A DNA stretch of 34,955 nucleotides, from positions 1-34,955 of IMG/VR virus record IMGVR_UViG_3300023184_000009. The stretch is one strand, 5' to 3'. Positions 1 to 34,955 of the stretch are shown here, in pieces. The notes beneath the pieces were generated by a model, which made no database searches, was not told the DNA's origin, and saw only the letters and a program-made list of their open reading frames with translations. This DNA comes from a virus. The position numbers and the translations under genes were made by a program. How positions within the stretch are numbered: the stretch's first letter is position 1; each line of letters starts with the position of its first letter.

Positions 1-127
1 GTATTTGGTGAGTTAGGTGGTTTTATATCTGCATTGGGAAATAATAGGTTAGAAGATTTAAATTTTAATGCTTATAATCATTCATTTACATATTCTAATG
101 TAACTGCTAGTTGGGAAGCAACAGGTA
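1..127. repeat. Direct terminal repeat, left copy (assembly overlap)
   Basis: These 127 bases are identical to the last 127 bases of the window (34829-34955). The tail gene interrupted at the right edge continues in the same frame at base 1, so the repeat marks where a circular sequence was cut. A length of exactly 127 equals a commonly used maximum assembly k-mer, so this is more likely an assembler overlap than a biological terminal repeat. Unique genome length is then 34,828 bp. Confidence 0.95.
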
Positions 128-1722
128 GTAGAGGTACTGCAAATTCAAGTGCATATGGTACAGGTTATTATTATCCATTGATTGATTATGGTAATCAAGG
201 TGCTAATAGTAAATTGGATTTTTCTGTTATGACATTTAGACCTGCATTATTTGTCAAAGAATATATTGATAAGATATTTGCAAATGCAGGTTATACATAT
301 AGTTGTGATTTATTTAATACAGATGCTTTTAAGAAATTAATAATACCACATAATCAAAAACAAGTATCAACTGTAAGCAATAATCAATTACAATCAAATC
401 CTACAGATAAAACATATACAGGTACAGGAACTCAAATACCAATTGAATATACTAATACATATTTAGGAAGTTTTACATATACAGGAACAACATTTACATT
501 TACAGGTAGTACTAGAGTAGTTAATATTGTTGTAGGATTAGTTGCTTTATATACTGCAGGTGGAACTAATGCTTATTTAAATTTAAGAAAGAATGGTACT
601 ATTATAGGAAATTATTATATAGGTGCTCCTAATGCTTATGGTTATTTTAATGCTTCTATTTCTTTAACTGACATAACTATTAATACATCTGATACTTTAA
701 CAGTAGCAGTAGAATGGACAAGTAGTTCTTTGGGATATAGTTTAGATATACTAAGTGGTTCTTTATCTATAACTACTACTACAAGTCAAAATGTACCTAT
801 TAATTATAATGAGACTATAACAATGAATAACATTGTGCCTAAAGGAGTATTTCAAAAAGATTTCTTTATTAGCATATGTAAGATGTTTAATCTATATGTT
901 TATGATGACCAATGGGATTCAAAAAAATTAATAATTAAACCTTATAAAGATTTTTATCAAAATAGTTACGCAAACGCATTAAATTGGACAAATAAAATAG
1001 ATAGGTCTCAGGACTTAAATATTAAGCCTATGTCTAATTTAAATGCAAGATATTACCAATATAAGTTTAAAGATGATTCAGATTATTATAATGAAAACTA
1101 TAGAAAGAAATATAATGAAAACTATGGTGATAGAATATATGATACACAATTTGATTTCAGTAAAGAAACAGAAAAGAATGAGGTAATATTTTCAAGTAGT
1201 GTTATTTATCAAACAACTACAGGTGATAAGAAATTCCCTGCAATATATAAATTATCAAATAATAATACTGCTGAAGAATCAATGGATAGCAATATTAGAA
1301 TAATGCAGGTTAAAAAAATTACAGGTGTAGGTACTTGGAATATTCGCAATCAAGCTAATACTGCTAGTTTAGTAGCATTAAATAGTTATGGGTATGCAGG
1401 ACATTTAGATGACCCTAATACTCCTACAAGTGATATTAACTTTGGTGCTCCAAAAGAAATTCAATTTGTTTCTAATTTAACAACTAACAATCTATTCAAT
1501 ACATATTATAGTGATTATATTGCAGAGATTACAAATAAGGATAGTAAACTATTAACCTGTACTGCATTAATGAATAATGTAGATATAAACCAATTAGACT
1601 TTAGCAAATTAATTTGGATAGATGGTACTTTGTTTAGATTGAATAAGGTAGATAACTATAACCCAATAGAATACAATACAACTAAAATAAGTTTATTAAA
1701 AGTAATTAAAACACAATATTGA
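1..1722 (+). CDS. Tail/baseplate protein, C-terminal 573 residues (gene begins at 34475)
   Basis: This is the 3' part of a gene that starts at 34475 and crosses the circular junction. Base 1 is the first base of a codon, and joining both parts gives a protein of 691 aa. The N-terminal part has alternating beta-rich sequence. Residues near the middle of this fragment are rich in T, S, Y and N, as in phage tail tip or receptor-side proteins. It lies between another tail protein (33249-34475) and the tape measure gene, overlapping the latter in a TGATG junction at 1720-1724. The position fits a distal tail or baseplate hub component. Exact role is inferred from position, not from a recognised catalytic motif. 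Confidence 0.85.
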   Translation, partial: VFGELGGFISALGNNRLEDLNFNAYNHSFTYSNVTASWEATGSRGTANSSAYGTGYYYPLIDYGNQGANSKLDFSVMTFRPALFVKEYIDKIFANAGYTYSCDLFNTDAFKKLIIPHNQKQVSTVSNNQLQSNPTDKTYTGTGTQIPIEYTNTYLGSFTYTGTTFTFTGSTRVVNIVVGLVALYTAGGTNAYLNLRKNGTIIGNYYIGAPNAYGYFNASISLTDITINTSDTLTVAVEWTSSSLGYSLDILSGSLSITTTTSQNVPINYNETITMNNIVPKGVFQKDFFISICKMFNLYVYDDQWDSKKLIIKPYKDFYQNSYANALNWTNKIDRSQDLNIKPMSNLNARYYQYKFKDDSDYYNENYRKKYNENYGDRIYDTQFDFSKETEKNEVIFSSSVIYQTTTGDKKFPAIYKLSNNNTAEESMDSNIRIMQVKKITGVGTWNIRNQANTASLVALNSYGYAGHLDDPNTPTSDINFGAPKEIQFVSNLTTNNLFNTYYSDYIAEITNKDSKLLTCTALMNNVDINQLDFSKLIWIDGTLFRLNKVDNYNPIEYNTTKISLLKVIKTQY

Positions 1723-3494
1723 TGGCAGAGAATTTAGATTTAAATATAAATGTCAAGACTGCAGGTGCAGAAGGTTCAATAGGTTCACTTAAAAAGCAAC
1801 TTAGAGAAGCACAAGCTGAAGTAGTTTCATTAGCTGATAAATTTGGTGCTACTTCTATTGAAGCAACAAATGCAGCAAAGAAAGCTGCAGAACTTAGAGA
1901 TAGAATAGGTGATGCAAAAGCCTTAACAGATGCTTATAATCCTGATGCAAAGTTCAAAGCATTAACTGCTTCACTATCAGGTGTAGCAGGTGGGTTTGCT
2001 GCTCTTCAAGGTGGTATGGCTTTATTTGGTGCAGAGACTGAAAATGTACAAAAGACTTTATTAAAAGTACAATCTGCAATGGCACTTTCACAAGGATTAA
2101 ATGCAGTAGGTGAAAGTATTGATTCTTTTAAAACATTAGCTAGTCAAATTAGTGGTAATGTAGTTAAGGCATTTACAACATTAAGAGGTGCTATTATAGC
2201 AACAGGAGTAGGTGCATTAGCAGTAGGATTAGGATTATTAGTTGCAAACTTTAAAGAAGTTAAAGAAACATTACTAAAATTGTTTCCTGACTTAAAAGGA
2301 TTTGGTGATGAGGTAATGAGAATAGTTCACGCAATTACAGACTTTGTTGGCTTAACAAGTGAACAAGGTAGAGAATTAGATAAACTAAAAGAAAAACTAA
2401 AAGATGTTACAAATCAATATGATAATCAAATTAAAAAACTTGAATCATTAGAAGGTAAAGAAGTTGAAATATATAATCTTAAACAAGAAAGATTAAATAA
2501 ACAAATTGAAATATTAAAAAAAACTAAACAAGTAAATGGTGAACTTAAAGAAGATGAAATAATACAATTAAGAGATTTAGAAACTGAAAAAATTGTATTA
2601 GCAAATAATGAGGAAAAAAGAAAAAAGGCATTAGCAGATAAAGAATATGAAAGAAATCAAGCTAGTATGAAAGCTAGTATTGATTTTGAAATTCAATTAG
2701 CAAAAGATTTAAGAGCAATAGATGAAAAAAAGGCAGCAGACAAAAGAGCAATAGATTTCCAAAATATGGAAAATCTAATAACTGATTTAGATTATAAAAA
2801 TGGTTTATTAGATAATGACTTTGCAGATGACCAACAAAGACTAGCAAACAAAGAAGCATATATTGCAGAACAAAAAGCAATTGAATTATCAAATTTAGAT
2901 TTAACTGAACTGCAAAGAATAGAGATTATTGCTAAATATGCAGCAAAAGAAAGAGAAATTGATAAAGATATTACTGCATCTAAAAAAGCAGAAACTGAAG
3001 CTAGAATACAATTGCAATTAGCAGTTACAAATGCAGCAGGTGCTGCAGGAAAATTGTTACAAGATTTATCAGGTGAAAATAAAACAATGGCTATTACAGG
3101 TATCATACTTGAACAAGCCGCTGCAATAGCATCTATATCAATTAATGCTTCTAAAAACTTTGTAAAGGATGGTGGTGTAACATCACCTTTAGCTTGGGTA
3201 AATTTGGCATCTGCAGGTATTCAAGCAGCATCTGCAGTAATGGCTGCAAAGAAAGGTATTGATGCAATTAAATCATCAAGTTCAGGTGGAAGTAGTAGTG
3301 GTATTGGTATGCCATCAATGTCTAGTCAAGCACCAATGACACCACAAGCACCACAAGCAGCTACAACTAATATAAGTCAAGAGTCAATTAATGATTTAGG
3401 CAATAAAGCTATTAGAGCCTATGTAGTTGAAAGTGATGTAACTACATCACAAAATAGAATCAATACAATACAAAATCAAGCAAGTTTTGGATAA
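1722..3494 (+). CDS. Tape measure protein
   Basis: A 590-aa protein with long charged coiled-coil stretches (about residues 10-70 and 215-425). A hydrophobic segment lies near residues 155-185, and another Ala/Ile-rich segment near 430-500. The C-terminus is rich in Ser, Gly, Gln and Pro. This is the usual make-up of a siphovirus tape measure, which sets tail length and helps DNA ejection. At about 1.5 angstrom per residue a tail near 90 nm would be expected (inference). An in-frame TTG lies just upstream at 1719, but ATG at 1722 overlaps the previous stop (TGATG) and is the better start. It is short for a tape measure, and its position between tail and prohead protease genes is unusual. Confidence 0.85.
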   Translation: MAENLDLNINVKTAGAEGSIGSLKKQLREAQAEVVSLADKFGATSIEATNAAKKAAELRDRIGDAKALTDAYNPDAKFKALTASLSGVAGGFAALQGGMALFGAETENVQKTLLKVQSAMALSQGLNAVGESIDSFKTLASQISGNVVKAFTTLRGAIIATGVGALAVGLGLLVANFKEVKETLLKLFPDLKGFGDEVMRIVHAITDFVGLTSEQGRELDKLKEKLKDVTNQYDNQIKKLESLEGKEVEIYNLKQERLNKQIEILKKTKQVNGELKEDEIIQLRDLETEKIVLANNEEKRKKALADKEYERNQASMKASIDFEIQLAKDLRAIDEKKAADKRAIDFQNMENLITDLDYKNGLLDNDFADDQQRLANKEAYIAEQKAIELSNLDLTELQRIEIIAKYAAKEREIDKDITASKKAETEARIQLQLAVTNAAGAAGKLLQDLSGENKTMAITGIILEQAAAIASISINASKNFVKDGGVTSPLAWVNLASAGIQAASAVMAAKKGIDAIKSSSSGGSSSGIGMPSMSSQAPMTPQAPQAATTNISQESINDLGNKAIRAYVVESDVTTSQNRINTIQNQASFG

Positions 3495-3514
3495 CATTTA
3501 AAAAATTACTATTT

Positions 3515-4108
3515 ATGAGTATGGAATTACCTTTATATATGTTGGAAATATCTGATGATTTAATGGATGATGCAGAGGTGCAATTCGTTTCATTAGTAGA
3601 TAGACCTGCAATTCAAAAGAATTGGAATGCATTTAAAAATGAACAAAAGTTTCAAATTATTAGCGAAGATAAGCATATCATTAGTGGTTGTGCTATGTTG
3701 GCTGACACTCCTATTTTCCGTAGTGATGTTACTTTCGGTGATTATTATGTTGCTTTTTCTAAAGATACTATTACAAAGATTGTACAGAAGTATTTTAAGA
3801 AAGGTTATCAAAATAATGTTAACCTAATGCACGACCCTAATCAAATTGAAACAGGGGTAACTATGTTTGAAAGTTTTATTAGTGATAAGTCAAGAGGCAT
3901 TCCACCAATGGCAGGATTTGAAGATGCACCTGATGGAAGTTGGTTCTGTTCTATGCTAGTAGAAAATGATGCAGTATGGCAGCAAGTTAAAGCAGGAAAG
4001 ATTAATGGATTCTCTATTGAAGGGATATTTAACTATTCTCCAAAAGTCACTCAAGAGGAAATTAAGATGCAAAAGATTAAGAACATATTAGAACAGATTG
4101 AGTTCTAA
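3515..4108 (+). CDS. Prohead maturation protease, XkdF-like
   Basis: A 197-aa protein resembling the XkdF family of serine proteases that cleave scaffold and capsid during head maturation. Likely catalytic residues are His106 in the stretch NLMHDP and Ser167 in NGFSIEG, the usual spacing for this fold. An N-terminal segment reading VSLVDRPAI is also typical of the family. It is followed directly by the scaffold-like gene and the major capsid gene, the expected protease-scaffold-capsid order. Assignment is by motif and context. Confidence 0.85.
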   Translation: MSMELPLYMLEISDDLMDDAEVQFVSLVDRPAIQKNWNAFKNEQKFQIISEDKHIISGCAMLADTPIFRSDVTFGDYYVAFSKDTITKIVQKYFKKGYQNNVNLMHDPNQIETGVTMFESFISDKSRGIPPMAGFEDAPDGSWFCSMLVENDAVWQQVKAGKINGFSIEGIFNYSPKVTQEEIKMQKIKNILEQIEF

Positions 4109-4150
4109 GTGATAAACATTATAATTTATTAACATTTAAAGAAAAATAAA

Positions 4151-4747
4151 ATGAATCCAAAAGAAGCATTAAAACAAATACGAGCAATATTTGAAGATAT
4201 GCCACAAGTAGTTGAGCCTGTTGCACCTGTTACTCCTGAAGTAACTAAGGTAGAAATGGCTGAATACTCTTTAGCAGATGGAACTAAGGTTATGATATCT
4301 GCATTAGAAATCGGTGGTATGGTTCAAATGGCTGATGGTACTCCTGCTCCTGCAGGTGAACATCAATTAATGGATGGTACATCTATCCAAGTTGATGAAT
4401 TAGGTGCTATCGTAGAAATCGCATCACCAAAAGAAGATATTATTGAAGAAGAGCCTGTTGCACCTGCTGCACCTGTTGCTCCTGCACAAGACACTCAAGC
4501 TATGGCTGAAGCATTAAAGGCTGAATTTGCAGAGCAAAAAAGCCAATTAGAAGCAAAAATTTCTGATTTAGAGAGCAAAGTAAAACAAGGGTTTGCACAA
4601 GTAGCTGAATTAGTAGAAGCACTTTCAAACACTCCAACTGCAGAGCCAACTCAAAAATCAGCAAACGCATTTCAATCTTATGTAACTACTAATGATAGCA
4701 AGTACGAAAGATTGGAGAAATATAGAAACGCAATTTTAAACAAATAA
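4151..4747 (+). CDS. Scaffold-like head assembly protein
   Basis: A 198-aa acidic protein between protease and major capsid genes. Residues 20-115 are rich in Pro, Ala, Val and Glu. They contain a small beta-rich domain (about 35-95) with repeated ADGT and MDGT turns. Residues about 118-155 form a predicted coiled coil. Low complexity, coiled coil and location match a cleavable scaffolding protein, probably the substrate of the upstream protease. Parts of it resemble the C-terminal region of XkdF-like proteins in other phages. Function is inferred mainly from position. Confidence 0.7.
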   Translation: MNPKEALKQIRAIFEDMPQVVEPVAPVTPEVTKVEMAEYSLADGTKVMISALEIGGMVQMADGTPAPAGEHQLMDGTSIQVDELGAIVEIASPKEDIIEEEPVAPAAPVAPAQDTQAMAEALKAEFAEQKSQLEAKISDLESKVKQGFAQVAELVEALSNTPTAEPTQKSANAFQSYVTTNDSKYERLEKYRNAILNK

Positions 4748-4758
4748 ATTAATAAACA

Positions 4759-5709
4759 ATGGCATTTTCAGTAAGTTCATTAGCAAATTATACTAAAGAG
4801 AACGAAGCATCGTTAGTAACTTCTTCAGTATTAGGCGCAAAAACTGCAGCTCTTATCAAGAGTGCAGGTAATGTAATGGTTGGTGTAAAGTCTGCAGAGA
4901 CTATCAACATTATGGATACAGACGCTTTCTTTCAAGCAGGTGGTACTTGCGGTTGGAACGCATCAGGTACAACTTCTTTCACTCAAAGAACTGTAACAGT
5001 AGGTAAAATTAAAGTACAAGAGGCTTTATGTCCTAAGACATTAGAATCTAAGTATTTACAAAAGGCTTTACCAACAGGTTCTCAATACGATTCAATTCCT
5101 TTTGAGCAAGATTTTTCAGATAGAAAAGCTAAGACAATTGCTGCTCAATTAGAGACTGCAATTTGGCAAGGTGATACTGCATCTGCAAATGGTAACTTAA
5201 ATAAATTTGATGGTTTAATCAAATTAATTGGTGCTGCTTCAGGTGTTGTTGATGCAAACGTATCAGGATTTATTTCAGGTGCGCCTTTGACATCTATTAC
5301 TGCTGCAAACGTAGTATCTTTGTTTGATGGTGTTTACAGAGCAATTCCTGCTAAAGTAGTAGCTGCAGAAGATATGGTTATCGTTTGTGGTATGGACACT
5401 TTCAGAACTTATACTATTGCATTAAAGAACGCTAATATGTTCAATTATGCTTTTGATGGTAAGGCTGATAGCGAATTTGTATTGCCAGGGACTTCAATTA
5501 AAGTAATTGCTTTACAAGGTTTAAACGGAACTAATGATGTTTACGCATTACGTTTAAGCAACTTGTTCTTAGGTACAGACTTATTGAACGAAGAAGAGAA
5601 ATTTGAAATTTTCTTTGCTAAAGAAGCTGATGAAGTAAGATTTGCAGCAGAGTTCAAGATGGGTGTGAATATCGCATTCCCTGATGAAATCGTTAAAGTA
5701 GCAATTTAA
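4759..5709 (+). CDS. Major capsid protein
   Basis: A 316-aa protein of the size and composition of an HK97-fold major capsid protein, and of a type I associate with Bacteroidota phages. It starts 11 bases after the scaffold-like gene. Codon use is richer in C-ending codons (aac, atc, ttc) than its neighbours, as expected for the most highly expressed phage gene. A strong intrinsic terminator follows immediately at 5716. No HK97-type cross-link residues can be assigned by eye. Confidence 0.85.
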   Translation: MAFSVSSLANYTKENEASLVTSSVLGAKTAALIKSAGNVMVGVKSAETINIMDTDAFFQAGGTCGWNASGTTSFTQRTVTVGKIKVQEALCPKTLESKYLQKALPTGSQYDSIPFEQDFSDRKAKTIAAQLETAIWQGDTASANGNLNKFDGLIKLIGAASGVVDANVSGFISGAPLTSITAANVVSLFDGVYRAIPAKVVAAEDMVIVCGMDTFRTYTIALKNANMFNYAFDGKADSEFVLPGTSIKVIALQGLNGTNDVYALRLSNLFLGTDLLNEEEKFEIFFAKEADEVRFAAEFKMGVNIAFPDEIVKVAI

Positions 5710-5715
5710 TTATAA

Positions 5716-5745
5716 GGGGAGTTGAAACATACTCCCCATTTTTTA
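5716..5745 (+). terminator. Intrinsic terminator after the major capsid gene
   Basis: A perfect 7-bp stem GGGGAGT (5716-5722) and ACTCCCC (5731-5737) with an 8-base loop is followed by ATTTTTT. It would end or attenuate transcription between the capsid and tail tube genes. Confidence 0.9.
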
Positions 5746-5765
5746 AACAATAAAATAATAAAGAT

Positions 5766-6284
5766 ATGCCATGCGCATTAACACAGGGATATACCCTAGA
5801 TTGTCGTGATTCCTTAGGTGGAATTACAGAAGTTTATTTTATTGCAAGTTCAGATGTAACTTCAACTACCGAAGCTAGTGGTGTAATTACTGCATTAGTA
5901 AAAGCAACAGGTAAGAGATTCTATAAATATGAGTTAACTAAAGGTACTTCAATGTTTACTGAAACAGTAGCATCAAATGTACAAAATGGTACTTTATATT
6001 ATACAACTGAATTAACAATAATTTTAAATAAGTTACAAGCAAATACAAGAAATGAAATCTTGTTATTAGGTCAAAATAGACTTGTAGCTGTTGCAAAAGA
6101 TAGCAATGGTAAATTTTGGTATCTTGGTAAAACAAGAGCCTTAGATTTATCAGCAGGTAGTGCTGCAACAGGTACTGCTGAAGGAGATAGAAGTGGATAT
6201 ACTTTAACATTTGCAGGAGCAGAGCCTAGCTTATGCCCTGAAGTTAATAGTACAGTATCATCTGCTTTAACAACTGCAGGATAG
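5766..6284 (+). CDS. Major tail tube protein (probable)
   Basis: A 172-aa beta-rich protein with N-terminal PCALTQGYTLDCRDSLGG and the central stretch KLQANTRNEILLL. I recognise this general pattern from tail tube-like proteins of Bacteroidota phages. It sits after the major capsid gene, flanked by intrinsic terminators on both sides, which suggests separately controlled high expression. Two Cys residues occur near the N-terminus (positions 3 and 12) and one near the C-terminus. Tail tube identity is inferred from pattern and context. Confidence 0.7.
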   Translation: MPCALTQGYTLDCRDSLGGITEVYFIASSDVTSTTEASGVITALVKATGKRFYKYELTKGTSMFTETVASNVQNGTLYYTTELTIILNKLQANTRNEILLLGQNRLVAVAKDSNGKFWYLGKTRALDLSAGSAATGTAEGDRSGYTLTFAGAEPSLCPEVNSTVSSALTTAG

Positions 6285-6308
6285 TTTGTAGTTTTTTCAT
6301 AGTTAGTT

Positions 6309-6340
6309 CCCCTGCCTAGTTTTCTAGGTGGGGGTTTTTT
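6309..6340 (+). terminator. Intrinsic terminator after the tail tube gene
   Basis: The arms CCCCTGCCTAG (6309-6319) and CTAGGTGGGG (6324-6333) pair with one bulged base around a TTTT loop. They are followed by TTTTTT and an AT-rich tract, ending the head-tail transcription unit. Confidence 0.9.
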
Positions 6341-6576
6341 ATTTAAGTCAAGTTATAACTTTACTAATTTACTTTACCCATTAAAAGTAAAATAACAATA
6401 CCTATATGTTACTTTAATAAACATTTGCATAGTATGACTGCTAACAATTAACATATTTTGTTATAAGTCTATATAAATCAGTAACATATCTGCCCTAATT
6501 ATGTTACAACATTTTACATATTGTACCATAACTATTTAACATTTGAAAACATTTATATAATTGCTATTTATATTTG
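6341..6576. other. AT-rich intergenic stretch
   Basis: About 235 gene-free bases after the terminator, very poor in G and C, with no open frame worth calling. Several related runs such as ATGTTAC and TTAACAT recur here in both orientations. A promoter for the portal operon is expected here, but only a poor candidate was seen (TATATTTG at 6569-6576, abutting the start codon). No RNA gene was recognised. Confidence 0.5.
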
Positions 6577-6951
6577 ATGATACATTTAACTAAAGGCGAA
6601 ACAAATATTATTGTAATGACATTAACTGAAAAGCAGTTATTGACTAACCCTAATTATTTATTTGTATTTACTAATAGAAGTACAAATTGTGAGATTAAGT
6701 TCGTTCAATTAAATGCTACTGACACAAGTTTATATAAAGATAGGTACAATGAATTTAGCATTGTAACTAATACTAACTTTAAAAACCAATTAGAAGGGCA
6801 ATATACCTACGAAGTTTACGAACAGGCTAGTACATCAAATTTAGATATAACAGGCTTAAACAAGCTAGAAACAGGCATTATGTGGCTTTCAGGAACTACT
6901 ATGACATATAATCAATATACAACAACAGACACTTATACAATTAGACAATGA
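6577..6951 (+). CDS. Small structural protein of unknown function upstream of portal
   Basis: A 124-aa protein, rich in Thr, Asn and beta-strand-forming residues, that overlaps the portal gene by 4 bases (ATGA). The chosen ATG at 6577 is preceded by an in-frame TTG at 6574. I do not recognise a family with certainty. Its size, the opening MIHLTKGE and the operon position suggest a virion component such as a head-tail or tail accessory protein. It is the first gene after a long non-coding gap. Confidence 0.7.
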   Translation: MIHLTKGETNIIVMTLTEKQLLTNPNYLFVFTNRSTNCEIKFVQLNATDTSLYKDRYNEFSIVTNTNFKNQLEGQYTYEVYEQASTSNLDITGLNKLETGIMWLSGTTMTYNQYTTTDTYTIRQ

Positions 6952-8930
6952 TAGATTTAAGAGTATTAACATTCGCAGAAGCTAGACAACCTGAATTCAA
7001 AGAGAAAAAAGGGATTGATGGTGGCTACATTAAATATGGGGAAAACAACGATTACCCTGAATATATAGTAGATTTATATAATAAATCTTCTAAGCATAGT
7101 GCAATCATTAAAAGTAAGGTTCACTACATTACAGGTAATGGTTGGTCAGGTGAGCCTGATGCTCAATCGTTTATAGACAAAGCAAATAGAGTAGAATCTT
7201 TAAACGACTTAACTAGAAAGGTTTCTTTAGATGTAGAAATATTTGGTGGTGCTTATTTAGAAATCATTTGGGATTTATCAGGTAATCTTGCAGAGATATG
7301 GCATTGTGATTATGTTAAAATAAGAACTAATAAAGATAACACGCAGTATTGGTATAAAGAGGATTGGAAGGATAACAAGGTTAAACCTGAAGTAATTGCT
7401 GCATTTAATCCTAAACAACCAATAGGAAAACAAATTCTGTACATAAAAGAGTACAGACCTAATATTGGTATTTATGGATTGCCTAGTTATTTTGCTGCAT
7501 TAAACTATATTGAATCTGATATTGAAGTATCTAAGCATATCTTAGGAAATGCACAGACAGGGTTTTCTGCTAGTAAACTTATTACCTTACCTAATGGTGA
7601 GCCTAATGATGAAGAGAAACGCAATGTAGATAATAGATTAAGAAAAACATATAGTGGTGCAGATGGTAAGAAATATATGATTGCTTTTGTCAATGATATA
7701 TCTAGGAAGCCTGTCGTAGATGATTTAGGTACAAGTGATTTAACTAAGGAAGATTTTAGTAGAGTAGATGAATTAATTCAAACTAATATTTTTAGTGGAC
7801 ATCAAGTTACTACTCCTTCAATTATGGGTATTGCTGAAGCAGGTAAGTTAGGAAGCAGAACAGAGATGAGAGATGGTTATGAAATCTTTAAAAATACTTA
7901 TGTAAACGCTAAACAAATGCACCTAGAAAGTGTATTTAATATGTTAGCTAAATATAAAGGTGTTACAACTGAAATAAAGATTATACCTACAGAGCCTGTC
8001 GGTATTGAATTTAGTGAGCAAACTATTGTTTCTCTTGCTCCTAAAGAATGGATATTAGAGAAGATAGGAATAGATATGACTAAATATGCACCTACTCAAG
8101 ATGCTAATGCACCTGCAGAACAACTATCTGTAAATGAACATATTAAGGGATTAAAAGGTCGTGAGTGGCAGAATATGCAGAGAATCATTCGTGAGTTTAC
8201 TAAAGGTAAAATCAATAGAGAACAAGCTACTGCAATGCTTAAAACAGGATATGCTTTAAGTGATGAAGAGGTTAATACTTGGTTAGGTTCAGAAGAGTTA
8301 GATGCACAATTTGCTGCACAAGACTTTAGTGTATTCTATGAGTTTGGTGAAAATAAAGATTCTTTTAATATTTGGAAATCTAAAAAGCGTTTTAGTGATG
8401 ATGCTGACTTTTATATGTTTGCAGATGTTAACCAATTAGAATCAGATATACTTGACCAAATTTCTAAACAAAAAGATATTACTCCTGAAGTACTAGCAGA
8501 GGTTTTAGATGAAGATGTTAATACTATCAATAATATATTAAAAGATTTAGAAGATAGAAAAATATTAAAGACTAAAGAAACAAAAATAGGAAAAGGAATA
8601 GATAGCAATATAATAGTATCTAGGGAATTAACTCAACCATTAAGTAAGACTGTTGGAGATGTAAAACCACAAACAACTGAAATTATGGTTCGTTTTTCTT
8701 ATGAATGGATTGAGGGATTTAATGATTCAGATAAAACTACTAGCAGACCTTTTTGTGTTGCTTTATTAGATGCTAAAAAGCTATATAGTAGAAGTGATAT
8801 TGAAATGATGAGTGCTAGATTAGGCTATTCAGTATGGGATAGAAAAGGTGGTTGGTGGAATGATAATGGCACGATAAGTGAATCTTGTCGTCATCAATGG
8901 AAAACAAATATAGTTACAAGAAAAAAATAA
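6948..8930 (+). CDS. Portal protein with C-terminal extension
   Basis: A 660-aa protein. Residues 1 to about 380 look like a phage portal, the dodecameric channel through which DNA is packaged and to which the tail attaches. Typical features are the N-terminal YIKYGENNDYPEYIVDLY and the stem/wing region around residues 230-310. Beyond residue 400 is an extra region. It holds a helical, winged-helix-like part (about 505-545) and a terminal domain (about 575-660) with the pattern SRPFCVALLDAKKLYSR and a final CRHQW. This resembles the C-terminal domain of Mu F-like minor head proteins. The protein is therefore probably a portal/minor head fusion. It lies downstream of capsid rather than next to the large terminase. 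Confidence 0.85.
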   Translation: MIDLRVLTFAEARQPEFKEKKGIDGGYIKYGENNDYPEYIVDLYNKSSKHSAIIKSKVHYITGNGWSGEPDAQSFIDKANRVESLNDLTRKVSLDVEIFGGAYLEIIWDLSGNLAEIWHCDYVKIRTNKDNTQYWYKEDWKDNKVKPEVIAAFNPKQPIGKQILYIKEYRPNIGIYGLPSYFAALNYIESDIEVSKHILGNAQTGFSASKLITLPNGEPNDEEKRNVDNRLRKTYSGADGKKYMIAFVNDISRKPVVDDLGTSDLTKEDFSRVDELIQTNIFSGHQVTTPSIMGIAEAGKLGSRTEMRDGYEIFKNTYVNAKQMHLESVFNMLAKYKGVTTEIKIIPTEPVGIEFSEQTIVSLAPKEWILEKIGIDMTKYAPTQDANAPAEQLSVNEHIKGLKGREWQNMQRIIREFTKGKINREQATAMLKTGYALSDEEVNTWLGSEELDAQFAAQDFSVFYEFGENKDSFNIWKSKKRFSDDADFYMFADVNQLESDILDQISKQKDITPEVLAEVLDEDVNTINNILKDLEDRKILKTKETKIGKGIDSNIIVSRELTQPLSKTVGDVKPQTTEIMVRFSYEWIEGFNDSDKTTSRPFCVALLDAKKLYSRSDIEMMSARLGYSVWDRKGGWWNDNGTISESCRHQWKTNIVTRKK

Positions 8931-8933
8931 GAA

Positions 8934-9506
8934 ATGTCATTAAATACATTATTCATATCAGTACAAAGTATTAAAGATAGAACAGGTTTACACGCTAATG
9001 TAGATGAGAAATTAGTATTGCCTGAAATTAAGACTGCTCAAGATATGTATATTCTACCTGCATTGGGTAGTACTTTATATAATAGATTACAAGATGGTGT
9101 AAACAATTGCACTTTAAATATGGATGAACAGGCTTTATTAGATAACTATGTAGCTGATTGTCTTATTTATTATGTAATGAGTGAATTACCAATGGGATTA
9201 TCATATCAATTCTATAATAAAGGATTATTAAGAAAGTCAGGTGATAACACAGAAAACCCATCAATGCAGGATATGATTGATGTTGCTAATAGATATAGAA
9301 CTAGAGCAGAGTTTTATAAACAAAGATTGATTAAATATCTAAGACAAAACAATACTACATTCCCTGAATATTTAAACTTTACAAGTGGTATTGATACAAT
9401 CGTGCCTGACTTGGAAGGTTATACTACATCACTTTATTTAGATGATGATAGTTGTTATGAGAATAAAAACTTATCACAAAAATATCAGGGTAAAATAGGA
9501 TGTTAA
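8934..9506 (+). CDS. Head-tail connector/neck protein (DUF6712-like)
   Basis: A 190-aa, mainly helical protein starting 3 bases after the portal stop. The opening, SIKDRTGLHANVDEKLVLPEI, followed by a Tyr-rich helical middle (residues 55-125), fits a connector family that I recall as DUF6712 in Bacteroidota phages. Such proteins bind beneath the portal and form the neck. The assignment rests on pattern memory plus position directly after portal. Confidence 0.65.
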   Translation: MSLNTLFISVQSIKDRTGLHANVDEKLVLPEIKTAQDMYILPALGSTLYNRLQDGVNNCTLNMDEQALLDNYVADCLIYYVMSELPMGLSYQFYNKGLLRKSGDNTENPSMQDMIDVANRYRTRAEFYKQRLIKYLRQNNTTFPEYLNFTSGIDTIVPDLEGYTTSLYLDDDSCYENKNLSQKYQGKIGC

Positions 9507-9507
9507 T

Positions 9508-9636
9508 ATGAGCAAAGAAGCAAACATTAAAAATCAAAATAAGCTAAAAGTTTATTTAGAAAAAACAAAAAAGAATGACATTAAATCAAATAGTAAAGCA
9601 AATAACAACATTCGGAAACAATCACGAGCAAATTAA
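9508..9636 (+). CDS. Small basic ORF overlapping the next gene
   Basis: A 42-codon frame starting 1 base after the connector stop and overlapping the next gene by 62 bases in another frame. The product is almost entirely Lys, Asn, Gln and Ser with no hydrophobic core. It may be a real short basic protein, or just the leader that couples translation of the downstream gene. No family is recognised. Confidence 0.35.
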   Translation: MSKEANIKNQNKLKVYLEKTKKNDIKSNSKANNNIRKQSRAN

Positions 9637-9997
9637 GTTCGTTTATTTCGGTGATGTTTGGGAACGATTAAGCAATGGTGAGGTAACTTATCCTGCTATG
9701 TTCTTTACTTTAATTGATGCTCAAATACTAGCTAAACAAATACAATACAATTTTTCTATCTATGTAATGGATAGAATGTTAATGGAGGAAACAAACGAAA
9801 CGGAAGTGTTAAGTGATATGACTTTAATAGGTCAAGATATGGTAGCTGAATTAAGAGACCCTGTTTATAATTGGATTGCTAGTGATAATATGCCAATGTC
9901 ATTTTATACGGAATCAGACCCTGATTATTTAGCAGGTGTTAAAATAGATTTTTCATTAACATTATCTTCATTAAATGACACTTGTCAAATACCATAA
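9575..9997 (+). CDS. Neck/tail terminator-like protein
   Basis: A 140-aa protein with an alternating alpha/beta pattern and acidic C-terminus. It lies after the connector gene and before fibre genes, where phages commonly encode a head closure or tail terminator protein. Pattern SNGEVTYPAMFFTL and a later beta strand set NFSIYVMDRM fit the tail-terminator fold, though this is by general resemblance only. The start ATG lies inside the preceding small frame. Confidence 0.55.
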   Translation: MTLNQIVKQITTFGNNHEQIKFVYFGDVWERLSNGEVTYPAMFFTLIDAQILAKQIQYNFSIYVMDRMLMEETNETEVLSDMTLIGQDMVAELRDPVYNWIASDNMPMSFYTESDPDYLAGVKIDFSLTLSSLNDTCQIP

Positions 9998-10014
9998 AAT
10001 AAAATAAAAATAAT

Positions 10015-10383
10015 ATGTCTTGTTCAACAACAACTGCAGATTTAAGACCTGCACAATATAATGTTCAAATATGGAGGAATGATACTTGGTCTCAGACTTT
10101 TGCAATTTTTGCTAATACTGTAGCTGTTAATTTAACAGGCTGCACTATTACAATACAAGTAAGAAAGACTGCTGCTGCTACAAGTATTGATTTAACTCTT
10201 TCAACTGCAGATAGTACAATAACTATTGGTGGTGTAAGTAGCAATCAAATAACTTTAAATAAGAAGGTTACTATTGCTGCAGGAAGCTATTTATATGATA
10301 TGAATGTACTTTTCCCTAGTGGGGAAGTTAAGACATATGTTTGGGGTTCATTTTTTGTTCAAGAAGATATAACTAAGATATAA
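10015..10383 (+). CDS. BppU/Ig-like baseplate or fibre-linking protein
   Basis: A 122-aa beta-sandwich-like protein. The order of patterns (RNDTWSQTFAIF, a strand ITIQVRKTA, a glycine turn and the ending GSFFVQEDITKI) matches the N-terminal BppU-like domain found in baseplate and fibre-attachment proteins. It overlaps the giant fibre gene by one base (TAATG), which points to translational coupling. It probably anchors or co-assembles with that fibre. Confidence 0.65.
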   Translation: MSCSTTTADLRPAQYNVQIWRNDTWSQTFAIFANTVAVNLTGCTITIQVRKTAAATSIDLTLSTADSTITIGGVSSNQITLNKKVTIAAGSYLYDMNVLFPSGEVKTYVWGSFFVQEDITKI

Positions 10384-13300
10384 TGGCAGATATAAATGTA
10401 ACTAATGAAATCATAGATGTAAATGTAACAGAAGAGGTTATAACAGTTGCAGTAGATAGTGGAGCATATCCATTAGCTTATCCTGTTTATTCTGTATTTG
10501 GTAGAACAGGTACTGTGGTAGCTACTGAAGGAGATTATAGTTTAACACAATTATCTGATGTTACTTTAACAAGTCCTGCAAGTGGTCAAACATTAACTTA
10601 TAATGGTACTACTTGGGTTAATAGTACTGCTGCAGTTTCTGATAATTTAATAAAATTAGTTAGAAATAATAGTGGTGCTACTATAACTGCAGGAACTGTA
10701 GTTTATATTAATGGAGCATTAGGCAATAAACCTACAATAGCAAAAGCATTAGCAACAGGTGATGCTACATCTGCTCAAACATATGGCTTAGTTCAAACTA
10801 GCATAGCTAATAATGCAGATGGCTATGTTGTAGTTATTGGTGATGTTGATAATCTAAATACAAGTTCTTTTACAGAAGGTGACCAATTATATCTAAGTGG
10901 AACTACTGCAGGAACTTATACTCATATTAAACCTTATGCACCTATACATTTAGTTTATATTGGAATAGTTTTAAGAAGCCATCCAACATTAGGAATAATT
11001 GGTGTTAAGATTCAGAATGGCTATGAAATGGATGAACTTCATAATGTAGCTGCTCAAAGTCCTAACAATGGAGATATATTGCAATATGTAAGTTCTACTA
11101 ATTTATGGACAAAAACTGCAGGTTCTACAACTAATATAAGTGAAGGAACTAATCTTTATTATACAGATGTAAGAGCAAGAGCATCAAATAGTTTTGTTGC
11201 AGGTAGTGGTGCTTATAACTCTACAACAGGAGTTATTACTATTCCTACAAATAACAATCAAATAACCAATGGTTCTGCATTTATAACTTTAACAGGTTTA
11301 AGTGCTACAACTCCATTAAGTTATAATAATACAACAGGTGTTTTTACAATTAGTCAAGCGAGTGCATCTGCTAATGGATTTTTAGCAAGTGGTGATTTTA
11401 ATACATTTAACAATAAACAAAACGCTTTAACTAATCCTGTAACAGGTACAGGTACTACAAACACTTTACCTAAATTCACAGGTGCAAGTGCAATAGGGGA
11501 CAGTAATATTACAGATACAGGTTCTTTGATTACTTTAGGTTCTAATAGCTTTGTAAATGGGAACTTAGGAATAGGGTCATCAAGTTTAACATTATATAAT
11601 TTAAGAATTGCAAGAAATATCACAGGAGGCACTTCTGCTTATGCTATTGGAAATTTAGGAGTTATTCAATCGGATGTTACAAGTAATGCTTATTATAATT
11701 TTACTACTGCATCCACAGTAGCAGCTGCATTTACATTAACTACTCTTGGTCATTACAGAGCCAATCAAGGTACTTTTGGTGCAGGTTCTGCAGTTACTTC
11801 TCAATATGGTTTTTGGGCAGATAATACATTAGTTGGAGCTACAAACAATTATGGTTTCTATGGTGCAATTCCTGCTGCTTCAAATGCTTGGAATCTTTAT
11901 ATGGTAGGTACTGCTAACAACTATATGGCAGGTAATATAGGAATAGGTGGTGTTGCACCATACATTTCAAGTGGTCCAATTCTTACAACTACCCTTACTA
12001 ATGGTGGTAGTGGATATGTAGATGGAACATATACTGATGTAGCAACAACACTTATATCTTCAACAGGTATAGGTGCATTGTTTACAATAGTAGTAAGTGG
12101 TGGTGTTGTAACATCTGCAACATTAACTTGGGCAGGTGTTTTATATAAAGTTGGTGATACAATAACAGTTTCTAATACACTTTTAGGTGGTACAGGTAGT
12201 GGTTTAATTATTACAATTAATACAGTAGATTCATCGCAATTTTATATTTCAAATGCGAATGGGGGTGATATTAGTTTATTTAGAATTGATACATCATTGG
12301 CTGCAGGAGAGAGTTTAGGTACTATTAAATGGTTGAGCAATGATTCTTCAGTTAAAGCAAATGGGTTACAAGCTGAAATAGGTGCATTTGGTGCAGGTAC
12401 TGCAGGTGGTGCATACTTATCATTCTTTACTCGTTCAGCTACTGCAGGTACTTCTTTAGTAGAAGCAATGAGGATAGGTAGTGAGGGTAATGTTGGTATT
12501 GGTGCAACGGCTTTAACTCAATATAGTTTAAGAGTATCTAAGAATATTACAGGTTCAGTTAATTCATATGGTATTTTTTCTGATGGTGTAATTCAATCAG
12601 GAGTTACAACAAATGCATATAATTTTTTAAGTTATCCTTCTACTGTAGCTGCAAGTTTTACTTTAACAAATTTGCATCATTTTAATGCTTCTCAAAATGC
12701 AGGACTAGGAGCAGGTAGTGCAGTTACTAATCAGTTTGGATTTACTGTAGACTCATCTTTAACTGCTGCTACAAACAACTACGGATTCTACGGTAACATA
12801 GCAAGTGGCACTAACAGATGGAATCTCTATATGAATGGTACTGCTGCTAACTATATGGCAGGTAATTTAGCTATAGGTTCAGCTGCTGCAAATTCTAACT
12901 TATATGTTGTAAAAAATATTATAGGGGGTTGGGTAGGTTCTGCTACTTTTGGAGCAAATATATTTTCATCAGGTGCTATACAATCAGATGTAACAAATAC
13001 TGCATATTATAATGTAACAAGACCTTCAACTGCAGCTGCGATATTTACTTTAGGTACTCTTGCATCATATTCTGCAAGTACTATAACAAAAGGTGCAGGT
13101 TCAACAATAACAAGTACAGTTGGTTTCTTTGTAGAATCTACTCATATAGGGGGTACTAATAATTATGGCTTTTATGGCGGTTTAGCTTCTGCAACAAATA
13201 CTTGGAACTTATATATGGCAGGAACGGCTGCTAACTATATGGCAGGGAACTTATTTGTAGGTGTAACAAGTGGTACTGCTTGGATAGATGTTGCAGCAGG

Positions 13301-13436
13301 TACAACTGCAAAAGCACAAATTAATTTAGGTTCATCAACTGCGCCTACAAGTCCTGTTGATGGTGATATTTGGTTTGATGGTACTGCATTAAAAATAAGA
13401 ATTGGTGGTGTAACTAAAACAGTAACAGTAACTTAA
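10383..13436 (+). CDS. Large modular tail fibre / receptor-binding protein
   Basis: A 1017-aa, Gly/Ser/Thr/Asn-rich protein with very few charged residues. The N-terminal VFGRTGTVVATEGDYSLTQL (about residues 38-57) is a common phage fibre motif. Three homologous modules of about 127 residues occur at roughly residues 394-520, 704-830 and 829-957. Each ends with NNYGFYG and then NYMAGN. Between the first two is an insert with a GGSGY/GGVVTSATL repeat domain and a segment ending GNVGIG, typical of fibre shafts. The C-terminus, SPVDGDIWFDGTALKIRIGG, is a frequent fibre end. No S74 chaperone domain was seen. It probably recognises the host surface. Confidence 0.85.
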   Translation: MADINVTNEIIDVNVTEEVITVAVDSGAYPLAYPVYSVFGRTGTVVATEGDYSLTQLSDVTLTSPASGQTLTYNGTTWVNSTAAVSDNLIKLVRNNSGATITAGTVVYINGALGNKPTIAKALATGDATSAQTYGLVQTSIANNADGYVVVIGDVDNLNTSSFTEGDQLYLSGTTAGTYTHIKPYAPIHLVYIGIVLRSHPTLGIIGVKIQNGYEMDELHNVAAQSPNNGDILQYVSSTNLWTKTAGSTTNISEGTNLYYTDVRARASNSFVAGSGAYNSTTGVITIPTNNNQITNGSAFITLTGLSATTPLSYNNTTGVFTISQASASANGFLASGDFNTFNNKQNALTNPVTGTGTTNTLPKFTGASAIGDSNITDTGSLITLGSNSFVNGNLGIGSSSLTLYNLRIARNITGGTSAYAIGNLGVIQSDVTSNAYYNFTTASTVAAAFTLTTLGHYRANQGTFGAGSAVTSQYGFWADNTLVGATNNYGFYGAIPAASNAWNLYMVGTANNYMAGNIGIGGVAPYISSGPILTTTLTNGGSGYVDGTYTDVATTLISSTGIGALFTIVVSGGVVTSATLTWAGVLYKVGDTITVSNTLLGGTGSGLIITINTVDSSQFYISNANGGDISLFRIDTSLAAGESLGTIKWLSNDSSVKANGLQAEIGAFGAGTAGGAYLSFFTRSATAGTSLVEAMRIGSEGNVGIGATALTQYSLRVSKNITGSVNSYGIFSDGVIQSGVTTNAYNFLSYPSTVAASFTLTNLHHFNASQNAGLGAGSAVTNQFGFTVDSSLTAATNNYGFYGNIASGTNRWNLYMNGTAANYMAGNLAIGSAAANSNLYVVKNIIGGWVGSATFGANIFSSGAIQSDVTNTAYYNVTRPSTAAAIFTLGTLASYSASTITKGAGSTITSTVGFFVESTHIGGTNNYGFYGGLASATNTWNLYMAGTAANYMAGNLFVGVTSGTAWIDVAAGTTAKAQINLGSSTAPTSPVDGDIWFDGTALKIRIGGVTKTVTVT

Positions 13437-13445
13437 TAAAAATAT

Positions 13446-13760
13446 ATGGCAACATTTCAATGGGTAATCCCACAAGATTCAATGGTAACTGCTAAGTCAG
13501 TAGATGGCTTATCAGATGTAGTAGTAACTATAAATGCTTATAGAGAAATTAGTGATGAAGTAACTTCAACACAGATTCCTGTTTGCGTAGGTTTAACTCC
13601 ACCTGCAGAAGGCTTTATTCCTTATGACCAATTAACAAAAGAAATCGTAGAAGGTTGGCTAAATGAGAATTTAGATGTAACAACTTTAGATATTGAATTA
13701 TCTTTTCAATTAGAGAATATAAAAAATCCTAAGGTACAAGTACTTCCTAATCCTTTTTAG
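13446..13760 (+). CDS. Small conserved phage protein after the fibre gene
   Basis: A 104-aa protein starting 9 bases after the fibre stop. It begins TFQWVIPQDSMVT and has a later PPAEGFIPYDQLT pattern followed by a helical segment EIVEGWLNENL. I have seen this layout in small phage proteins often placed near tail or lysis genes, possibly the DUF7936 group, but I cannot give a function. It could be a fibre-associated or virion accessory protein. Confidence 0.6.
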   Translation: MATFQWVIPQDSMVTAKSVDGLSDVVVTINAYREISDEVTSTQIPVCVGLTPPAEGFIPYDQLTKEIVEGWLNENLDVTTLDIELSFQLENIKNPKVQVLPNPF

Positions 13761-13786
13761 TCATACATTTGTAAAAAATATATATT

Positions 13787-13942
13787 ATGTTACAATTAAG
13801 CGAAAAAGACTTGAACGAACTTCAAGCATTTATCAACAAAATCCCAACTGAATTTGGGTTGCCATTGTTAAACTTCTTTGGTAAGTTATCAGATGACCAA
13901 AAGCCTAAAGAGGCTAAGGTCGTAGATTTAAAAGAAGATTAA
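13787..13942 (+). CDS. Small helical protein upstream of holins
   Basis: A 51-aa frame, MLQLSEKDLNELQAFINKIP onward, amphipathic and helical with a Lys/Asp/Glu-rich C-terminus. Its stop is followed after 1 base by the first holin-like gene, so it belongs to the lysis operon. A TACATTTG at 13764-13771 resembles the Bacteroidota -7 box, but no convincing -33 partner lies upstream. Function unknown. Confidence 0.65.
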   Translation: MLQLSEKDLNELQAFINKIPTEFGLPLLNFFGKLSDDQKPKEAKVVDLKED

Positions 13943-13943
13943 A

Positions 13944-14135
13944 ATGACACAGGATAGCAGTCAGGCTTTAGTTAATACAGGCATCAGTTTAACTGCAGCT
14001 TCATTAACTCTAACACAGGTACAACCTTTTGTAACTTTGGTAGCAGGTTTGACTGCTATTATTTCAGGTATCTTTGCCATTCGTTATTATTACAACGCAA
14101 CAAAAAAAGTAAAGGATGATGAAATTTCTAAATAG
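13944..14135 (+). CDS. Holin-like membrane protein 1
   Basis: A 63-aa protein with two hydrophobic segments at about residues 11-24 and 28-48 and a Lys-rich tail, a class II holin-like layout. It is followed by a second small membrane protein, a spanin candidate and an M15 peptidase. A lysis role is therefore likely: it would form the inner-membrane lesion that lets the endolysin out. The call is from topology and context. Confidence 0.65.
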   Translation: MTQDSSQALVNTGISLTAASLTLTQVQPFVTLVAGLTAIISGIFAIRYYYNATKKVKDDEISK

Positions 14136-14307
14136 TATTTATGGAAGTTATGTAAAAGTATTTCTATCTGCTATAATCACTATGGTAATAGCTAAAGGAG
14201 ATATTTATTTAGTAACATTGAAAGAATGTTTTAGTGCAGGAATTATCTCAATTTTGCCTATCATTGTAAACTATCTAAATCCACACGATACAAGGTATGG
14301 TAAATAA
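14116..14307 (+). CDS. Holin-like membrane protein 2
   Basis: A 63-aa protein with hydrophobic segments near residues 12-26 and 38-54, overlapping the preceding gene by 20 bases. Two candidate start codons (14116 and 14119) are adjacent. It could be the second subunit of a holin pair or an antiholin. Nothing in the sequence decides which of the two membrane proteins makes the lesion. Confidence 0.6.
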   Translation: MMKFLNSIYGSYVKVFLSAIITMVIAKGDIYLVTLKECFSAGIISILPIIVNYLNPHDTRYGK

Positions 14308-14782
14308 GATATTATTTTTATTTTTAATATTAGTACTAGGTTGCAATCCTATCAGGAAAGCGGAGAAAAGAATTTTAAACGATAGAGAGAGCAGCGAAAG
14401 AGTATTTAGGGAACTAGAGAAAACAAGACCTTGTGCTAATGATACATCTATAATTACTAAATATGACACTACCTTACTTGTTGATACCATTACTAACTAT
14501 AAAAGAGATACAGTTACTATCAATGGGGTTGAATACATAACCATAAAAGAAGCACCTAAAACTATCATTAAGACAGTTAAGGTTCACGAAATTCATACAG
14601 GGTATATAGTAGATACAAGAAGGATAGGCATTATAATGGATTCTGTGCGTTTTTACAAGGCTTCTAGCGAAAGTAATAAAACTACTAGCAATAAGTGGAG
14701 AGGTCGTTTTTTGTGGCTTATAATCGGTTTAATTGGATATATAACTATTAAAAGGCTTAAATGTATTTATCTGAACATCTAA
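14297..14782 (+). CDS. Probable unimolecular spanin (u-spanin)
   Basis: A 161-aa protein with an N-terminal lipoprotein signal: a hydrophobic core, then LVLGC with the lipid-attachment Cys at residue 16. The periplasmic middle is hydrophilic and Thr/Lys-rich, and a transmembrane helix lies near the C-terminus (about residues 138-151) followed by basic residues. A lipoprotein anchor at one end and an inner-membrane helix at the other is the layout of T1 gp11-type u-spanins, which join outer and inner membranes at the end of lysis. Its place between holin-like genes and the endolysin supports this. It overlaps the endolysin gene by 22 bases. Confidence 0.65.
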   Translation: MVNKILFLFLILVLGCNPIRKAEKRILNDRESSERVFRELEKTRPCANDTSIITKYDTTLLVDTITNYKRDTVTINGVEYITIKEAPKTIIKTVKVHEIHTGYIVDTRRIGIIMDSVRFYKASSESNKTTSNKWRGRFLWLIIGLIGYITIKRLKCIYLNI

Positions 14783-15219
14783 CTCTAGCTGAATTAATTC
14801 GTAGTGAATCAGCTAAAAGAAATGGGATATCTAATATGCCAACTGCAGAGCATATAGCTAATTTAAAATTATTAGCTGAAAACATTTTTGAGCCTATTAG
14901 AGCCAATTTTAGATGCCCTATTTTAATTTCAAGTGGATATAGGTCTAAGGAATTAAATGCCAAAATTGGGGGTGCTACGACATCACAACATTCATTTGGA
15001 CAGGCTATTGATATTGATATGGATGGCACTAACTATGGTGTTGACAATCAAGAAATATTTTATTTTATAAAAGACAAGCTACCTTTTGACCAACTTATTT
15101 GGGAATTTGGCAATGACAAAAACCCTGATTGGGTTCATTGTTCTTATTCAGATAGGCACAGAAGGGAAGTTTTAATAGGATATAAACAAAATGGTACTAC
15201 ACACTACAAAAAATTTTAA
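14761..15219 (+). CDS. Endolysin, peptidase M15 family
   Basis: A 152-aa zinc peptidase of the M15A type, which cuts peptide cross-links of peptidoglycan. Expected zinc ligands are all present: His77 and Asp84 in SQHSFGQAIDID and His126 in DWVHCSY. The SSGYRS motif at residues 57-62 is also characteristic. There is no signal peptide, so release through a holin is expected. Its stop overlaps the next start by one base (TAATG). The same fold can also occur as a virion-associated lysin, but the lysis cassette context favours endolysin. Confidence 0.9.
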   Translation: MYLSEHLTLAELIRSESAKRNGISNMPTAEHIANLKLLAENIFEPIRANFRCPILISSGYRSKELNAKIGGATTSQHSFGQAIDIDMDGTNYGVDNQEIFYFIKDKLPFDQLIWEFGNDKNPDWVHCSYSDRHRREVLIGYKQNGTTHYKKF

Positions 15220-15953
15220 TGCTAAAAACAAAACGCAGAAGGCTTTTCTTTGATATAGAGACAAGTCCTAACATTGGCTTATTTTGGGAGGCAGGATATA
15301 AGAAAAACATTACAACAGACAACATTATAAAAGAACGAGCAATCATTTGCATCTGCTATAAATGGGAAGATGAAAAGGAAGTTTACTCATTAAATTGGGA
15401 TAGTAAACAAAACGACAAAACAATGCTTACTAAGTTTATATTAGTAGCAAATCAAGCAAATGAATTAGTAGGTCATAATGGTGATAAATTTGATTTGGCT
15501 TGGATTAGAACAAGATGCTTATTTCACCACATAGATATGTTTCCTACATATACAACCATTGACACATTAAAAGTGGCTAGGTCTAAATTTAAATTTCAAT
15601 CAAATAGACTTAATTATATTGCAGAGTTCTTAGGACTAGGTGGCAAAATTAAAACAGAATATAATCTTTGGAAAGACATTCTACTAAAGAATGATAAGAT
15701 AGCTATGGAGAAAATGATTAAGTATTGTAAGAAAGATGTTACTCTACTTGAGCAAGTATTCAAAGCATTAAGAAGTCATATGATACCTAAAACACATTAC
15801 GGAGTTATATTTGGTGAAGATAGAGGTACTTGTCCTGAATGTGGTTCAGATGATTTAATAAAAAATAACAAAGTAACAACTGCTACAGGATTAACAAGAA
15901 TTCAATACAAATGTAAAAGTTGCAACTTATATCATAGTAAAACTGACAAATAA
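15219..15953 (+). CDS. DEDDy 3'-5' exonuclease (RNase H-like) with zinc ribbon
   Basis: A 244-aa protein with the three exonuclease motifs of the DnaQ/YprB type: FDIET (Asp12, Glu14), GHNGDKFDLAWI (Asp92) and YCKKDV (Tyr169, Asp173). The C-terminus carries four Cys at 205, 208, 232 and 235, in two CxxC pairs, forming a probable zinc ribbon. It should hydrolyse DNA or RNA from the 3' end in a metal-dependent way. No polymerase domain is attached and none occurs elsewhere in the genome, so it may trim host-polymerase products, degrade host nucleic acid or act in recombination. Confidence 0.8.
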   Translation: MLKTKRRRLFFDIETSPNIGLFWEAGYKKNITTDNIIKERAIICICYKWEDEKEVYSLNWDSKQNDKTMLTKFILVANQANELVGHNGDKFDLAWIRTRCLFHHIDMFPTYTTIDTLKVARSKFKFQSNRLNYIAEFLGLGGKIKTEYNLWKDILLKNDKIAMEKMIKYCKKDVTLLEQVFKALRSHMIPKTHYGVIFGEDRGTCPECGSDDLIKNNKVTTATGLTRIQYKCKSCNLYHSKTDK

Positions 15954-16138
15954 TGAAAACACCTAAAGGATTTAATAAGATGACACTACAAGAACAAGAG
16001 AGTTGGTTAGTAAATGAGTTTAGAAAAGTATCTGAATTGCAACACGATATTAGTAGAATGTTAGCTAAGATTCGTGGTGGCAATAAAGTAATAGTAAAAG
16101 AGATTGAAAGACCTGATGAACTACTTTTAAAATCATGA
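15953..16138 (+). CDS. Small helical protein, unknown
   Basis: A 61-aa hydrophilic, helical protein (pattern KMTLQEQESWLVNEFRKVSE) joined to both neighbours by 1- and 4-base overlaps, so co-translated with the exonuclease and the small HExxH protein. No family recognised. Confidence 0.6.
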   Translation: MKTPKGFNKMTLQEQESWLVNEFRKVSELQHDISRMLAKIRGGNKVIVKEIERPDELLLKS

Positions 16139-16410
16139 AGAAAATTAAAGTCATATATAAAAAGCTAGGAAGATATAAGGTTTATGGTCTTGCTAATTGT
16201 GGCTATAATGAAATAGAAATAGATAGTCGTATTAAGTCTAAAAAACATTTAGAGTTATTAATACATGAATCTATGCACATTCTTTTTCCTGAAGCTGAGG
16301 AAGAGGAAATTGAATCAAAAGCTATTATCCTTACCAATACAATATGGGGGGAGCAGTACCGAAGGGTTGACAATTCAAAGTCATTACCCCTGCAGGATGG
16401 CAGCAAATAA
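16135..16410 (+). CDS. Small HExxH zinc-metalloprotease-like protein
   Basis: A 91-aa protein with LLIHESMHILFPEAEEEE. The HExxH motif (His44, Glu45, His48) can coordinate zinc, and an acidic helix downstream could give the third ligand. It is too short for a full SprT or ImmA protease but fits a minimal metallopeptidase domain. It faces a second HExxH protein on the opposite strand across a shared terminator, which is notable. Substrate unknown. Confidence 0.6.
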   Translation: MKKIKVIYKKLGRYKVYGLANCGYNEIEIDSRIKSKKHLELLIHESMHILFPEAEEEEIESKAIILTNTIWGEQYRRVDNSKSLPLQDGSK

Positions 16411-16411
16411 A

Positions 16412-16440
16412 ACCACCACTTAAATTAGTGGTGGTGTTTT
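16412..16440. terminator. Bidirectional intrinsic terminator between convergent genes
   Basis: A perfect 9-bp stem ACCACCACT (16412-16420) and AGTGGTGGT (16427-16435) with a 6-base loop. It is followed by GTTTTAA on the + strand and preceded by AATAAA, which reads TTTATT on the minus strand. It separates the + strand late genes from the only minus-strand gene and overlaps that gene's stop codon. Confidence 0.85.
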
Positions 16441-16875
16441 AATACCCATTATTTTGTTGTAATAAGTTGGGTAGTATTCTTTAAGATACTCTAACTCATT
16501 ACTCGTTGTTAACAGTTCACCTTTTTGTAATCCTAATTCATATTGCATATGATGAGTTAACTCGTGAATCAAAGAACACATAATTTGTGGTCTTGCACCA
16601 ACAAATAATAATCGTTTTTTAATCTTTAATGTCTTCATATTATATAATACTAATCTTGCTCTAGTAGTAATACAAATAGTAGGTGTTACATACTTAACAT
16701 TATTAGCATTTCTATAATACATAGAACGTTTAAAACTACTTGAAAATATAAAGTCTACATTTTCAAAGTTTACATTTGCGTATTTTAATTTCATCCAACA
16801 AATAGAATCATTGATTAATTCTGGAATTGTTTTTGAAATCTCATTACGAACTGATTGTCTAATGATTGTTTTCAT
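16420..16875 (-). CDS. SprT-like HExxH metalloprotease-like protein, only minus-strand gene
   Basis: A 151-aa protein with IHELTHHMQYELGL. The HELTHH motif (residues 104-109) is a zinc-binding HExxH of the SprT/WLM-like kind. The first 90 residues are basic and mixed alpha/beta. The start ATG is followed by MKTIIRQSVRNE, and no better start exists upstream. It is transcribed divergently from the early operon. Its upstream region carries two inverted copies of the TTACCG operator-like repeat, so the two directions may be controlled together. Roles could include cleaving a host or phage regulator. No DNA-binding domain was seen. Confidence 0.7.
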   Translation of the reverse strand: MKTIIRQSVRNEISKTIPELINDSICWMKLKYANVNFENVDFIFSSSFKRSMYYRNANNVKYVTPTICITTRARLVLYNMKTLKIKKRLLFVGARPQIMCSLIHELTHHMQYELGLQKGELLTTSNELEYLKEYYPTYYNKIMGIKTPPLI

Positions 16876-16930
16876 AGATTTGTTTTTGGTTTAATTTTCA
16901 AAGAGCATAATCAATTTCTTGATTACAAAA

Positions 16931-16961
16931 CAATATACAAAATATAAACAACTTATCCAAA
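16931..16961 (-). promoter_or_regulatory. Candidate minus-strand promoter for the SprT-like gene
   Basis: Read on the minus strand, TTTG (complement of 16958-16961) is followed after 20 bases by TATATTG (complement of 16931-16937). This is close to but not identical with the TAnnTTTG box. It lies 55 bases upstream of the gene start and 7 bases beyond an inverted operator copy. Confidence 0.4.
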
Positions 16962-16968
16962 TTTATTA

Positions 16969-17078
16969 CACAAACGGTAATTTTTAAGGATAAGCGGTAA
17001 AACCCTATACTAAAGATTTTAGCAAAAAATACTAAATTTATTAGTATTACCGTTCATCCTTGATATTTACCGTTCATC
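16969..17078. promoter_or_regulatory. Operator-like array: two inverted and two direct TTACCG repeats
   Basis: Two copies of TTACCGTTCATC lie at 17047-17058 and 17067-17078. Two copies in reverse orientation lie at 16989-17000 (complement TTACCGCTTATC) and 16969-16980 (complement TTACCGTTTGTG). Each pair has a period of exactly 20 bp. Between the pairs is a perfect 8-bp inverted repeat AATACTAA/TTAGTATT (17028-17048). The direct pair ends 17 bases before the -33 box of the early promoter. The same array recurs at 30441-30472. These are probably binding sites for a regulator that controls both directions. Replication iterons are an alternative. Confidence 0.75.
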
Positions 17079-17095
17079 ACAAAGTTCATAAAATG

Positions 17096-17128
17096 TTTGG
17101 AAAGTGTATATATCCTGCCTTATATTTG
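17096..17128 (+). promoter_or_regulatory. Early promoter P1, Bacteroidota-type
   Basis: TTTG (17096-17099), 21 bases, then TATATTTG (17121-17128): an excellent match to the Bacteroidota housekeeping promoter (-33 TTTG and -7 TAnnTTTG). The flanking bases, including GCTCTAT after the -7 box, are shared with the promoter at 30490. It would start the replication operon about 40 bases before the first ATG. Confidence 0.85.
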
Positions 17129-17174
17129 CTCTATAAACAAACAGAGAGGCACTCTTAAAACTGCAAAACCAACC

Positions 17175-17420
17175 ATGAAAAATTTAGCTATCAACAAAAG
17201 TTTAATTACTGACACAAACACTTTCAAATTTAAAAATGTACCTACAATGTACGATGGATTTTATGATGTAATTTATAAAGGAAATAGAATAGCTATATTA
17301 AATGGCTTATCTGCACCTTTACAATGGACAATGAGCAGCACAAAAGTTCCTGTAAAAGTTCTTAACCAATTAGAAAATATGGTTATAAGATTAATAAAGA
17401 AATCTAATAAAATTAAATAA
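17175..17420 (+). CDS. First gene of early operon, small unknown protein
   Basis: An 81-aa basic protein. An in-frame TTG at 17097 lies inside the promoter, so ATG at 17175 (MKNLAINKSLITDTNT) is the real start. The middle is beta-rich (YDGFYDVIYKGNRIAIL) and the end helical with LENMVIRLIKK. As the first early product it may act on the host, but no motif identifies its function. Confidence 0.7.
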   Translation: MKNLAINKSLITDTNTFKFKNVPTMYDGFYDVIYKGNRIAILNGLSAPLQWTMSSTKVPVKVLNQLENMVIRLIKKSNKIK

Positions 17421-17426
17421 AGAAGT

Positions 17427-17450
17427 CAGGGGTGCGACTGAACAACGCAC
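17427..17450 (+). promoter_or_regulatory. Conserved intercistronic RNA hairpin, copy 1
   Basis: GTGCG (17432-17436) and CGCAC (17446-17450) pair around the 9-base loop ACTGAACAA. The first 15 bases, CAGGGGTGCGACTGA, recur exactly at 31280-31294 with the same stem and a 9-base loop. It sits just after a stop codon and 27 bases before the next ATG, with no poly-T run. That suggests RNA processing, stability or translation control rather than termination. Confidence 0.65.
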
Positions 17451-17477
17451 AATTTTAAACAATAAAAAAAATAAACC

Positions 17478-17630
17478 ATGACAGAAAATTTAAAAATCCA
17501 ATTGCTTATTGATGTACTTAAAAGTCAAATGGATAAATTAGAAGACAAACAATCATTAGTACATCAAACTTTAGATGCAGTTTTAGATTTAGCTAATGAC
17601 ATTAAAAAACAAACAACATTTTTAAAATAA
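17478..17630 (+). CDS. Small coiled-coil protein
   Basis: A 50-aa protein predicted to be one long amphipathic helix (MTENLKIQLLIDVLKSQMDK onward) with regular leucine and isoleucine spacing, suggesting a dimerising coiled coil. It follows the conserved hairpin and precedes another small early gene by 5 bases. Function unknown. Confidence 0.65.
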   Translation: MTENLKIQLLIDVLKSQMDKLEDKQSLVHQTLDAVLDLANDIKKQTTFLK

Positions 17631-17635
17631 ACATT

Positions 17636-17878
17636 ATGGAAAAATTAGACTATCAATTAATGAAACTAGGTAATAAGTTAGATTATTGGAGATGGAAATA
17701 TGAAGCATCACATCCATTTTTTAAATCTGAATATTTTGTAATGTATGAAAAAGCTAAAGTAGAATATGCTGAATATTTCAGAGCCAATTATCCTAATGCT
17801 AAAATTGAACCAAAAGAATTTAAAAAAGAAATAAGAATGTCTGATTGGACTGAAGTATTTGAAGAATATGCAGATTAA
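17636..17878 (+). CDS. Small early protein, unknown
   Basis: An 80-aa protein rich in Tyr, Trp, Lys and Glu and mainly helical, with MKLGNKLDYWRWKYEASHPF near the start. It is separated by 24 bases from the ERF gene. No family recognised; its place among replication genes suggests an accessory or host-interaction role. Confidence 0.65.
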   Translation: MEKLDYQLMKLGNKLDYWRWKYEASHPFFKSEYFVMYEKAKVEYAEYFRANYPNAKIEPKEFKKEIRMSDWTEVFEEYAD

Positions 17879-17902
17879 TTATTAACTATAAAAAAAACAA
17901 CT

Positions 17903-18454
17903 ATGAAATTAGTAAAAATTCAGGCAGAATTAAAAGTGCCAAAAAATCAAACAAATGCATTCGGTAAATATAAATACCGAAGTGCAGAGGATATTATAGA
18001 ATCACTTAAACCAATACTATTTAAGTATAAGGTTGGTCTAACTATTAGTGATGATGTAGTTCAAGTAGGAGATAGAATATATGTAAAAGCAACTGCTCAA
18101 TTATGGGATGAAGAACAAGATGATTATTATATTGCAACGACAGGTTGGGCAAGGGAAGAGGAAGTAAAAAAGGGAATGGATTCAGCACAAATAACAGGTA
18201 GTGCTTCAAGCTATGCTAGAAAGTATGCACTCAATGGGATGTTTGCTATTGATGACACCAAAGATTCAGATGCTACAAATGAACATAAAGATGAAGTAGG
18301 TGAAGAAAAAAGAATGAAACTTATTACATTACTTGAGAATACTATTTGGGATGAATCATTAAAAAGTAAACAAGCTATTAAGATAAGTGCATATACTACA
18401 AATGAACAATATGACAAAGCATTAAAAATTATTTTAGCAAATCAAAACAAATAA
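17903..18454 (+). CDS. erf: ERF-family single-strand annealing protein
   Basis: A 183-aa member of the ERF recombinase superfamily, which binds ssDNA and anneals complementary strands. Signs are the N-terminal KVPKNQTNAFGKYKYRSAED (residues 11-30), the GSASSYARKYALNG block (99-112) and the acidic DDTKDSD that follows. The C-terminus holds a variable helical domain. Partners may be the RecB/Cas4-like exonuclease at 27754 and the stand-alone DEDDy exonuclease. It would support recombination-dependent replication or genome circularisation. Confidence 0.85.
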   Translation: MKLVKIQAELKVPKNQTNAFGKYKYRSAEDIIESLKPILFKYKVGLTISDDVVQVGDRIYVKATAQLWDEEQDDYYIATTGWAREEEVKKGMDSAQITGSASSYARKYALNGMFAIDDTKDSDATNEHKDEVGEEKRMKLITLLENTIWDESLKSKQAIKISAYTTNEQYDKALKIILANQNK

Positions 18455-18457
18455 ACT

Positions 18458-18640
18458 ATGGAAAACATTTGGGGGATTAAAATAAGCAAAATAACTTTAC
18501 CTGAAGAAAAACTATCTGAACAGGAATGGTTTCAAAAACTAGGAGTATCTAGTTTATATCAGGATAAAGAATTAATTTATAATGCTACAACTTTAAACAA
18601 TCAATATAATTTTTCTAAATTAAAAACAAATAAAAAATGA
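18458..18640 (+). CDS. Small early protein, unknown
   Basis: A 60-aa protein beginning MENIWGIKISKITLPEEKLS, 3 bases after the ERF gene and overlapping the next gene by 4 bases. The middle, SEQEWFQKLGVSSLYQDKE, looks like a short helical motif. No family recognised. Confidence 0.6.
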   Translation: MENIWGIKISKITLPEEKLSEQEWFQKLGVSSLYQDKELIYNATTLNNQYNFSKLKTNKK

Positions 18641-18849
18641 GTCAACAAACACAGGTGCTTAATCACCTAAAAAAAGAACCACTTACACCATTAGTGGCAT
18701 TAAGAAAATATGGTACAATGAGATTAGCTGCAATAGTATTTAATCTTAGAGATGAAGGACACAATATTAAAACAGATATTGTAAATGTAGGAACTAAACG
18801 CAATACTAAATATGTTGCAAAGTATTCACTATTAAAAAATAAAAACTAA
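18637..18849 (+). CDS. Small winged-helix / helix-turn-helix protein
   Basis: A 70-aa protein reading MSQQTQVLNHLKKEPLTPLV and then ALRKYGTMRLAAIVFNLRDE. It matches the small helix-turn-helix family often found beside phage replication genes. The basic C-terminal strand pair (GTKRNTKYVAKYSL) would be the wing. It probably binds DNA. As the clearest DNA-binding regulator candidate in the early operon, it could recognise the TTACCG repeats, but nothing in the sequence proves that. Confidence 0.7.
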   Translation: MSQQTQVLNHLKKEPLTPLVALRKYGTMRLAAIVFNLRDEGHNIKTDIVNVGTKRNTKYVAKYSLLKNKN

Positions 18850-19058
18850 TGTCAGAAGAAAAAAAGAAGTATGGTGCTTGGAAAAAAACTACACCAAAAG
18901 GAGAAGTAATTAACTTTACAATTGAAGGTCAAAAATATAATATGTGGGTTAACACATATAAAAAAGCTGATAATCAGCCTGACTATCAAATCTATGAAGA
19001 TAATTATAAAAAGGAAACAGAAAGTAAATCAATTGTAAATGATGACTTAGAATTTTAA
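18849..19058 (+). CDS. Small early protein, possible ssDNA-associated
   Basis: A 69-aa hydrophilic protein whose ATG overlaps the previous stop (TAATG). The sequence GAWKKTTPKGEVINFTIEGQ reads like one small beta-barrel hairpin set, and the C-terminus ends in acidic NDDLEF. Acidic tails occur on single-stranded DNA-binding proteins, but the body is too short to call it one. Function unknown. Confidence 0.6.
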   Translation: MSEEKKKYGAWKKTTPKGEVINFTIEGQKYNMWVNTYKKADNQPDYQIYEDNYKKETESKSIVNDDLEF

Positions 19059-19060
19059 AT

Positions 19061-19486
19061 ATGCAAACAATAGAAGCGAATATCATAGATTATTATTTAT
19101 CACAAAAGGATAATTTAAAAAAATTAAAAAATACCTTAGTGGCACATAATCTAATTGAGAAGGATGATAGAACTAGAAATAATAATAGGGTAACTATGAA
19201 GAAGCTAGTTGGCTTAGTTGAGGATGTTTTTGATACAGATGTATTAGCTAAAAATAGAATGCAGAATACTGTATTTGCAAGGAAGGCTGCTGCATACATT
19301 TTAAAAACACATACTTCACTATCTCTTAAAGAGATTGCTCCATACATAGGAGTAAGCGACCATACAACAGTCCTTTATAATATTTCTACTGCTAGAGACC
19401 TGATGCTAACAGAAGAATGGTATAAAAATAAAATTGATGAAATAGAAGATGAAATCAAAAAATATCATACTTTCGTTAACAACTAA
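19061..19486 (+). CDS. Stand-alone DnaA domain IV-like DNA-binding protein
   Basis: A 141-aa protein. Residues about 65-115 match the C-terminal DNA-binding domain of DnaA: FARKAAAYILKTHTSLSLKE followed by IAPYIGVSDHTTVLYNI, with the DHTTV signature at residues 100-104. The AAA+ ATPase and other DnaA domains are absent. It could bind DnaA boxes in phage or host DNA, either recruiting the host replisome to the phage origin or competing with host DnaA. It lies immediately before the structured RNA and the initiator-like gene. Confidence 0.8.
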   Translation: MQTIEANIIDYYLSQKDNLKKLKNTLVAHNLIEKDDRTRNNNRVTMKKLVGLVEDVFDTDVLAKNRMQNTVFARKAAAYILKTHTSLSLKEIAPYIGVSDHTTVLYNISTARDLMLTEEWYKNKIDEIEDEIKKYHTFVNN

Positions 19487-19489
19487 CCA

Positions 19490-19576
19490 AAACTATGTCG
19501 CATATAGTTTATAAAACAATACTAGGGGGAGGATGAACTGCTAATGCGACTAGCAGGGAGTCCGAACCCTATTTTT
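19490..19576 (+). ncRNA. Predicted kissing-loop RNA element before the initiator gene
   Basis: Hairpin 1 has a 7-bp stem AAACTAT/ATAGTTT (19490-19496, 19504-19510) with loop GTCGCAT (19497-19503). Hairpin 2 has stem CTGCT/AGCAG (19538-19542, 19552-19556) with loop AATGCGACT (19543-19551). Bases ATGCGAC of loop 2 are the exact complement of loop 1. Hairpin 2 is closed by outer pairs TAGGG/CCCTA (19523-19527, 19567-19571) and GGA/TCC. A run of five T follows, 5 bases before the next start. The layout suggests a cis-acting switch that could end transcription or block translation. It matches no class I recognise. Confidence 0.6.
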
Positions 19577-19580
19577 AATT

Positions 19581-20297
19581 ATGAAAAACAAATCTTATTA
19601 TTTTAGCCATGATATGAATGCAGCTAATGATGAAAAGATACTTTATCTAAGGTCTATTTATGGCATGGAAGGCTATGGTTTATATTGGTATTTTATTGAA
19701 CTACTGCACCAAGCTCAGGATTCTAAATTAAGATGTAAATTAATAAACGGAATTGCCTATCAAATTAACATTGATATAGATAAGTTATTACAGTTCTATA
19801 ACACCTGTATAGATGCAGAACTTTTTGTTACGGATGGAGAATTTTATTGGAGTCAAAGAGTTTTAGAAAATAAAGAAATACAAGATGAAAAAAGAAATTT
19901 AAAATCTTCTGCAGGAAAAAAGGGAATGGAAAAGCGTTGGAATTCAAATAGTTACAAAAGTGATATAACAGAAGATAACACTGTTATAACAGAAGATAAC
20001 AAAGGAAAGGAAAGGAAAGGAAAGGAAATAAAATTAAATACTAAAGATATATTTATAAATAATATAGATTTATACAAAGATTTTTTAGGAGATTCGTATA
20101 ACGAATTTTTAGAGTATTGGTGCGAACCCAATGCAAAAGGAAAAATGAGATACGAATTAGAAAAGTTTTTTGATGCTAAACGAAGAATAAATACTTGGAT
20201 TAAAAATAAAAATAAATATGGAAATACAAAAGCATTTAACCCAACCGCTACAAGTCAGCAACGAATGGCAACCCTTAAAGAGTGGGTTAATAGTTGA
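19581..20297 (+). CDS. Replication initiator-like protein (Lin1244/DUF4373-like N-terminus)
   Basis: A 238-aa protein whose first 110 residues match the Lin1244/Lin1753-type (DUF4373) domain of phage replication proteins: YYFSHDMNAANDEKILYLRS and YGMEGYGLYWYFIELLHQAQ. The domain is winged-helix-like and probably binds origin DNA. Residues about 110-155 form a linker with repeated ITEDN and KGKERKGKE. The C-terminal part, FLGDSYNEFLEYWCEP, is helical. The linker is encoded by DNA repeats that may themselves be the origin. It follows the kissing-loop RNA and overlaps the next gene by 80 bases. Confidence 0.75.
   Translation: MKNKSYYFSHDMNAANDEKILYLRSIYGMEGYGLYWYFIELLHQAQDSKLRCKLINGIAYQINIDIDKLLQFYNTCIDAELFVTDGEFYWSQRVLENKEIQDEKRNLKSSAGKKGMEKRWNSNSYKSDITEDNTVITEDNKGKERKGKEIKLNTKDIFINNIDLYKDFLGDSYNEFLEYWCEPNAKGKMRYELEKFFDAKRRINTWIKNKNKYGNTKAFNPTATSQQRMATLKEWVNS
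19964..20025. repeat. Repeat cluster inside the initiator gene; possible origin
   Basis: The 17-base unit TATAACAGAAGATAACA occurs at 19964-19980 and 19985-20001 (period 21). The perfect palindrome TGTTATAACA lies at 19982-19991. Five tandem AAAGG units fill 20001-20025. Repeats inside the initiator gene are a known way to place a phage origin (as in lambda O). The assignment is inference. Confidence 0.5.
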
Positions 20298-20958
20298 CAA
20301 TGAAATAGTAAAAGCATTCACAGGGGATAAATTAAATTTAGTTTCACCAATTGTTTTAAGAGAAAACTTAGCTTATATTTTTACTTTACTTGGATTTAAA
20401 AACTATCCTGATAAAGAGGAAATGATTATCATTGAAGATTTTATTAGGTCTAGCTATCCCCTATACACGATACAGGAATTTAGAATAGCTTTTAAGATGG
20501 CAGTACAGGGAAAATTAGATTGCAGTACAGACCACTACGAAAAGTTTAGTCCTAAGTTTATAGGGCAGGTAATGGTAGCCTATACTAAAAAAGCTAATGA
20601 ACTACGAAAAATGACAAAAGTCATTACAGACGATTTACCGACCCCAAAATTGTCAGATGAGGAGATAGTATCATTTACACAGAAAGAGTGGCTAGAATCG
20701 CCTAGAATTGACTTTAACAAGGTGTTTAACGCTGATAAGGTATTTGAAATATTGATTAAACAGAAAAAAATGGCTTTTCAGCCTGAAGAAATGCTTGAAA
20801 TAGTCAGGGCAGTTAGACTAGATAATCAGTTTAAATTTAATAAAATGTACGGACAGGATGCAAAAGAATTTAATAAACTAATAAAGGATGATAAATTTGT
20901 TGACACTCAATGTAAAAAACTAGCATTAAAAAGATATTTTGAAAATCTACCAAGTTAA
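20218..20958 (+). CDS. Replication accessory protein, unknown
   Basis: A 246-aa helical protein starting inside the 3' end of the initiator-like gene. The first 35 residues are coded within that gene's C-terminus and may not all be translated, although ATG at 20218 is the only nearby ATG. The block LAYIFTLLGFKNYPDKEEMI and the later HYEKFSPKFIGQVMVAYTKK are the most family-like parts. No Walker motif is present. Position suggests a helicase loader or replisome organiser partner, but this is not shown. Confidence 0.55.
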   Translation: MEIQKHLTQPLQVSNEWQPLKSGLIVDNEIVKAFTGDKLNLVSPIVLRENLAYIFTLLGFKNYPDKEEMIIIEDFIRSSYPLYTIQEFRIAFKMAVQGKLDCSTDHYEKFSPKFIGQVMVAYTKKANELRKMTKVITDDLPTPKLSDEEIVSFTQKEWLESPRIDFNKVFNADKVFEILIKQKKMAFQPEEMLEIVRAVRLDNQFKFNKMYGQDAKEFNKLIKDDKFVDTQCKKLALKRYFENLPS

Positions 20959-21133
20959 ATATTTAGAATACGGAACTAGGAAATGGTGCTATACAAAAAA
21001 TTTTATAGACTGTTATCCTAGCAGAAATGAGGTGATAACAGAAACTAATCGGCTCAAATTTACAAAAGAATTTTATAATAAATTATGGACATATCAGCAA
21101 ACCAACTTACTCAATGGGCAAAAACAAATTTAG
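20939..21133 (+). CDS. Small protein with TTG start (tentative)
   Basis: A 64-aa frame that must start at TTG (20939) because no ATG precedes KIYQVKYLEYGTRKWCYTKN. It overlaps the previous gene by 20 bases and the next by 49. The beta-then-helix sequence, with Arg/Trp/Tyr, looks like a real small domain. The unusual start and overlaps leave doubt. Confidence 0.45.
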   Translation: MKIYQVKYLEYGTRKWCYTKNFIDCYPSRNEVITETNRLKFTKEFYNKLWTYQQTNLLNGQKQI

Positions 21134-21399
21134 GTTATATTGGAGTTAGATTAAATAGAGTTAATAATATTCCATATGGCAGAAGAAAAGGAACGATAGA
21201 AAAAGGTTGGGCAGACCTGCAGGGATATAGTTCAGAAGGAAAATATGTTATGGTTGAAATAAAAAAAATAGGTGATAAATTAAGCAAAGAACAAATCCAA
21301 AGATTTACAGATTGTTGGAAATGTGGAAGTTTAGTCTATATTTGTACTGAAGTAGATAAAAAACCTACTTTGGTTGAATGGGAAAAAATAAAATTATAG
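21085..21399 (+). CDS. VRR-NUC / PD-(D/E)XK nuclease-like protein
   Basis: A 104-aa protein with KGWADLQGYSSEGKYVMVEI followed by KKIGDKLSKEQIQRF. The Asp44, then Glu58-x-Lys60 pattern and following Gln-rich helix match VRR-NUC-type nucleases, a PD-(D/E)XK branch often acting on DNA junctions. A role in resolving replication or recombination intermediates is likely. It overlaps the sigma-like gene by 22 bases. Confidence 0.75.
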   Translation: MDISANQLTQWAKTNLGYIGVRLNRVNNIPYGRRKGTIEKGWADLQGYSSEGKYVMVEIKKIGDKLSKEQIQRFTDCWKCGSLVYICTEVDKKPTLVEWEKIKL

Positions 21400-21860
21400 A
21401 AGAATTTTGGCTCAATGATGAAGTAAATCAAGCATTTGCAAAGATGCAACCTGAAGAATTACAGTATGATTTAAAAGCTGAAGTCTTTTTAGTTTTATTA
21501 GAAATGGATGAAGAAAAACTAATTGGTCTATACGAAAGAAAAGAAATTAGATTTTATATTGTTCGTACTATGCTGAATATGATAAAGTCAGACAGAAGTC
21601 AATTTTGGAAAAAGTATAGGAACTATACAGAATATGAGGGGAAAGAACAAATAGAAATAGAACAAAACAATGTAATTGATATCATGGAATGGGGTATTGA
21701 AAATTTGCATTGGTATCAAAAAGAAATATTAAACTTATATACTTTTGAATTTAATAAGAACGCAAAGGAGTTAAGTAGAAAGACAGGCATACCTTATATG
21801 TCTATCATAAGAACATTAAAACAAACTAAAACTGAACTAAAAAAACACATACGGAAATGA
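21378..21860 (+). CDS. Sigma factor-like protein
   Basis: A 160-aa helical protein. Residues 25-80 resemble sigma region 2 (DLKAEVFLVLLEMDEEKLIG then IRFYIVRTMLNMIKSDRSQF). Residues 110-158 resemble region 4 with a helix-turn-helix, NAKELSRKTGIPYMSIIRTL. Such proteins occur in Bacteroidota phages as divergent sigma-70/ECF-like factors and could direct host RNA polymerase to middle or late genes. No phage-specific late promoter consensus was identified. Another possibility is a terminase-like or replisome helix-turn-helix protein. Confidence 0.65.
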   Translation: MGKNKIIEEFWLNDEVNQAFAKMQPEELQYDLKAEVFLVLLEMDEEKLIGLYERKEIRFYIVRTMLNMIKSDRSQFWKKYRNYTEYEGKEQIEIEQNNVIDIMEWGIENLHWYQKEILNLYTFEFNKNAKELSRKTGIPYMSIIRTLKQTKTELKKHIRK

Positions 21861-22096
21861 TTCAAATAATTATAACAAGTGTCTGTACATCATTATTTTT
21901 TAATTCTATCCACAACCTTCACATCAAATGGAAAGTCAATTTCAAACCTTTCAGTTGTGGAAGTTGTTTGGCTGCGTGGGTTGGGGTCGTATTATATTTC
22001 TCACCTAAACTAATAGTAGATATAGCAAGTGTTATATTTATATCAGGTTACTTAGGTGCTATAGCTGAAACATTAATGTATAAAATATGGAATTAG
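21857..22096 (+). CDS. Small membrane protein with SCGSCL motif
   Basis: A 79-aa protein with hydrophobic segments at about 1-16, 36-50 and 55-72. Between the first two is the stretch KWKVNFKPFSCGSCLAAWVG, whose CxxC could bind metal or form a disulfide. The start overlaps the sigma-like stop (ATGA) and the end overlaps the next gene by 10 bases. It may be a membrane-inserted exclusion or envelope-modifying protein; no family can be stated. Confidence 0.6.
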   Translation: MIQIIITSVCTSLFFNSIHNLHIKWKVNFKPFSCGSCLAAWVGVVLYFSPKLIVDIASVIFISGYLGAIAETLMYKIWN

Positions 22097-22365
22097 AACA
22101 CAGAGCATTTTTAAAAGAACATTATATTAATTATGAAACTGCTTTAAGTGGTTATGTAAGAAATTTAGATTTGCCTATATTAAAAATGTATGAGCATATT
22201 TACAGAACTTATTTGAACCCTACTTTTATTTTAACGATATGGTGCGCAGCTTGTAGAATGGAAATGATAATGAGGCTATACGCATACTATGTTACTTTGC
22301 CTTTACTTGAATTTAATGAACCTGAACAAATTATAATTAAAAAAACAAGAAAGAAAAATGGCTAA
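22087..22365 (+). CDS. Small protein, unknown
   Basis: A 92-aa protein rich in Tyr and Leu, with LSGYVRNLDLPILKMYEHIY and a CAAC at residues 55-58. The C-terminus is Lys-rich. It overlaps both neighbours by 8-10 bases and so belongs to the same transcription unit as the sugar-modification genes that follow. No family recognised. Confidence 0.6.
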   Translation: MELEHRAFLKEHYINYETALSGYVRNLDLPILKMYEHIYRTYLNPTFILTIWCAACRMEMIMRLYAYYVTLPLLEFNEPEQIIIKKTRKKNG

Positions 22366-22843
22366 TTATATACATCCAACTGCAATCATCTATGAAGATG
22401 TTGAACTAGGGGATAACAATTATATTGGTCCTTATTGTATTATAGGTGCGCCACCTGAACATAAAAAACATTGGGATAACCCTTGGTCTAAAGTTATAAT
22501 TGGAAACAATAATAAAATAACAGGATTAGTTACTATAGATGGTTGTACAGATGGAGAGGGTACTATCATTCATGATAATTGTTTTATAATGAAACATGCA
22601 CATATAGGACACGATTGTATTATACATGATAATGTAACTATTAGTTGTGGTGCTAAGATAGGAGGTCATTCAATAATTGAGCAGTATTCTAATATAGGAT
22701 TAAATGCAGTGCTTCATCAATTTGCTCATGTAGAGGAAGGTTGTATGATAGGAGCAAGTGCATTTTTTAAAGGTGAATCAGAACCATATACAAAATATGC
22801 AGGAGTTCCTGCTAGAAAACTAGGAGAAAATAAACCACGATGA
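22358..22843 (+). CDS. LpxA-like left-handed beta-helix acyltransferase
   Basis: A 161-aa hexapeptide-repeat acyltransferase. It opens IHPTAIIYEDVELGDNNYIG and continues with many [LIV]GxxxxI-type repeats to residue 150. The MKHAHIGHDC segment (His80, His82, His85) corresponds to the catalytic region of UDP-GlcNAc acyltransferases (LpxA type). It would transfer an acyl group to a nucleotide sugar or glycan. The protein is shorter than full LpxA (about 260 aa), lacking the C-terminal helical domain. It lies directly before two glycosyltransferases, so it probably helps build or modify a glycan. Confidence 0.85.
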   Translation: MANYIHPTAIIYEDVELGDNNYIGPYCIIGAPPEHKKHWDNPWSKVIIGNNNKITGLVTIDGCTDGEGTIIHDNCFIMKHAHIGHDCIIHDNVTISCGAKIGGHSIIEQYSNIGLNAVLHQFAHVEEGCMIGASAFFKGESEPYTKYAGVPARKLGENKPR

Positions 22844-23427
22844 ACGCAATAATATATTTAAACTACCAAAGTAAAAACATTGAAACTTTGTTTCATAATA
22901 TTAAAAATGCAGGTAAGCATATAGATTTTATCAGCATAATTGATGAAACAGGCATATCATTTGCAATCAATAAAGGTTTAACTCAATTAAATTTTAATCA
23001 CATAGACTATGTTACAATTATGGGCAATGATATATTAGAGCCTGATAATTGGTTAGTTAATAGAAATGAGTTTTTGAAAGATGAAACAATAGGTATCTGC
23101 TCAATTCCTTTAGATGGGTTTAATGGTGATAGCCTAGACTTAATAGGAAATTTTACAATAACAAAAGAAACAATAAATAGACTAGGTGCATTTAATGAGG
23201 AACTAGACCCTTATGGTGCAATTGATTTAGACTATTGTACAAGATGCAGAGCAGCAGGATTACATACTAAATTCATTCCTAATACAAAAGCTACTCATAT
23301 TGAACAGAATGGTATTGATGCTTATGGTTATAACAAAATGGACTTAGTTAAAAAGACTTGGGATTTACATAATAAAAATGTATCTGATTATTTAAATGGA
23401 ACTAAAGCATATTATATCCCATTATGA
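22840..23427 (+). CDS. GT2-like glycosyltransferase
   Basis: A 195-aa protein with a GT-A fold pattern: N-terminal NAIIYLNYQSKNIETLFHNI, a DxD-like MGNDILEPDNW near residue 65-75, then GNFTITKETINRLGAFNEEL and DLDYCTRCRAAG. These match the nucleotide-sugar-binding and acceptor parts of family 2. It is shorter than usual. It overlaps the acyltransferase and the next glycosyltransferase by 4 bases each, so the three enzymes are translationally coupled. The acceptor could be a host surface glycan, a virion protein or DNA. Confidence 0.75.
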   Translation: MNAIIYLNYQSKNIETLFHNIKNAGKHIDFISIIDETGISFAINKGLTQLNFNHIDYVTIMGNDILEPDNWLVNRNEFLKDETIGICSIPLDGFNGDSLDLIGNFTITKETINRLGAFNEELDPYGAIDLDYCTRCRAAGLHTKFIPNTKATHIEQNGIDAYGYNKMDLVKKTWDLHNKNVSDYLNGTKAYYIPL

Positions 23428-24428
23428 GAATACTAGCAATAACAAACAAATTTAGTGGGGTAGGTTATCATAGAATAATGATGCCATTAGTTAATATGAA
23501 AAAAGATTACTGTTTAATCACAGATACAATTAATGAGGCAGTATTTGATAATAACTATGATATAGTTTTATTTAATAGATTCTTAGCTTCAACAGATGCA
23601 AAATTATTAGTCAAGATGAAGATTAAATATAACTTTAAATTGATTGTTGATAATGATGATTATTGGATATTACCACCTTCTCATGTCTTAGCACAGAGAT
23701 ACAGGGAAAGTAACATAGCTGAAATCATTACAGAATATATGAGAGTGGCAGACCTTTGTACCTGTACGCACGAAAGATTAGCAGAGGAAATATATAAATT
23801 AAATCCTAATGTAGAAATATTACCAAATGCTTTACCTTATGGAGAAGAGCAATTCCAAGATAATAAGCTAGAATCTGATATGGTTAGATTGTTTTGGTCA
23901 GGTAGTGGTACTCATGTACCTGATTTAGATATACTTCGCAACCCAATGAAGAAAATAAATTTTCCTGTCAGAACTGTAATAGCAGGATATAATCTAGGAG
24001 AAAAACATTTGTGGGATAGAATGATAGGAGTATTTACTAATGGATTAAAATTAAACCCAACTATATATGACTATGCAGAGATAAGTAAATATATGGGTGC
24101 TTATGCTGATTCTGATATAAGTATAATCCCTTTAGTAGAAAATAAATTTGGCTCAATGAAATCTAATCTAAAGGTTTTAGAAACTGCATCAAAGAAGAAT
24201 CCTGCTATTGTTAGTAATGTGCATCCTTATAAAGATATGCCTGTATGTTATGTAAATAAACAAGAGGATTGGTACAAATGGATTAAGCTATTGACATTTG
24301 ATGAGGCAGCTAGAATAGAATATGGACAAAAACTATTTGACTATTGCAATACTAACTTTAACCTTCACACTATAAATAACAAAAGATTTGCTATTTATAA
24401 TAAATTGATAGGCAATGCCAATATATAA
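23424..24428 (+). CDS. GT-B (GT4-like) glycosyltransferase
   Basis: A 334-aa protein with two Rossmann-like halves. The first begins MRILAITNKFSGVGYHRIMM. The second has a donor-binding region ending in NKFGSMKSNLKVLETASKKN, the family 4 pattern in which a helix after the sugar-binding loop holds conserved Glu and Lys. It would use a nucleotide-sugar donor made by the host. Together with the preceding acyltransferase and GT2-like enzyme it forms a small glycan-modification cassette. Confidence 0.8.
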   Translation: MRILAITNKFSGVGYHRIMMPLVNMKKDYCLITDTINEAVFDNNYDIVLFNRFLASTDAKLLVKMKIKYNFKLIVDNDDYWILPPSHVLAQRYRESNIAEIITEYMRVADLCTCTHERLAEEIYKLNPNVEILPNALPYGEEQFQDNKLESDMVRLFWSGSGTHVPDLDILRNPMKKINFPVRTVIAGYNLGEKHLWDRMIGVFTNGLKLNPTIYDYAEISKYMGAYADSDISIIPLVENKFGSMKSNLKVLETASKKNPAIVSNVHPYKDMPVCYVNKQEDWYKWIKLLTFDEAARIEYGQKLFDYCNTNFNLHTINNKRFAIYNKLIGNANI

Positions 24429-24837
24429 ATGTTCAAACGGAAAGTACAGAATAGGTACAGGTGCTTGTATATACGACACAGAAGAAAAGGCTGCTAAGGT
24501 TTGGGCTGCTATTTTAGCTAGTGGTAAATATGAGGAAACTTATAATGACTATCCTGAATCTGCTTCTAACAATGCAAAGAGGGCTTTGAAGTGGGCAGAA
24601 GAAAACGGATGGGGTGAATGTGGAACTGCAGTTGGTAAGGCACGAGCAAATCAATTAGCTAACAAAGAAAATATTTCAAGAGACACAATAGCAAGGATGG
24701 CTTCATTTAAAAGGCATCAACAAAATAAAGATGTGCCATACTCAGAAGGTTGTGGTGGTCTTATGTGGGATTGTTGGGGTGGCACTTCAGGTATTGAATG
24801 GGCAATTAATAAACTTAAACAAATAGATAAAAAATAA
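24415..24837 (+). CDS. Phage protein with SNNAKRALKWAEENG domain
   Basis: A 140-aa protein. Residues about 42-135 form a conserved phage module. It begins with YPESASNNAKRALKWAEENG and continues through a GTAVGKARANQLANKE stretch, then ISRDTIARMASFKRHQQNKD, and ends with CGGLMWDCWGGTSGIEWA. In other phages this module is fused to prohead protease or DNA-related proteins; its biochemical role is not known to me. The N-terminus, with CSNGKYRIGTGACIYDTEEK, is a separate small domain. The gene ends at an A6 run immediately before an HNH frame lacking a start codon (see findings). Confidence 0.7.
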   Translation: MPIYKCSNGKYRIGTGACIYDTEEKAAKVWAAILASGKYEETYNDYPESASNNAKRALKWAEENGWGECGTAVGKARANQLANKENISRDTIARMASFKRHQQNKDVPYSEGCGGLMWDCWGGTSGIEWAINKLKQIDKK

Positions 24838-25091
24838 AAAATCATACTAAAGTCTATTTAAGTCATTTTGGTTATTCAGGGGAAGAATTTTTTCCTTGTG
24901 AAGTATGTGGTGCTAGAGCAGTTGACATTCACCATATAGAAGCTAGAGGAATGGGGGGAACTAAGAAAGGAGATGTAATAGAAAATCTAATGGCATTATG
25001 TAGGTATTGCCATGTTGTAATGGGGGATACTAAAACACATATGGAATATTTAAAAAAGACACATAAAGATAAATTAGATGGCAAAAGTTAA
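24834..25091 (+). CDS. HNH endonuclease domain without a standard start
   Basis: An 85-codon frame with FFPCEVCGARAVDIHHIEAR, then LMALCRYCHVVMGD. Two CxxC pairs and the HH motif are those of HNH/GIY-associated zinc nucleases. The frame opens after a stop at 24828-24830 and has no ATG, GTG or TTG before the domain. Either an ATA at 24834 is used, overlapping the previous stop as ATAA, or ribosomes slip -1 at the A6 run 24829-24834 to make a 225-aa fusion with the upstream protein. HNH proteins of phages often act in packaging or as homing nucleases. Confidence 0.7.
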   Translation: MKNHTKVYLSHFGYSGEEFFPCEVCGARAVDIHHIEARGMGGTKKGDVIENLMALCRYCHVVMGDTKTHMEYLKKTHKDKLDGKS

Positions 25092-25194
25092 TATAGGAAA
25101 GACTACCTTTGGTAAAAGAAAAAACGGAAAGGCAAAAAAATCATACAATAAAAATGACAGAAAAGAAAGAAACTATAGAGGTCAAGGTCGTTAA
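25078..25194 (+). CDS. Small basic protein
   Basis: A 38-aa Lys/Arg/Asn-rich protein, MAKVNIGKTTFGKRKNGKAK onward, ending RNYRGQGR. It starts inside the HNH frame and overlaps the ParB-like gene by 41 bases. I have the impression that similar short proteins recur in Bacteroidota phages, and the regular pattern of basic residues suggests nucleic acid binding. Too short for the supplied reading frames to favour it strongly. Confidence 0.55.
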   Translation: MAKVNIGKTTFGKRKNGKAKKSYNKNDRKERNYRGQGR

Positions 25195-25762
25195 GATTAA
25201 TGACATTAAATCTAATCCTAATAATCCTAGAATTATTAAAGATAATAAGTTTAAAAAATTAGTAGAAAGTATTAAAAACTTTCCTGAAATGATAAAGGTA
25301 AGACCAATAGTAGTCAATACCGATATGATTGTATTAGGTGGCAATATGCGACTGAAGGCAATGAAGGAAGCAGGATTAAAAGAAGCACCTATTCAGATAG
25401 TAGATTGGGATGAGCAGAAACAAAAAGAGTTTATAATAAAAGACAATGTTGGATTTGGAGAATGGGATTGGGATGAACTAGCTAATAATTGGGATGAGGC
25501 TGAATTAAACGATTGGGCTTTAGATGTATGGATTAATAAAGAAAATGATGACCTGCTAGAGTTTGGAGAAAAGACAGAGGATGAAGTGAGCAATGCTCCT
25601 AAAATAACAGATGAAGGATATTCTCTATTTGAAATAGTAATGCTGCATGAAAATAAAGTACATTTATTTGATGTACTAAACAAAGTAAAAAAAGAATTTC
25701 TATTTGATAAGACAGAAGATGCTTTGATGGAAATAATTAGAATATACGAAAATAAAATATAA
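25154..25762 (+). CDS. ParB-like N-terminal domain protein 1
   Basis: A 202-aa protein. An upstream TTG at 25109 would add 15 residues, but ATG at 25154 (MTEKKETIEVKVVKINDIKS) is the natural start. Residues 10-100 show the ParB/Srx fold: SNPNNPRII, then MIVLGGNMRLKAMKEAG with the GxxR nucleotide-binding box. The C-terminal half is acidic (WDWDELANNWDEAELNDWAL). No ParB helix-turn-helix follows. In phages such domains occur next to methyltransferases and nucleases; some ParB-fold proteins hydrolyse CTP or cut DNA. Confidence 0.75.
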   Translation: MTEKKETIEVKVVKINDIKSNPNNPRIIKDNKFKKLVESIKNFPEMIKVRPIVVNTDMIVLGGNMRLKAMKEAGLKEAPIQIVDWDEQKQKEFIIKDNVGFGEWDWDELANNWDEAELNDWALDVWINKENDDLLEFGEKTEDEVSNAPKITDEGYSLFEIVMLHENKVHLFDVLNKVKKEFLFDKTEDALMEIIRIYENKI

Positions 25763-25766
25763 ATAT

Positions 25767-26564
25767 ATGAGACAGGAAAATAGCGCATTTATTAGTTTTG
25801 GAAAAGCAGATAGTGGATTAATATTTGATGATTCTGCAAACAATGTATATCCTATACGATATTACAATATAATTAATGGAGTAGGTGCTAAACTAAATAA
25901 AGACTATTCTTACTATGGATATGTTTATAGTGGAAAGGTAACTATAAATAGAAAGTTCTTATCTCCATTGCAATTAGATAGTAAAATGTATTTTACTTTA
26001 TCAGATGAATTTAGTTTCTCTACAAATGAAATAGGTAGCTGCATTTTGATTGAGGTACTAAACAAAGGATATTATGAAGAATCTAATTTTAAATCATATG
26101 CTACCTTTGGTGGTCCTGTAGAGGAAGTAGGAAGATTAAAGTATATTGATGGTTGCACTGATAGCCTTTTAATTTCACCTGTAAAAAAAGGTCAGCCATG
26201 TTTGAATCATTTACATTTTCCTGAAGAGATAAATCAAACACAACATACGCATCCATCACATAGAATAGGTATTGTAGCTTCAGGATATGGAGAATGTATT
26301 ACTCCATTCGGTAATCTGCCATTATCACCTGAAATGATTTTTGTTATTAAAGCATGGGATGGTATAGAATATAGTACAGGACTAGATGGTAATTCATATC
26401 CAATTGGGCAACATGCTTTTCAAACATTTAATGCTCCTATGGATGTTATTGCGTTTCATCCTGATAGCGACTTTGGAGCAGAAGATGAATTTCATCCAAT
26501 GATTAATAGAACTATAGTTGGTGGTGTTTCTGCTAATCAGTTAAAAGATATAATGACTAAGTAA
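25767..26564 (+). CDS. Cupin-fold protein (double-cupin-like)
   Basis: A 265-aa protein. The C-terminal half carries cupin motif 1, LNHLHFPEEINQTQHTHPSH with His148, His150, His160, His162 and His165, then RIGIVASGYGECITP and a second motif near residues 188-232. The N-terminal half (about 30-100) is also a beta-barrel-like repeat without the metal histidines. Cupins bind metals and act as isomerases, dioxygenases or sensors; which applies is unknown. The stop overlaps the start of the IbrA-like gene (TAATG), so the two are translationally coupled, an unusual pairing. Confidence 0.7.
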   Translation: MRQENSAFISFGKADSGLIFDDSANNVYPIRYYNIINGVGAKLNKDYSYYGYVYSGKVTINRKFLSPLQLDSKMYFTLSDEFSFSTNEIGSCILIEVLNKGYYEESNFKSYATFGGPVEEVGRLKYIDGCTDSLLISPVKKGQPCLNHLHFPEEINQTQHTHPSHRIGIVASGYGECITPFGNLPLSPEMIFVIKAWDGIEYSTGLDGNSYPIGQHAFQTFNAPMDVIAFHPDSDFGAEDEFHPMINRTIVGGVSANQLKDIMTK

Positions 26565-27757
26565 TGAGTAAAATCAGAAAAAAGAAATATGAGGAAAGTA
26601 ATGTACTAGATGCAGCATTTAATAGAATGAGATACCTATACGATACATTTGATAATGTAGAGATTGGATTTTCAGGTGGAAAGGATAGTACTGCTATTTT
26701 AAATATAGCTTTAATAGTTGCAAAAGAAAAGAATAAACTTCCTGTAATTGCAAACTTTTATGATGAAGAGGCTATACATCCAACTACTATAGAATATGTA
26801 GAAAGAGTTAGGAATCATCCTGACATTAAATTAAATTGGTTTTGCTTAGAGTTTAAACATAGGAATGCTTCATCTAATGAAGAGCCTTATTGGTTCACAT
26901 GGGATAAGAACAAAAAGGATTTATGGGTAAGGGATATGCCTGAACACTCAATACAGGAACATAGCAAATTTTACAAAGGTCTTACATTCCAAGAGTTTAC
27001 TTCACTAAGAGCAGAGAAATCAAAAGGCACAACTGTAGATGTTACAGGAGTTAGAACGCAGGAAAGCCTTAGAAGATTTCAGGCAGTATCACAAAAGGTA
27101 AATGATAATTACATTTCTAGGTACGGACATTTTTCTATTGCGCATCCTATATATGATTGGAGCAGTCAGGATGTTTGGAAGTTAGTACACGAATGGAATA
27201 TAGATTATAATAAGACCTACGATATATTTAACCATACTAAACTAAGTAATAAGTTTCTAACACAAAGAGTATGTCCACCATTCGGAGAAGAGCCTTTAAG
27301 AGGCTTATGGATATATGCAGAGTGCTTCCCTGACCTATGGCATAAGATGCTTAACAGAGTAGAAGGTGTTGCTACTGCATGGAGATATGCAAATACAGAA
27401 CTTTATGGAGTAGGTGGTATTGAAAAGCCTGATGAATTAAGTTGGAAGGAATATCTATCATACATAGTTGACACATATACTGCAAAAGAAAAGAACTATG
27501 TTATCAATAATATAAACAGATATATTAAATTGCACAAAGAGAGATGTAAGGTAAGCATACACGATGTTAATGCTTCACCACTTACAGGCATTTCTTACAG
27601 ATGGCTTTGCAAGATTGCACATAAAGGAGATTTTAAAGGAAGGCAAGCACCTGACAATGAAAGAATTAACTCTATGAAAAGCGAAAACATTACACAGGAT
27701 GAAGCAGTTATTTTATATGGCACAGATAAGTATAAAACAGAATACTTTAAGAAATGA
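26564..27757 (+). CDS. IbrA-like ATP-pyrophosphatase (DUF3440, PAPS reductase superfamily)
   Basis: A 397-aa protein of the PAPS reductase/N-type ATP pyrophosphatase superfamily. The PP-loop SGGKDST is at residues 37-43, VTGVRTQESLRRF at 160-172, and QRVCPPFGEEPLRGLW at 234-249. The last is characteristic of the DUF3440 branch that includes IbrA. It lacks the C-terminal ECGxH of true CysH reductases, so it is probably not a sulfate assimilation enzyme. Such proteins adenylate or thiolate a substrate, as in tRNA or DndC-type DNA sulfur chemistry. It overlaps both neighbours by 1-4 bases. An IbrB-like ParB protein follows one gene later. Confidence 0.8.
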   Translation: MSKIRKKKYEESNVLDAAFNRMRYLYDTFDNVEIGFSGGKDSTAILNIALIVAKEKNKLPVIANFYDEEAIHPTTIEYVERVRNHPDIKLNWFCLEFKHRNASSNEEPYWFTWDKNKKDLWVRDMPEHSIQEHSKFYKGLTFQEFTSLRAEKSKGTTVDVTGVRTQESLRRFQAVSQKVNDNYISRYGHFSIAHPIYDWSSQDVWKLVHEWNIDYNKTYDIFNHTKLSNKFLTQRVCPPFGEEPLRGLWIYAECFPDLWHKMLNRVEGVATAWRYANTELYGVGGIEKPDELSWKEYLSYIVDTYTAKEKNYVINNINRYIKLHKERCKVSIHDVNASPLTGISYRWLCKIAHKGDFKGRQAPDNERINSMKSENITQDEAVILYGTDKYKTEYFKK

Positions 27758-28326
27758 CAAACTACAATGACTATCCTTCTGTAACTAGAATACTAGCAGC
27801 AACTAAACCACAAAAAGATATTGATGCACTAGAGAGATGGAGAAATAGGATTGGTCATGTAGAGGCAGAGAAGATAAGTAAGGCAGCATTAGAAAGGGGA
27901 AAGATGTACGACCAATTTGTAGAGGATTATACTAATGGATTAGATATTCCACATAATAAACTAAAAAACTATTTATCAGAGTATAAAATAATATCAAGAG
28001 AGGAAACTATATACAATACAGAACATAAGTACAAAGGCAGATACGATTGTATATTTTCTAAGAATGGTATAATTATACTAAATGATTTTAAGGGAGCAAC
28101 AAATAAAAAGAAAAGAAACTACCTTAATGATTATCCACTGCAGATAGCAGCATATATAAAAGCTATGGAAGAATATGGTATAATGATTAATTGGGGAATG
28201 ATAACGGTAATACTATCAAATGATATACAAACATTTGTATTTAATCATTTAGAAATAGAACACTACTTTAATGAATTTATTAAAAGACTAAAACAATATA
28301 ATGATGGAAAAGATGCCAATCTCTAA
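27754..28326 (+). CDS. RecB/Cas4-like PD-(D/E)XK nuclease
   Basis: A 190-aa protein with the RecB-type nuclease motifs: GRYDCIF (Asp98), LNDFKG (Asp111, Lys113) and the QIAAY motif (Gln130 to Tyr134). An upstream His in residues 30-50 region fits the family only weakly. It lacks the four Cys that hold an Fe-S cluster in Cas4, so a phage exonuclease is a good alternative. It might pair with ERF as a recombination exonuclease or belong to the neighbouring IbrA/IbrB-like genes, between which it is inserted with 4- and 14-base overlaps. Confidence 0.75.
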   Translation: MTNYNDYPSVTRILAATKPQKDIDALERWRNRIGHVEAEKISKAALERGKMYDQFVEDYTNGLDIPHNKLKNYLSEYKIISREETIYNTEHKYKGRYDCIFSKNGIIILNDFKGATNKKKRNYLNDYPLQIAAYIKAMEEYGIMINWGMITVILSNDIQTFVFNHLEIEHYFNEFIKRLKQYNDGKDANL

Positions 28327-28840
28327 TGTACAATGGATAGACAGAAATGAATTATCACCAAACCTTTACAATCCAAACAAGGTAGCACCACCTGAAATGT
28401 CTTTACTTAAACAGAGTATTATGCAGGATGGTTGGCTATTCCCTATCATAGTATTTGATAAGTCAATACACATAGAGGGATTAACAGATAATAGTAAGTT
28501 TGATAAGTACACAATCATAGATGGCTTTCATAGATTTACTATCAGTGGAGACAAAGAGATATTTAAAAAGACAGATGGCAAAGTACCTGTTGTAGTTCTT
28601 AATCCTGAAAATCCATTAGCAACTACAGTCAGGATGAACAGAGCAAAGGGAACTCATGCAGTTTTAAAGATGGGAGATATAGTTAAGAACCAAATAGATA
28701 ATGGTAAGCCAATCAGTGAGATAATGAAAGACTTCGGCATGGAGAAAGAAGAGGTAGTTAGATTAGCAAACAGAATGGGGATTCATAAGACTGAAATCAT
28801 AATAGATACAGATTGGTCAAATAGTTGGATTCCACAATAA
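28313..28840 (+). CDS. IbrB-like ParB/Srx-fold protein (ParB 2)
   Basis: A 175-aa protein. The ATG at 28301 would add four residues; ATG at 28313 (MPISNVQWIDRNELSPN) gives less overlap. Signs of the IbrB type are IIDGFHRF (the ParB box with GxHR), RMNRAKGTHAVLKMGDI, and a helix-turn-helix, ISEIMKDFGMEKEEVVRLAN. IbrB proteins are found beside IbrA (DUF3440) proteins in other bacteria and phages, where the pair was first described as regulators of immunoglobulin-binding proteins. Here a nuclease gene separates the two. Confidence 0.75.
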   Translation: MPISNVQWIDRNELSPNLYNPNKVAPPEMSLLKQSIMQDGWLFPIIVFDKSIHIEGLTDNSKFDKYTIIDGFHRFTISGDKEIFKKTDGKVPVVVLNPENPLATTVRMNRAKGTHAVLKMGDIVKNQIDNGKPISEIMKDFGMEKEEVVRLANRMGIHKTEIIIDTDWSNSWIPQ

Positions 28841-28861
28841 CAGAACAATAACAGAATAAAA

Positions 28862-29239
28862 ATGAGCAAAGAACATTTAATTCCATATGTAAAAGGGCAG
28901 TCAGGCAATCCGAATGGCAGACCTAGAAAATATGTAACTGCACTAAAGGAGCAGGGATATAAGCTATCTGAAATAAACGATACAATTCAGGTAATGATGT
29001 CAATGAATATAGAAGAACTAAAAGAGGTTTGGGATAATCCAAAGACAACAGTACTAGAGAAGACAATCGCAGGTGCAATGCGTAAGAGCATTAAGAATGG
29101 CAGCCTTTATTCTTTAGATACATTACTCACTAGAGTATATGGTAAACCAAAGGAACAGGCTAACATAGATATTACAAGTGATAATACAATAACAGTTAAG
29201 TTCTTGCCATATGGAAATAATATTACCCCAACCACATAG
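28862..29239 (+). CDS. terS: Terminase small subunit-like protein
   Basis: A 125-aa protein with N-terminal YVKGQSGNPNGRPRKYVTAL, a motif common to small terminases and DUF5681 proteins, then a helical domain around residues 30-85. It directly precedes the large terminase and overlaps it by 29 bases. It would recognise the packaging site on phage DNA and recruit the large subunit. The N-terminal basic stretch probably contacts DNA. Confidence 0.75.
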   Translation: MSKEHLIPYVKGQSGNPNGRPRKYVTALKEQGYKLSEINDTIQVMMSMNIEELKEVWDNPKTTVLEKTIAGAMRKSIKNGSLYSLDTLLTRVYGKPKEQANIDITSDNTITVKFLPYGNNITPTT

Positions 29240-30371
29240 CACTCAATTACCTATACTAGAATCAAATAGTAGGTTTATTGTTTTGATGTGTGGCAGAAGA
29301 TGGGGTAAGTCATTAGTATCACAGGTCATATCTATCACAGAAGCATTACGAGGTAAGTCGGTTGCATATGTAACACCTACATATTTATTATCTAAAGTGT
29401 TCTTTAATGAACTATGTAAGCTATTGCCTGAAAGTCAGTACACTGCAAACAAGTCTGATTTAATACTAAATTTTAGAACAGGTGGAATGATTAGATTCTT
29501 TACAGGAACTAGATTAGATTCATTCAGGGGATTAAAGTTTCATAAAGTAATCATAGATGAAGCATCATTCATACCTGACCTAGAACAGGGATGGCTTAAT
29601 TCTATAAGACCAACACTAACAGATTATCAGGGAGGGGCAATCTTTCTTTCTACTCCAAAGGGTACAAACTATTTTTATAGTCTATTTATGAAAGGTGGTG
29701 AGCAAGATTGGGAGAGTTTTAAATTCACCACATACGACAACCCTACAATACCTGCAAGTGAAATAGATGCAGCTAAGTTTCAATTACCCCATTCCGTATT
29801 TGAACAGGAATACATGGCTAATCCTGCAGAGAATAGCGCAAATCCTTTTGGTAGTGAATTCATAAAGAAATGTATTTCACCTATGAGTGGTGATATACCT
29901 ATTTGCTTTGGGATAGATATTGCAAAGTCAGTGGATTGGACAGTTATAATAGGACTAGATAGATTAGGTCAGGTCTGTTACTTTGATAGGTTTCAGATGG
30001 ATTGGCATAATACAAAGGAGAATATAAAGAGATTACCGAAGGCACATACTTTAATAGATAGCACAGGGGTTGGAGACCCTGTACTTGAGGACTTGCAGCG
30101 CAGTGGGATGCAAATAGAAGGGCTTAGATTTACGAGCAGTAGTAAGCAGCAACTAATGGAAGGGCTATCTTCAGCCATCCAACAGAAGCTAATCAGGTAT
30201 CCTGATGGAGTAATAGTAGATGAGTTAAATATCTTTGAATATATCTTCACGAGTACAGGGGTACGCTATTCAGCACCTTCAGGCTTCCATGATGATTGCG
30301 TAATGGCTCTTGCGTTGGCTTGGAGCAACTTTAATTCAAAACGAGGCACAGGTAGGTATTCTATGGTTTAA
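29211..30371 (+). CDS. terL: Terminase large subunit
   Basis: A 386-aa ATP-driven packaging motor and nuclease. ATPase motifs: Walker A GRRWGKS (residues 28-34) and Walker B KVIIDEAS (112-119), followed by coupling motif LSTPKGT. Nuclease motifs: Asp236 in FGIDIAKSVD, Asp283 in LIDSTGVGD and Asp361/Asp362 in HDDCVMALALAW. The domain order is standard and complete, though the protein is at the small end of the family. It is far from portal and capsid genes on the linear map. Short phased repeats immediately downstream may be relevant to packaging. Confidence 0.95.
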   Translation: MEIILPQPHSTQLPILESNSRFIVLMCGRRWGKSLVSQVISITEALRGKSVAYVTPTYLLSKVFFNELCKLLPESQYTANKSDLILNFRTGGMIRFFTGTRLDSFRGLKFHKVIIDEASFIPDLEQGWLNSIRPTLTDYQGGAIFLSTPKGTNYFYSLFMKGGEQDWESFKFTTYDNPTIPASEIDAAKFQLPHSVFEQEYMANPAENSANPFGSEFIKKCISPMSGDIPICFGIDIAKSVDWTVIIGLDRLGQVCYFDRFQMDWHNTKENIKRLPKAHTLIDSTGVGDPVLEDLQRSGMQIEGLRFTSSSKQQLMEGLSSAIQQKLIRYPDGVIVDELNIFEYIFTSTGVRYSAPSGFHDDCVMALALAWSNFNSKRGTGRYSMV

Positions 30372-30392
30372 TGGCTAGAATCGCCTAATTTA

Positions 30393-30440
30393 GGGCATTA
30401 AGGGGTATTTTGACCCATGCAGGGGTATTTCAGGGCATTT
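30393..30440 (+). repeat. GGGYATTW repeats in 10-bp phase after the terminase gene
   Basis: GGGCATTA (30393), GGGTATTT (30403), GGGTATTT (30423) and GGGCATTT (30433) begin at spacings of 10, 20 and 10 bases. The middle position (30413) holds an inverted GGG. All sites would lie on one face of the helix. The array runs straight into the TTACCG repeats. It could be a packaging recognition site or part of the regulatory region. Confidence 0.6.
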
Positions 30441-30472
30441 TTACCGCTTATCCCTGATTTTTACCGTTTATC
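30441..30472 (+). promoter_or_regulatory. Second TTACCG operator-like pair
   Basis: TTACCGCTTATC (30441-30452) and TTACCGTTTATC (30461-30472) have a 20-bp period and end 17 bases before the -33 box. The spacing and orientation are the same as in the array at 17047-17078. They are the likely sites of the same regulator. Confidence 0.75.
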
Positions 30473-30489
30473 ATATAGTGTAAAAAATG

Positions 30490-30522
30490 TTTGGATTGTG
30501 TGTATATCTGCCATTATATTTG
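30490..30522 (+). promoter_or_regulatory. Early promoter P2, Bacteroidota-type
   Basis: TTTG (30490-30493), 21 bases, TATATTTG (30515-30522). The spacer and flanks, including ATGTTTGGA and GCTCTAT, are nearly the same as in P1 at 17096. It would drive the small genes at 30547 onward and possibly the tail operon. Confidence 0.85.
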
Positions 30523-30546
30523 CTCTATCAAACAAAAACAAACACT

Positions 30547-30798
30547 ATGAAAGCAAATTTTGAAAATTTAGAAAAATTAGAACAAAAAGCACAAAAGTCT
30601 TTTAATAATTGTACTAACCTTTATAATTGGTATGATACAATAGGTGGAAATTATAGAAACAAATGGAACAAAATGATGTTAGAATTAAGAGGATGGGATG
30701 AAGTTAATACAAATAAAGAAACAAAAGCAGAATGGTTTAACTACTGCGAAAAAAGAGGAAGTGTATATAATTATAATTTTGGAGATATATTAGCATAA
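30547..30798 (+). CDS. First gene after P2, small helical protein
   Basis: An 83-aa protein. An in-frame upstream start at 30487 would lie inside the promoter; ATG at 30547 (MKANFENLEKLEQKAQKSFN) is the real one. It is helical, charged and Trp/Asn/Tyr-rich, with NKWNKMMLELRGWDEV in the middle. It stands at the same place relative to P2 as the 81-aa gene relative to P1 but is not obviously homologous to it. Function unknown. Confidence 0.7.
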   Translation: MKANFENLEKLEQKAQKSFNNCTNLYNWYDTIGGNYRNKWNKMMLELRGWDEVNTNKETKAEWFNYCEKRGSVYNYNFGDILA

Positions 30799-30828
30799 AT
30801 AAATTAACAAACCAAAAAAACAAACATT

Positions 30829-31263
30829 ATGGGAACGAGAAGCACTTACAGAATCATTGAGCAATTCAAACAGAAAGACTCAATAACAAGCAATGAGATT
30901 GTATTAATCTATTGCCAATACGATGGATACCCTGAAGGACATCCATTAGAAACAGCAGAATGGCTATCTAAAGGATATGTAGTTAATGGCTTAGGTCTTA
31001 AAGATGATACATTAGTATTTAATGGAGCAGGATGTTTAGCAGCTCAATTAATTGCTAAGATGAAGGATGGAGCAGGTAATGTTTATGTATATGGTATGAA
31101 TAGCAGAAGTAAATGTTCTGAAGACTATTTATACGATATTATAATCAAATCAGATAGAACTATTGAATATGTAGCCTATCACAATGACCATTGTCAAACA
31201 GAATTTTTTAGAGGCACTCCTAAGGAATTTACAGAAAGTTTTGTTAACTTACAAGAAGCATAA
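30829..31263 (+). CDS. Conserved phage protein (MGTRSTYR family), unknown
   Basis: A 144-aa protein with N-terminal MGTRSTYRIIEQF, then YCQYDGYPEGHPLETAEWLS and NGAGCLAAQLIAKMK. This combination is familiar from conserved phage and plasmid proteins whose function is not known to me. The acidic/aromatic YDGYPEGH patch resembles a ligand pocket. It is under P2 and followed by the conserved hairpin, so it is probably expressed early. Confidence 0.7.
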   Translation: MGTRSTYRIIEQFKQKDSITSNEIVLIYCQYDGYPEGHPLETAEWLSKGYVVNGLGLKDDTLVFNGAGCLAAQLIAKMKDGAGNVYVYGMNSRSKCSEDYLYDIIIKSDRTIEYVAYHNDHCQTEFFRGTPKEFTESFVNLQEA

Positions 31264-31279
31264 TACTAATTTAAAAAAG

Positions 31280-31303
31280 CAGGGGTGCGACTGATTAACG
31301 CAC
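31280..31303 (+). promoter_or_regulatory. Conserved intercistronic RNA hairpin, copy 2
   Basis: GTGCG (31285-31289) and CGCAC (31299-31303) pair around the loop ACTGATTAA. The preceding bases and half the loop equal copy 1 at 17427. It lies 16 bases after a stop and 19 bases before the next ATG. No poly-T run follows. Confidence 0.65.
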
Positions 31304-31322
31304 AAAATTAAAACCAAACATT

Positions 31323-31496
31323 ATGAACCTAGAATTAAACTACGCAGAAACAAGTGTTCTATTAGATGCAATCTATGTAAGACTAAAGCAAATAGATAGA
31401 TTAATAGAAAGTTTTGATGACCCTGTCTTAATCAAAATATACAGAAAGGAAGAAGAAAAGTTAATGAATTTAAGAACTAAACTACAAACACTATGA
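31323..31496 (+). CDS. Small coiled-coil protein downstream of the hairpin
   Basis: A 57-aa, all-helical protein (MNLELNYAETSVLLDAIYVR onward) rich in Leu, Glu and Lys. It occupies the same place after the hairpin as the 50-aa coiled-coil gene at 17478, and both are short amphipathic helices. They could be distant relatives. The stop overlaps the next ATG (ATGA). Function unknown. Confidence 0.6.
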   Translation: MNLELNYAETSVLLDAIYVRLKQIDRLIESFDDPVLIKIYRKEEEKLMNLRTKLQTL

Positions 31497-31576
31497 AACA
31501 AAGACAACACAATATAGAAGCAGCCATTATAATAGTGGTAGTGTTCCTAATCACTGCATACCTAGAAAATATTTAA
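31493..31576 (+). CDS. Tiny membrane protein
   Basis: A 27-aa protein with one hydrophobic helix, EAAIIIVVVFLITAYLENI, after a short basic N-terminus. Its ATG overlaps the previous stop. Its size is marginal, but the clear membrane segment and tight coupling support translation. Confidence 0.5.
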   Translation: MKQRQHNIEAAIIIVVVFLITAYLENI

Positions 31577-31581
31577 CTTAC

Positions 31582-31643
31582 TATCCCTGCTTAATCAAAA
31601 ATTAATAATCGTGGTGGGTTATCCTAATGGGGCAGGGATATTT
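31582..31643 (+). ncRNA. Structured RNA closed by a perfect 9-bp stem
   Basis: TATCCCTGC (31582-31590) and GCAGGGATA (31632-31640) are perfect complements around 41 bases, followed by TTTT. Inside, TTAAT/ATTAA (31591-31595, 31601-31605) forms a 5-bp hairpin. The remaining GTGGTGGGTTATCC stretch is G-rich and only weakly paired. It may be a terminator or attenuator with a long loop, or a small regulatory RNA. It lies between tiny membrane protein genes and before the tail chaperone operon. Confidence 0.5.
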
Positions 31644-31657
31644 TAAAACTTAAACAA

Positions 31658-31774
31658 ATGAAAGAAACATTAGGAATGTTAAAATTCTTCTTTATATCTG
31701 TACCATTATTTTGTATAGTCTATTTAATTGCCTTATCTTTATACAAAATCAAAGACCTATGTGGGAAAAAATAA
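31658..31774 (+). CDS. Small membrane protein overlapping the chaperone gene
   Basis: A 38-aa protein with one membrane helix, FFFISVPLFCIVYLIALSLY, and a basic tail. It overlaps the tail chaperone start by 16 bases, so it would be co-translated. No family recognised. Confidence 0.5.
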   Translation: MKETLGMLKFFFISVPLFCIVYLIALSLYKIKDLCGKK

Positions 31775-32430
31775 GCGTATGGCAATACCAACAGATTTAT
31801 ACTGCTCTCAATTCTAAAGAGAAGGATGCAACAGATTTAGATTTAGAGGTTAAATTGGTAGGCATAGTCAATAATATGACTGAAATGCAAATAGATAGTC
31901 TTCCTTTGAATGAATACAAAGAGTTGAGTAAAACCATAGCTTTCTTAAATGAGCCGATACAAGGCACTCCTAAGAAGCATATAGCCATATCTCGGAGTAG
32001 AAGGTACAGGATAAACTACGACATTAGCAAGATGCCATTCGCTAGGTACATAGAGAGCAAGGTATTTAGTGAGGATTTATACGGAAACCTGCACAAGTTA
32101 GCAGCGACTATGGTAATCCCACAGAAAAGAAAACTAGGCTTTTGGGTTGACCAACCTTATGATGCTAGTAAGCATCAGGACTACGCAAACGATATGCTAG
32201 AGGCTAAGTTTGTAGATGTTTATCATTCGCTTGTTTTTTTTTATCAAGTATACAGAAATTGGATAGAAGTTTCACAGGATTATATGGTGAACAGATTGAA
32301 GGAAGCAGGGATGGAGGAGGACAAAGCGAAAGAGGTGGTAGTAAGTTTATGCAGTATTATGGATGGCAATATTCAACCAAACTTATTGCCGAGTATGAAA
32401 ATTGCACAGTTACAGAAGCATATAAAATGA
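31759..32430 (+). CDS. Tail assembly chaperone G-like protein
   Basis: A 223-aa protein. The longer frame with TTG at 31711 has an implausible hydrophobic leader, so ATG at 31759 (MWEKISVWQYQQIYTALNSK) is chosen. It is largely helical and lies upstream of tail genes with a second short frame overlapping in -1. This is the G/GT arrangement of lambdoid tail chaperones, which coat the tape measure during tail assembly. Here the tape measure is about 5 kb further on, across the sequence junction. Identity rests on arrangement and weak sequence resemblance. Confidence 0.7.
   Translation: MWEKISVWQYQQIYTALNSKEKDATDLDLEVKLVGIVNNMTEMQIDSLPLNEYKELSKTIAFLNEPIQGTPKKHIAISRSRRYRINYDISKMPFARYIESKVFSEDLYGNLHKLAATMVIPQKRKLGFWVDQPYDASKHQDYANDMLEAKFVDVYHSLVFFYQVYRNWIEVSQDYMVNRLKEAGMEEDKAKEVVVSLCSIMDGNIQPNLLPSMKIAQLQKHIK
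32234..32242 (+). other. T9 slippery run for -1 frameshift
   Basis: Nine T are read in the G frame as GTT TTT TTT TAT. The bases T TTT TTT at 32235-32241 have the phase required for a -1 slip, and the -1 frame is open from here to 32513. Translation through it would give a 251-aa protein. The run may also be a site of polymerase slippage or a sequencing indel. Confidence 0.5.
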
Positions 32431-32513
32431 GTACAATAGAATGTTTAAACATAATGTCTTATCTAAAAGCTAAGACAGATTTTGATAATGAACAGATTAA
32501 GAAAATAAGATAG
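32349..32513 (+). CDS. Tail chaperone T-like frame
   Basis: A 54-codon frame in -1 relative to G and overlapping its end, from ATG at 32349 (MQYYGWQYSTKLIAEYENCT onward). The residues after the ATG look like a real helical protein, whereas the frame upstream is Gly/Arg/Ser-rich and resembles a shadow of G. T-type products are usually made as a G-T fusion by frameshift. Independent translation from this ATG is the alternative. An intrinsic terminator follows. Confidence 0.6.
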   Translation: MQYYGWQYSTKLIAEYENCTVTEAYKMSTIECLNIMSYLKAKTDFDNEQIKKIR

Positions 32514-32541
32514 TTTGCATAGTTTAGGTTTTGGTTTGACT

Positions 32542-32580
32542 ACCCCTTCCCTTAAAAAAGGTGGGGGTTAGTTATTTTTA
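32542..32580 (+). terminator. Probable terminator after the tail chaperone
   Basis: ACCCC (32542-32546) pairs with GGGGT (32564-32568) and CC with GG nearer the loop, around a CTTAAAAAA loop, followed by TTAGTTATTTTTA. The stem has an internal mismatch and the T tract is broken, so strength is moderate. It resembles the terminator at 6309. Confidence 0.6.
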
Positions 32581-32602
32581 GACCTTTGTCCTATTTATTG
32601 AT

Positions 32603-33271
32603 ATGAGTATTAGCAAAGCACAGGCTTCAGCAATAGCAGATGGATTCCTTAATAAATTAGGTGAGCAACCTATGAAGGAGGGAGAATTGCCTGTTGTTGA
32701 AACTTTACTTAAATCTTTTGGTGCTGATTTTATCAAAGAGGCACAGGCTAATCTTAAACAAAACAAGTCTATTGCATCAGGTGCTATTAATGATATTCGT
32801 ATGCAATTCACTAAATTTGCTACAAGTTACACAATATCATTAGGTTATCCTAAAACTGAACCTGCTTCTAAATATTGGGATTTTATAAACAAAGGAGTAA
32901 AAGGAACTAAAAATACTAAAGCAGATAGTAAGACACCTTATAAATTCAATCCTGCTAAAAAGAGTATTCCTATTTCTGCAGCACAAGGATGGTTAGGTTA
33001 TAATAAATTAAAGGTAGTATCTGTAAAACCTTATAGGAAACTAGGAGTAGAAGCTAAGGCAATAGACAGTAAGAAGTCATTAGCATACTTAGTTGCTAGG
33101 TCTATTCATAGAAAAGGTATTAGGTCAACACATTACTTTGATGATGCTGCAAAGGAAACATTTGGTAAAAACTTCTATGAAATAATGGAAGCAGCATTAG
33201 GAAAAGATATAGAGATTAAAATAAAACAAATAGGTAAAGAATTAAAAAATGGCAATAACAGTACAAAGTAG
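32603..33271 (+). CDS. Tail completion/morphogenesis-like protein
   Basis: A 222-aa basic protein. N-terminal helices (MSISKAQASAIADGFLNKLG onward) are followed by a middle region with Tyr/Trp/Pro and a Lys-rich C-terminus. A protein of this size and charge, between the chaperone and the tail tip genes, is often an HK97 gp10-like tail completion protein, but no decisive motif was seen. It overlaps the following gene by 23 bases. Confidence 0.55.
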   Translation: MSISKAQASAIADGFLNKLGEQPMKEGELPVVETLLKSFGADFIKEAQANLKQNKSIASGAINDIRMQFTKFATSYTISLGYPKTEPASKYWDFINKGVKGTKNTKADSKTPYKFNPAKKSIPISAAQGWLGYNKLKVVSVKPYRKLGVEAKAIDSKKSLAYLVARSIHRKGIRSTHYFDDAAKETFGKNFYEIMEAALGKDIEIKIKQIGKELKNGNNSTK

Positions 33272-34475
33272 TCCTGCTCCTTATTCAAGTATGCACGATG
33301 ACTTATGGTTCGTTTCAAGTTCAACTAATATAAATCAAACTACATTTAAGTTTGTGTATGATATTTATGTAAGTGGTGCATTGGTAAATAGAGTAAAGGT
33401 ATTCCCTAATCCAAGTGCAGAAGGTTCTTATGGAGTTTATAACGCTTCCCCTGTAGTTAGGTCTTATGTAACTAATTATTTTGAGCCTTCAGGTACAAGC
33501 ATATTGGTAGCATCAAATGATAAAGTTAAAGTAGATTATACATATAGTATTGGTGAGGAATATGTTAGTGGAGGTGCAACAATATCTAATACTAATTTAG
33601 CATCAGGTGCTTTATCTGCTTATAACTTTTATCAACCATTATTTACTGATATATTAAGTGCTAAAAATAATAGTCCAATAACATTGTCTACCTATTATAA
33701 TAATCAATTGACAAGTAATTTTACAGACAATTGGCTAACAGAAAGAGATGTAGATAATATTAATGTAGAATATGGAGATAAATTCTATGCTACATATTTA
33801 AAAGTTTCAGCAGGTACTTATTCATTTTGGACAGATGTAGTTAATCAAGCAGGTACAGTTACAGATACTGCAAGTGGTAATATAACATTAACAGGGCAAA
33901 TGAACTTATTTAATTTGAGTGCTGCAAGTATTAATGTTTGGGCAGGTAGAACTTTAATTAGTTCTACTGCTTATGGGTATAAATGTTATTTAAAACTAGC
34001 AGGGGTATCTTCAAGAAAATTATCTATTACCCAAAAAGAATATGTAAAGTTTAGACAATACAATCTTCATTTCCTTAATCGTTTAGGTGGTTGGGACACA
34101 ATGGGATTTTATTTAGCAAACAAACGAAGTACTCAACTAAATACTACAAGTTATAGAAAACCATCATATAGACTAACAGGTACTTCTATGTCTAATGTTG
34201 ATGTTTATAATAGATATAATGAAAGTTCAACTAAATATGTAGTTCAACATACTGACAAATATCATTTAACAAGTGATTGGGTTACTGAACAAGATTATGA
34301 TTGGCTTTCACAATTGGTAGCAAGTCCAAATGTTTATATGGAAGTACAAGGTGGTTATTTCCCTGTTACCATTACAACATCAAATGTTGATTATAAATTA
34401 GTAGCTTCAGATAAATTATTTAACTTTGAAATAGATATTGAAGTAAGTAAATATACAAATAGCCAATTTAGATAA
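33249..34475 (+). CDS. Tail tip/baseplate protein, beta-rich
   Basis: A 408-aa protein rich in Ser, Thr, Tyr and Asn with few charges and many beta strands. It begins AITVQSSPAPYSSMHDDLWF, a pattern I associate with tail proteins of Bacteroidota phages. It lies before the 691-aa tail protein with a 1-base TAATG overlap. Distal tail protein or a baseplate-linked adhesin are the likely roles. No carbohydrate-binding or enzymatic site was recognised. Confidence 0.65.
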   Translation: MAITVQSSPAPYSSMHDDLWFVSSSTNINQTTFKFVYDIYVSGALVNRVKVFPNPSAEGSYGVYNASPVVRSYVTNYFEPSGTSILVASNDKVKVDYTYSIGEEYVSGGATISNTNLASGALSAYNFYQPLFTDILSAKNNSPITLSTYYNNQLTSNFTDNWLTERDVDNINVEYGDKFYATYLKVSAGTYSFWTDVVNQAGTVTDTASGNITLTGQMNLFNLSAASINVWAGRTLISSTAYGYKCYLKLAGVSSRKLSITQKEYVKFRQYNLHFLNRLGGWDTMGFYLANKRSTQLNTTSYRKPSYRLTGTSMSNVDVYNRYNESSTKYVVQHTDKYHLTSDWVTEQDYDWLSQLVASPNVYMEVQGGYFPVTITTSNVDYKLVASDKLFNFEIDIEVSKYTNSQFR

Positions 34476-34955
34476 TGATTAGTACAGAAATATATATAGA
34501 AGATAACGCATTAGATTTATCAGAAGATATAAGTACAGAGTTTACTTATGTCATAGATGACATAACTAAATTTGGAACTAAAGATACTTCTTTTTCTAAA
34601 ACTATAAACATAGCAGGTTCAGCTACTAATAATAAAATCTTTGGCTTTGTTTTTGATTTAGGTAATTCAAACAATTATGACCCTACTGCAGCAAATGTCA
34701 ATTTTAATTTTAATGCTTCAAAGACAGCTAAGTGTAAGATTTTTATTAATAAAGTACAGATTTTTAAAGGTATATTACGAATACTTGAAATAAATGTAAA
34801 CAATGGTAAGATAGAATATCAATGTTCAGTATTTGGTGAGTTAGGTGGTTTTATATCTGCATTGGGAAATAATAGGTTAGAAGATTTAAATTTTAATGCT
34901 TATAATCATTCATTTACATATTCTAATGTAACTGCTAGTTGGGAAGCAACAGGTA
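34475..34955 (+). CDS. Tail/baseplate protein, N-terminal part (continues at base 1)
   Basis: The first 118 codons (34475-34828) precede the repeat, and the remaining bases repeat the start of the window. The protein begins MISTEIYIEDNALDLSEDIS and has a beta-rich N-terminal domain. With the part at 1-1722 it totals 691 aa. The start overlaps the previous stop (TAATG). This domain structure is consistent with a tail tip or hub protein. Confidence 0.85.
   Translation, partial: MISTEIYIEDNALDLSEDISTEFTYVIDDITKFGTKDTSFSKTINIAGSATNNKIFGFVFDLGNSNNYDPTAANVNFNFNASKTAKCKIFINKVQIFKGILRILEINVNNGKIEYQCSVFGELGGFISALGNNRLEDLNFNAYNHSFTYSNVTASWEATG
34829..34955. repeat. Direct terminal repeat, right copy (assembly overlap)
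   Basis: Identical to bases 1-127; see that entry. Frame continuity of the tail gene across the junction confirms circular continuity. Confidence 0.95.

Follow-up and report, generated by a model that had tools for sequence, protein, structure and literature searches.

A conserved kissing-loop RNA ahead of phage replication-initiator genes, a candidate attenuator-like 5′ leader

The loops of ColE1 RNAI and RNAII are, like those described here, 7 nt long and fully complementary, but in that system kissing takes place between two antisense molecules, RNAII is a primer and no initiator gene is involved. The put RNA of phage HK022 offers another parallel, since it too has two hairpins and lies where an early phage transcript begins; compared by description, put is to our knowledge not known for loop–loop pairing or for a terminator-like U-tract immediately before a start codon. 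Nearest in layout are the rep-gene attenuators of pT181 and pIP501, which are under the control of antisense RNA (PMC3753616, PMC4981023). These share with the phage leader a terminator-like hairpin before a replication-initiator gene, the point at which their transcription is attenuated, and in pT181 the loops kiss as well (PMC3753616). Their partner, however, is a second RNA, transcribed from the opposite strand, whereas both loops of the phage leader lie on the sense RNA, and no conserved antisense promoter box was found over that leader in 33 contexts. Two hairpins kissing inside one leader also occur in purine and guanidine-II riboswitches, with P1–P2 kissing described as likely in the latter (PMC7357161). 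The phage leader differs from these riboswitches in its replication-gene context, its lack of an Rfam match and its lack of an invariant ligand pocket (its internal loops are replaceable by helix); no pocket is conserved in all members, and its genes are not tied to one metabolite.

We analysed a window of 34,955 nt, the whole stretch of DNA taken from virus record IMGVR_UViG_3300023184_000009, and coordinates are given as window positions. The leader and the gene behind it lie on the + strand. Hairpin H1 (19490–19510) has a 7-bp stem, AAACTAT (19490–19496) with ATAGTTT (19504–19510), that closes the 7-nt loop GTCGCAT (19497–19503). This loop is the perfect complement of ATGCGAC (19544–19550), the loop of hairpin H2 (19523–19571), from which H1 is separated by a predicted single-stranded linker of 12 nt (19511–19522). 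H2 forms a rod, 21 layers to each side, in which the stems TAGGG/CCCTA, GGAT/GTCC and CTGCTA/TAGCAG alternate with two symmetric 3 × 3 purine internal loops, GGA/GAA and GAA/GGA (19528–19537 and 19557–19566), in the order TAGGG-(GGA)-GGAT-(GAA)-CTGCTA, loop, TAGCAG-(GGA)-GTCC-(GAA)-CCCTA. The bases, coordinates, complementary loops and H1 fold reported in the initial annotation agree with the sequence, as do its outer H2 pairs TAGGG/CCCTA and GGA/TCC, the latter gaining a U-G pair to become GGAT/GTCC. That annotation had also placed the structure in front of an initiator gene. A terminator-like U-tract, TTTTT (19572–19576), indeed follows H2 immediately, and 10 nt past the H2 stem is the ATG (19581) of the presumed controlled gene, which encodes a replication initiation protein (19581–20297) matching Pfam Lin1244_N (PF14297; E 1.7e-10) and PHROG phrog_2562 (E 2e-19). 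Runs of T5 or longer within 25 nt 5′ of the start codon are found at just 2 of the 45 gene starts in the window. The gene directly 5′ of the leader (19061–19486) encodes a stand-alone DnaA C-terminal DNA-binding domain (PF08299).

RNA folding returned H1 and H2 as the minimum free energy structure, which is far more stable than the folds of shuffled sequences (z = −4.1 over 100 nt; −3.8 when H2 is taken by itself). In this fold the H1 loop holds two extra pairs, which the kiss would need to open. A blind scan of both strands for 7-nt loop pairs with stems of at least 5 bp yielded a single site in the window, once per strand, while 100 dinucleotide-preserving shuffles gave 0.03 such loop pairs per window and none with 7- and 6-bp stems. 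A chance origin of the complementary hairpin loops, previously judged unlikely, is excluded.

A probable Bacteroidota −7 promoter box, TACTTTCG (19468–19475, + strand), lies just ahead of H1 and has one mismatch to the consensus TAnnTTTG. The strict consensus occurs just 5′ of H1 in 29 of 33 distinct contexts, with 1.0 expected; antisense boxes number seven in the same 33 contexts, scattered and at no conserved position. In Flavobacterium the TAnnTTTG box spans −12 to −5 (PMC9723704), so transcription is predicted to start within about 1–15 nt of H1, near 19480 in the window as judged from the position of the −7 box. With the promoter box this close to H1, the conserved unit amounts to an almost entire 5′ leader, running from the promoter through H1, the linker, H2 and the U-tract to the ATG. 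The hosts of these phages are probably Bacteroidota, the phylum indicated by the promoter box.

The same element was found in more than 100 viral contigs from uncultured phages. These contigs were gathered with the initiator protein as sole bait, leaving the leader unconstrained; pattern scans added more, and two covariance models were built from the elements. Nearly all close relatives of the initiator have the element directly 5′ of their ATG. Across 119 elements the downstream start codon is ATG in 118, a T-run followed by the ATG is present in nearly every case, and H2 with its U-tract precedes the initiator ATG in the great majority, the others having a gene inserted between. One apparent absence (L033) and two cases of apparent distance (L269 and L282) are of the latter kind, the element preceding an inserted methylase or HNH gene. 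The proteins encoded downstream belong by their N-termini to DUF1376-like, Lin1244, MAIFRK-type replisome organizer and HTH_36 types, all of them replication initiators by PHROG or Pfam. The element keeps its order from promoter to ATG and is strongly linked to initiator operons, and the leader is conserved while the initiator protein is exchanged. As a separate observation, methylase, HNH, GIY-YIG-like and other genes lie between leader and initiator in L033 (2106–2987), L278, L269–L271, L282, L295, L099 and L293, with the distance from leader to ATG preserved; it looks as though mobile genes insert at the leader and make use of it.

When 45 viral records were searched whole, each had one element, barring record-end copies and marginal extra matches. 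In the window itself, the leader model gave a marginal match at 14853–14924 (E 0.05), which is probably due to chance. A short contig, L061, has two elements with differing loop pairs: the first carries GTAGGAT/ATCCTAC, and the second (L061:7438–7526), with GTGAGAT/ATCTCAC, stands before an HNH-type gene that is flanked by terminase-like ORFs on one side and portal-like ORFs on the other. Initiator relatives lacking the element were found in Flavobacterium phage 1/32, a Porphyromonas phage and a human-gut phage contig, and the element was absent from four initiator-like loci in host genomes. Searches of 395 genomes of the phylum returned one weak model match (L200), which we rejected, as it has no T-run and no adjoining gene start. 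We likewise discarded 13 pattern-scan matches in genome contigs of unrelated groups, none of which has the H2 rod by descriptor search, and several early pattern-scan matches that were chance hits in GGAGGA-rich coding sequence. Two versions of the element had no DNA match among named phages and plasmids, and a literature search on this motif found no description. The initial annotation had recognised no known class; Rfam 15 gave no match in the window at the gathering threshold and none in 19440–19640 at E up to 10. We class the element as a new family of leader/attenuator-type RNA, separate from those already known.

The loops of H1 and H2 are perfectly complementary in all 83 distinct elements, which use 13 different loop pairs, although these counts do not represent independent events because the sequences are related. 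The H1 register was guided by the loop pair, since choosing the longest stem gave wrong registers in some elements; loci found through the initiator protein alone, with loops unconstrained, bear new loop pairs. Pairing was preserved in 92.7% of cells in 26 elements, with 21 pairs changed on both sides, and in 89.8% of cells in 57 elements, with 27 pairs changed on both sides. In the latter set the kissing helix is 100% paired and five of its seven pairs are changed on both sides, as are all seven pairs of the H1 stem; the H2 stems also covary across relatives. None of 500 shuffles of the 57 elements reached any of the covariation measures, and sliding the partners by 1–3 columns lowered pairing to about 40%, every slid register collapsing. 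We also built a loop-centred alignment of 75 sequences (~16 effective), registered on the loops, a step that excluded no element (83/83 perfect loop pairs). Its top two pairs by corrected mutual information are kissing pairs and its top 19 covarying pairs all fall within the two-hairpin structure, leaving no conserved alternative, antiterminator-like pairing among them.

The most telling cases are a complete swap of the loops in one relative (L281, ATGCGAC/GTCGCAT), a coordinated change to 6-nt loops in another (L220, GAGCAG/CTGCTC) and loop changes between the near-identical rods of L070, L267 and L291. Wobbles on the + strand comprise 28 G-U against 0 A-C, so it is the + strand RNA that is under selection, and this selection maintains both hairpins and the pairing of their loops. 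The compensatory changes that the initial annotation had proposed to look for in related phages are thus present in both loops, and its kissing-loop RNA holds across the 83 elements: the kissing of H1 and H2 is established by covariation.

Geometry is conserved along with pairing. Among relatives the loops lie 45–51 nt apart, the H2 rod has 19–22 layers per side, H1 has 4–8 bp and the linker 11–19 nt. A T-run follows H2 in nearly all relatives, being T5–T7 at the H2 base in most elements, and in most elements H2 has the G+C-rich stem followed by a U-run that characterizes intrinsic terminators. In L128, L135, L154 and L217 nothing, or almost nothing, interrupts the long H2 stem, and with the T-run behind it the structure predicted from the bases looks like an ordinary intrinsic terminator, bearing out the terminator-like anatomy first proposed. 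Elsewhere purine–purine internal loops are conserved at 74–90% in H2 layers 7–9 and 14–15 (85–90% in layers 7–9) and are probable tandem sheared G-A pairs; in L128, L135 and L154 they are replaced by ordinary pairs. A simple terminator scan did not list H2 of the window, because the internal loops break its stem, and reported only partial stems for L128. For the same reason H2 with internal loops would be weaker as a classical terminator. Longer linkers tend to accompany more continuous H2 pairing (Spearman 0.50, p 0.006, n = 29, relatedness ignored). By rough estimate, the reach of the linker approximates the span of a stacked H1–kiss–H2 rod in most elements, and with a 7-bp H1 the linker is too short without bending. 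The tight loop spacing and the match of linker to stacked span favour pairing in cis within one RNA, and the geometry suggests a mutual strain between the kiss and a closed lower H2 stem.

The reading we favour, with somewhat more confidence than doubt, is that of a conserved cis-acting, attenuator-like 5′ leader RNA of phage replication-initiator operons, in which the kiss tunes passage through H2. A host-type promoter would start the RNA just ahead of H1, which would fold first; as H2 emerges, its 7-nt loop would pair with that of H1. In some of the passages a closed H2 would stop transcription at the U-tract, and it would also shade the ribosome landing zone, both effects being feasible because the U-tract ends H2 about 9–14 nt before the AUG. 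The kiss would then set how often RNA polymerase and ribosomes pass H2, and with it the amount of initiator. From the conserved arrangement, the element probably sets how much replication-start protein is made, while the output (termination or translation) and the sign of the effect are what we infer. As to the sign, we would guess that kissing works against closing the lower stem of H2, given a linker that barely spans the fully stacked structure or falls a little short of it. The base pairs of the kiss and those of a closed H2 can coexist, and the switch suggested in the initial annotation, in which kissing and terminator-like structures would compete and might set the timing of initiator synthesis, therefore has to be argued from strain or kinetics; for strain ours is a rough estimate.

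The same anatomy could serve translation alone, H2 blocking the 30S subunit and the kiss holding or releasing H2, with the T-run as a spacer at which no termination occurs. The H2 base lies at roughly −20 to −10 of the AUG, which suits such an operator in Bacteroidota: they use no Shine–Dalgarno sequence and rely on an unstructured start region, and in Flavobacterium johnsoniae this region must be unstructured and structure near the start codon lowers translation (PMC6847099). Yet a T-run directly after a stem is rare at other starts of this phage (2/45) and persists in relatives with an unbroken, terminator-like H2, and we regard a purely translational role as unlikely. A lower probability still is given to feedback in trans, in which terminated leaders would accumulate with copy number and kiss the nascent leaders of other genomes, lowering initiator synthesis in the manner of plasmid copy-number RNAs, yet with both partners on the sense strand. 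Fully paired 7-nt loops do resemble plasmid copy-control RNAs, a promoter followed by two hairpins and a U-tract is small-RNA anatomy too, and in the sole contig that carries two elements the loop pairs differ from each other. Loop–loop attenuation is, moreover, known in pT181 (PMC3753616). The 45–51 nt loop spacing and the linker matched to the stacked span nevertheless argue for pairing within one molecule, and every element stays next to its ATG.

The folded leader might instead bind a protein or RNA polymerase, whether as the target of an autogenous repressor or a phage factor or as a put-like antitermination RNA. Motifs for recognition or bending are what the conserved pair of purine-rich internal loops resembles, and there is one element per genome, just after a promoter; those loops, however, become ordinary pairs in L128, L135 and L154, and we think such binding quite improbable. 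The initiator itself is an unlikely ligand, since one and the same leader stands before several families of initiator. That the element acts as DNA, with the initiator reading it as an origin of replication or a cruciform, is hardly credible: it does adjoin the initiator gene in almost all of the phages examined, but it is unchanged when the initiator family changes, and the 28 G-U against 0 A-C wobbles point to selection on one RNA strand, a bias on which we rejected a DNA-level cruciform or origin.

This RNA family is widespread, undescribed and tied to one life-cycle decision, the synthesis of the initiator, and it would add a layer of control to phages in which little is known about how replication is controlled. 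Two 7-nt loops with 13 natural pairs, including a natural swap, provide a clean, mutable handle on intramolecular kissing and its effect on termination or translation. More tentatively, and with more doubt than belief, we raise a new class of phage regulatory RNA for protein-free control of initiator dose, in which the loop of a 5′ hairpin pairs with that of the terminator hairpin further along the same molecule; the two loops could also pair between copies. If the loops did pair between copies, phages would sense their own genome number through sense–sense kissing.

Other genes of the window lie further from the leader. A hexapeptide-repeat protein (PF00132) is encoded at 22358–22843, 3′ of the replication genes, and at 26564–27757 the phage encodes a PAPS reductase domain together with DUF3440.
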